DNA of 64,000 nucleotides, taken from contig NZ_JAIFYA010000003.1 of the NCBI RefSeq assembly GCF_019688735.1, positions 434,001-498,000 of the forward strand. The letters are read 5' to 3'. Shown piece after piece: positions 1 to 64,000 of this stretch; within the stretch, counting starts at the first letter, position 1; each line of letters opens with the position of its first letter. The stretch is from Thermosulfurimonas sp. F29. Lineage in GTDB: Bacteria > Desulfobacterota > Thermodesulfobacteria > Thermodesulfobacteriales > Thermodesulfobacteriaceae. The translations under genes were made by a program, and so were the position numbers. The notes under the pieces were generated by a model. The model was not told the DNA's origin. It saw only the letters and a list, made by a program, of their open reading frames with translations, and made no database searches.

Positions 1-58
1 TTATTCCCGAAACCCTGGAATCGCCAGCGGGGCGCCTGCGGCTGCGGGATGAGCGGGG

Positions 59-1312
59 ATGGCCGCTCTGGAGAAGAGGGAGTTCGGAAGAGGAATGGTA
101 ACCCTGCGTTTCCGTTTTTTTCTCACCGGGGCGCTTCTCCTGGTGGGAACCTTCTTTCTGCAACTCTTCATCATTCGCCACACCCTCTCCCTCCATCAGC
201 GTTTTGAGGCCGAAAGGGCCCTGGGCCTTATAGAGGGACGTCTTTCCGGATACCTGGAGCTCCTGAGGGTGCTTCCAGATCCTCCGGCCTTCCTCCGGAA
301 TCTGGCCTGGCTTACCGACGAGCTCCAGAGTGATCCCGGGCTGGTGGGTGTCCGGGTCTCCGAAAAAGGGCGTCCCCTGCTGGACACCTTTCCCGAGGGG
401 GTCGGAGCGCCACCCTGGCCTATCTGTGTGCAGGGTTATCAAAGAGACGGGCTCTTTTTTCTGTGTCGCGAAAGCGAGCTCGTGCCCGGACGCTACTTTC
501 GGATCACCGCGGCTTTCGAAAATACCTTTAAGATCAGACTCTTCCGCGAGGCCCTTGAATACGGAGGCCTGGTGCTGATCGGAGGACTCCTGCTGCTTCT
601 TTTCGCCTATCTTTACACCAGGAGACTCGAAAGGGAAAGGGAAAACCTGGAGCGACGACTCTCGGCGTCGGAAAAACTTGCCGCAATGGGCAGGCTCTCG
701 GCGATGATCGCCCATGAAATCCGAAATCCCCTGCATACCCTTTCCATGGGAATGCAATACATCTTTGAGGATCCGGAGTCGGCCCGGGAGTATAGACCCC
801 TTCTCGAAAAGGAGATTCGCCGGTTAAGTGAACTTACAGGGGAGCTTCTCCGCCTTTCCCGGGGGTTCGAGATCCATCCCGAACCAGTGGAGGTGGAGGA
901 TCTTCTTTCGGAGCTCACAGCCCGTTTTCGTCCGAGGGCGGAGGCCCGAAAAATCCGTTTCCGGATCAAAAACGAGGGAGTACGGGAGTGCCGGGCTGAT
1001 CGCCGCTGGCTCTACCGGGCACTTTCGAGCCTTCTGGAAAATGCCCTCGCGGCCCCCGAAGGGCACGAGGTGGAGCTACGGATCTTTCCCCGGGGGAATG
1101 AAATATGTTTTTCGGTCCGCAATACCGGCACCACGGTTCCCGAGGAACTACGATCCCGGATTTTTGAGCCCTTTTTCACCACCAAAAGAGACGGTTTCGG
1201 ACTGGGACTTTACATAGTGAAACAGGTGGCCGAGGCCCACGGAGGACGGGTGGATCTCCGGGAGGGAGGGAAATGGGTATGCTTCGAGATGAGGCTCCCG
1301 CGGTCCTCCTAG
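59..1312 (+). CDS. two-component sensor histidine kinase
   Basis: Membrane sensor kinase that autophosphorylates on His and passes the phosphate to the regulator downstream. TM1 is about residues 20-40, a periplasmic sensing region of about 120 residues follows, and TM2 is about 167-186. A linker leads to a HisKA domain with HEIRNPL (His219). The C-terminal HATPase has an N box (NALAAP), a G1-like segment (NTGTTVP), FEPFFTTK and GLGLYIV. The ATG at 95 (MVTLRFRF) is an equally good start. The frame has a stop at 50-52, so an upstream gene may end there. The 3' end overlaps the response regulator by 40 bases, which indicates translational coupling. The signal sensed cannot be read from the sequence. 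Confidence 0.93.
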   Translation: MAALEKREFGRGMVTLRFRFFLTGALLLVGTFFLQLFIIRHTLSLHQRFEAERALGLIEGRLSGYLELLRVLPDPPAFLRNLAWLTDELQSDPGLVGVRVSEKGRPLLDTFPEGVGAPPWPICVQGYQRDGLFFLCRESELVPGRYFRITAAFENTFKIRLFREALEYGGLVLIGGLLLLLFAYLYTRRLERERENLERRLSASEKLAAMGRLSAMIAHEIRNPLHTLSMGMQYIFEDPESAREYRPLLEKEIRRLSELTGELLRLSRGFEIHPEPVEVEDLLSELTARFRPRAEARKIRFRIKNEGVRECRADRRWLYRALSSLLENALAAPEGHEVELRIFPRGNEICFSVRNTGTTVPEELRSRIFEPFFTTKRDGFGLGLYIVKQVAEAHGGRVDLREGGKWVCFEMRLPRSS

Positions 1313-2649
1313 TGGAGGACGAGGAGGCCCAGCGGCAAATCCTGGGGAAGTACCTTGAGCGCAAGGGTTTTCGGGTCCGGGAGGCCCCAACCGGGGCCGA
1401 GGCCCTCCGAATCGTGGCGGAGCATCGACCCGAGCTGGTAATCCTGGACTGGCGTCTTCCGGATACGGACGGATTGCAACTTATTCCGAAAATAAGAGAG
1501 AGGAGTCCTTTCACCGCTATAGTAATGCTTACGGCCTTTGCCACGGTGGAACGCGCCGTGGAGGCCATGAAACTGGGAGCCTATCACTACCTAACCAAGC
1601 CGGTAAACCTGGAAGAACTGACCCTGGTTCTGGAAAAGGCCCTTTCGGAACTCCGTCTGCGGCGGGAGGTAAGAAGACTCAGGGAGAAGTTGAGTGAACT
1701 CGGGATCCCGGAGGCGAAGGATGTGGTGGCCGAGAGTCCGGCCATGAAGGAGATCCTGCGGCTCATCGCCCGGGTGGCCCCCACCGAAGCCACCGTGCTT
1801 CTCACCGGAGAGTCCGGCACCGGGAAAGAGGTCCTGGCCGGTCTGATCCACCGTTTGAGCCCCAGACGCAACTCTCCCTTTCTTAAGATAAACTGTGCAG
1901 CCATTCCGGAGGGACTCCTGGAATCTGAACTTTTCGGTCACGAGAAAGGCGCCTTCACCGGGGCTGATCGGGCCAGAGCGGGACTCTTTGAGGAGGCCGG
2001 AGAGGGAACCATTTTTCTGGACGAAATAGGAGAATTGCCCCTTTCGCTTCAGGCCAAGCTACTTCGGGTGCTTCAGGACGGAACCTTCCGGAGGGTGGGA
2101 GGCCGGAAGGAACTCCGCTCCAGGGCCCGGGTGATCGCCGCCACCAATCGGGACCTATCGGAGATGGTCCGGAAAGGGACCTTCCGGGAGGATCTTTTCT
2201 GGCGCCTGGCGGTCATCACCATCCATATTCCTCCCCTCCGGGAGAGGCGGGAGGACATCCTGCCCCTGGCCCGGTTCTTTTTAAAAAAGTACGCCCGCCG
2301 TTACGGAAAACCCGTGGAGGATTTCTCCAAGGAGGCTCTGGAGCTCCTCTGGAGCTATGATTTCCCCGGAAATGTGCGGGAACTTCAGAATGCCGTGGAA
2401 CGGGCGGTCATCCTGACCGAAGGGCCTTTAATAACCGCCGGCGATCTGTTATTTTCCCCTCCCGGAACCGAAGACCTCCTGGCGGAACTCTTTCGTCGCC
2501 CCCTTCCGGAGGCAGTGGAACTCCTCGAAAGGAAGCGTATCGAAGAAGCTCTCAAAAAGAGCGGCGGAATCAAGACCCGGGCCGCCGAAATGTTAGGGCT
2601 CTCCGAAAGAGTCCTGCGCTACAAGATTGAAAAATACGGTCTATCTTGA
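1273..2649 (+). CDS. sigma-54-dependent response regulator (NtrC family)
   Basis: Transcriptional activator of RpoN promoters, presumably phosphorylated by the overlapping kinase. The N-terminal receiver has an acidic pocket (VEDEE), phospho-acceptor Asp59 (LVILDW) and a conserved Lys (YLTKPV). The AAA+ domain has Walker A GESGTGKE (179-186), the sigma-54 contact loop GAFTGA (226-231) and Walker B IFLDEIGE. The C terminus is a Fis-type HTH (RAAEMLGLSERVLRYKI). ATGs at 1273 and 1279 both follow purine-rich GGAGG stretches; 1279 has the better spacing. The 3' end overlaps the convergent NUDIX gene by 9 bases. Targets are unknown. The nearby hydrogenase operons are possible, but their visible promoter is sigma-70-like. 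Confidence 0.95.
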   Translation: MGMLRDEAPAVLLVEDEEAQRQILGKYLERKGFRVREAPTGAEALRIVAEHRPELVILDWRLPDTDGLQLIPKIRERSPFTAIVMLTAFATVERAVEAMKLGAYHYLTKPVNLEELTLVLEKALSELRLRREVRRLREKLSELGIPEAKDVVAESPAMKEILRLIARVAPTEATVLLTGESGTGKEVLAGLIHRLSPRRNSPFLKINCAAIPEGLLESELFGHEKGAFTGADRARAGLFEEAGEGTIFLDEIGELPLSLQAKLLRVLQDGTFRRVGGRKELRSRARVIAATNRDLSEMVRKGTFREDLFWRLAVITIHIPPLRERREDILPLARFFLKKYARRYGKPVEDFSKEALELLWSYDFPGNVRELQNAVERAVILTEGPLITAGDLLFSPPGTEDLLAELFRRPLPEAVELLERKRIEEALKKSGGIKTRAAEMLGLSERVLRYKIEKYGLS

Positions 2650-3189
2650 AAGAAGTTTGCGTCGATACCGATCCCAGAGGAGTCGAAAGGTAGGAGTAAA
2701 ATCCTCGGGACTTTGAGTTAACCAGTGTTCAAGCTCCTCCGGAGAAACAAAGCGTCCCTCCTCGATTTCCATGGGGTTGGGACGGGGTACCTTCCTGGTA
2801 GTGCCCTTAAAAAGCACCACGAACTCGTATCCCGTCTCCGGGGAGGCCTCAAGACGGCCTATCTCCTTAAGACCGCAGAGTAGCCCCAGTTCCTCCTTCA
2901 GTTCCCGCCGGGCGGCCACCGGATAGGGCTCCCCGGGAGAAACATGGCCGGAGGCCGAGGAGTCCCACTTGCCCGGATTTTCATCCTTGAGACGGGAGCG
3001 TTTTTGCAGATAAAGCTCCCCCTTGGGATTAAAGATCATAACATGTACGGCCTTGTGAAAGAGCTTCTGTTCGTGAATCTGCCCACGGGGAAGGAGTCCC
3101 ATGGTATTCCCCTGGTGATCCACCACTTCGAGCATCTCAAGAAGCATCCCCTCCGGGCTGTCTTTGCGCTTACGTCCCCGTTTGGCCAT
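2641..3189 (-). CDS. NUDIX hydrolase (isopentenyl-diphosphate isomerase-like)
   Basis: Cytosolic NUDIX hydrolase of 182 residues. The Nudix box is complete at about residues 81-103, in the pattern G-x5-E-x7-REL-xEELG (starting GHVSPGE, ending RRELKEELGL). The preceding segment (LHKAVHVMIFN-like, then LYLQKRS) resembles the IPP-isomerase/YfcD branch, but substrate specificity cannot be assigned. A basic N terminus (AKRGRKRK) precedes the domain, so the ATG about 14 codons in could be the real start. A GGGAGA motif sits just before the chosen ATG. It runs in the same direction as larB upstream with a 12-base gap, so co-transcription is likely. Confidence 0.85.
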   Translation of the reverse strand: MAKRGRKRKDSPEGMLLEMLEVVDHQGNTMGLLPRGQIHEQKLFHKAVHVMIFNPKGELYLQKRSRLKDENPGKWDSSASGHVSPGEPYPVAARRELKEELGLLCGLKEIGRLEASPETGYEFVVLFKGTTRKVPRPNPMEIEEGRFVSPEELEHWLTQSPEDFTPTFRLLWDRYRRKLLSR

Positions 3190-3201
3190 GGTTCTCTCCC
3201 A

Positions 3202-3957
3202 TTAGTTTTTTTTTATACACATTTGGTTAATTATACTTGCAAAATAGGCCGCTCCGACACCGTTGTCAATATTTACCACCGCCACCCCCGGCGCGCAGGA
3301 GTTGAGCATGGCCAGAAGCGGAGCCAGTCCACCGAAATGGGCTCCGTATCCCACACTGGTGGGCACGGCAATCACCGGACGATCCACCAGTCCGGCCACC
3401 ACGGAGGGCAAGGCTCCCTCCATCCCGGCCACCACTATAAGGGCATTGGCCTTTTCCAGTTCCTCGGCCACAGAAAGGAGGCGATGGACTCCGGCCACTC
3501 CCACATCGTAGAAGGTTTGCACCCGGTTGCCGAAATATTCGGCGGCTATCCTGGCCTCCTCGGCCACGGGGAGATCCGCAGTTCCTCCGGAAAGGATGGC
3601 TATCTGACCCACCCGCGGACCCCTCCGGGGTTTCCCAAGGATCCGGGCCCGGGAATGATATTCGAGCTCCGGGAATCTCTCCCGAATTTCCCGGGCCGTC
3701 TCCGAAGATACCCGGGTGATGAGGAGAGGAAGATCCCTTTCGAGAAAACTCTTCACTATGCGAAGAAGCTCTTCCACCGTCTTCCCCGGACCGTAAATGA
3801 TCTCCGGAAAGTGCTTCCGGATCCCCCGGTGATGGTCCAGCTTGACGCCACCGAGCTCCTCATAGGGAAAATAACGAAGACGATCTTCAGCCTCAGAAAC
3901 GGTGATGCGCCCGGCGGAAAGGGCCTCAAGGATATCCCTGAGCCTCTCACGGGTCAT
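3202..3957 (-). CDS. larB: nickel-pincer cofactor biosynthesis protein LarB (AIR-carboxylase family)
   Basis: LarB carboxylates and hydrolyses nicotinic acid adenine dinucleotide in the first step of the nickel-pincer nucleotide cofactor pathway. Length (251 aa) and the PurE-like C-terminal core fit: a conserved SGGTADLPVAEEA segment, a YDVGVAGVHR segment, VVAGMEGALPSVVAGL, and PTSVGYG near the end. The N-terminal helical region (EALSAGRITVSEAEDRLR) is typical. larC and larE are not in the window, so the pathway would have to be completed elsewhere; some genomes carry larB alone. The start overlaps the stop of the upstream minus-strand gene by 4 bases (ATGA). Confidence 0.9.
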   Translation of the reverse strand: MTRERLRDILEALSAGRITVSEAEDRLRYFPYEELGGVKLDHHRGIRKHFPEIIYGPGKTVEELLRIVKSFLERDLPLLITRVSSETAREIRERFPELEYHSRARILGKPRRGPRVGQIAILSGGTADLPVAEEARIAAEYFGNRVQTFYDVGVAGVHRLLSVAEELEKANALIVVAGMEGALPSVVAGLVDRPVIAVPTSVGYGAHFGGLAPLLAMLNSCAPGVAVVNIDNGVGAAYFASIINQMCIKKN

Positions 3958-4544
3958 GTTCCCAGAGCCTTTTCGAAGATACCCTTCAGGTAATCAAGCT
4001 GACGCTGATATTGAGGGTCGAGCTGATCCCGTAGCTTTCGCCACTCCTCCTGAAACTGGGGTTGCATCTCCACATCCACCTTTACCTTGACGCCCATCTG
4101 ATCACTGAGGGTCTTTTCCACCTCGGAGAGCTGGGCCTCAAATTGCTGTTTGAGCTGCTGATAGAGGGCCTCCCGGTGATTGAGGTACTGACTGAGGAGC
4201 CGATCGATCTCCCGGGTGAGGTTTTTGACCTCCGGGAAGGCGGAAAAGACCACCTCAAGACCGGAAAGGGCCCGGCGCACCTCTTTAAGGGCATACTCGT
4301 CCCGGGGGAGCACCAGGTTGCGGACCAGGACCTCCACCAGGCCCCGAAGGACCGGGATCTTCTCCTCCGGGGAAAGCCGAGCGATCTCGCCGGCAAGATC
4401 AAAGTCCGCCTCGTTAAGAAACCGGGCCGCAAGCCTCTGACCCTTTTCCCTACACTCCTGGGCCCGGAGCTCCTCCCTCGAAGCCTTGCCTATTTTCTCG
4501 GCCTTTTCCAGAGCGATCTCCAGCGCACTGCGAATCTCCCCCAT
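3954..4544 (-). CDS. conserved hypothetical coiled-coil protein
   Basis: I do not recognise this family. The 196-residue product is almost entirely charged helix with no signal peptide, membrane segment or cysteine cluster. The only Cys is in the N-terminal quarter. Residues about 115-150 have heptad-like spacing (REALYQQLKQQFEAQLSEVE) and look like a coiled coil. The C terminus is rich in Gln and Arg. It overlaps larB by 4 bases (ATGA) and likely heads a larB-NUDIX transcription unit. Coding character is good: codon use matches the neighbours and a GGGAGG motif precedes the ATG. A cytoplasmic structural or regulatory role is only a guess. Confidence 0.7.
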   Translation of the reverse strand: MGEIRSALEIALEKAEKIGKASREELRAQECREKGQRLAARFLNEADFDLAGEIARLSPEEKIPVLRGLVEVLVRNLVLPRDEYALKEVRRALSGLEVVFSAFPEVKNLTREIDRLLSQYLNHREALYQQLKQQFEAQLSEVEKTLSDQMGVKVKVDVEMQPQFQEEWRKLRDQLDPQYQRQLDYLKGIFEKALGT

Positions 4545-4705
4545 AGCGAAGCCTCCCGGATTACAAGATTAGAAATTCCTTATAAAATTTAAATCACCTT
4601 GAAGTACTCGAACACCCCTTCCCCCACAAAATCAGATCTCGCTTGCGTGTCCCTGGCCCTCGGGAGACTTGGAAAAGATGGGTTTACCTGTTAAAAACAT
4701 CTACG

Positions 4706-5491
4706 ATGAAGAAGTGGGTTTCTATTGAGGACATACTGACAGAGCTTTCTAAGAAGGGGAAACGCCTCTCCAGACGGACCTTTCTTTACTATGTGCAACT
4801 GGGACTCCTGCCCAAAGGCCGCCGGAAGGGACAACCCTCCGGAGGGGTGCGTTTCTTTTATCCATCTTCCACACTGGAGCGTCTGGAAAAGATACTGGAA
4901 CTAAAGGAAAGAGGATTGCGTCTCCGGGAGATTCGAGAGTTGCTCCTGATGGAAGAGGAAGAAAAACCCTCCCCCGAGGCGGAAATCTTTCCCGAGATTG
5001 ATCTCCTCAAACGATGTACTCTCTGCGGGATTTGTGGGGGTATTTGCCCGGTATATGAGGAAATGGACGGCTCTCCCTGGAGGGTTATCCAGATCTATCT
5101 GGAGGACCCAGGCGGTGTTGATGAAATTAACACTCCCTGGATCTGCATCGGCTGTTATCTATGTGAAGAACGCTGTCCCGAAGGAATCCCCCTGGTATCC
5201 TTCTTTGAATTTCTGTGCCGCAGGGAGAGCCAGAGGGGAAAGACCAGGATATATCCTCAGGAAGAATGGAGCCGTCTCTTCTGGACGCTCCTCATGGAAA
5301 GGGGGCGAAGCTTTGATTTTGGAGCGGTTCACGCGTATCAGGTGCGGCTCCGACGCGACGGTGGTGAGAGAAAAATTCACCTCCGGATCCCGCAGGCAGA
5401 GGGCCAGAAGGAGATCCCTCCCCCTTCCCCGGTCAAAAACCCCCGTCTTTTCCGGAAAATGCTGGCTCTTTCCGGAGGACCCTCCCGGTGA
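4706..5491 (+). CDS. MerR-type HTH fused to HdrC-like [4Fe-4S] protein
   Basis: The C-terminal half is HdrC, the two-cluster ferredoxin subunit of heterodisulfide-reductase-like complexes: CTLCGICGGICP, then CIGCYLCEERCP. The N-terminal about 80 residues are a MerR-like winged helix (LSRRTFLYYVQLGLLP, a GVRFFYP wing, ELKERGLRLREIRELLL). I know no standard HdrC with this domain. A TTG 63 bases upstream (4643) is open in frame, but ATG 4706 sits directly before the MerR fold and is preferred; no clear Shine-Dalgarno precedes it. It overlaps hdrB by 4 bases (GTGA) and heads the six-gene Hdr-Mvh cassette. It may couple DNA binding to cluster redox state, or the HTH may be a structural leftover. 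Confidence 0.82.
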   Translation: MKKWVSIEDILTELSKKGKRLSRRTFLYYVQLGLLPKGRRKGQPSGGVRFFYPSSTLERLEKILELKERGLRLREIRELLLMEEEEKPSPEAEIFPEIDLLKRCTLCGICGGICPVYEEMDGSPWRVIQIYLEDPGGVDEINTPWICIGCYLCEERCPEGIPLVSFFEFLCRRESQRGKTRIYPQEEWSRLFWTLLMERGRSFDFGAVHAYQVRLRRDGGERKIHLRIPQAEGQKEIPPPSPVKNPRLFRKMLALSGGPSR

Positions 5492-6282
5492 GGATATTCT
5501 ACTATCCCGGATGTGCCTCTCAGCATCTTGCCCGGGAACTTCATCGTGCGGTGGAAGCCCTTTTTATGGCCCTTGAGCTGGAGATAAGTATTCTTGAGGA
5601 CTGGAATTGCTGCGGAGCCCGGGAAATTGCGAGATTTCCACCCACAGTGGGCTGGTTTCTTGCAACCCGGAATCTCGCCCTGGCCGAAGAGGGGATTCTT
5701 ATTACCACTTGCAGCCTCTGTTACCACAATCTAAAAAGGACCTCCCGCGCACTGCAAAAATATCCTGAAGCCCTCCAACACATAAACGACATACTCCGGG
5801 AAGAAGGACTCCGTTATCGTCCGGAACGGCTGCAGATTCTCCATCTTCTGGAATTTCTCTGTAAAAAGGAAAATCTTGCCCGGCTGGTTTCCGAGGTGAA
5901 AGGCCGGGGGGAAAAAATACCCGTGGTTTCCTTTTATGGCTGTTTCCTATCCCGACCCTTTCCTTTAGAAAGCGGACTCATGGAAAAACTCCTCGACATT
6001 TCCGGGTTCGAAGTTAAACCCTACTCCCTTGCTCATTACTGCTGCGGTGGACATCTTCCTCGCACGGACTCCCCGGTGATCAGGGAGCTCTGCACCCGGT
6101 TACTCCTGGCCGCCGAGCGGACCGGAGCCCGGTTTATGGGTGTATGTTGCCCCGTATGCAAGACCAATCTTGAGATCTACGGGCCCCGGAAGGACCTCAA
6201 AGTGGTCTATTTACCCCAGCTTCTGGGAATGAGGTTGGGACTTCCCCCGGCCATTACCGGACTTGAGGGAGGCCTGATTTGA
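5488..6282 (+). CDS. heterodisulfide reductase-like subunit B (HdrB)
   Basis: Cytosolic HdrB-type catalytic subunit with two CCG motifs that bind noncubane [4Fe-4S] clusters. The first repeat is YYPGCAS, NCCGA and TTCSLCY; the second is YGCFLS, YCCGGH and CCPVCK. All ligand cysteines are present, and 264 aa is close to the usual length. The start is GTG, overlapping the stop of the HdrC fusion; its end overlaps hdrA (TTGA). In methanogens HdrB reduces CoM-S-S-CoB. In sulfate reducers and relatives the disulfide partner is unknown and may belong to sulfur metabolism. Confidence 0.92.
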   Translation: MRIFYYPGCASQHLARELHRAVEALFMALELEISILEDWNCCGAREIARFPPTVGWFLATRNLALAEEGILITTCSLCYHNLKRTSRALQKYPEALQHINDILREEGLRYRPERLQILHLLEFLCKKENLARLVSEVKGRGEKIPVVSFYGCFLSRPFPLESGLMEKLLDISGFEVKPYSLAHYCCGGHLPRTDSPVIRELCTRLLLAAERTGARFMGVCCPVCKTNLEIYGPRKDLKVVYLPQLLGMRLGLPPAITGLEGGLI

Positions 6283-8156
6283 AGCTCGCAAAAATTTTTG
6301 TGTGCGAGTGCGGGGGAAACATCTCCGAGATTGTTGATTTATCGTATCTGGAAAGGACCTTCCGGGAAGAGGGTCTTCCGGTGCTGCGACATCCCTTTCT
6401 CTGTTCCCCGGAAGGCCAGTCCCTTTTGAGGCAGGAGGCCCGAAATTGCCCGGCAATTTTGGTGGGGGCATGCAGTCCGGATCTGCACGGAGAGACCTTT
6501 CAAAGGATCCTCCGGGAGATCGGTGTGAAGCGTTTTCATATAGTGGCCCTGCGGGAGGAGGTGGCCTGGAGCACCATCGGGAATCCCACCGAGAAGGCCC
6601 TGAAGCTCCTCCGGGCCGGGTGGAGAGTTCTCCGGGAAATGGAGGAGATCCCGAGATACATCCTCAAACCCGTTCCGGTCCTTTTGATTATCGGAGGAGG
6701 AGCCGCAGGGATCACCTCGGCCCTTAAGGCCTCCGAAGCCGGTCTTGAGGTGGTTCTTGTGGAAAGAGAACCCTTTCTGGGAGGGAAAACCCTCTATGTG
6801 GATCGACTCTATCCCCGGCTGGAATGCGCTTCCTGTGTCTTTTCCCCCCTCCTTTCGGCTATCGCTCGGGCCAGGGGAGTGAAGATCTACACCCAGGCCC
6901 GCATACTCAATCTTTCCGGCTTTGCGGGAAACTTTGAGGTGGATCTGGAGATACGTCCCCGGTATGTACAGATGGATCGTTGTAACGGTTGCGGAAAGTG
7001 TATAGAAGCCTGTCCGCTGGATCCTCCGGCTATTAACTGGCCGGTACCCCACCCGGTCCCCAGGGTTCCGGTGATCAATCCCTTTCGGTGTTTGCGCTTC
7101 AAAAACCATCACTGTCGGCGATGCGAAAGGACATGTGCTAGCAAAGCGGTTAATTTCGAGGAAGGATGGTCTCGCAGAACTGTTAGAGCGGGTGGAATAA
7201 TCGTAGCCACGGGATTTCGTCCCTACCCGGTGGAAAGAATCGCCCATTATGGCTACAAAAGACTTGACGGCGTATTCACTCTCTTTGATCTGGAAAAAAA
7301 ATTCTGCGTGGGAGAGTCTCCCCTCCCTACCGGGAGCAAACCCCCCCGGCGTGCGGCCTTTGTCCATTGTGCCGGAAGCAGGGATCGATATCATCTGCCT
7401 TACTGTTCGGAGATCTGTTGCGGTCTGGCTCTTAAACTCTCTCTTCGATTGAAGGAGATATTTCCCGGACTAGAGATCTGGCACTTCTATCAGGATCTGC
7501 GTCTCAAGGGTCCGGAGGGTGAGAGTTTATGGCGAGAGGCACTGTCCAGGGGGATCCGGTTTGTACGGGGGAGGGTGGCCGATATCTCGGAGGTACCCTG
7601 GCATCCGGATCAGAAAGGAGGATTAACCATTGAGGTAGAGGACACGCTGGCCCTTAAAAAACTCCGGCTGGACATGGATATAGTGGTACTGGTACCGGGA
7701 TTTATGCCGGAGCTCGGAGCCGGCGAACTGGCCGCTCTTCTGGGATTGTGTATGGGGGAAAGCGGTTTCTTTGAGGCCCGGGAACCCAAGACCCATCCCG
7801 CGGAGACGGTGCGTCAGGGCATATGGCTGGCCGGAGCCTGTGCCGGCCCCAGAGATCTCTCCGAAACCATAGCCTCCGCGGAGGCCGCGGCTCTTGAAGC
7901 GATAAGATTCCTTACACAGCCCGAAATCAGCCTGACCCCTTTCCGCCTAAAAGTAGAGGAAAGTCTCTGCGGTGGATGTTACCTGTGTCTGGAAAGCTGC
8001 CCCTTCAAGGCACTGGCCCCCGGACCACAGGGGCTGCGGATTCTCCATCAACTCTGCACCGGATGCGGAATCTGTGTTAGCGCATGCCCCTCGGGAGCCC
8101 TGCACCTGTCCGGGATCCCGAGAATGTCGTCGGTCATGGAGGTGCTCCTTACATGA
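6279..8156 (+). CDS. heterodisulfide reductase-like subunit A (HdrA, FAD/Fe-S bifurcating hub)
   Basis: HdrA carries FAD and several [4Fe-4S] clusters and is the electron-bifurcating hub between hydrogenase, ferredoxin and HdrB. Visible in order: an N-terminal thioredoxin-reductase-like part, an FAD-binding GGGAAG near residue 140, the HdrA-specific ECASC segment, ferredoxin motif CNGCGKCIEACP (about 237), an additional Cys set (CRRCERTC), and a C-terminal pair CGGCYLCLESCP and CTGCGICVSACP. The length is 625 aa. Sec-containing HdrA proteins exist, but the ECASC position here is ordinary Cys. The start codon is TTG overlapping the hdrB stop; the end overlaps mvhD (ATGA). Confidence 0.93.
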   Translation: MKLAKIFVCECGGNISEIVDLSYLERTFREEGLPVLRHPFLCSPEGQSLLRQEARNCPAILVGACSPDLHGETFQRILREIGVKRFHIVALREEVAWSTIGNPTEKALKLLRAGWRVLREMEEIPRYILKPVPVLLIIGGGAAGITSALKASEAGLEVVLVEREPFLGGKTLYVDRLYPRLECASCVFSPLLSAIARARGVKIYTQARILNLSGFAGNFEVDLEIRPRYVQMDRCNGCGKCIEACPLDPPAINWPVPHPVPRVPVINPFRCLRFKNHHCRRCERTCASKAVNFEEGWSRRTVRAGGIIVATGFRPYPVERIAHYGYKRLDGVFTLFDLEKKFCVGESPLPTGSKPPRRAAFVHCAGSRDRYHLPYCSEICCGLALKLSLRLKEIFPGLEIWHFYQDLRLKGPEGESLWREALSRGIRFVRGRVADISEVPWHPDQKGGLTIEVEDTLALKKLRLDMDIVVLVPGFMPELGAGELAALLGLCMGESGFFEAREPKTHPAETVRQGIWLAGACAGPRDLSETIASAEAAALEAIRFLTQPEISLTPFRLKVEESLCGGCYLCLESCPFKALAPGPQGLRILHQLCTGCGICVSACPSGALHLSGIPRMSSVMEVLLT

Positions 8157-8545
8157 AACCGGTTCTGGTAGGATTTCTGTGCCAATGGTGTGCCGCTAAG
8201 GCCCTGGAAAATCTGGCCCATAGGCGATTGAAATTACCCGAAGGTTTCCTCCCGGTGCGAATAAATTGCACCGGTGCATTAGAACTCGCCTGGATCACCG
8301 AAGCCCTTTACCGGGGCGCGACCGGAGTTCTGATAGGGGGATGCCCCAGAGGCCAGTGCCATTTTCGTGAAGGGAACACCCGGGCTTCTCTCAGGATAAC
8401 GGCTTACCGCAAACTACTTGCCGCTATGGAAATTTCTCGCGACCGGGTACGCACGATATGGGTGGGTTCCGGGGAGGGGGAAAGGCTTTACCGGGAAATC
8501 TGGCGTCTATGGAGGGAACTTACCGGTGAAGGTAGCTCTTTATAA
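8153..8545 (+). CDS. MvhD-like [2Fe-2S] electron-transfer subunit
   Basis: MvhD passes electrons from the hydrogenase small subunit to HdrA. The 130-residue product has CQWC near the N terminus, a central Cys (NCTGALE) and GCPRGQCHF, the expected delta-subunit cysteine pattern. The residues after CQWC differ from the common CSY motif. The ATG overlaps the hdrA stop by 4 bases and begins with MKPVLVGFLC; an open frame extends upstream but lies inside hdrA. Its 3' end overlaps the hydrogenase small-subunit gene by 20 bases. Position between hdrA and a [NiFe] pair supports an HdrABC-MvhADG-like complex. Confidence 0.92.
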   Translation: MKPVLVGFLCQWCAAKALENLAHRRLKLPEGFLPVRINCTGALELAWITEALYRGATGVLIGGCPRGQCHFREGNTRASLRITAYRKLLAAMEISRDRVRTIWVGSGEGERLYREIWRLWRELTGEGSSL

Positions 8546-9341
8546 TGCCCTGTCCTGCGGTGGGTGTGATCTCCGTTTCTTTCTGGAGGATCTCCCGGAA
8601 TGGCTACTCCATCAACTTGAGGTGGTTTACTGGCCGGAGCTCGGGGTGACGGAAGCTCCGGAAAGGACAATTCACATCGATATAGCCCTGGTTTGCGGAG
8701 CAATAAGAACCCCGGAACAGGAAAGGACGGTGAGAACCCTGCGCAGACGGGCTAGATCTTTAGTAGCGGTGGGAGCCTGCGCCCTTTACGGAGGAATTCC
8801 CGGTCTCCTCTGGGAAAAAGAGGAGGGCCCCCGACCGGTATCCCGGGTGGTCCCCTGCGATAGATTTATCCCCGGATGCCCTCCGGAGGCCCATACCCTG
8901 CGCAAGCATCTCGAGGATTTACGGCAGGGAAAAGAGAGAGAGGACCCACCGGTCTCCCTCTGCAAGGAGTGCCCCCGGGAAAGGCAGGCCTTTCGAATCA
9001 AAGGCGCATTAAGAATCACGGGAGGAACCTCGCGGAAGGAATGTTTTCTGGCCCTGGGGATAATCTGCTCGGGGCCGGTTACCCGGGGAGGTTGCGGGGC
9101 CGTGTGTATACGGGCGGGAGAACCCTGTCGGGGGTGTTACGGCCCCCTGGATCCCTTTTCAGGGGAACGCTTTCTCTCCGCCCTGGCCTCCGCTGTACCT
9201 TCGGCCGAAGGGGAGGAATTCTTGAGGGCGCTTGTGGATCCGGTGGGGATCCTCTTCCGCTTTTTTCTGGCCGAAAGTCCCATTCTTCGGATCAAAAAGG
9301 AAGACATCGATGGGGAAAAAAATCAGCATAAGACCCCTTAA
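8526..9341 (+). CDS. [NiFe] hydrogenase small subunit, MvhG-like
   Basis: Cytoplasmic [NiFe] hydrogenase electron-transfer subunit (group 3c-type context). There is no Tat leader. Cluster ligands include SCGGCD near the N terminus, VGACALYGG, FIPGCPPE, CKECPRE and a C-terminal GGCGAVC...CRGCYGP. The GTG at 8526 is chosen because the protein then begins MKVALYNALS directly before the CGGC ligand pair, and GGAGGG lies at 8511-8516. The region after FIPGCPPE is divergent. It overlaps the large subunit gene by 32 bases. Confidence 0.9.
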   Translation: MKVALYNALSCGGCDLRFFLEDLPEWLLHQLEVVYWPELGVTEAPERTIHIDIALVCGAIRTPEQERTVRTLRRRARSLVAVGACALYGGIPGLLWEKEEGPRPVSRVVPCDRFIPGCPPEAHTLRKHLEDLRQGKEREDPPVSLCKECPRERQAFRIKGALRITGGTSRKECFLALGIICSGPVTRGGCGAVCIRAGEPCRGCYGPLDPFSGERFLSALASAVPSAEGEEFLRALVDPVGILFRFFLAESPILRIKKEDIDGEKNQHKTP

Positions 9342-10629
9342 ACGCATAGAGGGTGAGGCGGGGCTGGAAATAGTCCTTGATGAACGACACAGGGTAAGCC
9401 GGATCAAGTTTACCAGTGAAGCGTTCCGGGGATTCGAGCATTTCTGCGTGGGGCGTCGGGTGGAGGAGATGCCCTTTCTGGCCAGCCGGATCTGCGGCAT
9501 CTGCGCCGAGGCCCATTACCTGGCCTCCCTCAAGGCCCTGGATCAGATTTTTAGGAGCCCTCCTCCCCCCCAGGTGCAGCGCATACGGCGAATCTTCTTT
9601 CTGGCCGGCTTCATACGGGACCATCTCACGGTACTCTCTCTGTTTGCTCTTCCGGAAACCTCCTCGGAAAAAAAGGATTCCCTATGTTTCCTTAAAGAAA
9701 AAGGAATCCTTCCGGAGTTTCTCGCAGCCCGAAAGGGCCTGGCCACCATTCTTGAGACCATAGGAGGAAGGAAACTTCACGGCGGAAGTGGACTGCCCGG
9801 GAGCTGGGGAACCCCGCTTGATTCCTCCCGAATTAAATTCCTCGGAGAGGTCACACGGAAGGTCCAAAAAAAAATTTTCTCTTTAGGCCGGATTTTCTGG
9901 GAGGTCTTCTCCCGGGATGCCTTGCTCCGGGAGAAAATCTTTCTTCCTCTGCGAAAAGAAAGAGGCCTTGTGGCCCTTGGATCGGATTTCACGGAGGGAA
10001 GTCTCCTGGTCTTCCGGAAAACCATCCAGGCAGTAGAGGATTATCGAAAAGTTCTTGTGGAATCCCCGGGAGGGGAAGAAACCTCCCTTAAAGGAAAAAC
10101 CTACATGGTGGGCCCATGGGCGCGTTTTCGTCTCTGGTCCCCTCCGCGGGACTCCGTTCTCGCGGAGCTTCGCGAAAAACTATTTAACTGTTTAAAACAG
10201 TTAAAAGGACTCTCCCCCGCGCTCTTACATCTCTTTAGGGTCTATGAGCTCATGCTGGCCGCGGAAAAACTTCTCCAGGAAGTGGAAACTCTGGAGGAGT
10301 TTTTCCCCGAAGAAAAAACGGACCTCGGGCCGGGCAATCCCGAAGGGGTGGGCCTGGTGGAGGCCCCCCGGGGACTTCTCATCCACCATTATCGCATAGA
10401 TGGGCTGGGACGCATAACATGGCTGCGCATTCTGACCCCAACCGCCCAGAACCTGAAGGCCCTGAAAGAAGACCTAGAAAATTCTCTAAAAAAGACCACT
10501 AAAATTTCTGAAAATGTCCTTTTCTTCCTTGAAGAGATTATAAGAGCCTATGATCCATGCGTACCATGCATGATACATCTCCTTTTCCCCGAGAAAAAGC
10601 AACATTATAAGGCTGCTATTTTACGATAA
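9310..10629 (+). CDS. [NiFe] hydrogenase large subunit, MvhA-like
   Basis: Catalytic subunit of the Hdr-linked hydrogenase. Both active-site pairs are present: SRICGIC near residue 62 and DPCVPC near the C terminus, followed by IHLL. The residues after the His form a 16-aa extension, consistent with a C-terminal peptide removed by a maturation protease. A dedicated protease for this subunit is not adjacent; the hupD-like gene at 14294 is in the other operon. ATG 9310 gives MGKKISIRPLKRIEGE, the family's usual start, with AAGGA just upstream. The middle of the protein is poorly conserved and Lys/Glu-rich. Ni ligands are all Cys, so it is not a [NiFeSe] enzyme. Confidence 0.9.
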   Translation: MGKKISIRPLKRIEGEAGLEIVLDERHRVSRIKFTSEAFRGFEHFCVGRRVEEMPFLASRICGICAEAHYLASLKALDQIFRSPPPPQVQRIRRIFFLAGFIRDHLTVLSLFALPETSSEKKDSLCFLKEKGILPEFLAARKGLATILETIGGRKLHGGSGLPGSWGTPLDSSRIKFLGEVTRKVQKKIFSLGRIFWEVFSRDALLREKIFLPLRKERGLVALGSDFTEGSLLVFRKTIQAVEDYRKVLVESPGGEETSLKGKTYMVGPWARFRLWSPPRDSVLAELREKLFNCLKQLKGLSPALLHLFRVYELMLAAEKLLQEVETLEEFFPEEKTDLGPGNPEGVGLVEAPRGLLIHHYRIDGLGRITWLRILTPTAQNLKALKEDLENSLKKTTKISENVLFFLEEIIRAYDPCVPCMIHLLFPEKKQHYKAAILR

Positions 10630-10630
10630 A

Positions 10631-10700
10631 GTAAAATTTTGTCAATTTTTATTCTAAAAAATTTTACAAATTTCTCTTTTCGTCTCTAAAAGTCGAAAAG
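10631..10700. repeat. two inverted repeats between the Hdr-Mvh operon and the uptake hydrogenase promoter
   Basis: GTAAAATTTT at 10631-10640 is exactly complementary to 10658-10667 (17-base spacer). CTTTTCG at 10676-10682 is exactly complementary to 10694-10700 (11-base spacer). The region is far more AT-rich than its surroundings. The first could end the upstream transcript. The second lies just upstream of the -35 element at 10716 and could be an operator or activator site. Confidence 0.5.
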
Positions 10701-10715
10701 ACCTGTAAATTAGAA

Positions 10716-10744
10716 TTGACTAAAGAGAAGATCTTCCGTACAAT
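10716..10744 (+). promoter_or_regulatory. sigma-70-type promoter of the uptake hydrogenase operon
   Basis: TTGACT at 10716-10721 and TACAAT at 10739-10744 are separated by exactly 17 bases, both near consensus. The hydrogenase small-subunit ATG is 30 bases further, behind AAGGAGGGG. No sigma-54 GG/GC element was seen here. Confidence 0.75.
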
Positions 10745-10773
10745 TTGAATGTTAAAAACATAAGGAGGGGAAG

Positions 10774-11877
10774 ATGGCCAGGATTCCTTCCCTAGCGGCA
10801 GGGGGGCTTTCCCGTCGGGACTTTCTCAAGATCTGCACCATAGCCACCGCCACCATGGGATTGCCCGTGGAGATGGTGGACCGGGTGGCCGCCGCGGTAA
10901 GGTCTCCGGAACGACCGCCGGTGATCTGGCTCCATTTCATGGAATGTACCGGATGCACGGAGAGTCTCCTGCGCTCCTCGCATCCCCCGCTGGGTCGCCT
11001 TATCCTGGAGCTCATCTCCCTTGAGTATCACGAGACTCTCATGGCCGGGGCCGGTGAGCAGGCCGAGGAGGCCCTCAAGGCCGCCCTCAAGAGGTACGAG
11101 GGGCGCTACATCTGCGTGGTGGAGGGCGGTATCTCCACCAAAGACGGCGGGATATACTGTCAGATCGGAGGGCGCACGGCCCTCGAGATAGCCCGGGAGG
11201 TGGGAGAGAAGGCCGGGGCGGTGATCGCCATAGGGACCTGTGCGGCCTTCGGAGGGATTCAGGCCGCGGCCCCCAATCCCACCGGGGCGGTGGGTCTCGG
11301 CAAAGTGCTGAGAAGGCCGGTGATCAACATCCCGGGGTGCCCGCCCAATCCCTACAACTTCCTCTCCACCGTGCTCTACATTCTCACCTTCGGCCATCCA
11401 CCGGAACTGGACGAGCTTTCCCGTCCCAAGTTTGCCTATGGTCGAAGGATACACGATCACTGTCCCCGACGCCCCCACTTCGACGAAGGGCGTTTCGTGG
11501 AATCCTTCGGGGATCCCGCCCATCAGAAGGGTTACTGTCTTTACAAGGTGGGGTGCAAGGGGCCGGTTACCTATTCCAACTGCCCGGTTCTGCGCTTCTG
11601 CGATGTGGGAGCCTGGCCGATAGGATCCGGCCATCCGTGCATAGGGTGCACCGAGCCGGAATTCTGGGATCGAATGAGTCCCTTCTACGAGCATCTTCCC
11701 AAGATCTACATTCCTGTGGGCGGAGGAGTCAGGGCCGAGGCCGAAAAGGTGGGCAAGGTGGCGGTGGGGGCCGCGGCGGCAGTGGTAGCGGCTCATGCCG
11801 CTGCCGGTGTGCTCAAAAAAGCGGTCAAAAGCGTGGTCGGCCCTAAAACCGTCGATAAAGATTCCCATGAAGAATAA
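10774..11877 (+). CDS. membrane-bound uptake [NiFe] hydrogenase small subunit (group 1)
   Basis: Exported electron-transfer subunit of an H2-oxidising hydrogenase. A Tat signal is present (SRRDFLK, residues 13-19, then a hydrophobic stretch). Proximal cluster ligands are CTGC (58-61), without the extra Cys of O2-tolerant enzymes. Further ligands are in GTCAAFGG, IPGCPPNPY, the HDHCPRR segment, KVGCKGP and GHPCIGCTEP. The C terminus carries an Ala-rich hydrophobic helix (about 325-350) that should anchor it to the membrane next to cytochrome b. The start has a strong AAGGAGG. Codon use is more GC-biased than in the preceding operon. Confidence 0.96.
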   Translation: MARIPSLAAGGLSRRDFLKICTIATATMGLPVEMVDRVAAAVRSPERPPVIWLHFMECTGCTESLLRSSHPPLGRLILELISLEYHETLMAGAGEQAEEALKAALKRYEGRYICVVEGGISTKDGGIYCQIGGRTALEIAREVGEKAGAVIAIGTCAAFGGIQAAAPNPTGAVGLGKVLRRPVINIPGCPPNPYNFLSTVLYILTFGHPPELDELSRPKFAYGRRIHDHCPRRPHFDEGRFVESFGDPAHQKGYCLYKVGCKGPVTYSNCPVLRFCDVGAWPIGSGHPCIGCTEPEFWDRMSPFYEHLPKIYIPVGGGVRAEAEKVGKVAVGAAAAVVAAHAAAGVLKKAVKSVVGPKTVDKDSHEE

Positions 11878-11889
11878 AGGGGGCGAACT

Positions 11890-13602
11890 ATGGCGCGTAA
11901 GAAGATCACCATAGATCCCGTTACCCGAATCGAGGGGCACCTGCGCATCGATGTGGAGGTGGAGGGAGGCCGGGTGCGGGAGGCCTGGGCCTCGGCCCAG
12001 ATGTGGCGGGGCATCGAGGTTATCCTTAGGGGGAGGGATCCTAGAGATGCCTGGGCCTTCACCCAGCGGTTCTGCGGGGTCTGCACCACCGTGCACGCCA
12101 TCGCCTCGGTGCGGGCCGTGGAAAACGCCCTTCAGATGGAAATCCCCCTTAACGCTCAATATGTGCGGAACATCATTCTCTGCGCCCACGCCCTCCACGA
12201 CCACATCGTGCACTTCTATCACCTTTCGGCCCTGGACTGGGTGGATGTGGTCTCGGCGCTCAAGGCCGACCCGGTAAAGACCGCCCGCCTGGCCCAGAGC
12301 CTCTCGGACTGGCCCGGAAACAGCGTGACCCTATTCCGGGAGGTCAAAAAGAGACTCGAGAAGTTCGTGGCCAGCGGGCAGCTCGGCCCCTTCAGCACCG
12401 GCTACTGGGGGCACCCGGCCATGAAGCTCCCGCCGGAGGTGAACCTCCTCGCCGTGGCGCACTATCTACAGGCCCTGGATTATCAGTACAAGGCCAACCA
12501 AGTGGTGGCCATTTTCGGGGGCAAGACCCCGCACATCCAGACGGTAATCGTGGGAGGAGTGGCTCTGGCCATCAATCCGGAAAACGAGGCCACCCTCAAC
12601 ATGGAACGCCTGGCCTGGGCCCGGGAACTCCTTCTCCGGGTCCGGGACTTCGTGCACCGGGTCTACTTTGTGGATGCGGTGGCCCTTGCGGCTCTTTATT
12701 CCGAATGGTTCAAGATCGGAGCGGGGGTGACCAATTATTTGGCCGTGCCCGACCTCCCCTTAGATACCCGGGGCACCAGGTTTGATCTGCCGGGGGGAAC
12801 GATCTTTAACGGGGATCTCAACTCGGTTAAACCCATCGGTAGCTTCAACGACCCCTACTTCCGGGACAATGTGGCCGAGAGCATTACCCATTCCTGGTAC
12901 GACGGGGACTGGACCCGCCACCCCTGGCAGGAGGACACCGTCCCCCGGTATACCGGCTTTGAGGAAAAGGGCAAGTACTCCTGGGCCAAGGCCCCGCGTT
13001 TTACCGGAGAGCCCATGCAGGTGGGGCCCCTGGCGCAGGTGCTGGTGGGCTACGCCCTGGGGCACAAGGAGATCAAAAAGTGGACCGACGAGGCCCTGAA
13101 GAGGATCTCGTCCATCTCCGGGAAAAGGATCACCATCAAAGATTTTCATTCCACCATGGGACGGCAGGTGGCCCGGGCCATCCGGGCCGCGGTGCTGGCG
13201 GACCTGGCCCTCAAACACCTGGACCTCCTCATGCAGAACATCGCCCACGGAAACCTCGAGATCTATCCCTACCGCAAACCCCCGACCTTCCCCAAAGGAG
13301 AGATTATGGGGTTCGGGTTTCACGAAGCCCCCCGGGGAGCGCTTTCGCACTGGGTGGTCATAGATAACGGGAAGATCAGGAACTACCAGGCGGTGGTGCC
13401 CTCCACCTGGAATGTGAGCCCCAGGTGTCAGCTGGGCAAACGCGGCCCCTACGAGGCCAGCCTCTTAGGCAATCCGGTGGCCGTGCCGGAAAAACCGCTG
13501 GAGGTCCTGCGGACCATCCACTCCTTCGATCCCTGCATCGCCTGTGCGGTGCATGTACTGGACCCGGCCCGCAGGGAGATCGTAAGGGTAAAGGCCCTTT
13601 AA
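11890..13602 (+). CDS. membrane-bound uptake [NiFe] hydrogenase large subunit (group 1)
   Basis: Catalytic periplasmic subunit, carried out by the Tat signal of its partner. The N terminus (IDPVTRIEGHLRIDV) and the Ni ligand motifs RFCGVC (about residue 60) and DPCIAC near the C terminus are intact. A conserved His follows (AVHV), then a short peptide to be cleaved by the HupD-type protease encoded two genes downstream. Length 570 aa is normal. All Ni ligands are Cys. It lies 12 bases after the small subunit gene and 13 before the cytochrome, so all three are one unit. Confidence 0.97.
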   Translation: MARKKITIDPVTRIEGHLRIDVEVEGGRVREAWASAQMWRGIEVILRGRDPRDAWAFTQRFCGVCTTVHAIASVRAVENALQMEIPLNAQYVRNIILCAHALHDHIVHFYHLSALDWVDVVSALKADPVKTARLAQSLSDWPGNSVTLFREVKKRLEKFVASGQLGPFSTGYWGHPAMKLPPEVNLLAVAHYLQALDYQYKANQVVAIFGGKTPHIQTVIVGGVALAINPENEATLNMERLAWARELLLRVRDFVHRVYFVDAVALAALYSEWFKIGAGVTNYLAVPDLPLDTRGTRFDLPGGTIFNGDLNSVKPIGSFNDPYFRDNVAESITHSWYDGDWTRHPWQEDTVPRYTGFEEKGKYSWAKAPRFTGEPMQVGPLAQVLVGYALGHKEIKKWTDEALKRISSISGKRITIKDFHSTMGRQVARAIRAAVLADLALKHLDLLMQNIAHGNLEIYPYRKPPTFPKGEIMGFGFHEAPRGALSHWVVIDNGKIRNYQAVVPSTWNVSPRCQLGKRGPYEASLLGNPVAVPEKPLEVLRTIHSFDPCIACAVHVLDPARREIVRVKAL

Positions 13603-13615
13603 AGGGGGGATAACC

Positions 13616-14287
13616 ATGAAAAGGGAGAAGAGGCTTTACCGTCGGGTTTTCGTCTGGAGCTGGGCCCTGCGGCTTTTCCACTGGGCTTTTGCCTTATCGT
13701 GTGCGGTCCTCCTTCTCACCGGAATCTACATCCACTATCCACCCATCACCACCAAGTGGGCGGAATTCAAACCCCAGCATCTCATGGCCACGCTGCGTTA
13801 CTATCACTTCGCCGCGGCCTATGTCTTTATGGCCGCTCTTGCGGTGAGGATTTACCTCCTCTTTTTCGGAAACCGCTACGAGCGGGCTACCGACTTTCTG
13901 CCCGTCAATCGCCGCAATCTGCGTTCCTTCTGGCAGTCCCTCAAGTTCTACCTGTACCTCACCGACGAACACGAATGGCGCATGGGACACACGGTGCTGG
14001 CCGGAACCATTTACTTCCTGCTGTTTCTCGCGGCCATAACGATGTCCCTTACGGGACTTTACATGCTCTATCCGGATGTCTCCTGGATCGACCGGATGGG
14101 AGTGGCCCTTTTCGGTTCCATGCAGATGGCCCGTTTTATCCACTACATCCTTCACTGGTGCTTCATCTTCTTCGTGATCGTGCACCTCTACATCGCCATC
14201 TGGAACGACTTCAAGGCGCCCGAGGCCATCATTTCCGGGGCCTTTTCCGGCTCCAAGTTCATGCCGGCCGATGTAGAGGAGGACTAG
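13616..14287 (+). CDS. hydrogenase b-type cytochrome subunit
   Basis: Diheme cytochrome b that anchors the hydrogenase and passes electrons to the menaquinone pool. The 223-residue product has four predicted membrane segments (about 22-45, 60-82, 125-148, 173-197) with His residues placed as heme ligands (e.g. RLFHWAFA, RYYHFAAAY, HYILHW, VHLYIAIW). HyaC/HupC length is typical. Start ATG follows AAAGGGGGG. The menaquinone genes mqnB and mqnD at 45685-47102 support a menaquinone acceptor. Confidence 0.93.
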   Translation: MKREKRLYRRVFVWSWALRLFHWAFALSCAVLLLTGIYIHYPPITTKWAEFKPQHLMATLRYYHFAAAYVFMAALAVRIYLLFFGNRYERATDFLPVNRRNLRSFWQSLKFYLYLTDEHEWRMGHTVLAGTIYFLLFLAAITMSLTGLYMLYPDVSWIDRMGVALFGSMQMARFIHYILHWCFIFFVIVHLYIAIWNDFKAPEAIISGAFSGSKFMPADVEED

Positions 14288-14293
14288 ACTTTA

Positions 14294-14791
14294 ATGAAGG
14301 GAAAGGCCCTGGTGGTAGGGGTGGGCAACCTCCTGCTGAAGGACGAGGGATTCGGGGTACATGTGGTGCGGGAGCTGGAGAACCGCTACGCCCTTCCTCC
14401 GGAGCTCGAAGTGGTGGACGGAGGCTGTCTGGGGCTTTCCCTTATAGATTACCTGCGAGACAAGGATCTGGCCGTGGTGGTGGATGTGGTGGCGGAATCG
14501 GCTCCGGCGGGGACCCTCCTCGTCTTTGACGAGGAGGGGCTGAGTCGCTTTGAGGTGCTCAGGCCGCGTTCCATGCACGATTTCGGCCTGGTGGAGGCCC
14601 TCAGGTTTGCGGAGTTTGCCGGTGTTTTTCCGCGCAAGTTGCGGGTGCTGGCGGCCGTGCCCCGGGATCTATCCCCCGGTCTGGGGCTATCCCCTCCGTT
14701 GAGGGAAGCCCTGGATCGGGCCCTGGAGTGGCTCGAAGCGGAGCTGAACCGGGAGGGAATTCCTTTGCGGAGGCGGGAGGCGTGTGCGTAG
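14294..14791 (+). CDS. hydrogenase maturation protease (HyaD/HupD family)
   Basis: Nickel-dependent endopeptidase that removes the C-terminal peptide of the large subunit after Ni insertion. The diagnostic GNLLLKDEGFGVHVV is at residues 11-25 and VDGG follows near residue 41; the acidic Ni-sensing residues and a C-terminal-half His (MHDFGL) are present. The length is 165 aa. It starts 6 bases after the cytochrome stop, with GGAGG upstream. It probably serves the group 1 enzyme; whether it also processes the Mvh-like subunit is open. Confidence 0.92.
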   Translation: MKGKALVVGVGNLLLKDEGFGVHVVRELENRYALPPELEVVDGGCLGLSLIDYLRDKDLAVVVDVVAESAPAGTLLVFDEEGLSRFEVLRPRSMHDFGLVEALRFAEFAGVFPRKLRVLAAVPRDLSPGLGLSPPLREALDRALEWLEAELNREGIPLRRREACA

Positions 14792-15015
14792 GGGTGCCCA
14801 TGCGCCTTAAGGAAATCGATTATCCGGTGGGGGTGGCCGAGGCCGAGGGAGTGGAAATGCCCGTGTACCTCCACCTGATTCCCGAGGAGGAGCTGGCCCC
14901 CGGCGACTGGGTGATCGTCCATGTGGGATTCGCCATCCAGAAGATCCGTCCGGAGGAGGCCCGGGAGACCTGGAGACTCCTGCGGGAGATAGAGGAAACC
15001 GTAGGCCATGCATGA
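14782..15015 (+). CDS. hypC: hydrogenase maturation chaperone HypC
   Basis: HypC escorts the Fe(CN)2CO unit to the large subunit with HypD. The essential second-position Cys fixes the start: GTG at 14782 gives M-C-V-G-V-P-M-R, and GGAGG at 14769-14773 is well spaced. An open frame runs upstream but lacks this signature. The length is 77 aa. It overlaps the protease gene by 10 bases and hypA by 8. Confidence 0.92.
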   Translation: MCVGVPMRLKEIDYPVGVAEAEGVEMPVYLHLIPEEELAPGDWVIVHVGFAIQKIRPEEARETWRLLREIEETVGHA

Positions 15016-15349
15016 GGCCGGTCTTGCGGCGGCGCTTGCGGAGGAGCTCCTGGAAATCGCACGGCGGGAGGGGGGACGGATCCTGAGATTTTCGGTGGAA
15101 ATAGGGGCCCTTTCCGGGGTGGACCCCGAGGCCTTTCGGCTGGCCTACGAGGCCCTGCGGGAGACGGTGGAGGAGTTGAGGGAGACCGAGATGCAGCTGG
15201 TGTTGGTGCCGGGACGCTTCCGGTGTCAGCGATGTGGAAGGGAGTTCGAGGGGGATTACTTTGCCGTGTGTCCGGGATGCGGAGACCCGGGCAAGAGCGT
15301 TCTTTCCGGTGAGGAATTGCTGTTGAGGGAGGTGGAACTGGATGTGTGA
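15008..15349 (+). CDS. hypA: hydrogenase nickel incorporation protein HypA
   Basis: Nickel metallochaperone acting with HypB. The N-terminal MHE Ni site is intact (MHEAGLAAAL). The zinc domain has CQRC and CPGC pairs (about residues 74-93). At 113 aa the length is standard. It overlaps hypC by 8 bases and hypB by 8. Confidence 0.96.
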   Translation: MHEAGLAAALAEELLEIARREGGRILRFSVEIGALSGVDPEAFRLAYEALRETVEELRETEMQLVLVPGRFRCQRCGREFEGDYFAVCPGCGDPGKSVLSGEELLLREVELDV

Positions 15350-16013
15350 GACCTGCGGCTGCGGGGAGCGTACCCTGCGCCTCGAGGTTTCCCGGGAGCT
15401 ACTTGCCGGGAACGAGGAAGCAGCCCGGCGTAACCGGGAGTGGTTTGAGCGTCTGGGGGTACGGGTGATCAATCTGGTGGGGTCTCCCGGTGCCGGCAAG
15501 ACCTCCCTCATCGAGGCCACGGTGCACGCCCTTTCGGGCCGGAGGATGGCCGTCATCGAGGGTGATCCGGAGACGCGGCGCGACGCCGAAAGGCTTTCCA
15601 GGCTGGGATTGCCGGTGGCGGCGGTGACCACGGGGGGAATATGCCACCTCGACGCCCGAATGGTGCACCGGGCCTTTCACGATCTCGTGGAGCACTCCCC
15701 GGAGCTGGTCTTCATCGAAAATGTGGGCAACCTCCTGTGTCCCGCCGACTTTCATCTGGGCGAACACCTCACCGTGGTGGTGCTCTCGGTCACCGAGGGA
15801 GAGGACAAACCGGAAAAGTATCCTCAGGCCTTCCGGCGGGCCCGGGCCCTGGTCCTTACCAAGATAGATCTCCTGCCCTATCTGGATGTGGATCCGGACC
15901 GAATCGTCGAACTCGCCCGAAGGATAAACCCGACCCTGGAGGTCTTCCCCCTTTCGGCCAGAACGGGTGAGGGGCTTGCGGCCTGGGTGAGGTTTGTCTC
16001 TTCCCTCCTATGA
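15342..16013 (+). CDS. hypB: hydrogenase nickel incorporation GTPase HypB
   Basis: GTPase that drives nickel delivery to the large subunit. It begins MCETCGCG, the high-affinity N-terminal Ni motif, without the long His-rich stretch seen in some species. The G domain has Walker A GSPGAGKTS (47-55), a metal-binding CHLDARM segment, IENVGNLLCP and the G4 motif TKID. The length is 223 aa. The GTG at 15342 overlaps hypA; the stop overlaps hypF by 4 bases. Confidence 0.96.
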   Translation: MCETCGCGERTLRLEVSRELLAGNEEAARRNREWFERLGVRVINLVGSPGAGKTSLIEATVHALSGRRMAVIEGDPETRRDAERLSRLGLPVAAVTTGGICHLDARMVHRAFHDLVEHSPELVFIENVGNLLCPADFHLGEHLTVVVLSVTEGEDKPEKYPQAFRRARALVLTKIDLLPYLDVDPDRIVELARRINPTLEVFPLSARTGEGLAAWVRFVSSLL

Positions 16014-18304
16014 AGACCCTTCGCCTCCTGGTGCGAGGCCGGGTCCAGGGAGTGGGGTTTCGTCCCTTTCTGGTCCGGCTCGCGGAGGAAAGCGGCGTTT
16101 CCGGCCAGGCCCGGAATGTGCCCGAAGGGGTGGAGATCCTGGTTTCCGGGCCTCCCGGGGCGCTTTCGGATTTCCTGCGGGAGCTGCTGGCCCGAAGGCC
16201 TCCCCTCTCCCGCATCCGGGCCCTATCGGTACGGGCCCTTCCCCCGCAATCCTTCTCCGGGTTTGCCATTGCGGATAGTACCTCCGGCCCCCCCAGCACC
16301 CTCGTCCCCCCGGATGTGGCCACCTGTGCGGCGTGTCTTTCCGAGGTGCGCGATCCCTCCGACCGTCGCTTCGGCTACCCCTTCACCAACTGCACCGATT
16401 GCGGCCCCCGTTACACCGTGATCGAGGCCCTCCCCTACGACCGGGCCAGAACCTCCATGCGGGAATTCCCCATGTGCCCGGACTGCCTGCGGGAATATCG
16501 CAACCCCCGTTCCCGCCGTTTCCATGCCGAACCGAACGCCTGTCCGCGTTGCGGTCCGGGGCTCTGGATCTGTGATCGGCGGGGAACCCGGATTCCGGTG
16601 AGAAACCTGTGGGAATTCGTGGTCCGGACCCTGAGGGAGGGAGCGATCTGGGCGATAAAAGGCCTCGGTGGATTTCACCTGGTCTGTGACGCCGAGAACG
16701 AACGGGTGGTAAGGCTTCTCCGCAGGCGCAAGCGGCGGCCGACGAAACCCTTTGCGGTTATGGTGCGGGATCTCGAGACGGCCGGAGGGATTGCCGAGCT
16801 TTCTCCGGCGGAGACGGAGGTCCTGAGTTCCCCCGAGGCCCCCATCGTGCTGGCCCGAAAGGCCCGGCCTTTTCCCCTGGCCGAGGCCGTGGCTCCGGGA
16901 CTTGAGTGGGTGGGGATCATGCTTCCTTACACTCCCCTCCATCACCTCCTCCTTTCCGCCTGGCCCGGGAAGGCCCTGGTCATGACCAGCGGCAATCTTT
17001 CCGAGGAACCCCTCTGTTTCGAAAACGATGAGGCTCTGCGAAGGCTATCGGAACTGGCGGACTTCTTTCTTTTTCACGACCGCCGGATCGTCAATCCGGT
17101 GGACGACTCGGTGGTGCGCTTCTGCGATTCAAGACGCATCCTTATTCGCCGGGCCCGGGGTTTTGTCCCGGAACCCCTGGAACTCCCCCGGGAAAGAACC
17201 GGCCTCCTGGGGGTGGGGGCCCTTCTCAAGAACACCTTTACCCTTACCCGGGGTGGTGAAGCCTTCCCCGGTCCGCATCTGGGAGACCTGGAAGCGCTGG
17301 CCACCCTGGAACTCTTACGGCGCACGCTCAGTCGTTATCAGGCCCTTCTTTCCGTGGAACCGGAGGTTCTGATCTCCGATCTCCATCCCGACTATCTCTC
17401 GTCGCGGTTTGCCGAGGACACGGCGTCCCGAAAAGGCCTGGCTCTCCTGAAGCTTCAGCACCACGCCGCCCACGCCTACGCCGCCCTGGGAGGCCGGGCC
17501 GGGGGGAAGGCTCTGGCCCTGGTGCTTGACGGCGCGGGGCTGGGGGCGGATGGGACCATCTGGGGCGGGGAGATCCTTTTCCTGGAAGGGCAGAGGTACC
17601 GCCGGGTGGGGGGTATCTCCCCCTTCCCCCTTCCCGGAGGGGAGGCCGCCGAGAGGGAACCCTGGCGGGTGGCCCTGGCCCTCCTTTCCGGAATTTTCGG
17701 CCCCGGGGAGGCCGTAAGAAGACTCCGGGCCCTGGCTCCGGATCTTCCGATGGAGGCCGTGGAATTGGTGGCCCTCCAGACGGAAAGGGGCCTTAACACC
17801 CCCCTCACCTCCAGCGCCGGAAGGCTCTTTGAGGCCGCGGCCGTGCTCCTGGGGCTCGGTCTGCGAAACGGCTACGAGGGAGAACTGGCCTTAAGGCTCG
17901 AAGGGCTGGCCTCGGAGATACCGGAGGAAGAATCCGGAGGTTCCGTGTCGCCGGATACCGAAAATGGCCGCATCCGGGGAACAGCCCTTATCGAGGCGGT
18001 GCTCAGGGACCTCGAGGCCGGAGTCCCCCGGAACCTGATAGCCTTCCGCTTTCACCGGAGGCTTGCCGCGGCCCTGCTGGAGACGGTGAACACCTGGGTC
18101 GAAAGGCTGGGGGTGAGGGAAGTGGCCCTTTCCGGAGGATGTTTTCAGAACGCCCTTCTCCTTAAGATGGTCGCGGAGGGACTTGAGGCCCGGGGGCTCG
18201 AGCCGATCTTTTCCGAATCGGTACCCCCGAACGACGGAGGGATCTCCTACGGTCAGGTGGTCTGGGCCAGTCTAGTCCAGGCGTTCCAGGGCCTCGGCCC
18301 ATAG
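16010..18304 (+). CDS. hypF: carbamoyltransferase HypF
   Basis: HypF uses carbamoyl phosphate and ATP to build the CN precursor of the [NiFe] site. In order: an acylphosphatase domain (VRGRVQGVGFRPF), two zinc-finger pairs (CAAC, CTDC, CPDC, CPRC), a YrdC-like domain (KGLGGFHLVCDA, then KRRPTKPFAVM) and a Kae1-like C terminus (HHAAHAYAAL, LDGAGLGADG, SGGCFQN). At 764 aa it is full length. It is the last hyp gene in this operon. Its end overlaps the convergent rimO by 33 bases. hypD and hypE, its partner, are not in the window. Confidence 0.96.
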   Translation: MKTLRLLVRGRVQGVGFRPFLVRLAEESGVSGQARNVPEGVEILVSGPPGALSDFLRELLARRPPLSRIRALSVRALPPQSFSGFAIADSTSGPPSTLVPPDVATCAACLSEVRDPSDRRFGYPFTNCTDCGPRYTVIEALPYDRARTSMREFPMCPDCLREYRNPRSRRFHAEPNACPRCGPGLWICDRRGTRIPVRNLWEFVVRTLREGAIWAIKGLGGFHLVCDAENERVVRLLRRRKRRPTKPFAVMVRDLETAGGIAELSPAETEVLSSPEAPIVLARKARPFPLAEAVAPGLEWVGIMLPYTPLHHLLLSAWPGKALVMTSGNLSEEPLCFENDEALRRLSELADFFLFHDRRIVNPVDDSVVRFCDSRRILIRRARGFVPEPLELPRERTGLLGVGALLKNTFTLTRGGEAFPGPHLGDLEALATLELLRRTLSRYQALLSVEPEVLISDLHPDYLSSRFAEDTASRKGLALLKLQHHAAHAYAALGGRAGGKALALVLDGAGLGADGTIWGGEILFLEGQRYRRVGGISPFPLPGGEAAEREPWRVALALLSGIFGPGEAVRRLRALAPDLPMEAVELVALQTERGLNTPLTSSAGRLFEAAAVLLGLGLRNGYEGELALRLEGLASEIPEEESGGSVSPDTENGRIRGTALIEAVLRDLEAGVPRNLIAFRFHRRLAAALLETVNTWVERLGVREVALSGGCFQNALLLKMVAEGLEARGLEPIFSESVPPNDGGISYGQVVWASLVQAFQGLGP

Positions 18305-19576
18305 GTCGTAGGTAAAAGCACGGATAAAACGCACCCGTACCAGATCGCCGGGTTCCACCGGGATTCCCTTTACCACCACGGTGTGCCCGTCCACCTCCGG
18401 GGCCTGGAAACCGGCGTGGCCCACGGGCCGCCCCCGCGCGTCGTATCCGGTAACCAGCACTACATCCTCGCTTCCCACCCGCCTTTGGAGGTTTTCGCGG
18501 GAGATCTCCCGCTGGAGGGCCATAACCCGGTGCCGCCGCCTTGCCGCCTCGCGGTAGGGCACCCGGGGCTTAAACCGTGCGGCCGGGGTACCCTCCTCGG
18601 GGTAAAAGACGAAGGCTCCCAGGTGGTCGAACCGGGCCTCGGAAAGGAAGCGAAGCAGGGCCTCGAACTCCTCCTCGCCCTCCCCCGGGAAACCCACGAT
18701 GACCGAAGTGCGTAGGCCGATTTCCGGACGGGCCTTACGGAACCGTCTCATAAGCTCGAGGAGCTCCTCGGATCGGTAAGGTCGACGCATTCTTTTTAAG
18801 ATCTCGGGGTGGGCGTGCTGCACGGGGAGGTCCGCGTAGGGGGCCAGGCGGGACTCCTCCGCAAAGAGCTCAAGAAGTTCCGGGGTTATCCCTTCGGGAT
18901 ATAGATAGAGGAGGCGTAGCCTAAAGGAACCGGGCACTTCCGAAAGAAGGCGCTTTATGAGCCCTGGAAGCGTTCTTTCTCTCCGGTCAAGGCCGTAGGC
19001 GGAGACATCCTGTCCCACCAGGACGATCTCGCGCACCCCTTGAGAGACGAGCCGCCGGGCCTCCGCAAGTATGTCTTTCTCGGGGCGGCTTCGCAGGGGA
19101 CCTCTTATGCGCGGTATGGAACAAAAAGAGCAGGCGTGTCGGCAACCCTCGGTGACCTTGAGGTAGGCGTAGAAGGGGCTTTCCGTTAGCACCCGTTCGA
19201 TGGTCTCGGGGCCTCGAGGTTTGAGCACCAATGGCCGGGAGTCCTCCAGGAACACCTCCGGTTGTCTGAAGGCCTCGATTCCGCAGAGGATGTCCGCTTC
19301 GGGAAGGGCCTCCCGCACCTTCTCCCGGTAGCGGGCCACCAGACAGCCCACCACGGCGAGCCTTTGCCCCGGTCTTTTCCCCTCGGCGAGTTCCAGCACG
19401 GTGTCAATGGATTCCCGCACCGCGGGCCGGATGAAGGCGCAGGTGTTCACCAGAAGGAGGTCCGCCTCCTCCGGGGAAAGGACCGGCTCGGCTCCGAGTT
19501 CCACAAGCCGGGCCAGGAGTTTTTCGGTGTCGGTGCGGTTTTTGGGGCAGCCCAGACTTACGGCGTAGACCTTCAA
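18272..19576 (-). CDS. rimO: ribosomal protein uS12 methylthiotransferase RimO
   Basis: Radical-SAM enzyme that methylthiolates the conserved Asp of ribosomal protein S12. The N-terminal UPF0004 domain has SLGCPKNRTDTE, NTCAFI and VGCLVARY, the second cluster's three Cys. The SAM cluster motif is CRHACSFCSIP, and a C-terminal TRAM-like segment ends the protein. SLGCPKN distinguishes RimO from MiaB. The length is 434 aa. It lies 12 bases after panD on the same strand. Confidence 0.95.
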   Translation of the reverse strand: MKVYAVSLGCPKNRTDTEKLLARLVELGAEPVLSPEEADLLLVNTCAFIRPAVRESIDTVLELAEGKRPGQRLAVVGCLVARYREKVREALPEADILCGIEAFRQPEVFLEDSRPLVLKPRGPETIERVLTESPFYAYLKVTEGCRHACSFCSIPRIRGPLRSRPEKDILAEARRLVSQGVREIVLVGQDVSAYGLDRRERTLPGLIKRLLSEVPGSFRLRLLYLYPEGITPELLELFAEESRLAPYADLPVQHAHPEILKRMRRPYRSEELLELMRRFRKARPEIGLRTSVIVGFPGEGEEEFEALLRFLSEARFDHLGAFVFYPEEGTPAARFKPRVPYREAARRRHRVMALQREISRENLQRRVGSEDVVLVTGYDARGRPVGHAGFQAPEVDGHTVVVKGIPVEPGDLVRVRFIRAFTYDLWAEALERLD

Positions 19577-19588
19577 GCCGGACTCCCG

Positions 19589-19969
19589 TTAACCGGAGAC
19601 CCCGGGCCGGGCCTCCCGGACCTCCCGCACGCGGTTATTCTCGTCCACATGTACCAGGCGCACCCGAAAGTTCGGAAGGTCCTCCTCCGGGACCCAGGCG
19701 TAGGCCACGATAATGATCTCGTCGCCTATCTCGCCCTGCCGGGCCGCGGCGCCGTTGAGCACCACCTCCCCGGAACCCCGTTCCCCCTCGATCACATAGG
19801 TCTCGAACCGGGCCCCGTTGGCCAGGTTGTAGACCCAGACCGCCTCGAAGGGAGAAAACCCCGCGGCCTCGAGAAGCTCGGGATCCAGCGTGAGACTTCC
19901 CTCGTAGTAAAGTTCCTTTCCGGTAACCCGAACCCGATGGATCTTCCCTTTAAGAAACCGACGCAGCAC
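19589..19969 (-). CDS. panD: aspartate 1-decarboxylase PanD
   Basis: Pyruvoyl enzyme that makes beta-alanine for pantothenate. The self-cleavage site is EGSL (Gly-Ser at about 24-25), preceded by KIHRVRVTG. The NGAAARQGEIGDEIIIVAY block is typical. At 126 aa it is standard length. It sits 13 bases downstream of panC, so both last branches of pantothenate synthesis are together; panB is not in the window. Confidence 0.96.
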   Translation of the reverse strand: MLRRFLKGKIHRVRVTGKELYYEGSLTLDPELLEAAGFSPFEAVWVYNLANGARFETYVIEGERGSGEVVLNGAAARQGEIGDEIIIVAYAWVPEEDLPNFRVRLVHVDENNRVREVREARPGVSG

Positions 19970-19982
19970 GGCCTTCCCCCCA

Positions 19983-20828
19983 TCAGGATTCCAGAACGAT
20001 GTTGTCTATGAGTCGGGCCTTTCCCACAAAGACCGCAAGGGCGAGAAGCGTTCTTCCCTCGAGCCGGGACTTTTCCTCCAGGGTTTCCGGATCACGAAAC
20101 TCGATGTAATCAATCCGGGTATAAGGGTGCCGGCTGATGAATTCCTCGAGTTCTTTTCTTAAGCGAGCGGCCTCTCTTTCCCCCTCCGCCACGCGTCGCC
20201 GGGCCAGCTCCAGGGCCCGGAAAAGAGACCGGGCCGATTCCCTCTCTTCCGGGCGGAGATACACATTCCGGGAACTCATGGCCAGGCCATCCGGCTCGCG
20301 CACCGTGGGATGCGGTACGATCTCCACCTCCAGGTTCAGATCCCGCACCATGCGTTGGATGACCCTGAGTTGCTGGTAGTCCTTCTCCCCGAAAACGGCC
20401 AGGTGAGGCTTCACGATGTTGAAGAGCTTGAGCACCACCGTGGTCACCCCGCGAAAGTGCCCGGGACGCCGGGCACCGCAGAGGGGTTTACTGAGCTCGG
20501 TGACCTCCACATAGGTCTGAAACCCCGGGGGATACATCTCCTCCACCGAGGGTGCGAAGAGGATGTCCACCCCCTCGGCCTCCGCCAGGCGCCGATCCCG
20601 CTCCGGATCCCGCGGATAGCGTCCGTAGTCCTCCTGGGGACCGAACTGGATGGGATTCACGAACACGGAGACCACCACCACATCGGCCAGCTCCCGGGCC
20701 TTCCGCATGAGGGCCAGGTGCCCCTCATGGAAGTATCCCATGGTGGGCACGAACCCCAGCCGTTTTCCGGCCCGGCGAAGTTCCTCGGACCGGCTCTGCA
20801 TCTCCTTTACGCGCCGGATGACCTCCAT
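19983..20828 (-). CDS. panC: pantothenate synthetase PanC
   Basis: Ligates pantoate and beta-alanine with ATP. The nucleotide site [14 protein letters not shown], the FVNPIQFGP segment, the FGEKDYQQL segment and the SSRN motif are all present. The length is 281 aa. The ATG at 20828 gives the normal family N terminus, which puts the first 104 bases inside the preceding transpeptidase gene on the same strand. No strong Shine-Dalgarno was seen, so translation may depend on ribosomes arriving from upstream. Confidence 0.95.
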
Positions 20829-21813
20829 TCACCATTCTCCAGCCCCGACGGTTTTCCTGAACCAAGTTTAATACCTTTCGGGGAAGCTCATCAAGGATGA
20901 AGCGTTGCAGAGCGGGGTATCCTCCGGGGAAACCCTGCAGGTCCGAATAGAGCGTATCCAGGGGATCCAGTCGCCCGTTTCCGTTGAGGTCGCGGACATA
21001 GAAAAGCGGGCGTCCGTCGGAGAGGTTCGTGCCCGCTATTTCCAGGGTCCGCAAACCGTCCCTCCGGCCGGTAACGAGAATATCCAGGGAGAGGTTCATC
21101 TCCGGAAAGGAAAGGGATAGACGCCCCTGCCAGCCCTCCGGCGAGAAGACGAGCGGCACCACCTCGGCCAGGGTCTCCACCAGCGGGCGCTTCCGGTTGT
21201 AAATAAGAATGGGGGTACCCTTCCTCACGAAACGATATAGGCGTTGCATATCCGCGTTGCGGAGAGCGATGCAGCCGTGAGTCCAGTCCCGCAGGATCTT
21301 ATTTCCCTCCCTCCGGACGAGCCCACCGCCGTGAAGCCCCACCGCATAACCCAGCGGCCCCCTGATGATTCGCCCGTCGCTCCAGGCCCGCAGGTACTGC
21401 GAAAAAAGGGGATCGGAAAGACGCCCCTCCCAGTGAGCCCGCAGGATGTCCTTGAGAGCGGGATAATCCAGCTCCACAAAAAGATAGTATTTGCGGGAAG
21501 GATGCTTCTCCCGAACAAAGTAAAGCCCTTCCGGGGTGGCGAAATCCCCCCGGGAGCGCTTGGGACTTTCCGCTCCCAGCCCCAGCGAACAGGGGAAAAC
21601 CCCTACCATCCGTCCGTCCTCGTAAAGCCTAACCTCCCGCCGGCTTTTTTCCACCACCACATATCGACCATAGTCATTTCCAAAACAGACCACATTAAAA
21701 CAGAAAAATAAAACAATAATCATGATGAAAAATAAGTTAAACGAGTATATTATGGAATAAATTGCACCAATTTCTGATTTTACGATATTAAGGTATTTGA
21801 ACTTCCCTTTCAT
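20725..21813 (-). CDS. L,D-transpeptidase (YkuD family), probably exported
   Basis: Peptidoglycan or lipoprotein cross-linking enzyme. The catalytic signature is HGGG at about 161 and THGC (178-181, catalytic Cys181), followed by [10 protein letters not shown] hydrophobic stretch at about 17-45 is a signal peptide or anchor; Met31 (21723) would give a more usual signal peptide. Residues 275-286 ([12 protein letters not shown]) resemble an EF-hand or dockerin calcium loop, unusual for this family. The last about 35 codons lie over the start of panC in another frame; that tail is basic and low in pattern, so a frameshift or late stop loss is possible. The 5' region is AT-rich. Confidence 0.85.
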
Positions 21814-21863
21814 GGAACTTATATTGTAAACTACCAGTAAAAAATTACAGGGGAGGTGTCACC

Positions 21864-22064
21864 ATGAAGAGGAAAATTATGGCTTTAGCGATGGCGATGG
21901 TCTTTGCGGCTCCCATGGGTGCTCTGGCCAAGTCCTGCAAGGGGACCATCAAGGAGTTCGACGGCAGCACCATGGTAATTGCGATCAAGGGGAAGTGTAA
22001 GGCCAAGGCCGGCCAGGAGGTGAAGGTCAAAATCAAAAAGAAGGTGGCCGTGGAGGGTTGCTAA
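21864..22064 (+). CDS. small exported basic protein, function unknown
   Basis: A 66-residue protein with a clear signal peptide (MKRKIMALAMAMVFAAPMGALA, cleavage after ALA). The mature part is about 44 residues, very Lys-rich, with Cys near its start (KSCKG), one in the middle and one at its end (EGC). The predicted fold is beta-strands (TMVIAIKG, EVKVKIKKKVAVEG), like a tiny OB or SH3-like barrel. A good GGGAGG precedes the ATG. It stands alone, facing away from the transpeptidase and ending at a strong terminator, so it is its own transcription unit. I do not recognise the family. Confidence 0.75.
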   Translation: MKRKIMALAMAMVFAAPMGALAKSCKGTIKEFDGSTMVIAIKGKCKAKAGQEVKVKIKKKVAVEGC

Positions 22065-22074
22065 AGGAAAGTTG

Positions 22075-22100
22075 AGGGGGAGCGATGCGCCGCTCCCCCT
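22075..22100. terminator. bidirectional intrinsic terminator
   Basis: A perfect 10-base-pair stem (AGGGGGAGCG, 22075-22084, with 22091-22100) and a 6-base loop are followed by a pyrimidine-rich run on the plus strand. It sits between two converging genes (the small exported protein and cooC) and can serve both. Confidence 0.8.
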
Positions 22101-22106
22101 TCTCCT

Positions 22107-22874
22107 TCAGGAAGTGGCCATCAGTTTCTCAAACAGGCCGTAGGCCTTTCGCAGGAAGGGGTCTTCAGCGGACAGTTCCCAGAGCGGTTTCTGATTTATT
22201 TCCAGTTCGAAGACCCTTTCGCTTTCCGGAAGGTATCCCAGAAGTTTGAGGTCTTCCCGGGCGCATACCTCGCGGACATGTTTGTCCAGGGCCTCGGGAA
22301 TTTCCTCGGGGGCCCGGTTCACCAGGAGCCACTTGTGGCTCACCTGGAGCTGAAGGGGTTTCACCAGGGCGGCGATACGGGCGGCGGTGAGCACCCCCCG
22401 GGAAGAGGCGTCCGAGACCACCAGGAGGTGGTCGATTTCGGTCATGTTGAGGCGGGAGAGGTGTTCCATGCCGGCCTCGTTGTCCACCACCATGTAGGCG
22501 TAACTGCGCTCCAGTTTCTGCAGGGCCTGAGAAAGAAAGGAATGGGCGGCGCAGTAGCATCCCGGCCCCTCGGGTTGTCCCATCACCAGGAGATCGTACC
22601 CCTCGGCCTCCACCAGGGCCTCGTGGACCCGCATTTCCATGAAGTCCCCCCGGGCCATGCTCTCGGGCACGCTGGTGCGCAGTTCGTTTTTGATCTCCCC
22701 CAGGGTGGTTTCCACCTCAAGCCCCAGGAGTTCGTTCAGGTTGGCGTTGGGATCCGCATCCACGGCCAGAACCGGAGTGCGTCCGGACTCCACCAGAAAC
22801 CGCACCAGAAGCGCGGCGGTGGTGGTCTTTCCCGTGCCTCCCTTTCCGGCAAGAGCCACGCGGACGGCCATCAT
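22107..22874 (-). CDS. CooC-type ATPase (carbon monoxide dehydrogenase maturation)
   Basis: MinD/NifH-like P-loop ATPase that inserts nickel into carbon monoxide dehydrogenase. The deviant Walker A is GKGGTGKTT near residue 8, followed by VDADPNANLNELLG. The CooC-type CYC pair is in GPGCYCAAHS, and VVDNEAGMEH is the switch. The ATG at 22874 overlaps the cimA stop by 4 bases and follows GAGGAGGGG. No CODH/ACS subunit lies in the window, so its target is elsewhere. Its coupling to citramalate synthase is unexpected. Confidence 0.88.
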   Translation of the reverse strand: MMAVRVALAGKGGTGKTTTAALLVRFLVESGRTPVLAVDADPNANLNELLGLEVETTLGEIKNELRTSVPESMARGDFMEMRVHEALVEAEGYDLLVMGQPEGPGCYCAAHSFLSQALQKLERSYAYMVVDNEAGMEHLSRLNMTEIDHLLVVSDASSRGVLTAARIAALVKPLQLQVSHKWLLVNRAPEEIPEALDKHVREVCAREDLKLLGYLPESERVFELEINQKPLWELSAEDPFLRKAYGLFEKLMATS

Positions 22875-24472
22875 TCCCCTCCTCGGCGTTTTCGATCCAG
22901 AAAGAGTTTGTAGGTGTAGCTTTCCACCAGGGCCTGGCAGCTGGCCTCGAGGATGTCCTCCGACACCCCCACGGTGCTCCACTGATGTTCGGAATCCCGG
23001 GAGGTAATGAGGACCCGCACCCGGGCCCCGGTCCCCGGAATGCCGGGAAGGACCCGGACCTTGTAGTCCTCGAGCTTCATCTCCCGGAGCTGGGGATAGA
23101 AACGCTCCAGGGCCTTGCGGATGGCGTGATCCAGGGCGTTCACCGGGCCGTTGCCCACCGCGGCGGTGTGTTCCACCTCGCCCACCCCCGGCGGAACCCG
23201 CACCACCACGGTGGCCTCCACCAGGGGTGAGACCTCGCGCGAGGGACGGAGGTCGAGCACCCGATAACCCAGCAGTTCGAAGTATTCCCGGGGTTCTCCC
23301 AGCAGGCGATACATGAGAAGCTCCAGCGAGGCCTCCGCCGCCTCAAACTCGTATCCCTCGGCCTCGCGTTTTTTGACCTCCTCCACGATCTTCGCCACCA
23401 CCGGATCCTCGGCGGAGAGCTCCAGTCCGAACTGGCGGGCCTTGTACACGATGTTACTGCGCCCGGAAAGGTCCGACACCAGGACCCGTCGGATGTTACC
23501 CACGAGCTCGGGATTGATGTGTTCGTAGGTGCGCGGGTGGCGCAGTATGGCCGAGACATGCACCCCGCCCTTGTGGGCGAAGGCACTGCGCCCCACATAG
23601 GGGAGGTGTCTGGGGTGGGGCAGGTTGGCCACCTCGAAGACGAAACGGGAGACCTCCGTGAGCCGGGAGAGGTTTTCGCCGGCGGTGCAGGTGTAGCCCA
23701 TCTTGAGCACCAGGTTGGGGATGATGGAACACAGGTTGGCGTTCCCGCAGCGTTCCCCCACGCCGTTTACGGTGCCCTGCACCTGCGAGGCCCCTTCGAG
23801 CACGGCCACCAGGCTGTTCGCCACCGCGCATTCCGAATCGTTGTGGGCGTGGATGCCGAAGGAGAGGTTGCGACCCAGCCGTTTCCTGACCTCCCGGATG
23901 ATCTCGGCCACCTCGTGGGGAAGCGTCCCCCCGTTGGTGTCGCACAGCACCAGCACATCGGCTCCGGCCCCGCGGGCCCGGCGGAGGGTCTCCACCGCGT
24001 AGTCCGGATCATCCTTGAAACCGTCGAAAAAGTGCTCGGCATCGTAAAAGAGCCTTTCCACATGGGGACGCAGAAACCGCACCGAGGCCTCGATGATCTC
24101 GAGATTTCGTTCCAGGGTGGTCTTGAGGGCCTCCTTCACATGTACGGTCCAGGACTTGCCGAAGATGGTGACCACCGGGGTTTTGGCCTCCAGGAGGGCC
24201 AGGAGGTTTTCGTCCAGATGGGCCTCCTTGCGGGGATGATGGGTGCTGCCGAAGGCGGCGATCCGGGCGTGTTTGAGGTGGTAGTCCCGAATCTCCTTGA
24301 AAAACCGGGCGTCCTTGGGATTGGAACCGGGCCAGCCCCCTTCTATGTAATCGATACCCAGCTCGTCGAGCTTCAGGGCCACCCGGATCTTGTCCTCCAC
24401 CGAGAGGTTGAATTCCTCGGCCTGGGTGCCGTCCCTGAGGGTGGTGTCGTAGATCTCGATGCGGCGGCTCAT
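22871..24472 (-). CDS. cimA: (R)-citramalate synthase
   Basis: Condenses pyruvate and acetyl-CoA to citramalate, the threonine-independent route to isoleucine. The start [20 protein letters not shown] and the [13 protein letters not shown] metal-binding block are family-specific. The C-terminal LeuA allosteric domain is present. At 533 aa the length fits the CimA (not LeuA) branch. It overlaps lysC by 4 bases and cooC by 4. Use of acetyl-CoA and pyruvate fits an autotroph, but that is inference. Confidence 0.93.
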
Positions 24473-25698
24473 TTTTCCTCCTGCGGTGGTTGATCCAGTC
24501 CGAAGGCCTCGTGCAGGGCCCTTACGGCCAGCTCGGTGTACTTCTCGTCAATCACGCAGGAGACCTTGATCTCCGAGGTGGAGATCATCATGATGTTCAC
24601 GCCGTGCCGGGCCAGGGTCTCGAACATCCGGGAGGCCACTCCGGCGTGCGTGCGCATCCCCGCCCCCACGATGGAGACCTTGGCGATGTCCTCGGAGCTT
24701 TCCACCTTTTCGGCCCCGATCTCCCGGGCCACCTCCTCCACGATCCTCACCGCCTCCCGCAGGGTGGTGCGGGGCACGGTGAAGGTGAGATCGGCCTTCC
24801 CGTCTGGGCGACCGGTCTGGATGATCATGTCCACCAGGATGCCCCGTTCGGCGATGGGGCCGAAGATCTTGGCCGCCACCCCCGGCACATCCGGCACGCC
24901 GTAGAGGCTGATGCGGGCCTCGTTGCGATTGTAGGTAACCCCTGAAACCAGGACCTTCTCCATGTCTTCGTCCTCCTCGGTGATGATGGTCCCCGGTGCT
25001 TCGGAAAAGGTGGAGCGGACATGCACGGGGACCTTGTAGATCATGGCGAACTCCACGGCCCGGATCTCCAGCACCTTAGCCCCGGCGCTGGCCAGCTCGA
25101 GCATCTCCTCGTAGGAGATTTTTTCGATCTTGCGGGCCCGGCTCACGATCCGGGGATCCGCGGTGTAAACCCCCTCCACATCCGTGAAGATTTCGCACAG
25201 ATCGGCCCTGAGCGCCGCCGCCAGGGCCACCGCGGTGGTGTCCGAACCGCCGCGTCCCAAGGTGGTGATGTCTCCGTCTTCGGTTACCCCCTGGAAGCCG
25301 GCCACCACCGCTATTTCCCCCCGGGAAAGGGCCTCCCGAAGACGATCCGTGCGGATGTCCTGGATACGGGCCCTGGTGAAAAGCCCGTCGGTGAGAATGG
25401 GGATCTGAAACCCCAGAAAGGCCCGGGCCGCGTAACCCATGCTTTTAAGCGTGATGGCCAGAAGCGAAGCGGTGACCTGCTCCCCGGTGGCCACCAGCAT
25501 GTCCAGCTCCCGTGGCGAGGGCTCCGGCGTGATCTCGTGAGCCAGCGATAAAAGACGATCCGTTTCCCCGGCCATGGCCGAGACCACCACCACCAGATCG
25601 TGCCCCTCGTCCCGGGCCCGGGCCACCCTGCGGGCCACCTTCCGAATGCGCTCGAGATCCCCTACGGAGGTACCTCCGAACTTCTGCACGATGAGCAT
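24469..25698 (-). CDS. lysC: aspartate kinase
   Basis: First enzyme of the Lys/Thr/Met/DAP family. It begins [15 protein letters not shown], has the [14 protein letters not shown] segment, and carries two C-terminal ACT domains ([18 protein letters not shown]). The length is 409 aa. An internal Met/Glu block ([13 protein letters not shown]) could allow an independent beta-subunit start, as in some species. It overlaps cimA by 4 bases and starts 3 bases after the J-domain gene. dapF is at 31103. Confidence 0.95.
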
Positions 25699-25701
25699 CC
25701 G

Positions 25702-26007
25702 CTACCCCTCCTCGCCCTTTTTCCCGGCCCATACCGGGTCTTCCCCGAAGTGGAGAAACCACCACTCCGCGGCGTCGGCCCCGCGGTCGTTGGGAGCCAG
25801 CTCGATTCGGTAATGCTCACAGTAGTCCATAAGGAGGCGATAGGCCTCGTTCAGGGCCCTCATCTTCTCGGCGTCTCCGGCCCGATCGGGATGATACCGG
25901 GCCGCAAGCCGGCGGTAGGCCCTGCGAATCTCGGCCCTGGTGGTCTCCCGGGGCAATCCCAGGAGACGCCGCGCCTCCTCGATTTTGGCCCACTTGTGGG
26001 AAAACAT
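25702..26007 (-). CDS. short J-domain protein
   Basis: About 100 residues containing one J domain: LGLPRETTRAEIRRAYRRLA, the invariant HPD (ARYHPDRAG) and the LNEAYRLLMDYC helix. There are no Gly/Phe or zinc-finger regions, so it is a DnaK co-chaperone of restricted role, not DnaJ. The C-terminal 35 residues (AAEWWFLHFGEDPVW) are unusual and acidic/aromatic. The ATG at 26007 gives MFSHKWAKIEEARRLLG; upstream open frame is likely untranslated. It ends 3 bases before lysC. Confidence 0.8.
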   Translation of the reverse strand: MFSHKWAKIEEARRLLGLPRETTRAEIRRAYRRLAARYHPDRAGDAEKMRALNEAYRLLMDYCEHYRIELAPNDRGADAAEWWFLHFGEDPVWAGKKGEEG

Positions 26008-26096
26008 AGTGCAATTTAGAATAATCCTAAACTCCGAAGATTCAATCTCCTTTGATCCGGCGCGGTATCCCGGCGATACCCCCGGCACGGAAGATT

Positions 26097-27404
26097 ATGA
26101 AGAAGGATTTCACCTTTTCGGTCCTGACTCTGGGTTGCAAGGTCAACCAGGTGGAAGGAGCCCATCTGGAGGAAAGCCTCGAACGGATGGGGGGAAGAAG
26201 GGTTCCTCCGTCCGAAGCTCCTCGCCTGGTGGTGGTAAACACCTGCGCGGTCACCGGCAAGGCCGCCTACGAAGGCCGCAAAATTCTCCGGCGGGTCCTT
26301 TCCGGATCCCCCGAGCTGGTGGTGGTTACGGGGTGTTACGCCCAGGTTTTCCCCGAGGAGGTGCTTTCCGCGGCCGAGGGACCCGTGGCCGTTTTAGGAC
26401 ACGCGGAGAAGTTTCGTCTCACCAAGATCCTTGAGCAATACGGCCCAGGGGCCCTGCGGCGAGAGATCCTGGTTTCCCCCCCGGAGAAGCTGAGAACCGC
26501 TCATCCGGCCCCCATTTCTCGCTTTCCCGGGCATGCCCGGGCCTTTCTCCGGGTGCAGGACGGATGCAGTCAGGGCTGCGCCTACTGCATAGTGCCCCTT
26601 TCCCGGGGGCCCTCCCGGAGCGTGCCCGAGGAGGAGATCCTCAAACAGGCCAGAGTCTTTGCCGAAGCGGGCTACCGGGAGATCGTGATCACCGGCATAC
26701 ACCTGGGTTTCTGGGGCCGGGACCTCACCCCTCCCCGGGATCTGGTGCACCTCCTCCGGCGTCTCGAAGGCGTGGGGAGCTTTCGGATCCGTCTTTCCTC
26801 CCTGGAGGTCACGGAGATCACGCCGGAGCTGCTTAACTGGGCGGCAGCCTCCCCTCGCTTTGCCCCGCACTTTCACCTTCCCCTTCAGAGCGGGGACGAC
26901 GAAGTTCTTCGAGCCATGGGAAGGCCCTACACCGCCGGCTTCTACCGGGAGGTGCTCGCGGAACTCTTTAGACTCTTTCCCCGGGCCGCTTTCGGTGCGG
27001 ATGTGCTGGTGGGGTTTCCGGGAGAGTCCGAGGAGGCCTTCCGGCGCACCTACAGGCTGATAGAGGAATCGCCCCTTACCTATCTCCATGTGTTTCCCTA
27101 TTCCCCCCGTCCGGGCACCCGGGCCTACACCCTTCCCCGGGTCCCTCCGGAGGAGGTGGCCCGGAGGGCGAGGGCCCTGCGGGAACTGGCGGTGCGCAAG
27201 AAGAAGGCCTTTTACCAGGCCCAGGTGGGCCGGGTCCTTCGGGTTCTGGTGGAGGAGAAGGATCCGGAAACCGGGCTACTCAGGGGGCTCTCGGAGAACT
27301 ATGTTCCGGTTTATCTTGAGGGGAGGGAGTCGCTGCGGGGGGAGATCCTCCCGGTGCGGGTGGTGCGGGTGATAGATTCCCGGGTTTATGGGGAAAGGCT
27401 CTGA
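26097..27404 (+). CDS. mtaB: tRNA (N6-threonylcarbamoyladenosine37-C2)-methylthiotransferase MtaB
   Basis: Radical-SAM methylthiotransferase converting t6A to ms2t6A in tRNA. The signature LGCKVNQVEG separates it from MiaB and RimO; NTCAV and TGCYAQ complete the first cluster, CSQGCAYCIVP is the SAM cluster. A C-terminal TRAM domain is present. The ATG at 26097 follows GGAAG and starts MKKDFTFSVLTLGCKVN; 15 upstream codons are also open. The 3' end overlaps the convergent pgsA by 125 bases. Confidence 0.92.
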   Translation: MKKDFTFSVLTLGCKVNQVEGAHLEESLERMGGRRVPPSEAPRLVVVNTCAVTGKAAYEGRKILRRVLSGSPELVVVTGCYAQVFPEEVLSAAEGPVAVLGHAEKFRLTKILEQYGPGALRREILVSPPEKLRTAHPAPISRFPGHARAFLRVQDGCSQGCAYCIVPLSRGPSRSVPEEEILKQARVFAEAGYREIVITGIHLGFWGRDLTPPRDLVHLLRRLEGVGSFRIRLSSLEVTEITPELLNWAAASPRFAPHFHLPLQSGDDEVLRAMGRPYTAGFYREVLAELFRLFPRAAFGADVLVGFPGESEEAFRRTYRLIEESPLTYLHVFPYSPRPGTRAYTLPRVPPEEVARRARALRELAVRKKKAFYQAQVGRVLRVLVEEKDPETGLLRGLSENYVPVYLEGRESLRGEILPVRVVRVIDSRVYGERL

Positions 27405-27903
27405 AACCCAGCCACAGGTAGTGAAGCCCGGAGATCACGGTAAGGGAAGCGGTGACATAGAAGAGAGGGGAGAGCCAGGGGCGGGGCAGGGAGGCCAGCA
27501 CCGCCGCGGCGGTAACCACCTGGACCGCGGTATTGGTTTTGCTGAGGCGGGTGGGGTTAATTTCCGGAGGGGTGGCAAAGAGGTGGAGCACCAGGAACCC
27601 GCTCACGATGAGGACATCGCGACTTACCACCAGCACGGCCAGAAATACGGGGAGGTACCCCTTCCAGGCGCAGAGGACATAGATGGTGTCCAGCAGGAAC
27701 TTGTCGGCCAGCGGATCCATGACCGCCCCGAGGAGGGACTTCTGACCCAGCCTGCGGGCCAGAAATCCGTCGAGGGCGTCGGAAATCCCTGCCGCAAGGA
27801 AGGCCACCAGGGCCTCGGGGCGTCTTCCCGCGAGAAGAGCGATTACGATGATCGGAACGAGGAGAAGACGCAGGACGGTTATAAGATTGGGCCAGGTGAA
27901 CAT
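27280..27903 (-). CDS. pgsA: CDP-diacylglycerol-glycerol-3-phosphate 3-phosphatidyltransferase
   Basis: Integral-membrane phospholipid enzyme. The CDP-alcohol phosphotransferase motif is complete: SDALDGFLARRLGQ...LLGAVMDPLADK. It begins MFTWPNLITVLRLLLVP, typical of PgsA. There are about five membrane segments. The last 35 residues are Pro/Ser-rich and lie over the 3' end of mtaB; they are probably a dispensable tail. The length is 207 aa. Confidence 0.92.
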   Translation of the reverse strand: MFTWPNLITVLRLLLVPIIVIALLAGRRPEALVAFLAAGISDALDGFLARRLGQKSLLGAVMDPLADKFLLDTIYVLCAWKGYLPVFLAVLVVSRDVLIVSGFLVLHLFATPPEINPTRLSKTNTAVQVVTAAAVLASLPRPWLSPLFYVTASLTVISGLHYLWLGFRAFPHKPGNLSPAPPAPGGSPPAATPSPQDKPEHSSPRAP

Positions 27904-28018
27904 GGTGGTTTATACTCTAGTCTCTAACTTCCGGACAAGAAAGTGATTTCCTCATTTGTTTTATCGCTATTCCCGCAACTCCTTGCTAAAGTTCCATAAA
28001 CAGAGTAAAAAAGGTTCC

Positions 28019-29212
28019 ATGCTTCCGAATCGCCAGGGAAAGTTCGGACCGTTTGGGGGACGCTTCGTACCCGAGACCCTCATGCCGGCTTTGAGAGAAC
28101 TGGAGGAAGCCTACCGGAAATTCAAAAGAGAACCTTCCTTTCGCCGGGAACTCTTCTGGTACCTTCGAGAATACGCTGGTCGTCCCACTCCCCTTTATCC
28201 CGCCCGTCGTCTTTCCGAGGCTCTAGGGGGGCACCTGAAAATATACTTAAAACGCGAGGATCTTTTACACACCGGGGCGCACAAGATAAACAACACACTG
28301 GGACAGGTTCTGCTTGCCAAACGAATGGGCAAACGCCGTGTCATTGCGGAAACCGGTGCCGGGCAACATGGAGTGGCTACCGCCACCGCAGCGGCCCTTC
28401 TGGGCTTGGAATGCGTGGTTTACATGGGAGCAAAGGATACCGTCCGTCAGGCCATGAATGTCTTCAGGATGGAACTCCTGGGGGCCAGGGTAATTCCGGT
28501 GGAGTCCGGCACTCAGACCCTTAAAGACGCCATAAACGAAGCCATCAGGGACTGGGTCACCAATGTGGGAACTACTTTTTATGTGATCGGTTCGGTGGTG
28601 GGACCTCATCCCTATCCCATGATGGTGCGGGACTTTCAGAGTATAATCGGGCGTGAAACCCGCCGGCAGATTTTAAGGCTCGAGGGCCGTCTTCCGGACC
28701 TGGTGATTGCCTGCGTGGGGGGCGGTTCAAACGCCATGGGGATATTCTATCCTTTTGTGAGGGATCAGGTGGTCAAGCTGGTGGGAGTGGAGGCCGCGGG
28801 GGAGGGTCTTGATTCGGACCGGCACTCCGCCACCCTCAGCGTAGGAGAACCGGGGGTGCTTCATGGGATGATGACCTATCTTCTTCAGGATCGGGTGGGC
28901 CAGATCAAAGGAGCGCACTCTATTGCTCCCGGGCTCGATTATCCCGGAGTGGGTCCGGAGCACGCCTTTCTCAAGGAGACCGGACGGGCGGAGTATGTGG
29001 CCGTGGACGACGAGGAGGCCTTATCCGCCTTCAGACTTCTCTCGGAAACCGAAGGGATTATTCCGGCCCTGGAAAGCGCTCACGCGGTGGCCTACCTGGT
29101 GAAGATAGCCAATCGTCTTCCCCGGGATACCATTGTGGTGATAAACCTGTCCGGTCGGGGAGACAAGGATGTGGCTGCCGTGCGGGACTATCTATCCTCC
29201 GGGAAAAAATGA
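28019..29212 (+). CDS. trpB: tryptophan synthase beta chain
   Basis: Condenses indole and serine. The PLP lysine is in [16 protein letters not shown] is the phosphate loop, and the N-terminal [10 protein letters not shown] is characteristic of the TrpB1 type. Counting from ATG 28019 it has 397 aa, the usual length; the frame is open upstream with no good start. It overlaps trpA by 4 bases (ATGA). There is no trpEGDCF in the window; instead the pair is followed by aroB. Confidence 0.96.
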
Positions 29213-30015
29213 AAGGCGCGGAACGAGTCCGGAAAGCCATTGAGGAAGCCAACCGGCGGGGTCGGGCGGCGCTTATACCCTATCTGTGTGCCTGGGATCC
29301 GGATCTCGCCACCACCGAGGCTGCCCTCTGGGCAGTGGCCGAGGCCGGGGCGAGCGTGGTGGAACTGGGATTCCCCTTTTCGGATCCCCTGGCCGACGGT
29401 CCCACTATCCAGGCCGCTACCCAGAGAGCCCTGAGACACCATCCCACCCTAGAGGCATTCCTCGAGTTTGTGTCCGGTCTTTACGAGCGGGGGTACCCGC
29501 TTCCCATAGTAGTCATGGGGTACTACAATCCCTTTTTCCGTTTCGGGATTTCGCGTTTTGCCCGGGAGGCCCGCAGGGCCGGGCTCTGCGGGGCCATCAT
29601 ACCGGATCTCTCACTTGAGGAGGCCCGTCCCTGGCTCCGGGAAGCCCGCCGGCAGGGCCTGGCCAGCATCATGCTCGCCGCCCCCACCACGCCCACTCAA
29701 AGGCTGGAAAAGCTTGCTCGCGCATCCTCCGGATTCCTTTATTATGTCTCCGTAACCGGAATAACCGGAACCCGGGATCGGCTACCCGAAGACCTGGCTC
29801 TGCGGCTCGATCTCTGCCGTGAGGTCTCTCCGGTACCGGTGGCGGTGGGCTTCGGCATTTCTCGTCCGGAACAGGTTCAAATGCTTGCCCCGCACGCGGA
29901 AGCCATTGTGGTGGGAAGCGCTCTGGTCAAAATAATGGAGTCCGAGGGACGCAGGGCTCCGACTTCGCTGGAAAAATTCGTTCGAAAACTGGTAGCGGCC
30001 ACGAAAAGACCATGA
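29209..30015 (+). CDS. trpA: tryptophan synthase alpha chain
   Basis: Cleaves indole-3-glycerol phosphate for the beta chain. The catalytic Glu is in [16 protein letters not shown] and the Asp in [12 protein letters not shown]; the [12 protein letters not shown] and AVGFGIS phosphate-binding segments are present. The length is 268 aa. It is coupled to trpB and aroB by ATGA overlaps. Confidence 0.96.
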
Positions 30016-31103
30016 GGGTCCTTCAGGTAAAAACGGCACCTCCCTACGAGATTCTCATAGGTGGGGGAATCCTCGCCGACCTACCGGAGGATCTCCCCCG
30101 GGTGCTTGAGACGCGGAGACTAGCCCTCATTACCGATGACACGGTGAGGGACTTTGTGGCCGAGGATCTGTCCCGCCTTCTTTCCGAAGGGGGCTTTGGC
30201 ACGGAGGTCTTTTCCTTTTCTCCCGGAGAGACCTCCAAACGAATGGAGACCGTGGTGGACCTGGCCCGCCGGATGATTCGAGCCGGATTCGATAGAAAAT
30301 GTGCGGTGATGGCGGTGGGTGGAGGTGTGGTGGGAGATGTGGCGGGGTTTCTGGCCTCCATCTATCTCCGCGGAATACCCTATGTCCAGGTGCCTACCAC
30401 CCTCCTTGCCCAGGTGGACAGTTCCGTGGGAGGCAAGACCGGTGTGGATCTTCCGGAAGGCAAAAACCTCCTGGGCACCTTTTATCAGCCCCGCAGGGTT
30501 TACATAGATTACGGAGTGCTTTCCACACTTCCCCGGGAGCACTTTCGTAACGGACTTGCAGAGGTGGTTAAATACGGTTGCATTGCCAGTCGCAGTCTCT
30601 TCGAATACCTCGAAAAAAACATCTCCCGTCTATTTCTTTACGATCCCGAAATACTTGAAGAAATCATTTACGAAAGCTGCCGAATTAAGGCCGAGGTAGT
30701 CTCCCGGGACGAACGGGAATCCGGTCTTCGTCGAGTACTCAACTTTGGGCACACCCTGGGGCATGCGCTCGAGGCGGCTTTGAACTATAAAATTCTTCAC
30801 GGGGAAGCGGTGGCCGTGGGAATGGTGGCAGCGGCGCGGCTCTCGGAAACCCTGGGGGTGGCCAGGGAAGCCGTCTCGGAGAGGCTGGAAGCGTTGCTTA
30901 CGATCCTGGGTCTTCCGGTGCGTCTTCCGCGGGGAATTTCCCCGGATAATTTGCTCGTTTTTCTTTCAGCGGACAAAAAGGTCTGGCACGGCAAACTTAC
31001 CATGGTTCTTCTCAAAAGCCTGGGGGAATTCGTCTTCTACGAAAATCCCCCCGTGGAAGCACTGGAAAAAGTCCTCAGGGAATTGCTTCCGGAGGATGAT
31101 TAA
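30012..31103 (+). CDS. aroB: 3-dehydroquinate synthase
   Basis: Second shikimate-pathway step, NAD- and metal-dependent. Seen are the GGGVVGDVAGFLAS nucleotide loop, PTTLLAQVDSSVGGKTGVD, the GLAEVVKYG block and metal-ligand motif FGHTLGHALE. The length is 363 aa. It overlaps trpA by 4 bases and touches dapF at one base (TAATG), so aromatic and lysine/DAP genes are expressed together. Confidence 0.96.
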   Translation: MRVLQVKTAPPYEILIGGGILADLPEDLPRVLETRRLALITDDTVRDFVAEDLSRLLSEGGFGTEVFSFSPGETSKRMETVVDLARRMIRAGFDRKCAVMAVGGGVVGDVAGFLASIYLRGIPYVQVPTTLLAQVDSSVGGKTGVDLPEGKNLLGTFYQPRRVYIDYGVLSTLPREHFRNGLAEVVKYGCIASRSLFEYLEKNISRLFLYDPEILEEIIYESCRIKAEVVSRDERESGLRRVLNFGHTLGHALEAALNYKILHGEAVAVGMVAAARLSETLGVAREAVSERLEALLTILGLPVRLPRGISPDNLLVFLSADKKVWHGKLTMVLLKSLGEFVFYENPPVEALEKVLRELLPEDD

Positions 31104-31921
31104 TGAGAGAAATCCTCTTCACCAAGATGCAGGCTTCGGGGAACGACTTTATTCTAATTGAGAACTTTGAGGGAGCCATTTCTCCGAAGGAAGCCCCGGA
31201 GTTGGCCCGCAAACTGTGCCGACGCAGGATCTCGGTGGGAGCCGATGGTCTGATTTTGATAGAGCCTCCGAGGAATCCGCGGAACGCCTTTTCCTGGCGT
31301 TTTTTTAATGCCGATGGTACCGAGGCGGAAATGTGCGGAAACGGAGGGCGCTGCGCGGCAAGATTTGTCGTGGAGGAGGGGCTTTCCGGACCGGAGCTCA
31401 CCTTCGAGACCCCGGCCGGGGAGATCCGGGCCGAGGTACGGGGAAAGCGGGTCAAGGTGGCTCTCACTCCCCCGCGGGATCTTCGCCTCAATCTTTCCCT
31501 TCCCCTAGGGGACAATACTTTTTCCCTCCATTTTATAAACACCGGGGTCCCTCATGCGGTGATCTTTGTGAAGGATCTGGAGGAAATTCCGGTAGAAGAC
31601 CTGGGCCGCCGGATTCGTTTTCACGAACACTTTGCCCCGGCCGGAGTCAATGTGAATTTCGTTCGGATCCTCTCCCGGACGGAAATTGCTGTACGCACTT
31701 ACGAGCGAGGCGTGGAGGGAGAAACGCTCGCCTGCGGTACCGGAGCCTCAGCCGCAGCTTATATAGCGGTAAAACTGGGACTGGTCGAGGTACCGGTCTC
31801 TGTTATCACCCGGAGCGGAGAAACCCTTCGTATTCATCTTGAGGAAAACCGGATCTTTCTGGAAGGGGACACTCATAAGGTGTATCGAGGCTATCTCTAT
31901 TCGGAAGCCCTTTCGGACTGA
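31103..31921 (+). CDS. dapF: diaminopimelate epimerase
   Basis: Converts LL- to meso-diaminopimelate for lysine and peptidoglycan. Both catalytic Cys motifs are present: MCGNGGRC near residue 73 and ACGTGAS near 212. The N terminus MQASGNDFILIEN is typical. The length is 272 aa. It is last in the trpBA-aroB-dapF unit; 48 bases separate it from the parvulin gene. Confidence 0.96.
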   Translation: MREILFTKMQASGNDFILIENFEGAISPKEAPELARKLCRRRISVGADGLILIEPPRNPRNAFSWRFFNADGTEAEMCGNGGRCAARFVVEEGLSGPELTFETPAGEIRAEVRGKRVKVALTPPRDLRLNLSLPLGDNTFSLHFINTGVPHAVIFVKDLEEIPVEDLGRRIRFHEHFAPAGVNVNFVRILSRTEIAVRTYERGVEGETLACGTGASAAAYIAVKLGLVEVPVSVITRSGETLRIHLEENRIFLEGDTHKVYRGYLYSEALSD

Positions 31922-31969
31922 GTTCCTCGGTGCTAGAATAGCTCTTAAATACCAGAGGAGGATTTTTGG

Positions 31970-32833
31970 ATGTTAAAGCGTCTGATCGGTTGTTTTGTTT
32001 TGTTGATTCTGTTTTCTTTTCCCGTGCGGGCGGAGAAATCCCCGGTCATTGCGAAAGTGGGACCTTACACCCTCACCCGGGACGATTTCCAGAAAGAGCT
32101 CGAAAACAATGCTCAACTGAAGGCCCTTCTGACCCTCAAACCGGACATGAAGAAAGTACTGGTGGAGCGCTGGGTGGAGGTTACTCTTCTGGGGCTGGCC
32201 GGGAGGGATGCCGGGCTTGAAAAAGACCCGGCGGTCCGGAAGGAAATCGAGGAACAGACCCGCATGATCCTCGCCCGTCACTATTACGAAAAAAGGATCC
32301 TGCAGGGCCTAAAGGTTTCGGAAAAGGAGGCTCAGGAATATTATCTTTCCCATCGCAAGGATTACAGGATTCCGGAGAGGATTAAGGCCCGACACATCCT
32401 GATCCGGATCCCGGAAGGGGGCGACAAAAAAGCCGAAGAGGAGGCCCTTTCCCGGGCTCGAGAGATTCGCAAAAAACTCCTTTCCGGAGCAGACTTTGCC
32501 GAGCTGGCCCGCCGATACTCCGAGGATCCCGGAACCAAGGATCGCGGCGGGGATCTGGGGACCTTTTCTCGGGGTCAGATGATTCCCGAGTTCGAAGAAG
32601 CGGTTTTCAGGCTAAAGGTGGGGCAGATCAGTTCCCCTATTCGGACCCGCTTCGGCTATCACATAGTCCAGGTGGAGGCGAAAATTCCCGCGCAGATTCC
32701 TCCTTATGCCAGGATCAAAAAACGGGTGATTCAGGATCTCCTGGAGGTTAAAAAGGAGAAGAGACTTTCGGCCCTTCTAATGGAACTCAAAAAGAAATAT
32801 TCGGTGGAGGTGCATCCGGAGAATCTGCCGTGA
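31970..32833 (+). CDS. periplasmic peptidyl-prolyl isomerase, parvulin type
   Basis: Exported folding factor of the SurA/PrsA group. The signal peptide is at residues 1-22 (CFVLLILFSFPVRA). The N-terminal chaperone helices are about 30-120 and a PpiC rotamase domain about 125-225 (KARHILIRIPEG, FAELARRYSEDPGTKDRGGDLG, FGYHIVQVE). The length is 287 aa. GAGGAGG precedes the ATG with good spacing. It overlaps the next gene by 4 bases (GTGA). The HtrA-type protease three genes on suggests an envelope-quality group. Confidence 0.9.
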   Translation: MLKRLIGCFVLLILFSFPVRAEKSPVIAKVGPYTLTRDDFQKELENNAQLKALLTLKPDMKKVLVERWVEVTLLGLAGRDAGLEKDPAVRKEIEEQTRMILARHYYEKRILQGLKVSEKEAQEYYLSHRKDYRIPERIKARHILIRIPEGGDKKAEEEALSRAREIRKKLLSGADFAELARRYSEDPGTKDRGGDLGTFSRGQMIPEFEEAVFRLKVGQISSPIRTRFGYHIVQVEAKIPAQIPPYARIKKRVIQDLLEVKKEKRLSALLMELKKKYSVEVHPENLP

Positions 32834-33423
32834 TACCGGATTTTTTGCTGGCTGAGCTACCGGAATCGATGATCCGGGTGCTGCGAGACAATCCTGAAGG
32901 TTATGTAATCTTTCTCGACATCGAAACCGAGGGCCTCTCCCGGGAAAGAAATGGCATCACGGTACTGGGTACCATGGCCAGGGGACGCTATCGGGCCTTT
33001 GTGGCCGGGTTCAATCTGGAAAAGGGAGCCGAATTCCTTGCGGCCTATCCTGTATGGGTAACCTTCGGAGGGACCCGATTTGACCTCCCTTTTCTCCGGG
33101 CCCGTTTTCCGGCGCTTCCCCCTCCGCTACTGCATATAGATCTGGAACACCTCTACCGCCGTCTGGGGTATCGAGGAGGGCTCAAGAAACTGGAAGAACG
33201 CTTCGGACTGGTTCGGAATACCCGGGGACTTACGGGATACGACGCGGTAAAGTTGTGGCAGAGGTGGAAACGGGAGCGGGATCGTGCGGCCCTGCGGCGT
33301 CTCCTGCTCTACAACCGGGAGGATGTGACTAACCTGAAGCCCCTTCTTGAGAGGGCTGGCCGCATGCTGAAGGGTTTTACCGAAAGAAATCTCCGAAGCA
33401 GGGGGGGCGCGATTGCCGGATAA
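32830..33423 (+). CDS. RNase H-fold exonuclease domain protein (YprB-like)
   Basis: DEDD-type 3'-5' exonuclease fold of the YprB_RNaseH_2 kind. Metal ligands are visible as DIETEGL (residue 34 region), TRFDLPFL and YNREDV near the C terminus. The length is 197 aa; the protein is the domain alone. The start GTG overlaps the parvulin stop. It is coupled to the diadenylate cyclase by an 11-base overlap. The substrate is unknown. Confidence 0.8.
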   Translation: MIPDFLLAELPESMIRVLRDNPEGYVIFLDIETEGLSRERNGITVLGTMARGRYRAFVAGFNLEKGAEFLAAYPVWVTFGGTRFDLPFLRARFPALPPPLLHIDLEHLYRRLGYRGGLKKLEERFGLVRNTRGLTGYDAVKLWQRWKRERDRAALRRLLLYNREDVTNLKPLLERAGRMLKGFTERNLRSRGGAIAG

Positions 33424-34396
33424 GGATATCCAGCGTCTTGCGATAACGGAGAAATTCCTTCGGTATGCCGCGGATCTAAGTGAGACCCTCCCCTCCAGCG
33501 CCGTTCTGGTGTATGCCGATGTGTTTCCGGGCGGAGAGGGACTATCCCAATTTCTGGAACATGTACAGAGGCACCGCCTCATTCTGGTCACCAGGGAGAA
33601 AGATTTTCAGCCCCCTCTGGGAACGGAGGTCATTGAGGTCCCGGAGATAAAACTAACCCGTCTGGGACAGATCAAGGTGGCTGTACTCATCGGAGTGGCC
33701 CGGGGGCTCTTTACTCATGAGGACTTACTGATCTGCCTCTCCGGGGTGGCCGAAAGCGGACACCTTGATAGTCTTTTTATCCTGGATCTCGAGAGTGAAT
33801 TTGAAATCTTTGCCGTCTCACAGCTGGAAGATCTGAAGGAAATCGTAAAACCAGAGGTTTTCCAGCGCGTACTTTCCCTGGCCATTGTGCTGGCTACGCA
33901 GGGGCGGGAAGGGAAACCGGTAGGAACCTGTTTTATTCTGGGGGATACCGATCAGGTGCTCCAACACTGTGATCAGATGGTGATAAACCCCTTTCGTGGC
34001 TACTCGGAAAATGAACGCAACATCCTGGATCCTCGACTCGAAGAAACAGTCAAGGAATTCGCCCTTCTGGATGGAGCTTTCGTCATACGGGGTGACGGAG
34101 TGGTGGAAAGCGCGGGAAGCTATATTCGCACGGGGGTAGTGAGCGCAGATATTCCGAGCGGTCTCGGGGCTAGACATCGTTCCGCCGCGGCCATAACCGC
34201 TCTTACCCGGGCAGTAGCCATTACGGTGAGCGAATCCACCGGGACGGTAACCGTCTTTCGCAACGGTAAAATCGTGATGGAAATCGAGAAACCCCATCCC
34301 CTGGGACCGGATACCGAATGGCGTCGGGCCTTCTACGCCGGCCCTCGAGCCCCTTCGGAATGGCCTCATGAACCGAAACTAGTCAAAGGAGGTTAG
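33413..34396 (+). CDS. diadenylate cyclase (DacZ/CdaZ-like, c-di-AMP synthase)
   Basis: Makes the second messenger c-di-AMP from two ATP. The C-terminal DAC domain has the catalytic DGA (220-222) and RHR (255-257) motifs, with GLGARHRSAAAIT and SESTGTV. Residues about 28-130 form a Rossmann-like domain resembling the pyruvate-kinase C-terminal domain of archaeal DacZ, rather than the membrane segments of CdaA or the DNA-binding part of DisA. The length is 327 aa. The TTG start at 33413 is inside the previous gene. It is followed after 5 bases by the protease. Family naming of the N-terminal domain is inference. Confidence 0.85.
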   Translation: MPDKDIQRLAITEKFLRYAADLSETLPSSAVLVYADVFPGGEGLSQFLEHVQRHRLILVTREKDFQPPLGTEVIEVPEIKLTRLGQIKVAVLIGVARGLFTHEDLLICLSGVAESGHLDSLFILDLESEFEIFAVSQLEDLKEIVKPEVFQRVLSLAIVLATQGREGKPVGTCFILGDTDQVLQHCDQMVINPFRGYSENERNILDPRLEETVKEFALLDGAFVIRGDGVVESAGSYIRTGVVSADIPSGLGARHRSAAAITALTRAVAITVSESTGTVTVFRNGKIVMEIEKPHPLGPDTEWRRAFYAGPRAPSEWPHEPKLVKGG

Positions 34397-34401
34397 TATC
34401 A

Positions 34402-35913
34402 ATGTTTAGAGAAATCAGGACCCTGATCCTCTCAACCCTGGTCGTCTTCCTGGTGGCGAGCCTGCCGGCTTCTGCCTCCCCCGGACTCTGGGACAGTCTC
34501 TTCCGGGTCAAAAAGGTGGAACCTCACCGGAACACCCCTCCTCCCTCTCCGGCCTCTCCCCGGGATCTCGCCGTGGCCCAGGCCCTTTCCAGGGCCTTTG
34601 CCGCAGTAGTCAAAAAGGCCGGTCCGGCGGTGGTCTTCATAGAAGTGGAAAAGACCGTGGTGCGTAAAGAACCCCTTCCCTTCCCCTTCGGGCCATTTCC
34701 CTTCGACTTTTTCGGGAACGACTTCATGCATCGTTTCTTTCCTCAGATACCCCGCAAATTCAAACAAAGAGGAGCCGGCTCGGGATTTATCGTGAGTCCG
34801 GACGGACTTATTTTCACCAACAATCATGTGGTGGAGGGAGCGGACAGGGTTATTGTAAAACTCGCTGATGGGCGCACCTTCAGGGGAAAGGTGGTGGGGC
34901 GCGATCCTCAATCGGATGTGGCGGTCCTCAAGATCAAGGGACACGACCTGCCCACCGTCCCTCTGGGAGATTCGGACAAGATCCAGGTGGGGGAATGGGT
35001 TATCGCCATCGGAAATCCGTTCGGCCTGAGCCATACGGTAACCGTAGGGGTGGTCAGTGCCAAGGGACGCAGCGGGCTGGGCATAACTGATTACGAAGAC
35101 TTTATTCAGACCGACGCGGCTATAAACCCGGGGAATTCGGGAGGCCCTCTCCTCAATCTCCGGGGGGAAGTTATCGGCATGAATACGGCCATCTTTACCC
35201 GTTCCGGAGGATACATGGGCATCGGATTCGCCATCCCCATAAATATCGTAAAGCTGGTAGCGGAACAGCTGGTCAAACAGGGGAAGGTGATCCGGGGCTG
35301 GCTGGGGGTGGTGATTCAGGATCTTACTCCGGCTCTGGCTCAGGAGTTCGGTCTGGAAAGCACGGAGGGAGCCCTGGTGGCACAAGTGATGAAGGGATCC
35401 CCTGCGGACAGAGGCGGACTCAGGCAGGGTGATGTGATCGTACGCTACAACGGCAAACCGGTCAAAAATTCCTCCGAGCTTCGCACCTTTGTGGGGCTCA
35501 CCCATCCCGGAACCACGGTCACCCTGGGAATAATCCGGGAAGGTAAACCTATGGAACTCCGTATCACCATCGGAGAATATCCCAAGAAAATGGAAATGTC
35601 CGCTATTGCTCCGGAGATTCAGAAGTTCCTGGAAGAGCTGGGCTTCAGGGTCCAGGAGCTGACCCCCCAACTGGCCCAGGAACTGGGTTATAATGTGCGC
35701 AGAGGGGTGGTCATTTCCGCCGTGGCTCCGGGAAGCCCGGCTGCCTTTGCCGAGCTAAGACCGGGACTCCTCATCGAGGAAGTCAATCGTCACCGGGTAA
35801 AAAGCCTTTCGGACTTCTATGAAGCCATCAAACCTTCCCTAAAAACCGGACGGGTGCTCCTTCTGGTCAGGGATCAACACTTCCGTCGCTTCGTGGTCCT
35901 TTCCACGAGATAA
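34402..35913 (+). CDS. periplasmic Do-family serine protease (DegP/HtrA-like)
   Basis: Envelope protease-chaperone. Signal peptide about 1-25 (LSTLVVFLVASLPASA). The catalytic triad is His in NNHVVEGA, Asp in SDVAVLKI and Ser in GNSGGPL. Two PDZ domains follow (about 300-390 and 405-500). The Q-linker loop is Pro/Phe-rich. The length is 503 aa. AAAGGAGGTTAG precedes the ATG. It ends the parvulin-nuclease-cyclase-protease unit, with a strong terminator directly behind. Confidence 0.94.
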   Translation: MFREIRTLILSTLVVFLVASLPASASPGLWDSLFRVKKVEPHRNTPPPSPASPRDLAVAQALSRAFAAVVKKAGPAVVFIEVEKTVVRKEPLPFPFGPFPFDFFGNDFMHRFFPQIPRKFKQRGAGSGFIVSPDGLIFTNNHVVEGADRVIVKLADGRTFRGKVVGRDPQSDVAVLKIKGHDLPTVPLGDSDKIQVGEWVIAIGNPFGLSHTVTVGVVSAKGRSGLGITDYEDFIQTDAAINPGNSGGPLLNLRGEVIGMNTAIFTRSGGYMGIGFAIPINIVKLVAEQLVKQGKVIRGWLGVVIQDLTPALAQEFGLESTEGALVAQVMKGSPADRGGLRQGDVIVRYNGKPVKNSSELRTFVGLTHPGTTVTLGIIREGKPMELRITIGEYPKKMEMSAIAPEIQKFLEELGFRVQELTPQLAQELGYNVRRGVVISAVAPGSPAAFAELRPGLLIEEVNRHRVKSLSDFYEAIKPSLKTGRVLLLVRDQHFRRFVVLSTR

Positions 35914-35942
35914 GAGACAGGGGGGTGCTCCCCCCCTGTCTC
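35914..35942 (+). terminator. intrinsic terminator
   Basis: A perfect 12-base-pair stem (GAGACAGGGGGG, 35914-35925, with 35931-35942) and a 5-base loop are followed by a T-rich tract (CATTCCTTTTTCC). It closes the operon ending with the Do-type protease. Confidence 0.88.
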
Positions 35943-35990
35943 CATTCCTTTTTCCTATCGCAGACCGAAATTTCTATTCGAAATTGTCAC

Positions 35991-36018
35991 TTGATTTTTA
36001 GGCTTCTTCTTTTAATAT
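35991..36018 (+). promoter_or_regulatory. probable promoter of yedF
   Basis: TTGATT (35991-35996) and TAATAT (36013-36018) are separated by 16 bases in a locally AT-rich stretch. The yedF ATG is 19 bases beyond the -10. Confidence 0.45.
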
Positions 36019-36036
36019 TATAGGAAAAATAAATTA

Positions 36037-36645
36037 ATGAAAAGAGTCATGCGGGTGATAGATTGTCGCGGGCTTCCCTGTCCGCAGCCGGTTTTGAGGA
36101 CCCGCGAGGCCCTGGAGGGACTCGGGGAGGGAGATGTTCTGCAAATTCTGGTGGACAACGAGGCTGCGGTAAGGAATGTGTCCCGGTTTGCCGAAGCCCA
36201 GGGGCACAGGGTAAGGGTATTCAGGGAGGGTGAGGTTTATCGGCTGGAAATTGTCAAAAGAGGGGAAGGGCATCCGGTTTCGGAGATTTCGTGTATCCGT
36301 CCGGAGGGACTTTTGCGAGTGGTGGTTATATCTTCAGATCGCATGGGGGATGGGGATGAGGATCTGGGGCGTCGGCTTCTGATTAATTTTCTCAAAACCC
36401 TTCCGGAGGTCTCGCCACCGCCTCAGGCCCTGATCTTTTACAATCGTGGAGTCTTTCTGGTAACGGAGGGGGCTCCGGCACTTGAGGCTCTGAAGACACT
36501 GGAAGACCGCGGGGTTGAAATCATCGCCTGCTGGACCTGTCTTTCCCATTACGGTCTTGAGGACAAACTAGGGGTGGGCAGGGCCGGTAATATGTACGAA
36601 ATCCTCTCCCTGCTCATGAGGGCCACGGTAATCTTACGCCCTTAA
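36037..36645 (+). CDS. yedF: selenium-metabolism-associated protein YedF (TusA + DsrE-like domains)
   Basis: Two-domain protein. The N-terminal TusA/SirA sulfurtransferase domain has the persulfide site LPCPQPV. The C-terminal DsrE-like domain has IACWTCLSHYGL near residue 170. In many genomes YedF co-occurs with selenophosphate and Sec genes. Here the domain's active residue is Cys, not Sec. Its length is 202 aa. A second ATG 12 bases in is possible. It stands between a terminator-bounded promoter and the convergent CorC genes. Its presence supports Sec use in this genome. Confidence 0.88.
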   Translation: MKRVMRVIDCRGLPCPQPVLRTREALEGLGEGDVLQILVDNEAAVRNVSRFAEAQGHRVRVFREGEVYRLEIVKRGEGHPVSEISCIRPEGLLRVVVISSDRMGDGDEDLGRRLLINFLKTLPEVSPPPQALIFYNRGVFLVTEGAPALEALKTLEDRGVEIIACWTCLSHYGLEDKLGVGRAGNMYEILSLLMRATVILRP

Positions 36646-36653
36646 ATGATTCC

Positions 36654-37874
36654 CTATTCTACCTCTTCCGGGATGAACTCCAGTTCCTCGATGGCCATGG
36701 GAGACGCTCGATGTACCCTTATCTTCCATCCTTTAAAGCGAAAAAGTTCCCCGGTGCGCGGGATACGGCCGGCGAGCTTCAGTACAAATCCTCCCACGGT
36801 CTCGTACTCCCCTTCGGGAATGGGAAGACCTATTTCGCGAGCCTTTTCTACTTCCATAAAAGCCTTTACCAGGAAACCCCCATGAGGAAGCCTCCGGTAG
36901 AGGACGAGATCTTTTTCCAGTTCATCCAAGAAATCGCCCAGAATTTCCTCCATGAGGTCTTCAAGAGTAACGATACCTATGGCCGCACCGTACTCGTCCA
37001 CCACTACCGCATAATCCTCTCCGGTCTTTTGCATCTCGGAGAGGGCCTCGGAGGCGGGTTTAAACTCCGGAATATACTTGACCGGACGCAGATATGCAGA
37101 AAGTGGGTTTTCCGGAGGAGCGTCCAGGAGATCCTGAGCCCTTACCACTCCCACCACCCGGTAGACCCGGCTTCGAAAGATTGGAAGGCGCGAGAATCCG
37201 TAATGAGCGAATATACGCAGGGCTTCCTCCACCCGGGCGGTTTCGGGAAGGGTCTTGAGTCTCACGAGAGGCACCATCACCTGGTCCACCGTCTTTTCGG
37301 CAAACTCAAAGAGCCGCGAAAGAGCTTTTCTTTCAATGGGTTCCAGATGATCTTCGGTGGTGAGAAGGCCTCGAAGTTCTTCCCGAAGAAGAGGGGGGAG
37401 AGGCTTCTCGGAGAGCCCGAGCAGGGCGAAAGTGCGGCGGATCACCGCCGAAACAATCCAGACCAAAGGCAGAAGTATTCGCGAAATTAGGTATAGGGGT
37501 GGGGCCAGAAGCGGGGCCAGAGTCCCGGCCCGAGCCCGGGCCACATTTTTGGGAATGATCTGTCCGAAAAGAAGCATTACCGGAGGAAGGCCTAACAGAG
37601 CCAAAAAGGGGCCTTCCTCCGGAAAGATTTCCAGGAGAAACCCGGTCGTAAATACCCCGTTGGCAATTACACAGAGATTAAGGCCGAGAAGGGTGGTGGT
37701 CAGCAATCGTTCCGGTTCCCTTAGGAGATTCAACGCCATGCGGGCCCCCAGATGTCTTCGGGCAAGCATCGAGAGGCGAACCTCCCCGGCAGAAAGGATG
37801 GCAATTTCCGCAGCGGCAAAGAAAGCCTCGCCACCAAGAAGCAATAAAAAGATCAGACTAGCCAGTACCTTCAC
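36654..37874 (-). CDS. CNNM/CorC-type transporter, paralogue 1
   Basis: Membrane protein of the HlyC/CorC (DUF21-CBS) family, usually linked to Mg or Co efflux. An N-terminal DUF21 part with four membrane helices, a CBS pair (about 190-310: QVMVPLVRLKTLP, then the DEYGAAIGIVTLEDLMEEILG segment) and a C-terminal CorC/HlyC domain. The start is GTG 37874, overlapping the stop of paralogue 2 by 17 bases; the open frame extends far upstream but only as a shadow. The length is 406 aa. Confidence 0.9.
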   Translation of the reverse strand: MKVLASLIFLLLLGGEAFFAAAEIAILSAGEVRLSMLARRHLGARMALNLLREPERLLTTTLLGLNLCVIANGVFTTGFLLEIFPEEGPFLALLGLPPVMLLFGQIIPKNVARARAGTLAPLLAPPLYLISRILLPLVWIVSAVIRRTFALLGLSEKPLPPLLREELRGLLTTEDHLEPIERKALSRLFEFAEKTVDQVMVPLVRLKTLPETARVEEALRIFAHYGFSRLPIFRSRVYRVVGVVRAQDLLDAPPENPLSAYLRPVKYIPEFKPASEALSEMQKTGEDYAVVVDEYGAAIGIVTLEDLMEEILGDFLDELEKDLVLYRRLPHGGFLVKAFMEVEKAREIGLPIPEGEYETVGGFVLKLAGRIPRTGELFRFKGWKIRVHRASPMAIEELEFIPEEVE

Positions 37875-39117
37875 CCTCCACCCTCTCCACAATAACGGTC
37901 TCGATCCTCCGGTCGCGCAGCTCCTCCACCCGAAAACGGAATCCGTAGCCCTGGACCTCGGCCCCCTCCCGGGGCAATTCTCCGAAGAGATGTAGAACCA
38001 GACTGGCCATGGTACGAAATTCTCCAGCCGGAAGATCGGCCCCGGTTTCCCGATTGAAGTCTTCCACCTGAACCCAGCCCCGCACCCTGAAACATCCTGG
38101 ACCGAGACTTTCGATGGGCGGCTTCTTGGCCTCTCTCTCCTGATAGATCTCCCCGAAAAGTTCCTCCAACACATCTTCTAATGTCACCAGACCGCTTACC
38201 TCGCCGTATTCATTCACCACCAGGGCCAGCTTAAGCCTGCGATTCTGAAATTCCTCAAGCAATCTGCGTACCCGGGTCTTTTCAGGAACGAAAAAGGCCG
38301 GACGGGTAATCTCCGAAAGTCGAACGGTCTTTTTCTGCAGACGGGTTTTGAGGAGATCCTGTACATAAAGAATACCCACTATGTGATCCAGATCCTCCTG
38401 ATAGACCGGAATCTTGCGGTAAGGGGCCTCTTTAAGGCGGGAAAGAAGTTCCGGAGTAATTTCCTGGTCAGGGAGAGCCCAGATATTTTTGCGAGGAGTC
38501 ATAATTACCGAAACCGGAGTTTCTTCGGTTTCAAATAGACTGAGAATGAAAAGGCGTTCCTCCCTCCGGAGCGCACCGGAATGATAGGCTTCCTCCACCA
38601 GACGTTTTATTTCCTCCTCAGCCGGAACATTACGGTGCGAAGGGACATTAACCTTCGTAAGCCGGAAAAATATCTGGGCCACCGAAAGCAGTATCATCCG
38701 GAGAGGAGCCAGCAGAATTTCTGACACCCGTAAAGGGTAAGCCACTACACAGGCCACCCGTTGTCGAAATTTGAATCCCACCACCTTGGGAAAGAGATCT
38801 CCCCAGAGGAAAAGGAGTAAACTCATGAGCGGATAGGCCAGCCATTTTCCTGCTGGACCGAAAGCCTGATAAAAAAACCAGCTGGAAAGGGCCGAGGAGA
38901 AGATATCGGCCAGTTCATTTCCCATGAGCACGGTGGTAAGGAGCTTCTGAGGTTCACGCATTAGATCGGCGGCCAGGCGGCAAGAAGCCCGCGAACTCTT
39001 GCGCAACCGGGCCAGATCCAGTCTCCCGAGGGAAAAAAGAGCCGTTTCGGAACAAGTAAAGAAGGAGGAAAGAAGAATAAATAGGGTGATGATCAGCCAG
39101 ACCAACCAGGGATTCAA
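37858..39117 (-). CDS. CNNM/CorC-type transporter, paralogue 2
   Basis: Same family and layout as its neighbour: DUF21 membrane domain (SSFFTCSETALFSLGR), CBS pair (VIMTPRKNIWALP; NEYGEVSGLVTLEDVLEELFG), CorC/HlyC C terminus. The length is 419 aa. The start ATG at 39117 has no strong Shine-Dalgarno. Tandem CorC genes are common in delta-type bacteria and may form a heteromer. It diverges from the AI-2E permease gene. Confidence 0.92.
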   Translation of the reverse strand: MNPWLVWLIITLFILLSSFFTCSETALFSLGRLDLARLRKSSRASCRLAADLMREPQKLLTTVLMGNELADIFSSALSSWFFYQAFGPAGKWLAYPLMSLLLFLWGDLFPKVVGFKFRQRVACVVAYPLRVSEILLAPLRMILLSVAQIFFRLTKVNVPSHRNVPAEEEIKRLVEEAYHSGALRREERLFILSLFETEETPVSVIMTPRKNIWALPDQEITPELLSRLKEAPYRKIPVYQEDLDHIVGILYVQDLLKTRLQKKTVRLSEITRPAFFVPEKTRVRRLLEEFQNRRLKLALVVNEYGEVSGLVTLEDVLEELFGEIYQEREAKKPPIESLGPGCFRVRGWVQVEDFNRETGADLPAGEFRTMASLVLHLFGELPREGAEVQGYGFRFRVEELRDRRIETVIVERVEGEGTG

Positions 39118-39163
39118 GTCCTTCCCTTTCCTCCTTTTTATTTATCCGGTAAAAAATAATACC

Positions 39164-40225
39164 ATGGAAGATCGATGGGTGAGCTATCTGCTAAGCGGGG
39201 TTCTGGCCCTTATCCTCTTTGGAGCCCTGGTCCGGATCTTTCAGCCGTTTTTCAATCCTATCTTATGGGCCCTGATTCTTTCACTTTATCTTTTTCCCCT
39301 TAATCGATTTTTGCGCCGTAGACTCAAGGGCCGACGGGGACTGGCGGCCTTTCTTCTTACCCTATCGGTGGTGATCTTCATTCTCATTCCTTCCGGATTT
39401 GTGGTGACCGAGGTTACCAGACAGGCCCTTGATTTGGCGAGTTCGGCACGAATTTTTCTGGAAAAAGGCCCCGCGGGTTTGCTTCCCTCTCCGGATAAGT
39501 ACCCTCGTTTCTATGCCCTCTCCCAGAAACTTATGGAAAAACTCGCTCCCTTCGAAACCCAGGTCAAACAGGTTCTTGCCGCCATGGCTTCGGGAACGGG
39601 GCAGTTTCTTCTTAATCAAGGCAAGGCCCTTTTCAAAAACACCGTACAGCTCCTTCTCCACATGATTTTTATGCTGGTGACCCTTTTTTATCTATTTCGG
39701 GATGGGGATACCTTTTTTGAGGAGGTAAAAAGACTCCTTCCCACCACGCTTGAAGAAACCGAGCGCATCACCGGGAAGATCCAGGAGGTGTTGAGGGCGG
39801 TCCTGTTCGGAGGCCTGCTTACCGGGCTGGCCCAGGGATTGGCCGCCCTTCTGATCTACCTGATCCTGGGGGTCCCCTCCGCAATATTTCTGGGGCTTCT
39901 CACCGCCGCAGCCTCCTTTGTTCCCATTGTGGGAACGGCCCTGATATGGGTACCCACCGTCATTTATCTTCTGATCAAGGGCTTCCTGATAAAGGGGATT
40001 ATACTCCTGATCTACTGCGTGCTAATAGTAAGCCAGATTGATTCCCTTCTCCGCCCATTTATCGTGGGGTCCCAAACCGAGATCCACACCCTTTTTCTTT
40101 TCTTTAGTATTCTGGGAGGACTTAAGACCTTTGGAATTCTTGGAATCTTTCTGGGTCCGATAATACTTTCCCTGACCATCTCCCTGGTGGAAATTTATCG
40201 ACTAAAAGTCCTGCGTGATGCCTGA
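39164..40225 (+). CDS. AI-2E transporter family permease
   Basis: Polytopic inner-membrane protein of the AI-2E_transport (PerM/YdiK) family. About eight hydrophobic segments; signature features are an early FNPILWALILSLYLFPL, the FYLFRDG motif mid-protein and GPIILSL near the end. Despite the name many members are Na+/H+ antiporters or of unknown function. The ATG at 39164 starts MEDRWVSYLLSG; earlier open codons overlap the divergent CorC gene and are rejected. The length is 353 aa. It overlaps mutM by 8 bases. Confidence 0.88.
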   Translation: MEDRWVSYLLSGVLALILFGALVRIFQPFFNPILWALILSLYLFPLNRFLRRRLKGRRGLAAFLLTLSVVIFILIPSGFVVTEVTRQALDLASSARIFLEKGPAGLLPSPDKYPRFYALSQKLMEKLAPFETQVKQVLAAMASGTGQFLLNQGKALFKNTVQLLLHMIFMLVTLFYLFRDGDTFFEEVKRLLPTTLEETERITGKIQEVLRAVLFGGLLTGLAQGLAALLIYLILGVPSAIFLGLLTAAASFVPIVGTALIWVPTVIYLLIKGFLIKGIILLIYCVLIVSQIDSLLRPFIVGSQTEIHTLFLFFSILGGLKTFGILGIFLGPIILSLTISLVEIYRLKVLRDA

Positions 40226-41024
40226 ATTACCCGAAACAGAGACTATTCGTCGAGACCTTGTCGCCGTGATAACCGGAAAAACAATTCAGGAGCTCAGGGT
40301 TTTAGTACCCAAACTCGCACGACCGGGGCCGGAAATTTTCTGTCTCCAGCTCAAGGGACGGAAAATCCGGGGACTTCAACGCCACGGCAAGCTTCTCCTC
40401 TTTGAACTCGGGAAAGAGGTGCTCCTGGTCCATCTCGGCATGACCGGGGCCCTGATCTTCCGCTCCTCTGAAGCTTTACCACCTTATACTCATATAGTTT
40501 TTTATCTAGATGGAGGCAAACTCTTTTATGCGGACCCGCGCCGCTTCGGATGGCTGGAAGTTCTCCCGGCGGAGGCCCTGCCAAGACATCCCTTCTACGC
40601 GTCTCTGGGCCCGGATGCTCTGAAAGTAGACTTCCTTGAGTTCGAGAAAAAGATATCCGGCCATAAGCGGCGCATAAAAGAAGTATTACTGGATCAACGG
40701 GTGCTTGCCGGGCTGGGGAACATTTATACCGATGAGGCCCTCTTCCGTGCCGGGATTCATCCCTGCAGGAGGGCAACGGGGTTAACCCCCGAGGAAAAAC
40801 GGCGACTTTTTGAGGCGGTAAAGACGGTGCTCCATCGGGGCATAGAGCTTCGCGGTTGCTCGATACGCAATTATGTGGATGGTCACGGGAATCCGGGACA
40901 TTTTCAAAACGAACTCCGCGTTTACGGGCGACGCGGGGAGCCCTGTTTCCGCTGCGGAACGCCCCTTCTCTATACCAGAATAGCCGGCCGGGGGACCACC
41001 TTCTGTCCCTCCTGCCAGCGTTAG
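40218..41024 (+). CDS. mutM: formamidopyrimidine-DNA glycosylase
   Basis: Removes 8-oxoguanine and nicks the strand. It starts MPELPETE, so Pro2 is the catalytic nucleophile after Met removal; this fixes the start at ATG 40218 rather than the GTG 3 bases earlier. The family's C-terminal zinc finger is complete (CFRCGTP...CPSCQR). H2TH region GLGNIYTDEALFRAGIHP. The length is 268 aa. Confidence 0.96.
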   Translation: MPELPETETIRRDLVAVITGKTIQELRVLVPKLARPGPEIFCLQLKGRKIRGLQRHGKLLLFELGKEVLLVHLGMTGALIFRSSEALPPYTHIVFYLDGGKLFYADPRRFGWLEVLPAEALPRHPFYASLGPDALKVDFLEFEKKISGHKRRIKEVLLDQRVLAGLGNIYTDEALFRAGIHPCRRATGLTPEEKRRLFEAVKTVLHRGIELRGCSIRNYVDGHGNPGHFQNELRVYGRRGEPCFRCGTPLLYTRIAGRGTTFCPSCQR

Positions 41025-41056
41025 CTTACGGTAAAAGAAAAAATATCGGCAAAAAA

Positions 41057-41417
41057 TGGTGGAGGCGGCGGGAATCGAACCCGCGTCCGGAGGTGCTTCA
41101 GCCTAAACTTCTACGTGCGTAGCCCGGGTGGTCAATCTCGGCAAAGGGTGAAGACCCGGGCGCTTCCCCTTTGCCCAGCCTGCAGGATTCTCGGCCTCGG
41201 GGAGGCAGGCACTCCCCCAGGCCCAGCCCCGTAATCCGACGCCCCGGAGGCCGCCGGGGCAAACGGCGCATCCGGGACGGGCGGCTCTATTTTTTAGGCC
41301 GCCAGAGCGTAGGCATACTCGTCGGCACTTGTGTTTTCCCCACCTTTTTTACGAGGCGGTGGGGACCTCGGCACGCCGTTTAGGCCTACACACCCCCGTC
41401 GAGCCCACTTCGCCCCC
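41057..41417 (-). ncRNA. ssrA: transfer-messenger RNA (tmRNA)
   Basis: Rescues stalled ribosomes with SmpB, whose gene is next on the same strand. On the minus strand the 5' end is GGGGGCG and the 3' end CGCCTCCACCA, forming a 7-pair acceptor stem; the T-arm carries GGTTCGATTCC and CCA is encoded. The tag frame reads ADEYAYALAA and ends in TAA (around 41295-41325). G/C-rich pseudoknots fill the rest. A single-piece, unpermuted tmRNA of 361 bases. Confidence 0.95.
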
Positions 41418-41492
41418 AGCGTGTAAAAGAACAATCTTCCTTTTTCTAATTATAAATCTCCTGATCGGAATTGTCCAACAACGAGGGAAAGG

Positions 41493-41954
41493 TCACCGGA
41501 TCTTGCCCTTGTAACGACGACGAAGCTCTCTCTCCTCCTCTCGACGCTTAATGGTTTCCCGGCGATCATGGAGCTTTTTACCCCGGGCTAAAGCCAGCTC
41601 CACCTTGGCCCAACCGTCCTTGAAATAGATCCGGAGAGGAATCAGGGTATAGCCCTTTTCCGCCACTTTACCGGCCAGCCTGTTGATCTCTCTCCTGTGA
41701 AGAAGTAACTTTCGGGTGCGCCGGGGATCGGAAAGGGCCGCTTCCCGGGAAAAGGGATAGGGACTGATGTGCATGTTGTACAGGAACACCTCTCCGTTCA
41801 CCACCCGGGCGAAACTGTCCGCCAGATTGGCCCGCCCCAGACGCAGACTCTTCACCTCCGGACCGGTGAGCACGATACCGGCCTCATAGGTCTCCTCGAT
41901 ATCGTAGAGAAAGCGCGCTTTGCGATTCGTAGCTACCGTCTTTTCCATAAGCAT
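41493..41954 (-). CDS. smpB: SsrA-binding protein SmpB
   Basis: tmRNA partner. [35 protein letters not shown], the LYFKDG-like [20 protein letters not shown] block and the basic C-terminal tail ([15 protein letters not shown]) are diagnostic. The length is 153 aa; the ATG 6 bases downstream (MEKTVA) is an alternative start with better Shine-Dalgarno spacing. It lies 75 bases upstream of ssrA on the same strand. Confidence 0.96.
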
Positions 41955-41973
41955 CTCTCGGAGAGGCTGTAAG

Positions 41974-42046
41974 AGCCGGCGGGGGGACTCGAACCCCCGA
42001 CCTGTGGATTACGAATCCACTGCTCTACCAGCTGAGCTACGCCGGC
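41974..42046 (-). tRNA. tRNA-Thr (anticodon CGU)
   Basis: On the minus strand: 7-pair acceptor GCCGGCG/CGCCGGC, D-arm AGCTCAGCTGGTAGAGC, anticodon loop TTCGTAA (anticodon CGT in DNA) and T-arm GGGGGTTCGAGTCCCCC. The CCA end is not encoded (CTT follows the discriminator T). It lies 20 bases upstream of smpB. Confidence 0.95.
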
Positions 42047-42496
42047 GGAAATAGCTTTAAATTATTTTAAAGCCCTACCTCTTACAAGTAAAGCCCGAAT
42101 TTGAATCTATATCTTTTACCCCCCGCAGGAAATGGTGAAATCCAAATTGATCGAAACCGTAAGAGATAAACTCATGCATATTCCGCCCCGAGAACCCCAA
42201 GGATATCCTCCTCACCCTGTTAAAAAAATCTGCCTTAAACGCGAATCAGAAAACAAGCCTAGAACCGTCCTCCGCTAGTGGCTGATTGTTGTCCCCGATG
42301 GTTCGGCCGCTCTCCTTTAAAAATCAACCCCAGAAAGGAACCTCAACGATCAGGGAAGCTTCTACCCGGGAAGCCCGCCTATCATCCGTTGGAGAGGTAT
42401 GTTCTCCGGGATTTAACCCCTGAATGGGGTACCGGTTATTTTCCATCCCGACCCAGGGGAGCATCAGCGGTTGAGAAATCCCGTTAAGCAAGCCTC
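42047..42496. other. 450-base region without a recognised gene
   Basis: Neither strand shows a convincing reading frame; a 69-codon open frame from 42278 lacks a good ribosome site and family resemblance. The only structure noted is a short palindrome, ACCCC-TGAAT-GGGGT around 42416-42430. A small RNA is possible but I cannot name one. Confidence 0.4.
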
Positions 42497-42525
42497 TTGA
42501 CCGATCCCTCAAACCCTCATAAGCT
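42497..42525 (+). promoter_or_regulatory. probable promoter of the zapB-zapA unit
   Basis: TTGACC (42497-42502) and TAAGCT (42520-42525) are 17 bases apart. The zapB ATG is 22 bases past the -10, behind GGAAGGAGGGG. Confidence 0.5.
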
Positions 42526-42547
42526 AGATCCTGGAAGGAGGGGAATC

Positions 42548-42787
42548 ATGGAGATAGATGTTCAGGATCTGCGGGTACTTGAGGAGAAGATCGAGCGGCT
42601 TCTTCAGGTGCTGGGGCGGCTTAAGGCCGAAAGGGAAGAACTTTTACTGAAACTTCAGGAAAGAGAGGCCGAGGTGGCTCGGCTTAAGGAAGAGCTTAAC
42701 CGCAGGGAGGAAGAAAGGAGGGCCATCAAGGAGAGGATTGGCAACCTCATAGAGAGGCTCTCCCAATTCTCCGAGGGAGGCGCTTAA
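42548..42787 (+). CDS. ZapB-like cell-division coiled-coil protein
   Basis: An 80-residue, almost uninterrupted coiled coil (VLEEKIERLLQVLGRLKAER onward), the size and composition of ZapB. It directly precedes zapA with a 3-base gap, matching the division-site pair. The ATG at 42548 has GGAAGGAGGGG upstream. The sequence alone cannot prove ZapB identity, because short coiled coils look alike. Confidence 0.75.
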   Translation: MEIDVQDLRVLEEKIERLLQVLGRLKAEREELLLKLQEREAEVARLKEELNRREEERRAIKERIGNLIERLSQFSEGGA

Positions 42788-42790
42788 GGA

Positions 42791-43087
42791 TTGGCCGAAA
42801 GGCTTATAGAGTTTGAGTTTGCTGGCAATTGTTTTACCTTCCGGGCGGACCTCCCGGAAGAGGAAATAGAAGAAATTCTGGAGTATCTGGAGGAACGCAA
42901 GAGACGCTTGCGAGGCCGGCGACAGCTTTCGCCTTTGAAACAGGCGGTGGTGCTCCTGCTTGAGATCACCGCGGAGCTGGTGCGCATCAAGCGGGAGCAC
43001 AGGCTCCTTTCGGAGAAGATTGGGAGAGAGGCGATACGCCTGAGCGAGGTGATTGAGAAGGAACTCAAATGCCTGGGGTGTGCGTGA
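42791..43087 (+). CDS. zapA: cell-division protein ZapA
   Basis: FtsZ-ring stabiliser of 98 residues. The N-terminal strand region (IEFEFAGNCFTFRADLPEEEIEEILEY split over residues 6-32) and the long C-terminal helix (VVLLLEITAELVRIKREH) match ZapA. The start codon is TTG at 42791 with GGAGG 8 bases upstream. Its 3' end probably overlaps the 5' end of the 6S RNA candidate, the gene order found in many bacteria. Confidence 0.82.
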   Translation: MAERLIEFEFAGNCFTFRADLPEEEIEEILEYLEERKRRLRGRRQLSPLKQAVVLLLEITAELVRIKREHRLLSEKIGREAIRLSEVIEKELKCLGCA

Positions 43088-43258
43088 TCGGCCACAGCGC
43101 CCGCCGAGGCAACACCCGAGCCCGCGAGGGGGTCCTCTTCGCCCTGGTGCAGGCCCCGGCCCGCACAGCCGGGGAAGCCGAAGGGGCGAACGGCCCCCTA
43201 TGGTAGGACCACGGTCCTCGAAGCGGGCCGGCTGACACGGCACCCCGGGTCCCTTTTT
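43072..43258 (+). ncRNA. ssrS: probable 6S RNA
   Basis: A regulator of sigma-70 RNA polymerase. The ends pair: CCTGGGGTG (from 43073) with CACCCCGGG (ending about 43249) gives 9 pairs, then CGTG/CACG and GGCC/GGCC continue the closing helix, leaving a G/C-rich hairpin core and space for the central bubble. The size is about 180 bases, T7 follows (43254-43260), and the place directly after zapA is the usual one. Exact ends are uncertain because the 5' arm lies over the zapA stop. Confidence 0.62.
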
Positions 43259-43319
43259 TTCGATGGTCCCCTCCTTTCCTCCCCTGCGGAAAAAATAGAG
43301 ACAAGGGGGAGGTCTGATC

Positions 43320-44915
43320 ATGGAAGTCCTGGTAACGCTACTGGCTCTGGTGGTGGGTGCGGGAGCGGGCTTTTTTGCGGCTTACCGGCTCCGCAGGAAG
43401 GAGGAATTCGAGGAAAGACGAAGGGCCGAGGAGGAGGCCCGGCTGATCCTTGAACGGGCCCGGCGCGAGGCCGAGACCATCACTCAGGAGGCCCGGATCC
43501 GGGCCAAGGAGGAGGTGCTCAAGCGCAAGGAGGAACTCGAGGCGGAGTTCGTCCGACGAAAGGAGGCCCTGGAGGCGGAGCACCGCGGGAAACTGAAGGA
43601 GATCGAGGAAAAGTCGGCCCGGATCGCCGAAAAGGAAAAGGAGCTCAGTCGCAAAGAGGGCGAGCTCAAGCGTCTCGAGGAGGATCTGCGGGCCAAGCTG
43701 GCCGAGGTCCAGAAGACCCGGGAGGACCTGGAGAAGCGCCAGGCGGAGATCAAGAGTCTCATCGAAGAGGAGAAGAGGCGTCTCGAGGAGGTGGCCCGCA
43801 TGAGCGAGGAGGAGGCCCGGGAGCTTCTGCTTTCCCGGGTGGAGGAGGAGGCCCGGGAGGAGGCCGCCCGGGTGCTCATGCGCGTCGAGTCCGAGACCAA
43901 GGAGGAGGCCAAACGCAGGGCCCAGGAGATCCTGGCCCTGGCCATCTCCCGCTGCGCCGCGGAGTTCGTCACCGAAAAGACGGTCTCGGTGGTGCCGTTG
44001 CCGAGCGACGAGATGAAGGGACGCATCATCGGTCGGGAGGGACGCAACATCCGGGCCTTTGAGGCCGCCACCGGGGTAACCGTCCTCATCGACGACACCC
44101 CCGAGGTGGTGGTGCTGTCCTGCTTCAATCCCATCCGGCGGGAGATCGCCCGGCTGGCCCTGGAGCGTCTGGTGGCGGACGGACGCATCCATCCCGCGCG
44201 AATTGAAGAGGTGGTCAAAAAGGTGGAAGAGGAGATGGAGACCACCATCAAGGAGACCGGAGAGAAGGCCGCCTTTGATGTGGGGGTTTACGGGCTTCAC
44301 CCCGAATTGATCAAACTCCTCGGAAAACTCAAGTACCGCACCAGCTACACCCAGAATGTGCTGCAACATTCCATAGAGGTGGCCTTCATCTGTGGGGTTA
44401 TGGCCGGGGAGCTGGGGCTGGATGTGAAGAAGGCCAAGCGGGCGGGGTTGCTACACGACATCGGTAAGGCCGTGGATTTCGAGCAGGAGGGGCCCCACGC
44501 CCTCATCGGGGCGGATCTGGCCCGCAAGTACGGGGAGGACGAGGAGATCGTGAACGCCATAGCCGCCCACCACGAGGATGTGCCGGCTCAGTCGGTGCTG
44601 GCCATTCTGGTGCAGGCCGCCGACGCCGTTTCCGGAGCCCGCCCCGGGGCCCGGCGTGAGCTTCTCGAAACCTACATCAAACGCCTCCAGGATCTGGAAA
44701 ACATCGCCTACTCCTTTAACGGGGTGCAAAAGGCCTACGCCATTCAGGCCGGCCGTGAGGTGCGGGTCATCGTGGACAGCGGCAAGGTCTCCGACGAGGA
44801 GGCGGTGTTGCTCGCCCGGGACATCGCCCGTAAGATCGAAGAGGAGATGAAGTTCCCCGGGGTGATCAAGGTCACGGTGGTGCGCGAGACCCGAGCGGTG
44901 GAGTACGCCAAATGA
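43320..44915 (+). CDS. rny: ribonuclease Y
   Basis: Membrane-anchored endoribonuclease that starts mRNA decay. N-terminal membrane helix (3-22), a long coiled coil (25-210), a KH domain ([17 protein letters not shown]) and an HD domain ([27 protein letters not shown]). The length is 531 aa. The ATG follows GGGGGAGGTC. Overlaps the YmdB-type phosphodiesterase gene by 4 bases, a conserved neighbour pair. Confidence 0.97.
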
Positions 44916-45691
44916 GGGTGCTTTTCCTGGGCGATGTGGTGGGCAATCCCGGACGCCGGGCCCTGCGGGTCTTTCTTCCGGAGCTCGTGCGGGAGTACCG
45001 TCCGGACTTCGTACTGGCCAATGCGGAAAACGCCGCCGGCGGCTACGGCCTCACGGAAAAGATCGCCGAGGAGCTTTTCGGGCTGGGCCTGGACCTGCTT
45101 ACCAGCGGAAACCATGTGTGGAAGAGGGAGTTTCTGCCCTACCTGGCGCGGACGAACAGGGTGTTGAGGCCGGCCAACTATCCGGAAGGGGCTCCGGGAC
45201 GGGGTGCGGTCGTGCTTGAGAAAGAGGGCCGAAGGCTCGCGGTGGTGAACCTGGAGGGGCGGGTCTTCATGCGGGCCCTTCTCTGTCCCTTTCGCACCGG
45301 GCGGGAGCTGGCTCGCAGGCTCAGGACTGAGACGCCCTGCATCCTGGTGGACTTTCACGCCGAGGCCACCTCGGAAAAGATCGCCCTCTCCTGGTATCTC
45401 GACGGAGAGGTCTCCGCTCTCCTCGGCACGCACACCCATGTCCAGACCGCCGACGAAAGGATCCTTCCCGGGGGCACGGCCTATCTCTCGGATGTGGGCA
45501 TGTGCGGCCTGCGCGACGGGGTGATCGGGATGAACCGGGAACAGGCCCTGGAGATGTACCTCACCCAGGTGCCGAGGAAGCTCGAGGTGCCCAAAAAGGG
45601 ACCGGTGAAGGTGGAAGGGGTCTTTCTGGAGCTGGAGGATTCCTCCGGTCGCGCCCTTCACATAGAACGCTTCCGCAGGGAAGAATGTTAG
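44912..45691 (+). CDS. YmdB-type metallophosphoesterase (2',3'-cyclic nucleotide phosphodiesterase)
   Basis: The di-metal enzyme begins [18 protein letters not shown] and has [29 protein letters not shown] and [10 protein letters not shown], each supplying metal ligands. The length is 259 aa. Found directly after rny in many genomes. It may tune RNA turnover or cyclic-nucleotide levels; the substrate in this organism is unproven. It overlaps mqnB by 7 bases. Confidence 0.92.
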
Positions 45692-46302
45692 TCCTGGTCC
45701 CCACGGAGCTCGAGGCCGATCCCTTGCGGGGGCTTCCGCTGGAGATCGCGGTGGTGGGAATGGGACCGGTGGAGGCGGGTCTTTCGGCCCTGGAGGTTCT
45801 TCGGGAAAGACGCCCTCCGGTGGCCTTTCTCACGGGACTTGCCGGGGCCTATCCCGGGACGGATCTCGCGCCCGGGGACCTGGTGCTGGCCACGGAGGAG
45901 GTCTTCGGTGACCTCGCCCTCTGTTTCCCCGAAGGGGTGCGTCCCATGGGGCGTCACCTTCCCCTGTCAGAAAGAATATCCCTGCGCTCTCCGTGGCTGG
46001 AGCGGACCCTGGCCCTCCTCGAGGAGGGAGGGGGCGGAGCCCGGGTGGGGCCACTGGTGACGGTGTGCTGCGCCACGAGGGATCCGGCGCGGGCGCTGGA
46101 ACTGGCCCGCCGGCACGAGGCTCTTGCCGAAAACATGGAAGGATTTGCCGTGGCGGAGGCGGCCCGGCGCACCGGGGTCGCCCTGGTGGAATTGCGGATC
46201 ATAAGCAATCTCCTGGAGGCACCGGAGGCCCCCTGGGAAATCGAGAGGGCCCTTGACCGGCTCAGGGAGGTGTTCGGTTGGCTAAGCCAGCACTTCGCCT
46301 AG
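45685..46302 (+). CDS. mqnB: futalosine hydrolase MqnB
   Basis: Nucleosidase of the futalosine menaquinone route, releasing hypoxanthine. The phosphorylase fold is seen in GMGPVEAGLSALE, LTGLAGAYPG, ENMEGFAVAEAA (catalytic Glu region) and RIISNLLE. ATG 45685 with AGGGAAG just before it; 205 aa. The next gene, mqnD, overlaps it by 25 bases and supports the assignment over a generic MTA nucleosidase. Confidence 0.9.
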   Translation: MLVLVPTELEADPLRGLPLEIAVVGMGPVEAGLSALEVLRERRPPVAFLTGLAGAYPGTDLAPGDLVLATEEVFGDLALCFPEGVRPMGRHLPLSERISLRSPWLERTLALLEEGGGGARVGPLVTVCCATRDPARALELARRHEALAENMEGFAVAEAARRTGVALVELRIISNLLEAPEAPWEIERALDRLREVFGWLSQHFA

Positions 46303-47102
46303 CCGTTTCCCCCTGTCCCAACGATACCTACCTCTTCGGCCCCCTGGCCCTGGGTTGGGTCTCCCTCCCCTTTCCGGTGGAGTTCGTCTTTGAGGACATC
46401 GAGACCCTGAACCGCATGGCTCTCACCGACCCTCCGGAGTTGATTAAGCTATCCTTTGCCATGTTGCCGGAGGTGGCCCATCGCTACGAGGTCTTTCCGG
46501 TGGGGGCGGCCCTCGGCCGGGGCTGTGGCCCCCTGCTGGTGGCCCATCCCTCGGTGTCTCCGGAGGAAATCCCTTCCCTCCCGGTGGCCCTCCCCGGGGA
46601 ACACACCACGGCGCACCTCCTCTTTCGCCTAGCCTTTCCCGAGGCCTCTCACCGGGTCTTTATCCCCTATCACGAGATCCTCCCGGCCCTTGCGGAAGGA
46701 CGGTTCGCCGCCGGGGTCATCATACACGAGGGGCGTTTCGTCTATGCCCGGTACGGGCTGAAACTGGTTCTGGATCTGGGCCGATGGTGGGAGGAGAAAA
46801 CCGGACTCCCCATCCCCCTGGGGGGGATCTTCGTGCGCAGGGATCTCCCCCGGGAGGTGGGCCGTGCCCTCCTTTCCGCCCTGCGCCGATCCCTTGACCT
46901 GGCCCGGGAACGCTTCGAGGATCTCCTCCCCTTCATTCGTCACCACGCCCGGGAACTCGCCCGGGAGGTCATCGAGGCGCACATCCGCACCTATGTTAAC
47001 GAATATACCCGGAATCTCGGGGAGGAGGGGCGGCGGGCCCTGGTGGAACTCATCCGTCGGGCCGGGACCTCCTCCCCGGAAAACCTCTTCTGGGAGGCTT
47101 AG
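46278..47102 (+). CDS. mqnD: 1,4-dihydroxy-6-naphthoate synthase MqnD
   Basis: Converts cyclic dehypoxanthine futalosine to dihydroxynaphthoate. VSPCPNDTYLFGPLA near the N terminus, KLSFAMLP, LPGEHTTAHLL, the AGVIIHEGRFVY block and IPLGGI match the family. The start is TTG at 46278, preceded by GGGAGG; 274 aa. mqnA, C and E lie elsewhere. It implies menaquinone-based respiration, consistent with the cytochrome-b hydrogenase. Confidence 0.94.
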   Translation: MAKPALRLAVSPCPNDTYLFGPLALGWVSLPFPVEFVFEDIETLNRMALTDPPELIKLSFAMLPEVAHRYEVFPVGAALGRGCGPLLVAHPSVSPEEIPSLPVALPGEHTTAHLLFRLAFPEASHRVFIPYHEILPALAEGRFAAGVIIHEGRFVYARYGLKLVLDLGRWWEEKTGLPIPLGGIFVRRDLPREVGRALLSALRRSLDLARERFEDLLPFIRHHARELAREVIEAHIRTYVNEYTRNLGEEGRRALVELIRRAGTSSPENLFWEA

Positions 47103-47105
47103 AAG

Positions 47106-47816
47106 ATGAGTCTCTGGTCTCTGGTGGTAAACATCGGTCCGGTGGGGAAGCTAACCCTAGGTATTCTCTTTTTCCTTTCGGTGCTGACCTGGGCGGTGAT
47201 CCTGGCCAAGTGGTGGGGCATGCGCCGGGCCCGGAGGGACCTTTCCGTACTCGAGGAGGCGTTTTACCGGGAGGAAACCTCGCGCCACCTTTCCGGCCTG
47301 CTGGAGAAGCTCCCCGGAGGGCTTCTGAAGGAGATCCTGCGGGACTACCTGCGGGTTTACGGCCGCCTGCGCCGGGACTTCCCCTGCCCGGAGGAAGTGG
47401 CCCTGCGGGCGCTCTGGTTTTCCGGAATAAAGGCCGCGCTCCTTTCCGAATGGGAAAGGATCCGCGAGGAACGAACCCGGGATTTTCCCGCCTATCTGGG
47501 ATTTCTCGCCACGGTGGGCAACACCGCCCCCTTCATCGGTCTTTTCGGCACGGTCTGGGGGATCATGGCCGCCTTCCACCGGATAGGGCTCAAGGGAAGC
47601 GCGAGTCTGGCCACCGTGGCCCCGGGTATAGCCGAGGCCCTGATTGCCACCGCCATGGGACTCTTTGCCGCCGTCCCCGCGGTGGTGGCCTACAACTACT
47701 TCACCCGGGCGGGAGAGGCCTTCCTGGAAGACCTCTCCCGGCTGGAGAAGAGACTGCTCGCCACCTGCGAGCGCGACCTCCTTTCCCAGGCCCTAGGCCA
47801 GTCCCTGGGCCAGTAG
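47106..47816 (+). CDS. MotA/TolQ/ExbB-family proton channel
   Basis: Inner-membrane proton-channel subunit of 236 aa. Three membrane helices at about 15-35, 137-160 and 178-200; the conserved TolQ block (LATVGNTAPFIGLFGTVWGIM, GIAEALIATAMGLFAAVPAVV, each within 20-residue limits) is clear. Normally followed by tolR/exbD, but here the next gene is a convergent ferritin with a 24-base overlap. The partner must be elsewhere. Confidence 0.92.
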   Translation: MSLWSLVVNIGPVGKLTLGILFFLSVLTWAVILAKWWGMRRARRDLSVLEEAFYREETSRHLSGLLEKLPGGLLKEILRDYLRVYGRLRRDFPCPEEVALRALWFSGIKAALLSEWERIREERTRDFPAYLGFLATVGNTAPFIGLFGTVWGIMAAFHRIGLKGSASLATVAPGIAEALIATAMGLFAAVPAVVAYNYFTRAGEAFLEDLSRLEKRLLATCERDLLSQALGQSLGQ

Positions 47817-48314
47817 GTTGAGGTCCAGCGGGCGGGCGGCCAGCTCCCGATCGATGTGAAAGAGCCCCTGGGGGGAATCCTTCACCAGCTTCATCTGGTT
47901 GACCAGGCGGCCGAAGGAATCCTCCTCCTCCACCTGTTCGGAAACGAACCACTGCAGGAAGATCTCCGTGGCGTGATCCCCCTCCTCCTTGGCGAAACTC
48001 ATGAGGTCGTTGATCCGGCGGGTGACCTCCCGCTCGTGATTGAGACCGTACTCCAGGCAGGCCAGAGGCGAGTCCCACTCCTCCGGCGGCTTGGGTATTT
48101 CCTGGAGTCGCACCCGTCCGCCTCTCTCGTTCACGAACTTGTAGAACTTCATGGCGTGCATGAGCTCCTCGGCGGTCTGCGCCTTCATCCAGTGGGCAAA
48201 CCCCTCGAGCCCCAGGTCCTCAAAATAGGCGGACATGGAGAGGTAGAGGTAAGCGGAGTAGATCTCCCACTTGATCTGTTCGTTAAGGGCGGCTTCCATT
48301 TTTTCCGAAAGCAT
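47793..48314 (-). CDS. ferritin
   Basis: Iron-storage protein. The four-helix bundle carries ferroxidase ligands: QIKWEIYSAYLYL (Glu), AEELMHAMKFY (E-x2-H), the NHEREVT segment and FLQWFVSEQVEEE. The length is 173 aa. There is no heme-binding Met of bacterioferritin. GAGGAGG precedes the ATG. A palindrome overlies its promoter region. Confidence 0.95.
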   Translation of the reverse strand: MLSEKMEAALNEQIKWEIYSAYLYLSMSAYFEDLGLEGFAHWMKAQTAEELMHAMKFYKFVNERGGRVRLQEIPKPPEEWDSPLACLEYGLNHEREVTRRINDLMSFAKEEGDHATEIFLQWFVSEQVEEEDSFGRLVNQMKLVKDSPQGLFHIDRELAARPLDLNLLAQGLA

Positions 48315-48358
48315 GCCTTTACCTCCTCACTTTTTATAAAGCTTATGGCATGTTTTCT

Positions 48359-48379
48359 TGGAAAGGGCAATCCTTTCCA
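48359..48379. promoter_or_regulatory. 8-base palindrome upstream of ferritin
   Basis: TGGAAAGG (48359-48366) is repeated inverted at 48372-48379 with a 5-base spacer. It lies 45-65 bases before the ferritin ATG, with TTTATAAA nearer the gene serving as a likely -10. It is placed to act as an operator (iron or redox repressor), but the sequence is not the classic Fur or PerR box. Confidence 0.45.
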
Positions 48380-48480
48380 GCAACACTTCACGGAAGTGCC
48401 GGGGGATTAATCCATGGGAATCAGATTCAGCTAGATCCCCTGAAGGCCCGGTCGCGAGGAGGAAGGGGTAAAGGACCTAG

Positions 48481-49668
48481 TCAACCCTCCCTTAAAGTCT
48501 CCTCCAGGATGGTCAAAAAGGCGTCTATTTCGCGATAGGCCACGGTAAGGGGAGGGGTAAGGCGCAGGGCGTCGGGTTTGGGGGCAGTGGTGAGGACGCG
48601 GCGCTCGAAGAGGGCCTGCATCAGGGAGGAAGCGGGGATCCGGGTCTCCAGGGCCAGGAGGAGTCCCAGCCCTCGCACTCCCTTCAACTTTTCCGGGAAC
48701 CTCTCACAGAGCTGAAGGAGTCCCTTACGCAGGGCCTCTCCCTTGAGCCGCACTTCGGCCAGGAAGTCGGGGGAGGAGACCCGCCTGAGGACGGCCAGGG
48801 CCGCGGCGCACGCCACCGGATTTCCCCCGAAGGTGGAGGCGTGGGAGCCCGGAGAGAGGGCCTCCATCACCTCTTCCCGGGCCAGCATGGCTCCCAGGGG
48901 AAGGCCCCCGGCCAGGCCCTTGGCCAGACACATTATGTCCGGCTCCACCCCGAAATGCTCGTAGGCAAAGAGCTTGCCGGTGCGACCCACCCCGGTCTGA
49001 ATCTCGTCAAAAATAAGGAGGGCCCCCCGGGCGTCGCAGACCCGACGGGCCTCCTCCACGAACTCCCGGGAAAGGGGGATGACCCCGCCTTCTCCCAGAA
49101 CTGGCTCCAGGATCACGGCACAGGTCCGCTCGTCCACGACCTCTCTCAGGGCTTCGAGATCGTCGGGAGGCACATGCACGAATTCCGGAACCAGCGGCTC
49201 AAAACCCTCCCAGTAAACCGGTTGCCCCGTGGCCGAAAGAGCCCCGTAGGTGCGACCGTGAAAGGAGTTCTCCAGGGCCACGATCCGGGTCTTCTCCGGG
49301 CCGTGTTTCAGGTAAGCGTAACGCCGGGCGAGCTTTAAGGCCGCCTCCACGGCCTCGGCCCCGGAGTTACAGAAGAAAACCCGTTCGGCAAAGGAATTTT
49401 CCACCAGGATCTGCGCCAGCCGCGCCTGGGGCTCGGTCCAGTAGAGATTCGAGACATGAAGGAGCTTTTCGACCTGATCCCTTACGGCGGAGACCACCTC
49501 CTCCGGACAGTGCCCCAGGGCACAGACCGCAATCCCGGCGCAAAAATCGAGATACTCACGCCCCTCCTCGTCCCAGAGCCGGGTGCCCTGCCCCCGCACG
49601 AAGGCCACCGGAAAACGCCGGTAGTTTCCCGCAAGGTAAGTTTCCCCGAGATCCCTTATTATTCCCAT
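48481..49668 (-). CDS. argD: acetylornithine aminotransferase
   Basis: PLP aminotransferase of arginine synthesis. NSGAEAVEAALKLARRY, NSFHGRTYGALSATG, the LLIFDEIQTGVGRTGK block, the PLP Lys in MCLAKGLAGGLPLGAM and HASTFGGNPVACAAAL are present. The length is 395 aa. AGGAGG precedes the ATG. It could also act as succinyl-DAP aminotransferase. Divergent from the ArsR-family gene with only 51 bases between. Confidence 0.93.
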   Translation of the reverse strand: MGIIRDLGETYLAGNYRRFPVAFVRGQGTRLWDEEGREYLDFCAGIAVCALGHCPEEVVSAVRDQVEKLLHVSNLYWTEPQARLAQILVENSFAERVFFCNSGAEAVEAALKLARRYAYLKHGPEKTRIVALENSFHGRTYGALSATGQPVYWEGFEPLVPEFVHVPPDDLEALREVVDERTCAVILEPVLGEGGVIPLSREFVEEARRVCDARGALLIFDEIQTGVGRTGKLFAYEHFGVEPDIMCLAKGLAGGLPLGAMLAREEVMEALSPGSHASTFGGNPVACAAALAVLRRVSSPDFLAEVRLKGEALRKGLLQLCERFPEKLKGVRGLGLLLALETRIPASSLMQALFERRVLTTAPKPDALRLTPPLTVAYREIDAFLTILEETLREG

Positions 49669-49683
49669 TCGTAAAAAAACCTC

Positions 49684-49711
49684 CTGAAAAAAATCTGAAA
49701 TATGTTATACT
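49684..49711 (+). promoter_or_regulatory. probable promoter of the arsR-selenoprotein unit
   Basis: CTGAAA (49684-49689) and TATACT (49706-49711), 16 apart. The start point would be about 49718, two bases before ATG 49720, so the mRNA would be almost leaderless. AAATA...TATTT arms around the -10 could be part of an autoregulatory operator. Confidence 0.4.
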
Positions 49712-49719
49712 ATTTGAGG

Positions 49720-50007
49720 ATGGAAAGGAAGGGTATCCGGCAATTGAGCGTCCTTTTCAAGATCCTGGGGGACGAAAATCGTCTCCGCATCCTTCACGAG
49801 TTGCGCGAAAAGGAGGCTTCCGTTGGGGAGCTGGTAAACCGCCTGGAAATATCGCAACCCCTGGTCTCCCATCATCTACGGGAGCTGAAACTGGCCGGTC
49901 TGGTCACCAGCCGCAAATCGGGGCCTTATGTGTTTTACCGGTTGAGTAAACCCCGGGTCTTTGACCTCTTTGCCCTGGCCCAATCCCTCGTGGGGGAGAA
50001 TCCATGA
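49720..50007 (+). CDS. ArsR-family winged-helix transcriptional regulator
   Basis: Homodimeric DNA-binding repressor. The family core is complete: LFKILGDENRLRILHEL, EASVGELVNRLEISQPLVSHHL (recognition helix SQPLVSHHLREL) and the GPYVFYRL wing. There is no Cys (no CxC metal site), so it senses something other than arsenite through the usual helix-3 site. ATG 49720 is preferred; the ATG at 49702 lies inside the probable -10. It overlaps the next gene by 4 bases (ATGA), so it probably controls the Sec cluster. Confidence 0.88.
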   Translation: MERKGIRQLSVLFKILGDENRLRILHELREKEASVGELVNRLEISQPLVSHHLRELKLAGLVTSRKSGPYVFYRLSKPRVFDLFALAQSLVGENP

Positions 50008-50444
50008 AACCCGAACTCAAGGAATGCCTAACCGGTCTTTCCCTGGAGGAGATGCAGGAGGTGATCTTTTTTCTCCTTCCCCAGATCTATGCGCTTCTCG
50101 ACGAGGAGGCTCAACAGAAGTTTTTTCTGAAACTATTCAAAGGTGAAGAGGGACGCGTTCCCTCCATGGTCTATTACTGACTGGCCAAGTGTTTTGACGC
50201 GGGCGTGGACCCGCGTTCGGTCTGTCAGGGTATGATTTCTAGGATGGGAGAGGCCGAGAGCCTTCCCGGGGAGGTCCCGGAGAGTCTCAAACTCCTCTTT
50301 GAGGAGTGGCTGGACGAGCTCACCGAAGAGGCCCGTCGAGCCCTGGCCCGGAATCCCCGGCTTTCTACCGAGGAGCTCGCCCGGTCCCTCCACCTGCCGC
50401 CTGAAGGAGTTAAGTATATCCTGACCCGACTGGAGCACCGTTAA
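50004..50444 (+). CDS. putative novel selenoprotein with UxxxC motif (UGA at 50178-50180 read as Sec59)
   Basis: Reading through an in-frame UGA joins two parts of one frame: 58 codons from ATG 50004 and 88 after the UGA, to TAA at 50442-50444. The product is 146-147 aa with Sec59 in VYY-U-LAKC, i.e. U-x3-C (Cys63), plus Cys8 and Cys75. Residues 10-50 are helical, and about 115-145 (LSTEELARSLHLPPEGVKYI) resemble a winged-helix or HTH. A hairpin of SECIS type starts 16 bases after the UGA. The frame and codon bias continue unchanged past the UGA, and tRNA-Sec is encoded at 60449. I do not recognise the family. ATGA overlap with the ArsR gene suggests joint function, perhaps redox or metalloid sensing. 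If UGA stops, only a 58-aa peptide is made. Confidence 0.72.
50178..50216 (+). promoter_or_regulatory. SECIS-like element of the UxxxC selenoprotein
   Basis: UGA at 50178-50180, then a perfect 7-pair stem ACGCGGG (50197-50203) with CCCGCGT (50210-50216) and 6-base loop CGTGGA with G in position 2. The loop begins 24 bases after the UGA, inside the range known for bacterial SECIS elements; a further G-C pair beyond a bulged U extends the stem. Confidence 0.65.
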
Positions 50445-50493
50445 CTCAAGGAATCACCGCCGCCCCACCCTTCGGGAAACCCTTCCTGTTAGC

Positions 50494-50522
50494 TTGACTT
50501 TCTGATAAAAATATGTTTATGT
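50494..50522 (+). promoter_or_regulatory. probable promoter of the DsrE-like pair
   Basis: TTGACT (50494-50499), then 17 bases, then TTATGT (50517-50522); strongly AT-rich compared with surroundings. It suggests the DsrE pair can be expressed separately from the arsR-selenoprotein unit. Confidence 0.5.
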
Positions 50523-50555
50523 ATTTATACAAAAACACAGAGGGAGGTGGAGGCC

Positions 50556-50876
50556 ATGAAACTGGGGATCGTTATTACCACCAGGGACCCCGAAAAGGCT
50601 TGGAACGCCGTGCGGCTGGCCAACTTTGCCCTGAGGGCCGGGGACGAGGTCAGAGTCTTTCTGATGGGAGAAGGGGTGGAGGCCCCCGAGGTGGATCAGC
50701 CCCCATTCAGGGTCAGGGAGCAGTTGGAAGAGTTCCTGGCGGGAGGGGGTGAGATCCTGGCCTGCGGCACCTGTTTGAAGTTGCGGGAAAGGGAAGCAGG
50801 GGAACTCTGTCCCCTCTCCACGCTAAAGGACCTCTACGAGGTGATAAGGGATTCGGATCGCGTCGTGACCTTTTAA
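50556..50876 (+). CDS. cytoplasmic DsrE-family protein with CxxC site
   Basis: A 106-aa DsrE/peroxiredoxin-like fold (COG1553/2044-type) that handles sulfane sulfur. GIVITTRDPEKAWNAVRLAN begins the fold; the active-site loop is GGEILACGTC (Cys70, Cys73) and it ends in DRVVTF. ATG 50556 lies 10 bases after GGGAGG; a GTG 9 bases earlier is less likely. No signal peptide. It is paralogous to the exported selenoprotein next door, with conserved AxRLANFALxxGDEVR. Confidence 0.88.
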   Translation: MKLGIVITTRDPEKAWNAVRLANFALRAGDEVRVFLMGEGVEAPEVDQPPFRVREQLEEFLAGGGEILACGTCLKLREREAGELCPLSTLKDLYEVIRDSDRVVTF

Positions 50877-50901
50877 TACTTCTGCGTAAAGGAGGACGCC
50901 C

Positions 50902-51306
50902 ATGAAATTCCGAAAAGTTCCGGTGATCCTTTTAGGACTTTTCCTGATTCTCGGAGCGTGGATGGGAAATTCCCGCGCCGGGGAGGGCCGAAAACTGCTT
51001 CTGGTCATCACCACCGACGAGGTGGAAACCGTCTGGCAGGCTCTGAGGCTGGCCAATTTCGCCCTCTCTCAGGGAGACGAGGTGCGGATCTATCTTACCG
51101 GCAAGGGGGTGAAGACGGTAACCCTGGGCAACGAACCCCTGGATGTGGCCCGTAAGCTCGAAACTTTCCTGGACGACGGCGGTGAGGTGTACGGCTGAAA
51201 GAAGGCCCTACGGATGCACGGCGTGCATTCCGACAAAGTCACTCCCGCGGGCCGTAAGGCCTTTTACCAGATGATCCGGGAGAGCGACAAGGTCCTGGTT
51301 TACTAA
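50902..51306 (+). CDS. exported DsrE-like selenoprotein (UGA at 51196-51198 read as Sec99)
   Basis: The 134-aa product has a signal peptide (1-26: VILLGLFLILGAWMGNSRA), then a DsrE domain paralogous to the previous gene. Alignment places the in-frame UGA exactly at the first Cys of the paralogue's CGTC loop: GGEVYG-U-KKAL versus GGEILA-C-GTCL. After the UGA, 35 codons continue the homology to the matching C terminus (MIRESDKVLVY versus VIRDSDRVVTF), ending at TAA 51304. The mature protein contains no Cys at all, so Sec would be its only chalcogen nucleophile. AAAGGAGGA precedes the ATG. A SECIS-type hairpin follows the UGA. A UGA stop would remove the conserved C terminus. Confidence 0.87.
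51196..51232 (+). promoter_or_regulatory. SECIS-like element of the DsrE selenoprotein
   Basis: UGA at 51196-51198, then stem CGGA-TGCAC (51211-51219) with GTGCA-(T)-TCCG (51223-51232), 9 pairs with one bulged U, and loop GGC (51220-51222) that begins 22 bases after the UGA. A bulged U beneath a short G-rich loop is the arrangement in the E. coli fdhF SECIS, although there the bulge is on the 5' arm. Confidence 0.75.
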
Positions 51307-51313
51307 AAGAATT

Positions 51314-51388
51314 TGGCTGGGGGGCTAGGATTCGAACCTAGACCGGTGGGTCCAGAGCCCACTGTCCTGCCGATTAGACGACCCCCCA
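51314..51388 (-). tRNA. tRNA-Gln (anticodon CUG)
   Basis: Minus strand: acceptor TGGGGGG/CCCCCCA, discriminator G with CCA encoded, D-arm CGTCTAATCGGCAGGACA, anticodon loop CTCTGGA (CTG), T-arm CTAGGTTCGAATCCTAG. The anticodon stem is GTGGG/CCCAC. It starts 8 bases from the end of the DsrE selenoprotein. Confidence 0.95.
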
Positions 51389-51410
51389 GCCGCCAGATTC
51401 CAAATATAGC

Positions 51411-52346
51411 CTATTCTTCCCCCAGGTCAAGGGCCTTCAGGTGCAGGGCCAGGAAGGGTTCGGGGGGCTTTTCCATCTCCCGGGCCAGCGACACCGCAAG
51501 CCCCAGGACCTTCCTGAGTCCGGAAAGATCCATCCGGTCAAAGAGAAGCTCGAGCCTCCCCTCCGGAGAAAGGGAAAAGGTGCCGGAGTAGCCTCCCACG
51601 GTCACCGGAAGGCTCTCCCCCGGGTGGGGGAAGATCACCTCCCCGGAAAAGTCGGCCTCGAAGTCCCCAGGATGCTCCAGCTCGAAGGTTACCTCCTCAA
51701 GACAGGGAGAAAGCCTGGCCTGGTAGCGAAGCTGGTTCAGCAGGGCCTCGGGGTGAGGGATTCGATAGCGGCCCCCGTTCTCGAAAACCGTGAGGAATTC
51801 GGTGGGTTTGAGACGCCGGCGCGAGGTGGGATAAGGCAGAATCTCCGAAAGGGCCCTGAGGGTCTCCTCCGAGACCCTGACCTGACGGAACTCCACCAGC
51901 CCCGCCTCCGCAATGGCTTCCTTCCAGAAACGATCCCGCTCAAAGTCCCGGCTCTCGTAATCGTATTCGTAATAGACCGCCTTTATCCCCGCCGAGGCGA
52001 TGAGTTTCAAGCACACATAACAGGGGGCCAGCGTGCAGTATAGCTCCGCCCCCTCCACGGAGATACCGAAGCGGGCGGCCTGAGCGATGGCGTTGGCCTC
52101 GGCGTGGGTGGCCCGGCAAAAGTTGTACTTGTCTATGTCCGGGATGCCTTTTTCCCGGCGAAAGCAGTATCCCGGCCCCCGATCCGTACAGTGCCAGGCC
52201 CCGGGCATGGGACCGTTGTAACCCGTGGCCAGGATCCTCCGGTCCTTTACGATTATCGCCCCTGAGGGACGGGAATTGCACCCGGAACGCAGGGCCACCA
52301 TCTTGGCCAGCAGCATGAAGTATTCCGGCCAGGGGGGGCGACTCAT
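51411..52346 (-). CDS. dCMP-deaminase-like protein with C-terminal extension
   Basis: Zinc-dependent cytidine/deoxycytidylate deaminase domain at about residues 8-150: [15 protein letters not shown] provides HAE and [11 protein letters not shown] the PCxxC. dCMP deaminase pairs with thymidylate synthesis. The family is usually about 150-170 aa; here about 155 more residues follow ([18 protein letters not shown] onward) with beta-rich, Pro-rich sequence I do not recognise. The ATG at 52346 overlaps the glyA stop by 4 bases. It may have a regulatory or fused second function. Confidence 0.83.
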
Positions 52347-53593
52347 TCCAGAAGACGGGGATAGACCGGAAATTCGGCGCAAAGCTCCGCCACCTTTCCC
52401 CGGATCTCCCGGAGAAGGCTTTCGTTTCCCGGATTTTTGAGGACGGCCGCCATCCATTCGCCGATCTTTTCCATCTCCGGCTCCCGCATGCCCCGGGTGG
52501 TCACCGCCGGCGTCCCGATCCGGATACCGCTGGTAACCCGGGGAGGTCGGGGATCAAAGGGAATGGCGTTCTTGTTCACCGTGATCCCGGCCCGGGAAAG
52601 TAACTCCTCCGCCTCGGCCCCGGTAATCCCCTGAGGGGTGAGGTCCACCAGGAGAAGATGGTTGTCCGTGCCACCCGAGACCAGGCGGAATCCCTCGGCG
52701 GAAAGCACCTCCGCCAGTCTCCTGGCGTTAGCCACCACCTGCTGCTGATAGGTCTTGAACTCGGGCGAAAGGGCCTCCTTGAAGCACACCGCCTTGGCCG
52801 CAATGATGTTCATGTGCGGTCCGCCCTGGATGCCCGGAAAAACGGTCTTGTCGATAAGCCTGGCGTATCTTTCCCGGGCCAGGATAAAACCTCCCCGGGG
52901 GCCGCGCAGGGTTTTGTGAGTGGTGGAGGTCACGAAGTCCGCAAAGGGTACGGGCGAGGGATGGATTCCCGCGGCCACCAGCCCGGCGATGTGAGCCATG
53001 TCCACCATCAGGTAAGCCCCCACCTCCCGGGCAATCCGGGAGAAGGCCTCGAAATCGATCACCCGTGGATAGGCACTGGCCCCGGCCACGATCATCCGGG
53101 GACGATGCTCCAGGGCCAGCCTGCGGACCTCCTCGTAATCTATGGTCTCGGTGTCGCGGGAAACCCCGTAGTGTATGATGCGGTAAAACCTTCCGGAAAA
53201 GTTCACCGGGGCCCCGTGGGAGAGGTGTCCCCCGTGCGCCAGGTTCATGGAAAGAATGGTGTCCCCGGGCTCGAGCACCGCGAAGTAAACGGCCATGTTG
53301 GCCTGGGTGCCGGAGTGGGGCTGCACATTGGCGTACTCGGCGCCGAAGAGCATCTTGAGGCGCTCCCGGGCCAGTTCCTCCACCCGATCCACATGTTCGC
53401 AACCGCCGTAATAACGGGCCCGGGGATAACCCTCCGCGTACTTGTTCATGAGAGGTGACCCCTCGGCCTCCATCACCGCCCGGGAGGCCAGGTTTTCCGA
53501 GGCAATCATCTCCAGGCCCGCGGACAGTCTCTCCGCTTCGGCCCGGATCGTGTGCCAGATCTCCGGATCGACCTCTTTCAGGTGTTCATACAT
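52343..53593 (-). CDS. glyA: serine hydroxymethyltransferase
   Basis: PLP enzyme interconverting serine and glycine and feeding C1 units. [47 protein letters not shown] (PLP Lys) and the [13 protein letters not shown] block are diagnostic. 416 aa from ATG 53593 ([11 protein letters not shown]). Overlaps rpiB by 8 bases. Confidence 0.97.
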
Positions 53594-54038
53594 TTTTAAG
53601 ACTCCGTGCGTATTCCTCGATGAGTTCCAGTCGTCGGGCGTGTCGCCCTCCCTCAAAAGGGGTTTCCAGGAAGATCCTTACTATCTCCAGGGCCAGGGCC
53701 TCTCCGATCACGCGTCCGCCCATGGTAAGCACATTGGCGTCGTTGTGAAGACGGCACATGCGCGCCGTATAACAGTCGTGGCATAGAGCCGCACGGATCC
53801 CCGGAAACCGGTTGGCCAGAATGGTCATCCCCAGGCCGGTGCCGCAGATGAATATCCCCCTTTCGGCCTCTCCGGAAAGGAGTTTCTTGAGCCCTTTGGC
53901 CCCGAAAACCGGATAGTCCACCGACTCACAGTTCGAACAGCCCACATCCAGGACCTCGTGCCCGCTGTCCCGAAGAAAGGCCTTGATGCGTTCCTTGAGG
54001 TTGAAGCCGGCGTGATCGGAGGCCAGAACGATCCTCAT
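53586..54038 (-). CDS. rpiB: ribose-5-phosphate isomerase B
   Basis: LacA/RpiB fold. Begins [18 protein letters not shown]; active-site Cys in [15 protein letters not shown] and [22 protein letters not shown] are present. 150 aa from ATG 54038; the earlier ATG at 54056 is upstream of the fold. Overlaps glyA by 8 bases. Confidence 0.94.
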
Positions 54039-54043
54039 AGGCC

Positions 54044-55282
54044 TTATTCCTCGCACTTTTTGAAGACCAGAACGGCGTTGGTTCCCCCGAAGCCGAAGGC
54101 GTTGGTCATGGCCACCCGCACGGTCATCTTCCGGGCCTCGTTGGGCACATAATCCAGGTCGCAGTCCGGATCGGGCTCTTCGTAATTGATGGTGGGGGGG
54201 ACCAGATCCTCGGCCACCGCCTTAACCGTGAACACCGCCTCGAGCCCCCCGGCCCCACCGAGAAGGTGCCCGGTCATGGACTTGGTAGAGGAGACGGCCA
54301 GCCGATAGGCGTGCTCCCCGAATACCTTCTTGATGGCCCTGGTCTCGGCGGCGTCGTTGAGCGGCGTGCTGGTGCCGTGGGCATTTATGTAGTCCACCTC
54401 CTCGGGCCGGAGTCCCGCATCGGCAAGGGCCATTTCCATGCAGCGCACCGCCCCTTCCCCCTCCGGATGGGGAGCGGTCATGTGATGGGCGTCGGCGGTG
54501 AGTCCGTAGCCCGCAAGTTCGGCATAGATCCGGGCTCCGCGCTGCTTAGCGTGTTCCAGGGCCTCCAGCACCAGAATACCGCACCCCTCCGCCATAACGA
54601 AACCGTCGCGCCGGGCGTCAAAGGGACGGCTCGCCCGTTCCGGTTCGTCGTTCCGGGTGGAAAGGGCCTTCATCACCGCGAATCCGCTTACCGAAAGAGG
54701 GGTGATCAGACTTTCCGTGCCCCCGCAGATCATTATGTCGGCGATTCCCTCCCTGATGAGACGAAAGGCCTCGCCGATGGCGTGATTGCCCGCGGCGCAG
54801 GCCGTGCACACCGCCGTGTTGGGCCCCCTGGCCCCGAAAAGGATGGCCACCTGACCCGCGGCCATGTTGGGAATGACCATGGGGATGAAAAAGGGCGTCA
54901 CCCTTCGCCAGCCCCGCTCCCGCAGCACCAAGGTGTACTGCTCCACCACTCCCATGCCGCCCATCCCCACGCCGATAACCACCCCGGCCCGCGGACCCAG
55001 GTCCGTTTTCGGGAGCCCGGCGTCGGCCAGAGCCATACGAGCGGCCGCAATGGCATACTGAATGAATACATCCACCCTGGAGACCAGCTTTTTGTCCATG
55101 AACTCCTCGGGGCGGAACCCCTTAACCTCCCCGGCAATGCGCACCGGAAGTCCCGAGGCGTCAAACTTGGTAATGGGGCCGATCCCCGATTCCCCGGAAA
55201 CGGCCTTTCTCCAGCTTTCCTCCACTCCGATCCCCAGCGGGGATATGGCCCCGAGACCGGTAACCACCACCCGTCTTTTCAT
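54044..55282 (-). CDS. fabF: 3-oxoacyl-ACP synthase II
   Basis: Chain-elongating condensing enzyme. Begins [17 protein letters not shown]; catalytic Cys in [15 protein letters not shown]; His in [11 protein letters not shown] and [16 protein letters not shown]; Asn/Phe-rich FGFGGTNA end. 412 aa. Follows acpP by 15 bases. Fab genes here lack fabD, fabH and any enoyl reductase. Confidence 0.96.
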
Positions 55283-55297
55283 GTACGAGTCTCCTGA

Positions 55298-55537
55298 CTA
55301 GGCTTCCTTGACCCGTTCCTTTACATAATTTAACACATCCCCCACCGTGCGCAGTTTCTCGGCCTCCTCGTCGGAAATCTCCATGCCGAACTCCTCCTCC
55401 ATGGCCATCACCAGCTCCACCAGATCCAGAGAATCGGCCCCCAGATCGTCCACGAAGGAGGCCTCAGGCTTCACCTGATCCTCGGATACATTCAATTTCT
55501 CCGCGATGATCTTGATCACCTTCTCCTCTACGGACAT
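55298..55537 (-). CDS. acpP: acyl carrier protein
   Basis: 79-residue acidic carrier; phosphopantetheine Ser in [30 protein letters not shown] precedes the ATG. An independent promoter is possible (TTGAAA and TAAAAG about 16 bases apart upstream) in the 155-base gap after fabG. Confidence 0.97.
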
Positions 55538-55692
55538 GGGTCACCTCCTTTTCCATGAGAAACTTGGCTTGCTTTTAGCCTATATTTTCAAAATTTCAAG
55601 TCTATCGGGCTTCCCGCTTTATCCTTTCTCGCATCCCGGAAAACCCGCCGCCGAACCTTTAAGAATAACCGGAGGAACTCTGGATTTTTCGC

Positions 55693-56433
55693 TCACCAGA
55701 GGCCTCCGTTCACATGGAGGACCGTGCCGGTGATGTAGGAGGCCTTTTCCGAGGCCAGAAAGACCACAGCGTGGGCCACCTCTTCCGGGGTTCCGGCCCG
55801 GCCCATGGGCACCCGGGAGAGCAAGGCCTCACGGGCCTTTTCCGGAAGGGCCGCGGTCATGTCGGTCTCGATGAAACCGGGGGCCACCACATTCACGGTG
55901 ATTCCCCGTCGGGCCACCTCCAGGGCCAGCGACCGGGAAAACCCCACCAGCCCGGCCTTGGAGGCCGCGTAGTTGGTCTGGCCGGGATTGCCGGAAAAGG
56001 CCACCACCGAGGAGATGTTTACGATCCGTCCCCAGCGCCGTTTCATCATTCCGGGAAGCACGGCTCTGGTGACCAGAAAGGCCCCCCTGAGGTTCACGGA
56101 AAGGACCCGTTCCCAGTCCTCCTCCTTCATGCGCGCAAGAAGCCCGTCCCGGGTGATCCCGGCGTTGTTTACCAGTATCTCGATCCCTCCCAGGGCCTCC
56201 TCCACCTCTTTAATCCCGCGGGAGACCTCCTCCGGGTCCGAGACATCGAATTTCACCGGAATCGCCTGTCCCCCCAGCTCCTCGATGGCTTTCACCACCT
56301 CCCGGGCCGCCTCCTCGGAGGCGGCGTAGTTCACCGCCACCCTGGCTCCGGCCCGGGCCAATTCCACCGCCACCGCCCGGCCTATACCCCGGGAAGCTCC
56401 GGTCACCAGGGCCACCCTGTCCTTAAGTTCCAT
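55693..56433 (-). CDS. fabG: 3-oxoacyl-ACP reductase
   Basis: SDR reductase. Starts MELKDRVALVTGASRGIGRA; TGxxxGIG cofactor motif, NNAGITRDG, catalytic Ser in NISSVVAFSGNPGQ and Y-x3-K (NYAASKAG). 246 aa from ATG 56433, which overlaps the etfA end by 11 bases. Linking FabG to ETF and acyl-CoA dehydrogenase genes is noteworthy. Confidence 0.96.
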   Translation of the reverse strand: MELKDRVALVTGASRGIGRAVAVELARAGARVAVNYAASEEAAREVVKAIEELGGQAIPVKFDVSDPEEVSRGIKEVEEALGGIEILVNNAGITRDGLLARMKEEDWERVLSVNLRGAFLVTRAVLPGMMKRRWGRIVNISSVVAFSGNPGQTNYAASKAGLVGFSRSLALEVARRGITVNVVAPGFIETDMTAALPEKAREALLSRVPMGRAGTPEEVAHAVVFLASEKASYITGTVLHVNGGLW

Positions 56434-57421
56434 GGTTGCCCTCCTTGATTCCCCTGATCCTCCGAATGAGAAGGGGGAGTATCCTGGTGGCATCCCCCAC
56501 CACGGCGATGTCCGCCCGCTTCATAAGCGGAGCTTCCGGATCGGTGTTCACCGCCACCACCACCTCCGCTCCCTCGATTCCCACCGTGTGCTGAAGGGCT
56601 CCGGAGATTCCGAAACCGAGGTAAAGTTTGGGAGACACGGTCTCCCCCGAAACCCCGATCATGTGGTCCTCGGAGATCCACCCCAGGTGACAGACCGGTC
56701 GCGTGGCTCCCACCGCCGCCCCGAGGAGCTCGGCCAGTTCGAAGAGCCTGGCGAAGTTTTCCCGGTTCTGAAGGCCTCTTCCCCCGGCCACCACCACCCG
56801 GGCCCCGGAAAGGGGACTTTCCTTTCTCGGAAGGCGGCGCCGGGCTTTCCGCCGGATAGCGCTTCTCGGTACCGCCGAAAGCTTCACCTCCTCCACCAGG
56901 CCCCGGGGTTCGGCCACGGGTTCGGCCCTGGGAAAGACCCCGGGGCGCACGGTGGCCATCTGCGGCCTGGTTCGGGAGACGATCCGGGCCATCACATTCT
57001 CGCCGAAGGAGGGCCGGATCTGCACCAGACGGCCCTCCTCGTCCACCTCAAAGTCGGTGCAGTGAGCCGTGAGCCCCAGTTCCAGAAGTCCGGCCAGCCG
57101 CGGGGCCAGGGCCTGCCCCTCCGCGGTGGCGCCGAAAAGAAAAACCGCGGGAGTCCTCTCCCTTACGGCCTCGGCGAGCACGGCGGCGTAAACATCGTCG
57201 CGAAAGTAGGAAAGCTCCGGGTGAACCAGACACAGCACCTCGTCCACCCCGTAGGCCAGAAGGGTCTCCGCCTGTTCGCGCCGATCCTCGGCCCCCAGTA
57301 CCACCACCGTCACCCTCTCCCCCAGCCGGGGAGCCAGCCTGCGGGCCACGGAGAGAAGCTCGTACACCACCGGATGGAAATCCTCCTCCTGCCACTGACC
57401 GTAAATCCAGAATCCACCCAT
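56423..57421 (-). CDS. etfA: electron transfer flavoprotein alpha subunit
   Basis: FAD-binding ETF subunit (332 aa). The C-terminal FAD site is complete: SGARVVVAGGRGLQNREN, GATRPVCHLGWI, IGVSGETVSPKLYLGFGISGALQH and VAVNTDPEAPLMKRADIAVVG (each segment within family positions 205-320). Lies 9 bases after etfB. Confidence 0.94.
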   Translation of the reverse strand: MGGFWIYGQWQEEDFHPVVYELLSVARRLAPRLGERVTVVVLGAEDRREQAETLLAYGVDEVLCLVHPELSYFRDDVYAAVLAEAVRERTPAVFLFGATAEGQALAPRLAGLLELGLTAHCTDFEVDEEGRLVQIRPSFGENVMARIVSRTRPQMATVRPGVFPRAEPVAEPRGLVEEVKLSAVPRSAIRRKARRRLPRKESPLSGARVVVAGGRGLQNRENFARLFELAELLGAAVGATRPVCHLGWISEDHMIGVSGETVSPKLYLGFGISGALQHTVGIEGAEVVVAVNTDPEAPLMKRADIAVVGDATRILPLLIRRIRGIKEGNHGT

Positions 57422-57430
57422 AGCGACCTC

Positions 57431-58213
57431 CTAAATGAGTCCCCGGCTCGCCAGAAGGGACACCAGTTCCTCAACCACCTCTTCGGGTTCTCCCGAAAGC
57501 ACCACCCGTTCCTTTTCGTAGGAGGGAGCGAAGACCCCGAGCACCCGGGTGGGAGAACCGGAGAGCCCCAGTTTTTCCGGATCACACCGGAGATCCTCCG
57601 CGGAAAGGACCCGGGGTTCGAGATTTCTCCCCCCAAGGAGTCTTTTAAGGGAGGGCGGTCGGGGCTGGTTCGCTTCCGGTTCCACGGTGAGGACCGCCGG
57701 ACCGCTCCATTCGAGGTCCTCCTCAAAACCGTCGGTGATCCGCGTGGCCACCCAGCGTTCACCCTCCCGGCGCAAATCCCGGATCTGGACGATGCTCGGG
57801 ACCCCGAGCCAGGCCCCGGTTTCCGGCCCCACCTGGGCGGTCTCTCCGTCTATGGAGGCCTTCCCCATGAGCACCAGGTCGAAGGGCTCGAGCCTGAGGA
57901 TGGCCCGGGAAAGGATGTAGCTGGTGGCCAGGGTGTCCGAGCCGGCAAAGGCCCGGTCCGAAAGAAGGACCATCTCGTCCGCTCCCAGGGCGTAGGCCTC
58001 CCGGAGGAGGGGGGCCGCATTCGGAGGGCCCATCATCAGGGCGGTCACCTTCCCCCCGTGTTTTTCCTTAAGTTGAACCGCCATCTCCAGGGCGTAGAGA
58101 TCCGGAGGGTTCAGCAACAGTTCCGCGCTTTCCCTCTTGAGAGTCTGGGTTTCGGGATCCACCTTGACGGTTCCCGGTTTGGGTACGGGCTTCATACACA
58201 CTATGAGATGCAT
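57431..58213 (-). CDS. etfB: electron transfer flavoprotein beta subunit
   Basis: Partner of EtfA, 260 aa, binding AMP in ordinary ETF or FAD in bifurcating ETF. Begins MHLIVCMKPVPKPGTV; ADEMVLLSDRAFAGSDTLATS (positions 95-115) and the MGKASIDGETAQVGPETGAWLG block are typical. Which cofactor it binds cannot be judged from the visible motifs. 8 bases from the dehydrogenase gene. Confidence 0.94.
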   Translation of the reverse strand: MHLIVCMKPVPKPGTVKVDPETQTLKRESAELLLNPPDLYALEMAVQLKEKHGGKVTALMMGPPNAAPLLREAYALGADEMVLLSDRAFAGSDTLATSYILSRAILRLEPFDLVLMGKASIDGETAQVGPETGAWLGVPSIVQIRDLRREGERWVATRITDGFEEDLEWSGPAVLTVEPEANQPRPPSLKRLLGGRNLEPRVLSAEDLRCDPEKLGLSGSPTRVLGVFAPSYEKERVVLSGEPEEVVEELVSLLASRGLI

Positions 58214-58221
58214 GGTTCCCC

Positions 58222-59376
58222 CTAATCCCTGTAGTGTTTAAGCAGTTCTCTGGCGATTACATTGCGCTGGATCTCGTTGGTGCCCTCGTAAATCTGGAGG
58301 CACTTGGCGTCCCGCATGAGCTTTTCCGCCCCGTAGTCGCGCATGTAGCCGTAGCCTCCCATCATTTGCACCGCCCGTTCGGTCACCCACATGGCCACAT
58401 CGGTGGCGAAGGCCTTGGCCATGGCCGAGGGGCCGGAGATTTCCCTGATCCCGGCGTCGATGTTGCGGGCGGTCTGATAAACCAGGGAGCGGGCCGCCTC
58501 GATGCGGGCGGCCATCTCGGCAAAGGTGTGACTTACGGCCTGAAAGTGATAGACCGGCTGACCGAACTGAACCCGATGCCGGGCATGCCTCAGGGCCAGT
58601 TCCATGGCTCCCTGTGCCAGTCCCACGGCCTGAGCCCCCACCCCCACCCGGGCGTAATCCAGGGTCCTGAGGGCCACGATGTAGCCGAATCCCTCCTTGC
58701 CCAGCAGTCTCTCCCTAGGAATCCGGCAATTGGTGAAAAAGAGCTCCGTGGTAACCGAGGCCCGAAGCCCCATCTTCTTTTCCTTCCGGCCCACCGCAAA
58801 ACCGGGATCTCCCTTCTCCACGATGAAGGCACTGGCTCCGCGGGTGCCCTTTCGGGGATCCGTGAGGGCGATCACGATGTAGATGTCGGCGATACCCCCG
58901 TTGGTGATCCACTGTTTGATCCCGTTGAGCACATAGTAATCTCCGTCCCGTTCGGCCCTGGTCTGAATGGCCGCGGCGTCGCTTCCGGCCTGGGGTTCCG
59001 TAAGGGCAAAGGCACAGAGCTTGCGCCCCCGGGCCACCTCCGGAAGATACCGCTCCTTCTGGGCCTTGGAACCGAAAAGAAGAATGGGGTAGGCCCCCAG
59101 AAAGCTTGCCGCGTAGGTGGTGGCCACCCCGGGACAGTATCTGGAGAGGTGCTCCATGGCCAGACAGAGCCGAAAACTGCCCCACCCCAGACCCCCGTAT
59201 TCCTCGGGAATAATGAGTCCGAAGAGATCGGCTTTGGCCAGGGCCTCGATGGGGCGGGGATCGTAGATTTCCTCCTCGTCCCAGCGGAGGGCGAAGGGAG
59301 CGATGTAGTCGCGCCCGATGCGATCGATCAGGTCCACCAGGATCTTTTCCTCCTCCGAGAGAAAATAAGAAAGCAT
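58222..59376 (-). CDS. acyl-CoA dehydrogenase
   Basis: FAD flavoprotein oxidising (or, with reduced ETF, reducing) an acyl-CoA. FALTEPQAGSDAAA and FITNGGIADI-like QWITNGGIADIYIV form the FAD site; the catalytic Glu is in QIYEGTNEIQRN near the C terminus. 384 aa. Followed by etfB-etfA-fabG in one unit, an unusual mix of beta-oxidation and synthesis genes. Confidence 0.95.
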   Translation of the reverse strand: MLSYFLSEEEKILVDLIDRIGRDYIAPFALRWDEEEIYDPRPIEALAKADLFGLIIPEEYGGLGWGSFRLCLAMEHLSRYCPGVATTYAASFLGAYPILLFGSKAQKERYLPEVARGRKLCAFALTEPQAGSDAAAIQTRAERDGDYYVLNGIKQWITNGGIADIYIVIALTDPRKGTRGASAFIVEKGDPGFAVGRKEKKMGLRASVTTELFFTNCRIPRERLLGKEGFGYIVALRTLDYARVGVGAQAVGLAQGAMELALRHARHRVQFGQPVYHFQAVSHTFAEMAARIEAARSLVYQTARNIDAGIREISGPSAMAKAFATDVAMWVTERAVQMMGGYGYMRDYGAEKLMRDAKCLQIYEGTNEIQRNVIARELLKHYRD

Positions 59377-59388
59377 ATCGGCCTCCTC

Positions 59389-59418
59389 TTGCGAACCTGC
59401 GCCTTAATACCATATAAG
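59389..59418 (+). promoter_or_regulatory. probable promoter of the TauE/SafE gene
   Basis: TTGCGA (59389-59394) and TATAAG (59413-59418), 18 apart. The likely start point coincides with ATG 59424, suggesting a leaderless mRNA. Confidence 0.4.
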
Positions 59419-59423
59419 AAATT

Positions 59424-60320
59424 ATGGACTTTTTGAAGATCACCTTCCCCGTTTCCGGAGTGGAAACCTGGGTCTTTCTACCACCTCTAATCACCTTTTT
59501 TCTCGCCTTTTTTGGGGTCATGGGGGGAATAACCGGAGCCTTTTTGCTTCTTCCCGTTCAATTTTCCATCCTGCATTATACCTCTCCCGGGGTCTCGGCC
59601 ACCAACCTCTTATACAACCTGTTTACCATCCCTCCGGCCTTATGGCGTTACTGGAAGGAGGATCGATTAAATGTACCGCTGAGTTTGATCATGATCGGCG
59701 GTGTGGTGCCCGGAATGTTCCTGGGCTACCTCCTGCGGATTCATTTTCTGGCCTCGCCGAAGAGATTCCGCTTCCTGGTGGGGTTCGTTCTTCTCTACCT
59801 GTCTTTCAGGGTCTTTCGAAGTCTGGGCCGGCGGGGGTCGCCTCTTGCCTCGGGGAATTCTTTCAGGGTGGAGATCGTCTCTGCGGGATGGAGGCATATC
59901 TATTTCCGTTTTGGCGGAAGGGAATACGGAATATCCGTACCCCTGGTGGCCACGGTAAGTACGGTAGTGGGGATTGTAGGAGGGGCTTACGGGATCGGCG
60001 GAGGGGCCATCCTGGCCCCCTTCCTGGTTTCCATCCTGGGTCTTCCCGTACACGCGGTATCCGGGACCACCCTGGCCACCACCCTGACGGCCTCTATTTT
60101 CGGCATCGTGTTTTACACTTTTGGCCCCGGAGCCGGGGCGGCTACCCGTCCCGACCCCCTACTGGCCGCTCTTTTTGGAGCGGGGGGTCTCCTGGGGGCT
60201 TACTGGGGCGCCAGGTTGCAAAAACGCATTCCGGAACGCCCCATTAAGTGGGGACTCTTTTTTGCCACGGCGGCGGCCTCCCTCAAATATCTGGTAGGCT
60301 ACTTTATTTTCCACCGTTAA
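59424..60320 (+). CDS. sulfite exporter TauE/SafE-family permease
   Basis: Membrane protein with about eight helices in two repeats. GVMGGITGAFLLLPV near residue 32 and GAYGIGGGAILAPFLVSI near residue 190 are the paired family motifs. 298 aa. Members export or import small sulfur anions or sulfonates; export of sulfite would suit a sulfur metaboliser, but this is inference. No ribosome site was seen. Confidence 0.9.
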   Translation: MDFLKITFPVSGVETWVFLPPLITFFLAFFGVMGGITGAFLLLPVQFSILHYTSPGVSATNLLYNLFTIPPALWRYWKEDRLNVPLSLIMIGGVVPGMFLGYLLRIHFLASPKRFRFLVGFVLLYLSFRVFRSLGRRGSPLASGNSFRVEIVSAGWRHIYFRFGGREYGISVPLVATVSTVVGIVGGAYGIGGGAILAPFLVSILGLPVHAVSGTTLATTLTASIFGIVFYTFGPGAGAATRPDPLLAALFGAGGLLGAYWGARLQKRIPERPIKWGLFFATAAASLKYLVGYFIFHR

Positions 60321-60339
60321 GGGTTTAAAATTGGGGATT

Positions 60340-60441
60340 GGCTGCCGGGTCCTGCGCGACGGATCCCGGTGAACCCCGCCAGGCCCGAAAGGGAGCAACG
60401 GTAGCCGGGCTCTCCGGGTGCCGCAGGGGTGCCCGGCAGCC
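60340..60441 (+). ncRNA. ffs: signal recognition particle RNA (4.5S type)
   Basis: 102 bases closed by a perfect 10-pair helix GGCTGCCGGG/CCCGGCAGCC. The conserved domain IV is clear: GCCAGGCCCGAAAGGGAGCA (tetraloop GAAA), then ACGGTAGCC forming the asymmetric loop that binds Ffh. It is directly followed by tRNA-Sec, 7 bases later. Confidence 0.88.
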
Positions 60442-60448
60442 GTGGAGC

Positions 60449-60544
60449 GGAAGCGCCAGGGGCCTGGTGGCCCCCCCGGGCTTCAAACCCGGTGCGCCGT
60501 CGGAAACGGCGGCGGGTGGGTTCGATTCCCATGCGCTTCCGCCA
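60449..60544 (+). tRNA. selC: tRNA-Sec (anticodon UCA)
   Basis: 96 bases including the encoded CCA. It has the Sec-specific 8-pair acceptor stem GGAAGCGC/GCGCTTCC with G-CCA, a 6-pair D-stem GGGGCC/GGCCCC closing a 4-base loop, anticodon loop CTTCAAA (TCA at 60483-60485), a long variable arm (GCCGTC-GGAAAC-GGC-type) and T-loop TTCGATT. This shows UGA is decoded as Sec here and supports the two predicted selenoproteins. Confidence 0.95.
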
Positions 60545-60636
60545 TTTTTGATATGATTTTGCGAGAAAATTGGAGAAATCGTGAGATCGATATGGGCACC
60601 ACTTGGGCACCAGACGGGCCCCGTGGGCACCGTCAC

Positions 60637-60903
60637 TCAGGGTAATTTTGTATAAACCTTCATTAAAGCCCGAAACATCTTTCCGTGGTTGGGATAACGC
60701 AGGTGCAAAAGCTCATGCACGATAACATAAGTCCGGAAGTCCTCCGGTTGAGAGAGAAGATCATAAGAGAAAGTGAGTCTTCCCTTGCTTGAACAGCTGG
60801 CCCACTTCCTGCGCATCCTGCGCACATGAATCTCTTTCGGAGAAACTCCCACCTTTTCAGCCCAGCGACGAACCTCTTTTTTGAATTCGGCAATGTCCAT
60901 CAT
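60637..60903 (-). CDS. M48/YgjP-type metallopeptidase-like protein (short)
   Basis: 88 residues equal to the C-terminal zinc domain of the DUF45/YgjP family. IHVRRMRRKWASCSSKGRL and the HELLH motif (VHELLHLRYPNHGKMF) with a following acid-poor end. Full family members are about 230 aa, so this is a minimal or truncated form. Such genes commonly accompany type I restriction operons, as here. It overlaps the hsdR 3' fragment by 4 bases (ATGA). Activity is unknown. Confidence 0.8.
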   Translation of the reverse strand: MMDIAEFKKEVRRWAEKVGVSPKEIHVRRMRRKWASCSSKGRLTFSYDLLSQPEDFRTYVIVHELLHLRYPNHGKMFRALMKVYTKLP

Positions 60904-61358
60904 GCCCCAATAACCCTGAGAGACTTTATGATCTTTTCCTTGGTAAGTTCCGCAGCCCTGCGGGCATCAAGGCCGCCCTCTTTGATCAAAATTCGATTGA
61001 GTTCGATCTTGAGCTTCCGTTCCTGTTCTTCGCTGGTCTGCCAGTGCGGATATCTTTCAAAGGCTTCCACGGTGCTTCTTGCCACCCTCTCAGCATCCTT
61101 GATTTCGGGCTTGAGAAGCCAGTAAATAGCAAAAATCTCTTTCCTCATGCCTTTTTCGGCCATCTCGGCCCGGGCCTGGTTGATCTCCTCAATGATCTTT
61201 TTCAGCTCTTCAAGAATTTCTTCGGCGCTTTTCAGTCTCTCGCGAAATTGTCTGGCCAGGGCTTCGGCCTTCTCCCCAATAGAGACCAAAAAGGGGTTGA
61301 TTTTGACCTCTTTAGAAATGAGATTTTCAATGCTGCGTAAAAGGTTGAATACCTTCAA
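60900..61358 (-). pseudogene. detached C-terminal part of HsdR
   Basis: The 152-codon frame (TTG at 61358) matches the C-terminal domain of type I HsdR subunits (DUF3387-like): LKVFNLLRSIENLI, PFLVSIGEKAEALA, AEEILEELKKIIEEI and a terminal FERYPHWQTSEEQ-L block. It is out of frame with the main hsdR gene and starts in its last 32 bases. The family normally has about 60-70 residues between FLRPYLE and this segment; those are missing, so a deletion with frameshift split one gene. It could still be translated as a separate helical protein. Confidence 0.72.
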
Positions 61359-63588
61359 GGTAAGGCCTTAAGAAAGCATCCGGGGAAAGGATTTCGTAAA
61401 GGTTGGAGAGTTCCCGGTAAAACTCGTAAAACTCATGCCTTGGGGCGTCCGCAAGAAAATACTGCAGCACCGCTTCCACGGCCTTGTCCGGAGGTTCCCT
61501 GGAAACGAGCGAAAGATATTCCGCAGCCGGCCCTTCCATAAGTTCCCGGAAACGCTCCTTAAGTTTTTCTATGTCTTCCACCACGCCTTCGATGTCGCCT
61601 GAGTCAAAGGCCAGGGCCTTTTTGAGGTTGTCGAATATGCCCACAAAGTCGATGATGAGGCCGCAGGGTTTGGCCCGGCCCGCCTCATCCTCATAAGGTC
61701 GGTTCACGCGGGCGATGGCCTGAAGAAGCACATGGTCCCGCATGGGTTTGTCAAGATACATGGCGTAAAGGATGGGGGCGTCGAAGCCGGTGAGAAGCTT
61801 GTTGGTCACTATGAGGATCTTGGGGAGCTTCTCCGGGTCGCGAAAGGCCTTCCGCAGTCGCTTTTCTTCCTCTTCCGCAAGGTGATATTTCTTGAGATGC
61901 GGAGGGTCGTTGTGAAAGGGGCTGAAGACCACCGCCGAGTATTCCGGCGGCAACAACCTGTCCAGGGCCTCCTTGTAGAAGGTGCAGGCCTCTCGATCCA
62001 CCGCTACGAGGAAAGCCTTGTATCCCAGCGGCTCCACATAATTCCGAAAATGGTCCACCACATAGCGGGCCACCTTTTCCACCCGCTCCGGGCTTTTGAG
62101 CATGTTCTTTAGGGTAACCGCCTTATCAAGTATCCTGTCGAGCACCTCCGGGTCGCTCACTCCTTCGGCCTCGGAAAGCGAAAGGAACTCCCGGTCGAGC
62201 ACCTCTTTGTCCGGCTTGAGTTCCCCGGGAGCGATGCTGTAGTGGAGCTTTACGGTGGTGCCGTCCTCGATGGATTCGGCAATGCCGTATTTGTCGAGGT
62301 AGCCGTAAGGGGAGTCGTCAATGCCGAAGGTGATGAAGGTGCCCTTGCCGTGGGCGGATTTGTCAATGGGGGTGCCGGTAAAGCCGAAGAAAGTGGCGTT
62401 CGGAAGGGCTCCCATGAGATAATTTCCGAGTTTTCCGCCGGTGGTGCGGTGGGCCTCATCCACCAGCACGAAGATGTTCCGCCTAGTGTTTATGGCCTCG
62501 GGCATCCCTTCAAACTTCTGAATGGTGGAGACGATAAGCCCTCGGTGGTCGCTCGCCAGAAGCTCCTGAAGGTGTCTTTTGGATTTCGCAACCTCAACTT
62601 TCAAGCCCACCGAGGCCAGATTCCCGAAAAGCTGCTGTTCGAGTTCGTTTCGGTCAACCAGCATGATTACGGTGGGGTTCTCAAAGAGCGGGTTTTCCAG
62701 GATGAGTTTGGCCGAAACGATCATGGTGTAGGTTTTGCCGCTTCCCTGGGTGTGCCAGATGAGGCCGCGGTGTTTCTTTGAGTCCTCCGCCCGGGAAAGA
62801 ATTTTCCGCACCGCCCGTATCTGATGCGGCCTCAAAACCACCTTTTTAAGCTCCTCATCCCGGCGAGTGAAAAGGATGTAATAAAGAAGAATCTCTACGA
62901 TGTGTCTCCGGTCAAAAAAGGCCTTAACCTGGATCTCAAAGTCGGCGTCTTTCGTCTCGGTGCGCCAGTTGAGAAGGGCCTTGCCGGAAAGGTTCCAGGT
63001 CGCGGCGTAGTAAAAGCGAATGATATGCGTCAGGGTGTAGACCTGAAGCAGGGTCAGGGCCTCGGGAGTTTCCCGGTGGTAGCGGCGCACCTGATCCAGG
63101 GCCTCACCTATGCCTTCGATCTTGTGCGCGGCCTTGGTCTCCACAAAGAGAACCGGGAAACCGTTTATGAGAAAGACCACATCATAACGGTTCCGGTGGT
63201 AATCGTTGGAAAAAGCCCACTCGTCGGTCACATGAAAGGTGTTGCGGGCGAGATTGTCTTCGTCCACAAAGCGAACATTCCGTTCCCGTCTCTCCTGGGG
63301 AACGAAAACGGTCTTGAGTCTCTTGAAATACTCCCAGGCGACAAGGTTCCCCTCGATGCCCGGCGGAAGCTTTTCAAGCTTCTTTACGAGGTTGTCGGCG
63401 TAATGGGGTTCAAAGAAGCCGTTGTTGAGTTTTACCAATTGCTCGCAAAAGATCTCGCTGAAGATAAGCCCGCGCTCTCCCCCGCGGAGCCTCAGGGCCT
63501 CTTTCGGCGGAACATATTCCCAGCCGACCTCTCCGGCGTATCTTATGAGAGCGTCCTGGACGGCCTTTCTTTCCGAGCCTAAAGGCAT
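61327..63588 (-). CDS. hsdR: type I restriction endonuclease HsdR, 3'-truncated
   Basis: Motor and nuclease subunit, 753 aa. HsdR_N nuclease motif RYDVVFLINGFPVLFVETKAAH (D...ExK; about residues 133-155); helicase Walker A TQGSGKTYTM; DEAH-type VDEAHRTTGG; FTGTPI; motif VI region LLQAIARVNRPYED. The frame ends prematurely in FLRPYLEGIQPFTQH where other HsdR proteins continue (see the fragment at 60900). hsdM and hsdS are not in the window and should lie upstream of the PIN gene if present. Restriction may be lost, because the C-terminal domain contacts the methylase. Confidence 0.88.
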   Translation of the reverse strand: MPLGSERKAVQDALIRYAGEVGWEYVPPKEALRLRGGERGLIFSEIFCEQLVKLNNGFFEPHYADNLVKKLEKLPPGIEGNLVAWEYFKRLKTVFVPQERRERNVRFVDEDNLARNTFHVTDEWAFSNDYHRNRYDVVFLINGFPVLFVETKAAHKIEGIGEALDQVRRYHRETPEALTLLQVYTLTHIIRFYYAATWNLSGKALLNWRTETKDADFEIQVKAFFDRRHIVEILLYYILFTRRDEELKKVVLRPHQIRAVRKILSRAEDSKKHRGLIWHTQGSGKTYTMIVSAKLILENPLFENPTVIMLVDRNELEQQLFGNLASVGLKVEVAKSKRHLQELLASDHRGLIVSTIQKFEGMPEAINTRRNIFVLVDEAHRTTGGKLGNYLMGALPNATFFGFTGTPIDKSAHGKGTFITFGIDDSPYGYLDKYGIAESIEDGTTVKLHYSIAPGELKPDKEVLDREFLSLSEAEGVSDPEVLDRILDKAVTLKNMLKSPERVEKVARYVVDHFRNYVEPLGYKAFLVAVDREACTFYKEALDRLLPPEYSAVVFSPFHNDPPHLKKYHLAEEEEKRLRKAFRDPEKLPKILIVTNKLLTGFDAPILYAMYLDKPMRDHVLLQAIARVNRPYEDEAGRAKPCGLIIDFVGIFDNLKKALAFDSGDIEGVVEDIEKLKERFRELMEGPAAEYLSLVSREPPDKAVEAVLQYFLADAPRHEFYEFYRELSNLYEILSPDAFLRPYLEGIQPFTQH

Positions 63589-63608
63589 TGAGTTTAATCC
63601 TTAATAAA

Positions 63609-64000
63609 CTACGAACATTTGCGCTTCAATTTCTCGTCAAAGGTTAAAATTTTTCCTTTTTGTTTTCGAGCTTTTATGCACAGAAAACAATCAAGCAAAC
63701 TGAGCCCTTTAGATTCAAGAAATAAGTTGAAAGCTTCGAGCAACAGACTCTTATCTCGGTTGAGCACACCTTTGTAAAGCAGGAGATCTTTCAGCGCTTC
63801 CGCGGCTTCTCCAGTGGGAATACCGTAGGTCTTGGTAAGCACATAAAAGGTCTCTAAGAAAACTTCCGAGAGGATAACGGCTTTTTGACGGCCTTGTTTT
63901 AAAGCTTCAAAGAAAGGGCGAATTTCCTGGTATTGTTCCTCAACATCGGCCAGAAGGTAACGCAAAAGGACATTGGTGTCAGGGAATATTACGGTACTCA
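63609..64000 (-). CDS. PIN-domain toxin (partial at window edge)
   Basis: VapC-like ribonuclease. The first Asp is in IFPDTNVLLRYLLAD and further acids are in LSEVFLETFYVL, SLLDCF and LTFDEKL. The frame begins at the window edge as (A)TG-AGT-ACC, so a normal ATG would miss only one base; the TTG start lower down (63965) would cut off the catalytic PDTN. The length would be about 130 aa. Local base use is more AT-rich than the chromosome to the left. A VapB-like antitoxin would be just outside the window. Confidence 0.8.
   Translation of the reverse strand, partial: STVIFPDTNVLLRYLLADVEEQYQEIRPFFEALKQGRQKAVILSEVFLETFYVLTKTYGIPTGEAAEALKDLLLYKGVLNRDKSLLLEAFNLFLESKGLSLLDCFLCIKARKQKGKILTFDEKLKRKCS

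Follow-up and report, generated by a model that had tools for sequence, protein, structure and literature searches.

A Tso-related selenoprotein cluster with DsrE proteins in place of TsoB and TsoC in Thermosulfurimonas sp. F29, and its possible role in sulfane-sulfur transfer at the envelope

We identified a four-gene plus-strand cluster, including two predicted selenoprotein genes, in a 64,000-nucleotide stretch of the genome of Thermosulfurimonas sp. F29 (RefSeq GCF_019688735.1; contig NZ_JAIFYA010000003.1, positions 434,001 to 498,000; hereafter, the window). The host is a heat-loving sulfur bacterium with a nearly complete genome of 2.35 Mb, and its nearest named relatives are Thermosulfurimonas and related Thermodesulfobacteriaceae. 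In the reading that we put forward, which we hold at about even chances, the cluster represents a Tso branch whose TsoR-TsoA core is accompanied by DsrE sulfur carriers replacing TsoB and TsoC, and the products would form a relay for zero-valent sulfur at the envelope with selenocysteine (Sec) as the carrier residue. The features of the cluster are listed in Table 1.

Table 1. Features of the cluster and of the nearby selC gene (positions are those of the window)
Feature	Position	Strand	Evidence
TsoR-like ArsR regulator, without any Cys	49720-50007	+	NF045707, 89 bits (cut-off, 115); NF033788, 94 bits
TsoA-like selenoprotein, YULAKC site, 146 aa, Sec predicted at residue 59	50004-50444	+	NF045695, 99.6 bits (cut-off, 170); TGA kept in homologues
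tsoA Sec codon (UGA)	50178-50180	+	TGA conservation; selection after the UGA
tsoA SECIS-like hairpin, 7-bp stem, 6-base loop CGUGGA	50197-50216	+	Clade conservation; codon conservation peak
Promoter-like TTGACT followed by AT-rich palindrome 5' of dsrE (weak)	50494-50537	+	Also found 5' of the following gene in relatives
Cytoplasmic DsrE paralogue with ACGTC	50556-50876	+	PF02635, 44 bits
Exported DsrE selenoprotein (predicted), YGUKKA, Sec at residue 99, no Cys	50902-51306	+	PF02635, 40 bits; fold
Exported DsrE Sec codon (UGA)	51196-51198	+	Same-column TGA in relatives; selection after the UGA
Exported DsrE SECIS-like hairpin, GG in loop	51211-51232	+	84% of cells paired; compensatory changes; codon conservation
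tRNA-Sec (selC)	60449-60544	+	ARAGORN

The layout agrees with a preliminary description of this DNA, which had reported a regulator gene overlapping the first selenoprotein gene, a cytoplasmic DsrE paralogue with a CGTC site, and an encoded tRNA-Sec near the cluster. The readthrough tsoA frame, which overlaps the stop codon of the ArsR gene, contains only one in-frame UGA, as does the gene for the exported DsrE protein. A search of the host genome for the Sec machinery, which the preliminary description had suggested as a check, recovered selA, selB, selC, and selD, the last with an in-frame UGA of its own, and the host thus qualifies as a Sec-decoding organism. The cluster is flanked by an aminotransferase-like gene, a tRNA-Gln gene, and a dCMP-deaminase-like gene. 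The tRNA-Gln (CTG) gene, on the minus strand at 51306-51388, ends 8 bases past the stop codon of the Sec-DsrE gene (i.e., the two genes are packed tail to tail).

Comparisons with homologues identify both UGAs as conserved Sec codons and both genes as genuine selenoprotein genes. Matches to the TsoA protein were found in 11 of 119 genomes (the host included), each with exactly one in-frame TGA, and the relatives in the other genomes are 30 to 70% identical to the window protein. In a sample of 395 genomes from the phylum, 47 genomes contained TsoA matches, and a TGA was present in every full-length match with an LU(L/I)AxC-type site. For the exported DsrE protein, all eight nearest copies have a TGA in the same column, and the UGA is retained in nearly all homologues. 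In the paralogue, this column holds the first Cys of the CGxC site, as the preliminary description had claimed, and more distant DsrE relatives have UGxC or Cys there. The search for Cys homologues aligned at the UGA, also proposed earlier, therefore succeeded for DsrE only: no full-length Cys form of TsoA was found among the homologues, and the relatives that lack the site are truncated or Met-rich.

In comparisons of the window with its relatives, non-synonymous change is about equally low 3' and 5' of the UGA in both genes. Among sequence pairs sharing a residue, the fraction using the same codon was 0.77 (TsoA) and 0.71 (DsrE) in the 15 codons 3' of the UGA, compared with 0.41 to 0.51 elsewhere, and the best codon-conserved 15-codon windows of both genes fall on the UGA, which argues for an RNA signal inside the coding sequence. 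The SECIS-like hairpins of the preliminary description begin where it placed them, 16 bases (tsoA) and 12 bases (DsrE) 3' of the UGA. The DsrE hairpin contains a compensatory GC-to-CG change; no covariation was seen for the tsoA hairpin, which is conserved in its own clade and different in distant members. Folding energy alone was not significant for the hairpins (z between -1.45 and +0.26) and was dropped as proof of a SECIS element in favor of codon conservation and pair counts. This null result is what could be said for the UGAs being ordinary stops followed by chance or decayed sequence, a reading that is exceedingly improbable given the TGA kept in homologues, the low non-synonymous change and the codon conservation after it, and the DsrE relatives with Cys at the UGA column. 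Outcomes that would have counted against the two selenoprotein genes (i.e., homologues ending at the UGA, no Cys or Sec homologue, or missing selA or selB) did not appear.

The UxxxC selenoprotein is, by its family match and its place in a tree, a divergent TsoA, and the ArsR protein is a divergent TsoR. The former matches the NCBIfam model "LULAXC motif selenoprotein TsoA" with an E value of 2e-28, at a score below the family cut-off, and retains the LULAxC motif with Sec, the first Leu being replaced by Tyr. All members of the local TsoA clade score 94 to 122 bits against this model and form one group on the TsoA tree. The TsoR model match, likewise below its cut-off, ranks after a general ArsR/SmtB model, of which the cut-off is passed. 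The pairing of an ArsR regulator with a UxxxC protein, which the preliminary description had regarded as part of an undescribed combination, is therefore already covered by family models (NF045707 and NF045695); the variant with DsrE may be new relative to Tso as summarized in the review cited below.

NCBIfam labels TsoR a metalloregulator. The window TsoR contains no Cys, and no conserved Cys column exists across the TsoR family; TsoR thus cannot sense in the manner of SqrR or SoxR, and metalloid sensing by the regulator is not supported. TsoR either senses something else or receives its signal from a partner, possibly TsoA. TsoA overlaps tsoR, retains Sec and Cys spaced by one helix turn, and has a C-terminal third weakly resembling a helix-turn-helix (HTH) domain, making it a candidate signal partner. 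This sensor role is a hypothesis drawn from gene position and the weak HTH-like match. The predicted TsoA structure (pLDDT, 74.7; pTM, 0.41) yielded only local HTH-like matches (AsnC/Lrp and FapR, approximately 41 residues) in a structure search, none with an E value below 0.001, and a comparison of the TsoA sequence with PDB gave one low-complexity-looking match and weak HTH matches. At five other loci (L035, L118, L119, L120, and L121), the C-terminal part of TsoA occurs alone after TsoR-like ArsR genes. Some of these Sec-less or altered relatives are Met-rich and lack the LULAxC site, and the L121 gene contains an in-frame UGA located at another motif.

The surroundings of 51 TsoA loci were scanned for TsoR, TsoB, DsrE, and DUF5714. 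TsoR lies immediately 5' of TsoA in nearly all of these approximately 50 loci. TsoB was found in 21 and DsrE in 18 (16 with DsrE downstream and 2 with DsrE approximately 2 kb upstream of TsoA), some loci have neither, and none has both (Fisher P = 3e-6, a value that ignores kinship among the loci). The TsoB and DsrE states change at least six times on the TsoA tree, indicating that the exchange does not reflect a single split. It is also not confined to the branch of the window, since locus L098 has DsrE beside a TsoA scoring 212 bits (i.e., above the NCBIfam cut-off). Searches of the host genome yielded only a 25-bit partial match for TsoB, compared with >1,000 bits in control genomes, and no match for TsoC, which the same search finds in genomes G046 and G086.

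TsoB combines rhodanese, DsbD-type membrane, and thioredoxin-like domains, and the active-site Cys of its rhodanese is Sec (FYUAGL(A/T)UVRS) in all 20 copies with a readable motif. The active-site Cys of DsrE is likewise Sec in 17 of the 18 DsrE partners, the exception (L103) having Cys. Rhodanese and DsrE proteins are sulfane-sulfur carriers in which the active-site Cys holds the sulfur. The role of the active-site residue of DsrE as a sulfur carrier has been described (PMC9751629). The same Sec substitution in two unrelated folds beside the same core makes sulfane-sulfur handling the best-supported reading, and the exchange between DsrE and a Sec-rhodanese module lends further weight to the sulfane-sulfur idea of the preliminary description.

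Additional genes occur in some of these loci. A DUF5714 gene (PF18978) lies between tsoA and dsrE in L037, L040, L041, and L036 and is also present in L031, L115, and L117. In L036 it is split over two frames, and neither the window nor L038 has it; it appears to be accessory and to have been lost repeatedly. Being absent from the window cluster and split in L036, it was dropped as an essential part. DUF5714 was not detected elsewhere in the host genome, and no control genome matched, though the model matches the sibling protein. A small glutaredoxin-like frame lies near the Tso core in L097 (538-753 relative to TsoA) and L088 (523-861), and an additional UGA may interrupt its start. In the window and in L037, L038, L039, L040, and L041, TTGAC and an AT-rich stretch recur 3' of tsoA and 5' of dsrE or DUF5714, a pattern suggestive of a second promoter that serves the sulfur-carrier genes. 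The AT-rich palindrome 5' of dsrE is barely above shuffled sequences and has no clear match upstream of tsoR, and we do not claim an operator shared by tsoR and dsrE.

The exported protein carries Sec at the first active-site Cys position of the DsrE domain. Most Sec-DsrE proteins have UGxC; the family of the window protein lacks the second Cys (UKKA; others have UGKL or UGKS) and with it the UxxC motif. Structure prediction gives the window protein, with good confidence (pLDDT, 88.5), a DsrE fold in which Sec sits where a strand ends, and the nearest solved structures in a fold search are DsrE/DsrF proteins (3pnx, 3mc3, and 2hy5_B); the fold search was used because the DsrE alignment profile matched no PDB sequence. 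Export, which the preliminary description had also proposed, is predicted from a hydrophobic, signal-like N-terminus, a segment that the window protein shares with four close relatives and that L031, L039, and L040 lack. The lone selenol cannot close an internal selenenylsulfide and, we infer, is better suited to carrying and handing over than to self-cycling. A Cys version is found in the genome of a relative (G030), in which an exported DsrE protein has ACGTA at the Sec position; its neighbors (nrdR-like, dCMP-deaminase-like, glyA-like, rpiB-like, and fabF-like genes, the names being judged by eye) resemble the genes downstream in the window. Thermosulfurimonas dismutans, which carries the same locus as the window (L014/L041), also encodes (L153, 3917-4351) a second exported DsrE protein, containing Cys (YACRAC), directly after a membrane protein that has a 4Fe-4S binding domain.

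In the proposed relay, the exported DsrE protein would take zero-valent (sulfane) sulfur onto its lone selenol at the envelope as an Se-S(n) adduct. Lacking a resolving thiol, it would have to pass the sulfur to a partner and finally to cytoplasmic carriers, of which the CGTC DsrE paralogue is the nearest. TsoA, with its selenol and thiol, would be the cytosolic partner responding to redox state or to sulfur, possibly informing TsoR, and the two would adjust expression. In a Thermosulfurimonas-type bacterium, the cluster would probably be used to handle elemental sulfur and polysulfide. Disproportionation of elemental sulfur is known from named Thermosulfurimonas species (PMC12998232). The locus itself yielded no substrate, membrane step, or electron partner. 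A wider version, tentative and rather unlikely in our view, joins TsoA as a selenium-based sensor for a thiol-free TsoR to the exported DsrE protein as a one-selenol carrier; the Tso core would then be a general controller taking alternative Sec-armed sulfane-sulfur carriers (rhodanese or DsrE) in a perselenide relay at the envelope.

The lone selenol could equally serve redox chemistry. In a thiol-redox or electrophile/peroxide defense, the Sec proteins would be fast reductants and sulfur incidental, and the DsbD and thioredoxin-like parts would feed envelope electrons in the TsoB type. Such a role would account for these TsoB domains and for the glutaredoxin-like small protein adjoining DsrE in L097, and Sec proteins are mostly redox enzymes (PMC13188914). 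However, the window cluster has no DsbD-like or thioredoxin partner, its exported DsrE protein has no second thiol and so could not cycle alone, and rhodanese and DsrE are sulfur-carrier folds, which leaves this explanation an unlikely one. Quite improbable, too, is a function in metal, metalloid, or selenium handling, in which an ArsR-controlled set of selenols would bind or reduce As, Hg, or Se species. The ArsR/SmtB fold, the NCBIfam label of TsoR, and the link of other selenoprotein operons to metals (PMC13188914) are consistent with it, but TsoR has no Cys, arsenic, mercury, and transport genes are absent from the window cluster, and neither DsrE nor rhodanese is a metal family.

Why some proteins pay for selenium is a largely open question. 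That Sec occupies the same functional residue in two unrelated sulfur-carrying folds, exchanged beside one conserved regulator-selenoprotein core, points to the transfer of sulfane sulfur as one use for Sec, and these proteins constitute a small, testable set. The exchange also provides a functional lead for the uncharacterized Tso system and, for the early steps by which sulfur disproportionators use elemental sulfur, a candidate. The exchange of Sec-rhodanese and Sec-DsrE behind TsoR-TsoA and the one-selenol exported DsrE protein may be new, relative to Tso as outlined in a 2026 review (PMC13188914).

Several known systems share parts of this cluster. The DsrE fold is common to the DsrEFH and TusBCD sulfurtransferases (2hy5); the window protein differs by Sec in place of Cys, a predicted export signal, and the lack of a DsrF or DsrH gene alongside (no DsrF, DsrH, TusA, or DsrC gene was found within the cluster). 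A DsrE protein likewise occurs in sulfur-disproportionating relatives, as part of the YTD cluster (YedE, TusA, DsrE, and Chp; PMC9751629 and PMC12998232). The window locus is separate, with no yedE or tusA adjoining dsrE, so that, by position, its DsrE is not that of the YTD cluster. The sulfane-sulfur-responsive ArsR repressors SqrR, BigR, SoxR, and sHdrR (PMC10451225 and PMC12423496) share the ArsR fold and the linkage to sulfur genes; two sensing cysteines, the defining feature of SqrR, BigR, and SoxR (PMC10451225), are missing in TsoR. DsrE-like selenoproteins (PF02635, UxxC) were known before, as the preliminary description had noted, from the Sargasso Sea and Desulfovibrio vulgaris (PMC1088965 and PMC1794560). 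They have the same fold with Sec at the first Cys of CGxC, whereas the window protein is exported by prediction, has lost the second Cys (UKKA), contains no Cys, and is linked to TsoR-TsoA. The closest system is Tso itself, the "three selenoprotein operon," for which the above review, after Haft and Tolstoy 2025, lists TsoA, TsoB, TsoC, TsoX, and TsoY. The window differs from it by a DsrE pair in place of TsoB and TsoC and by TsoA and TsoR scores under the NCBIfam cut-offs; the two share an ArsR gene directly before an LULAxC-type selenoprotein gene and a neighboring module with Sec at a sulfur-carrying residue.
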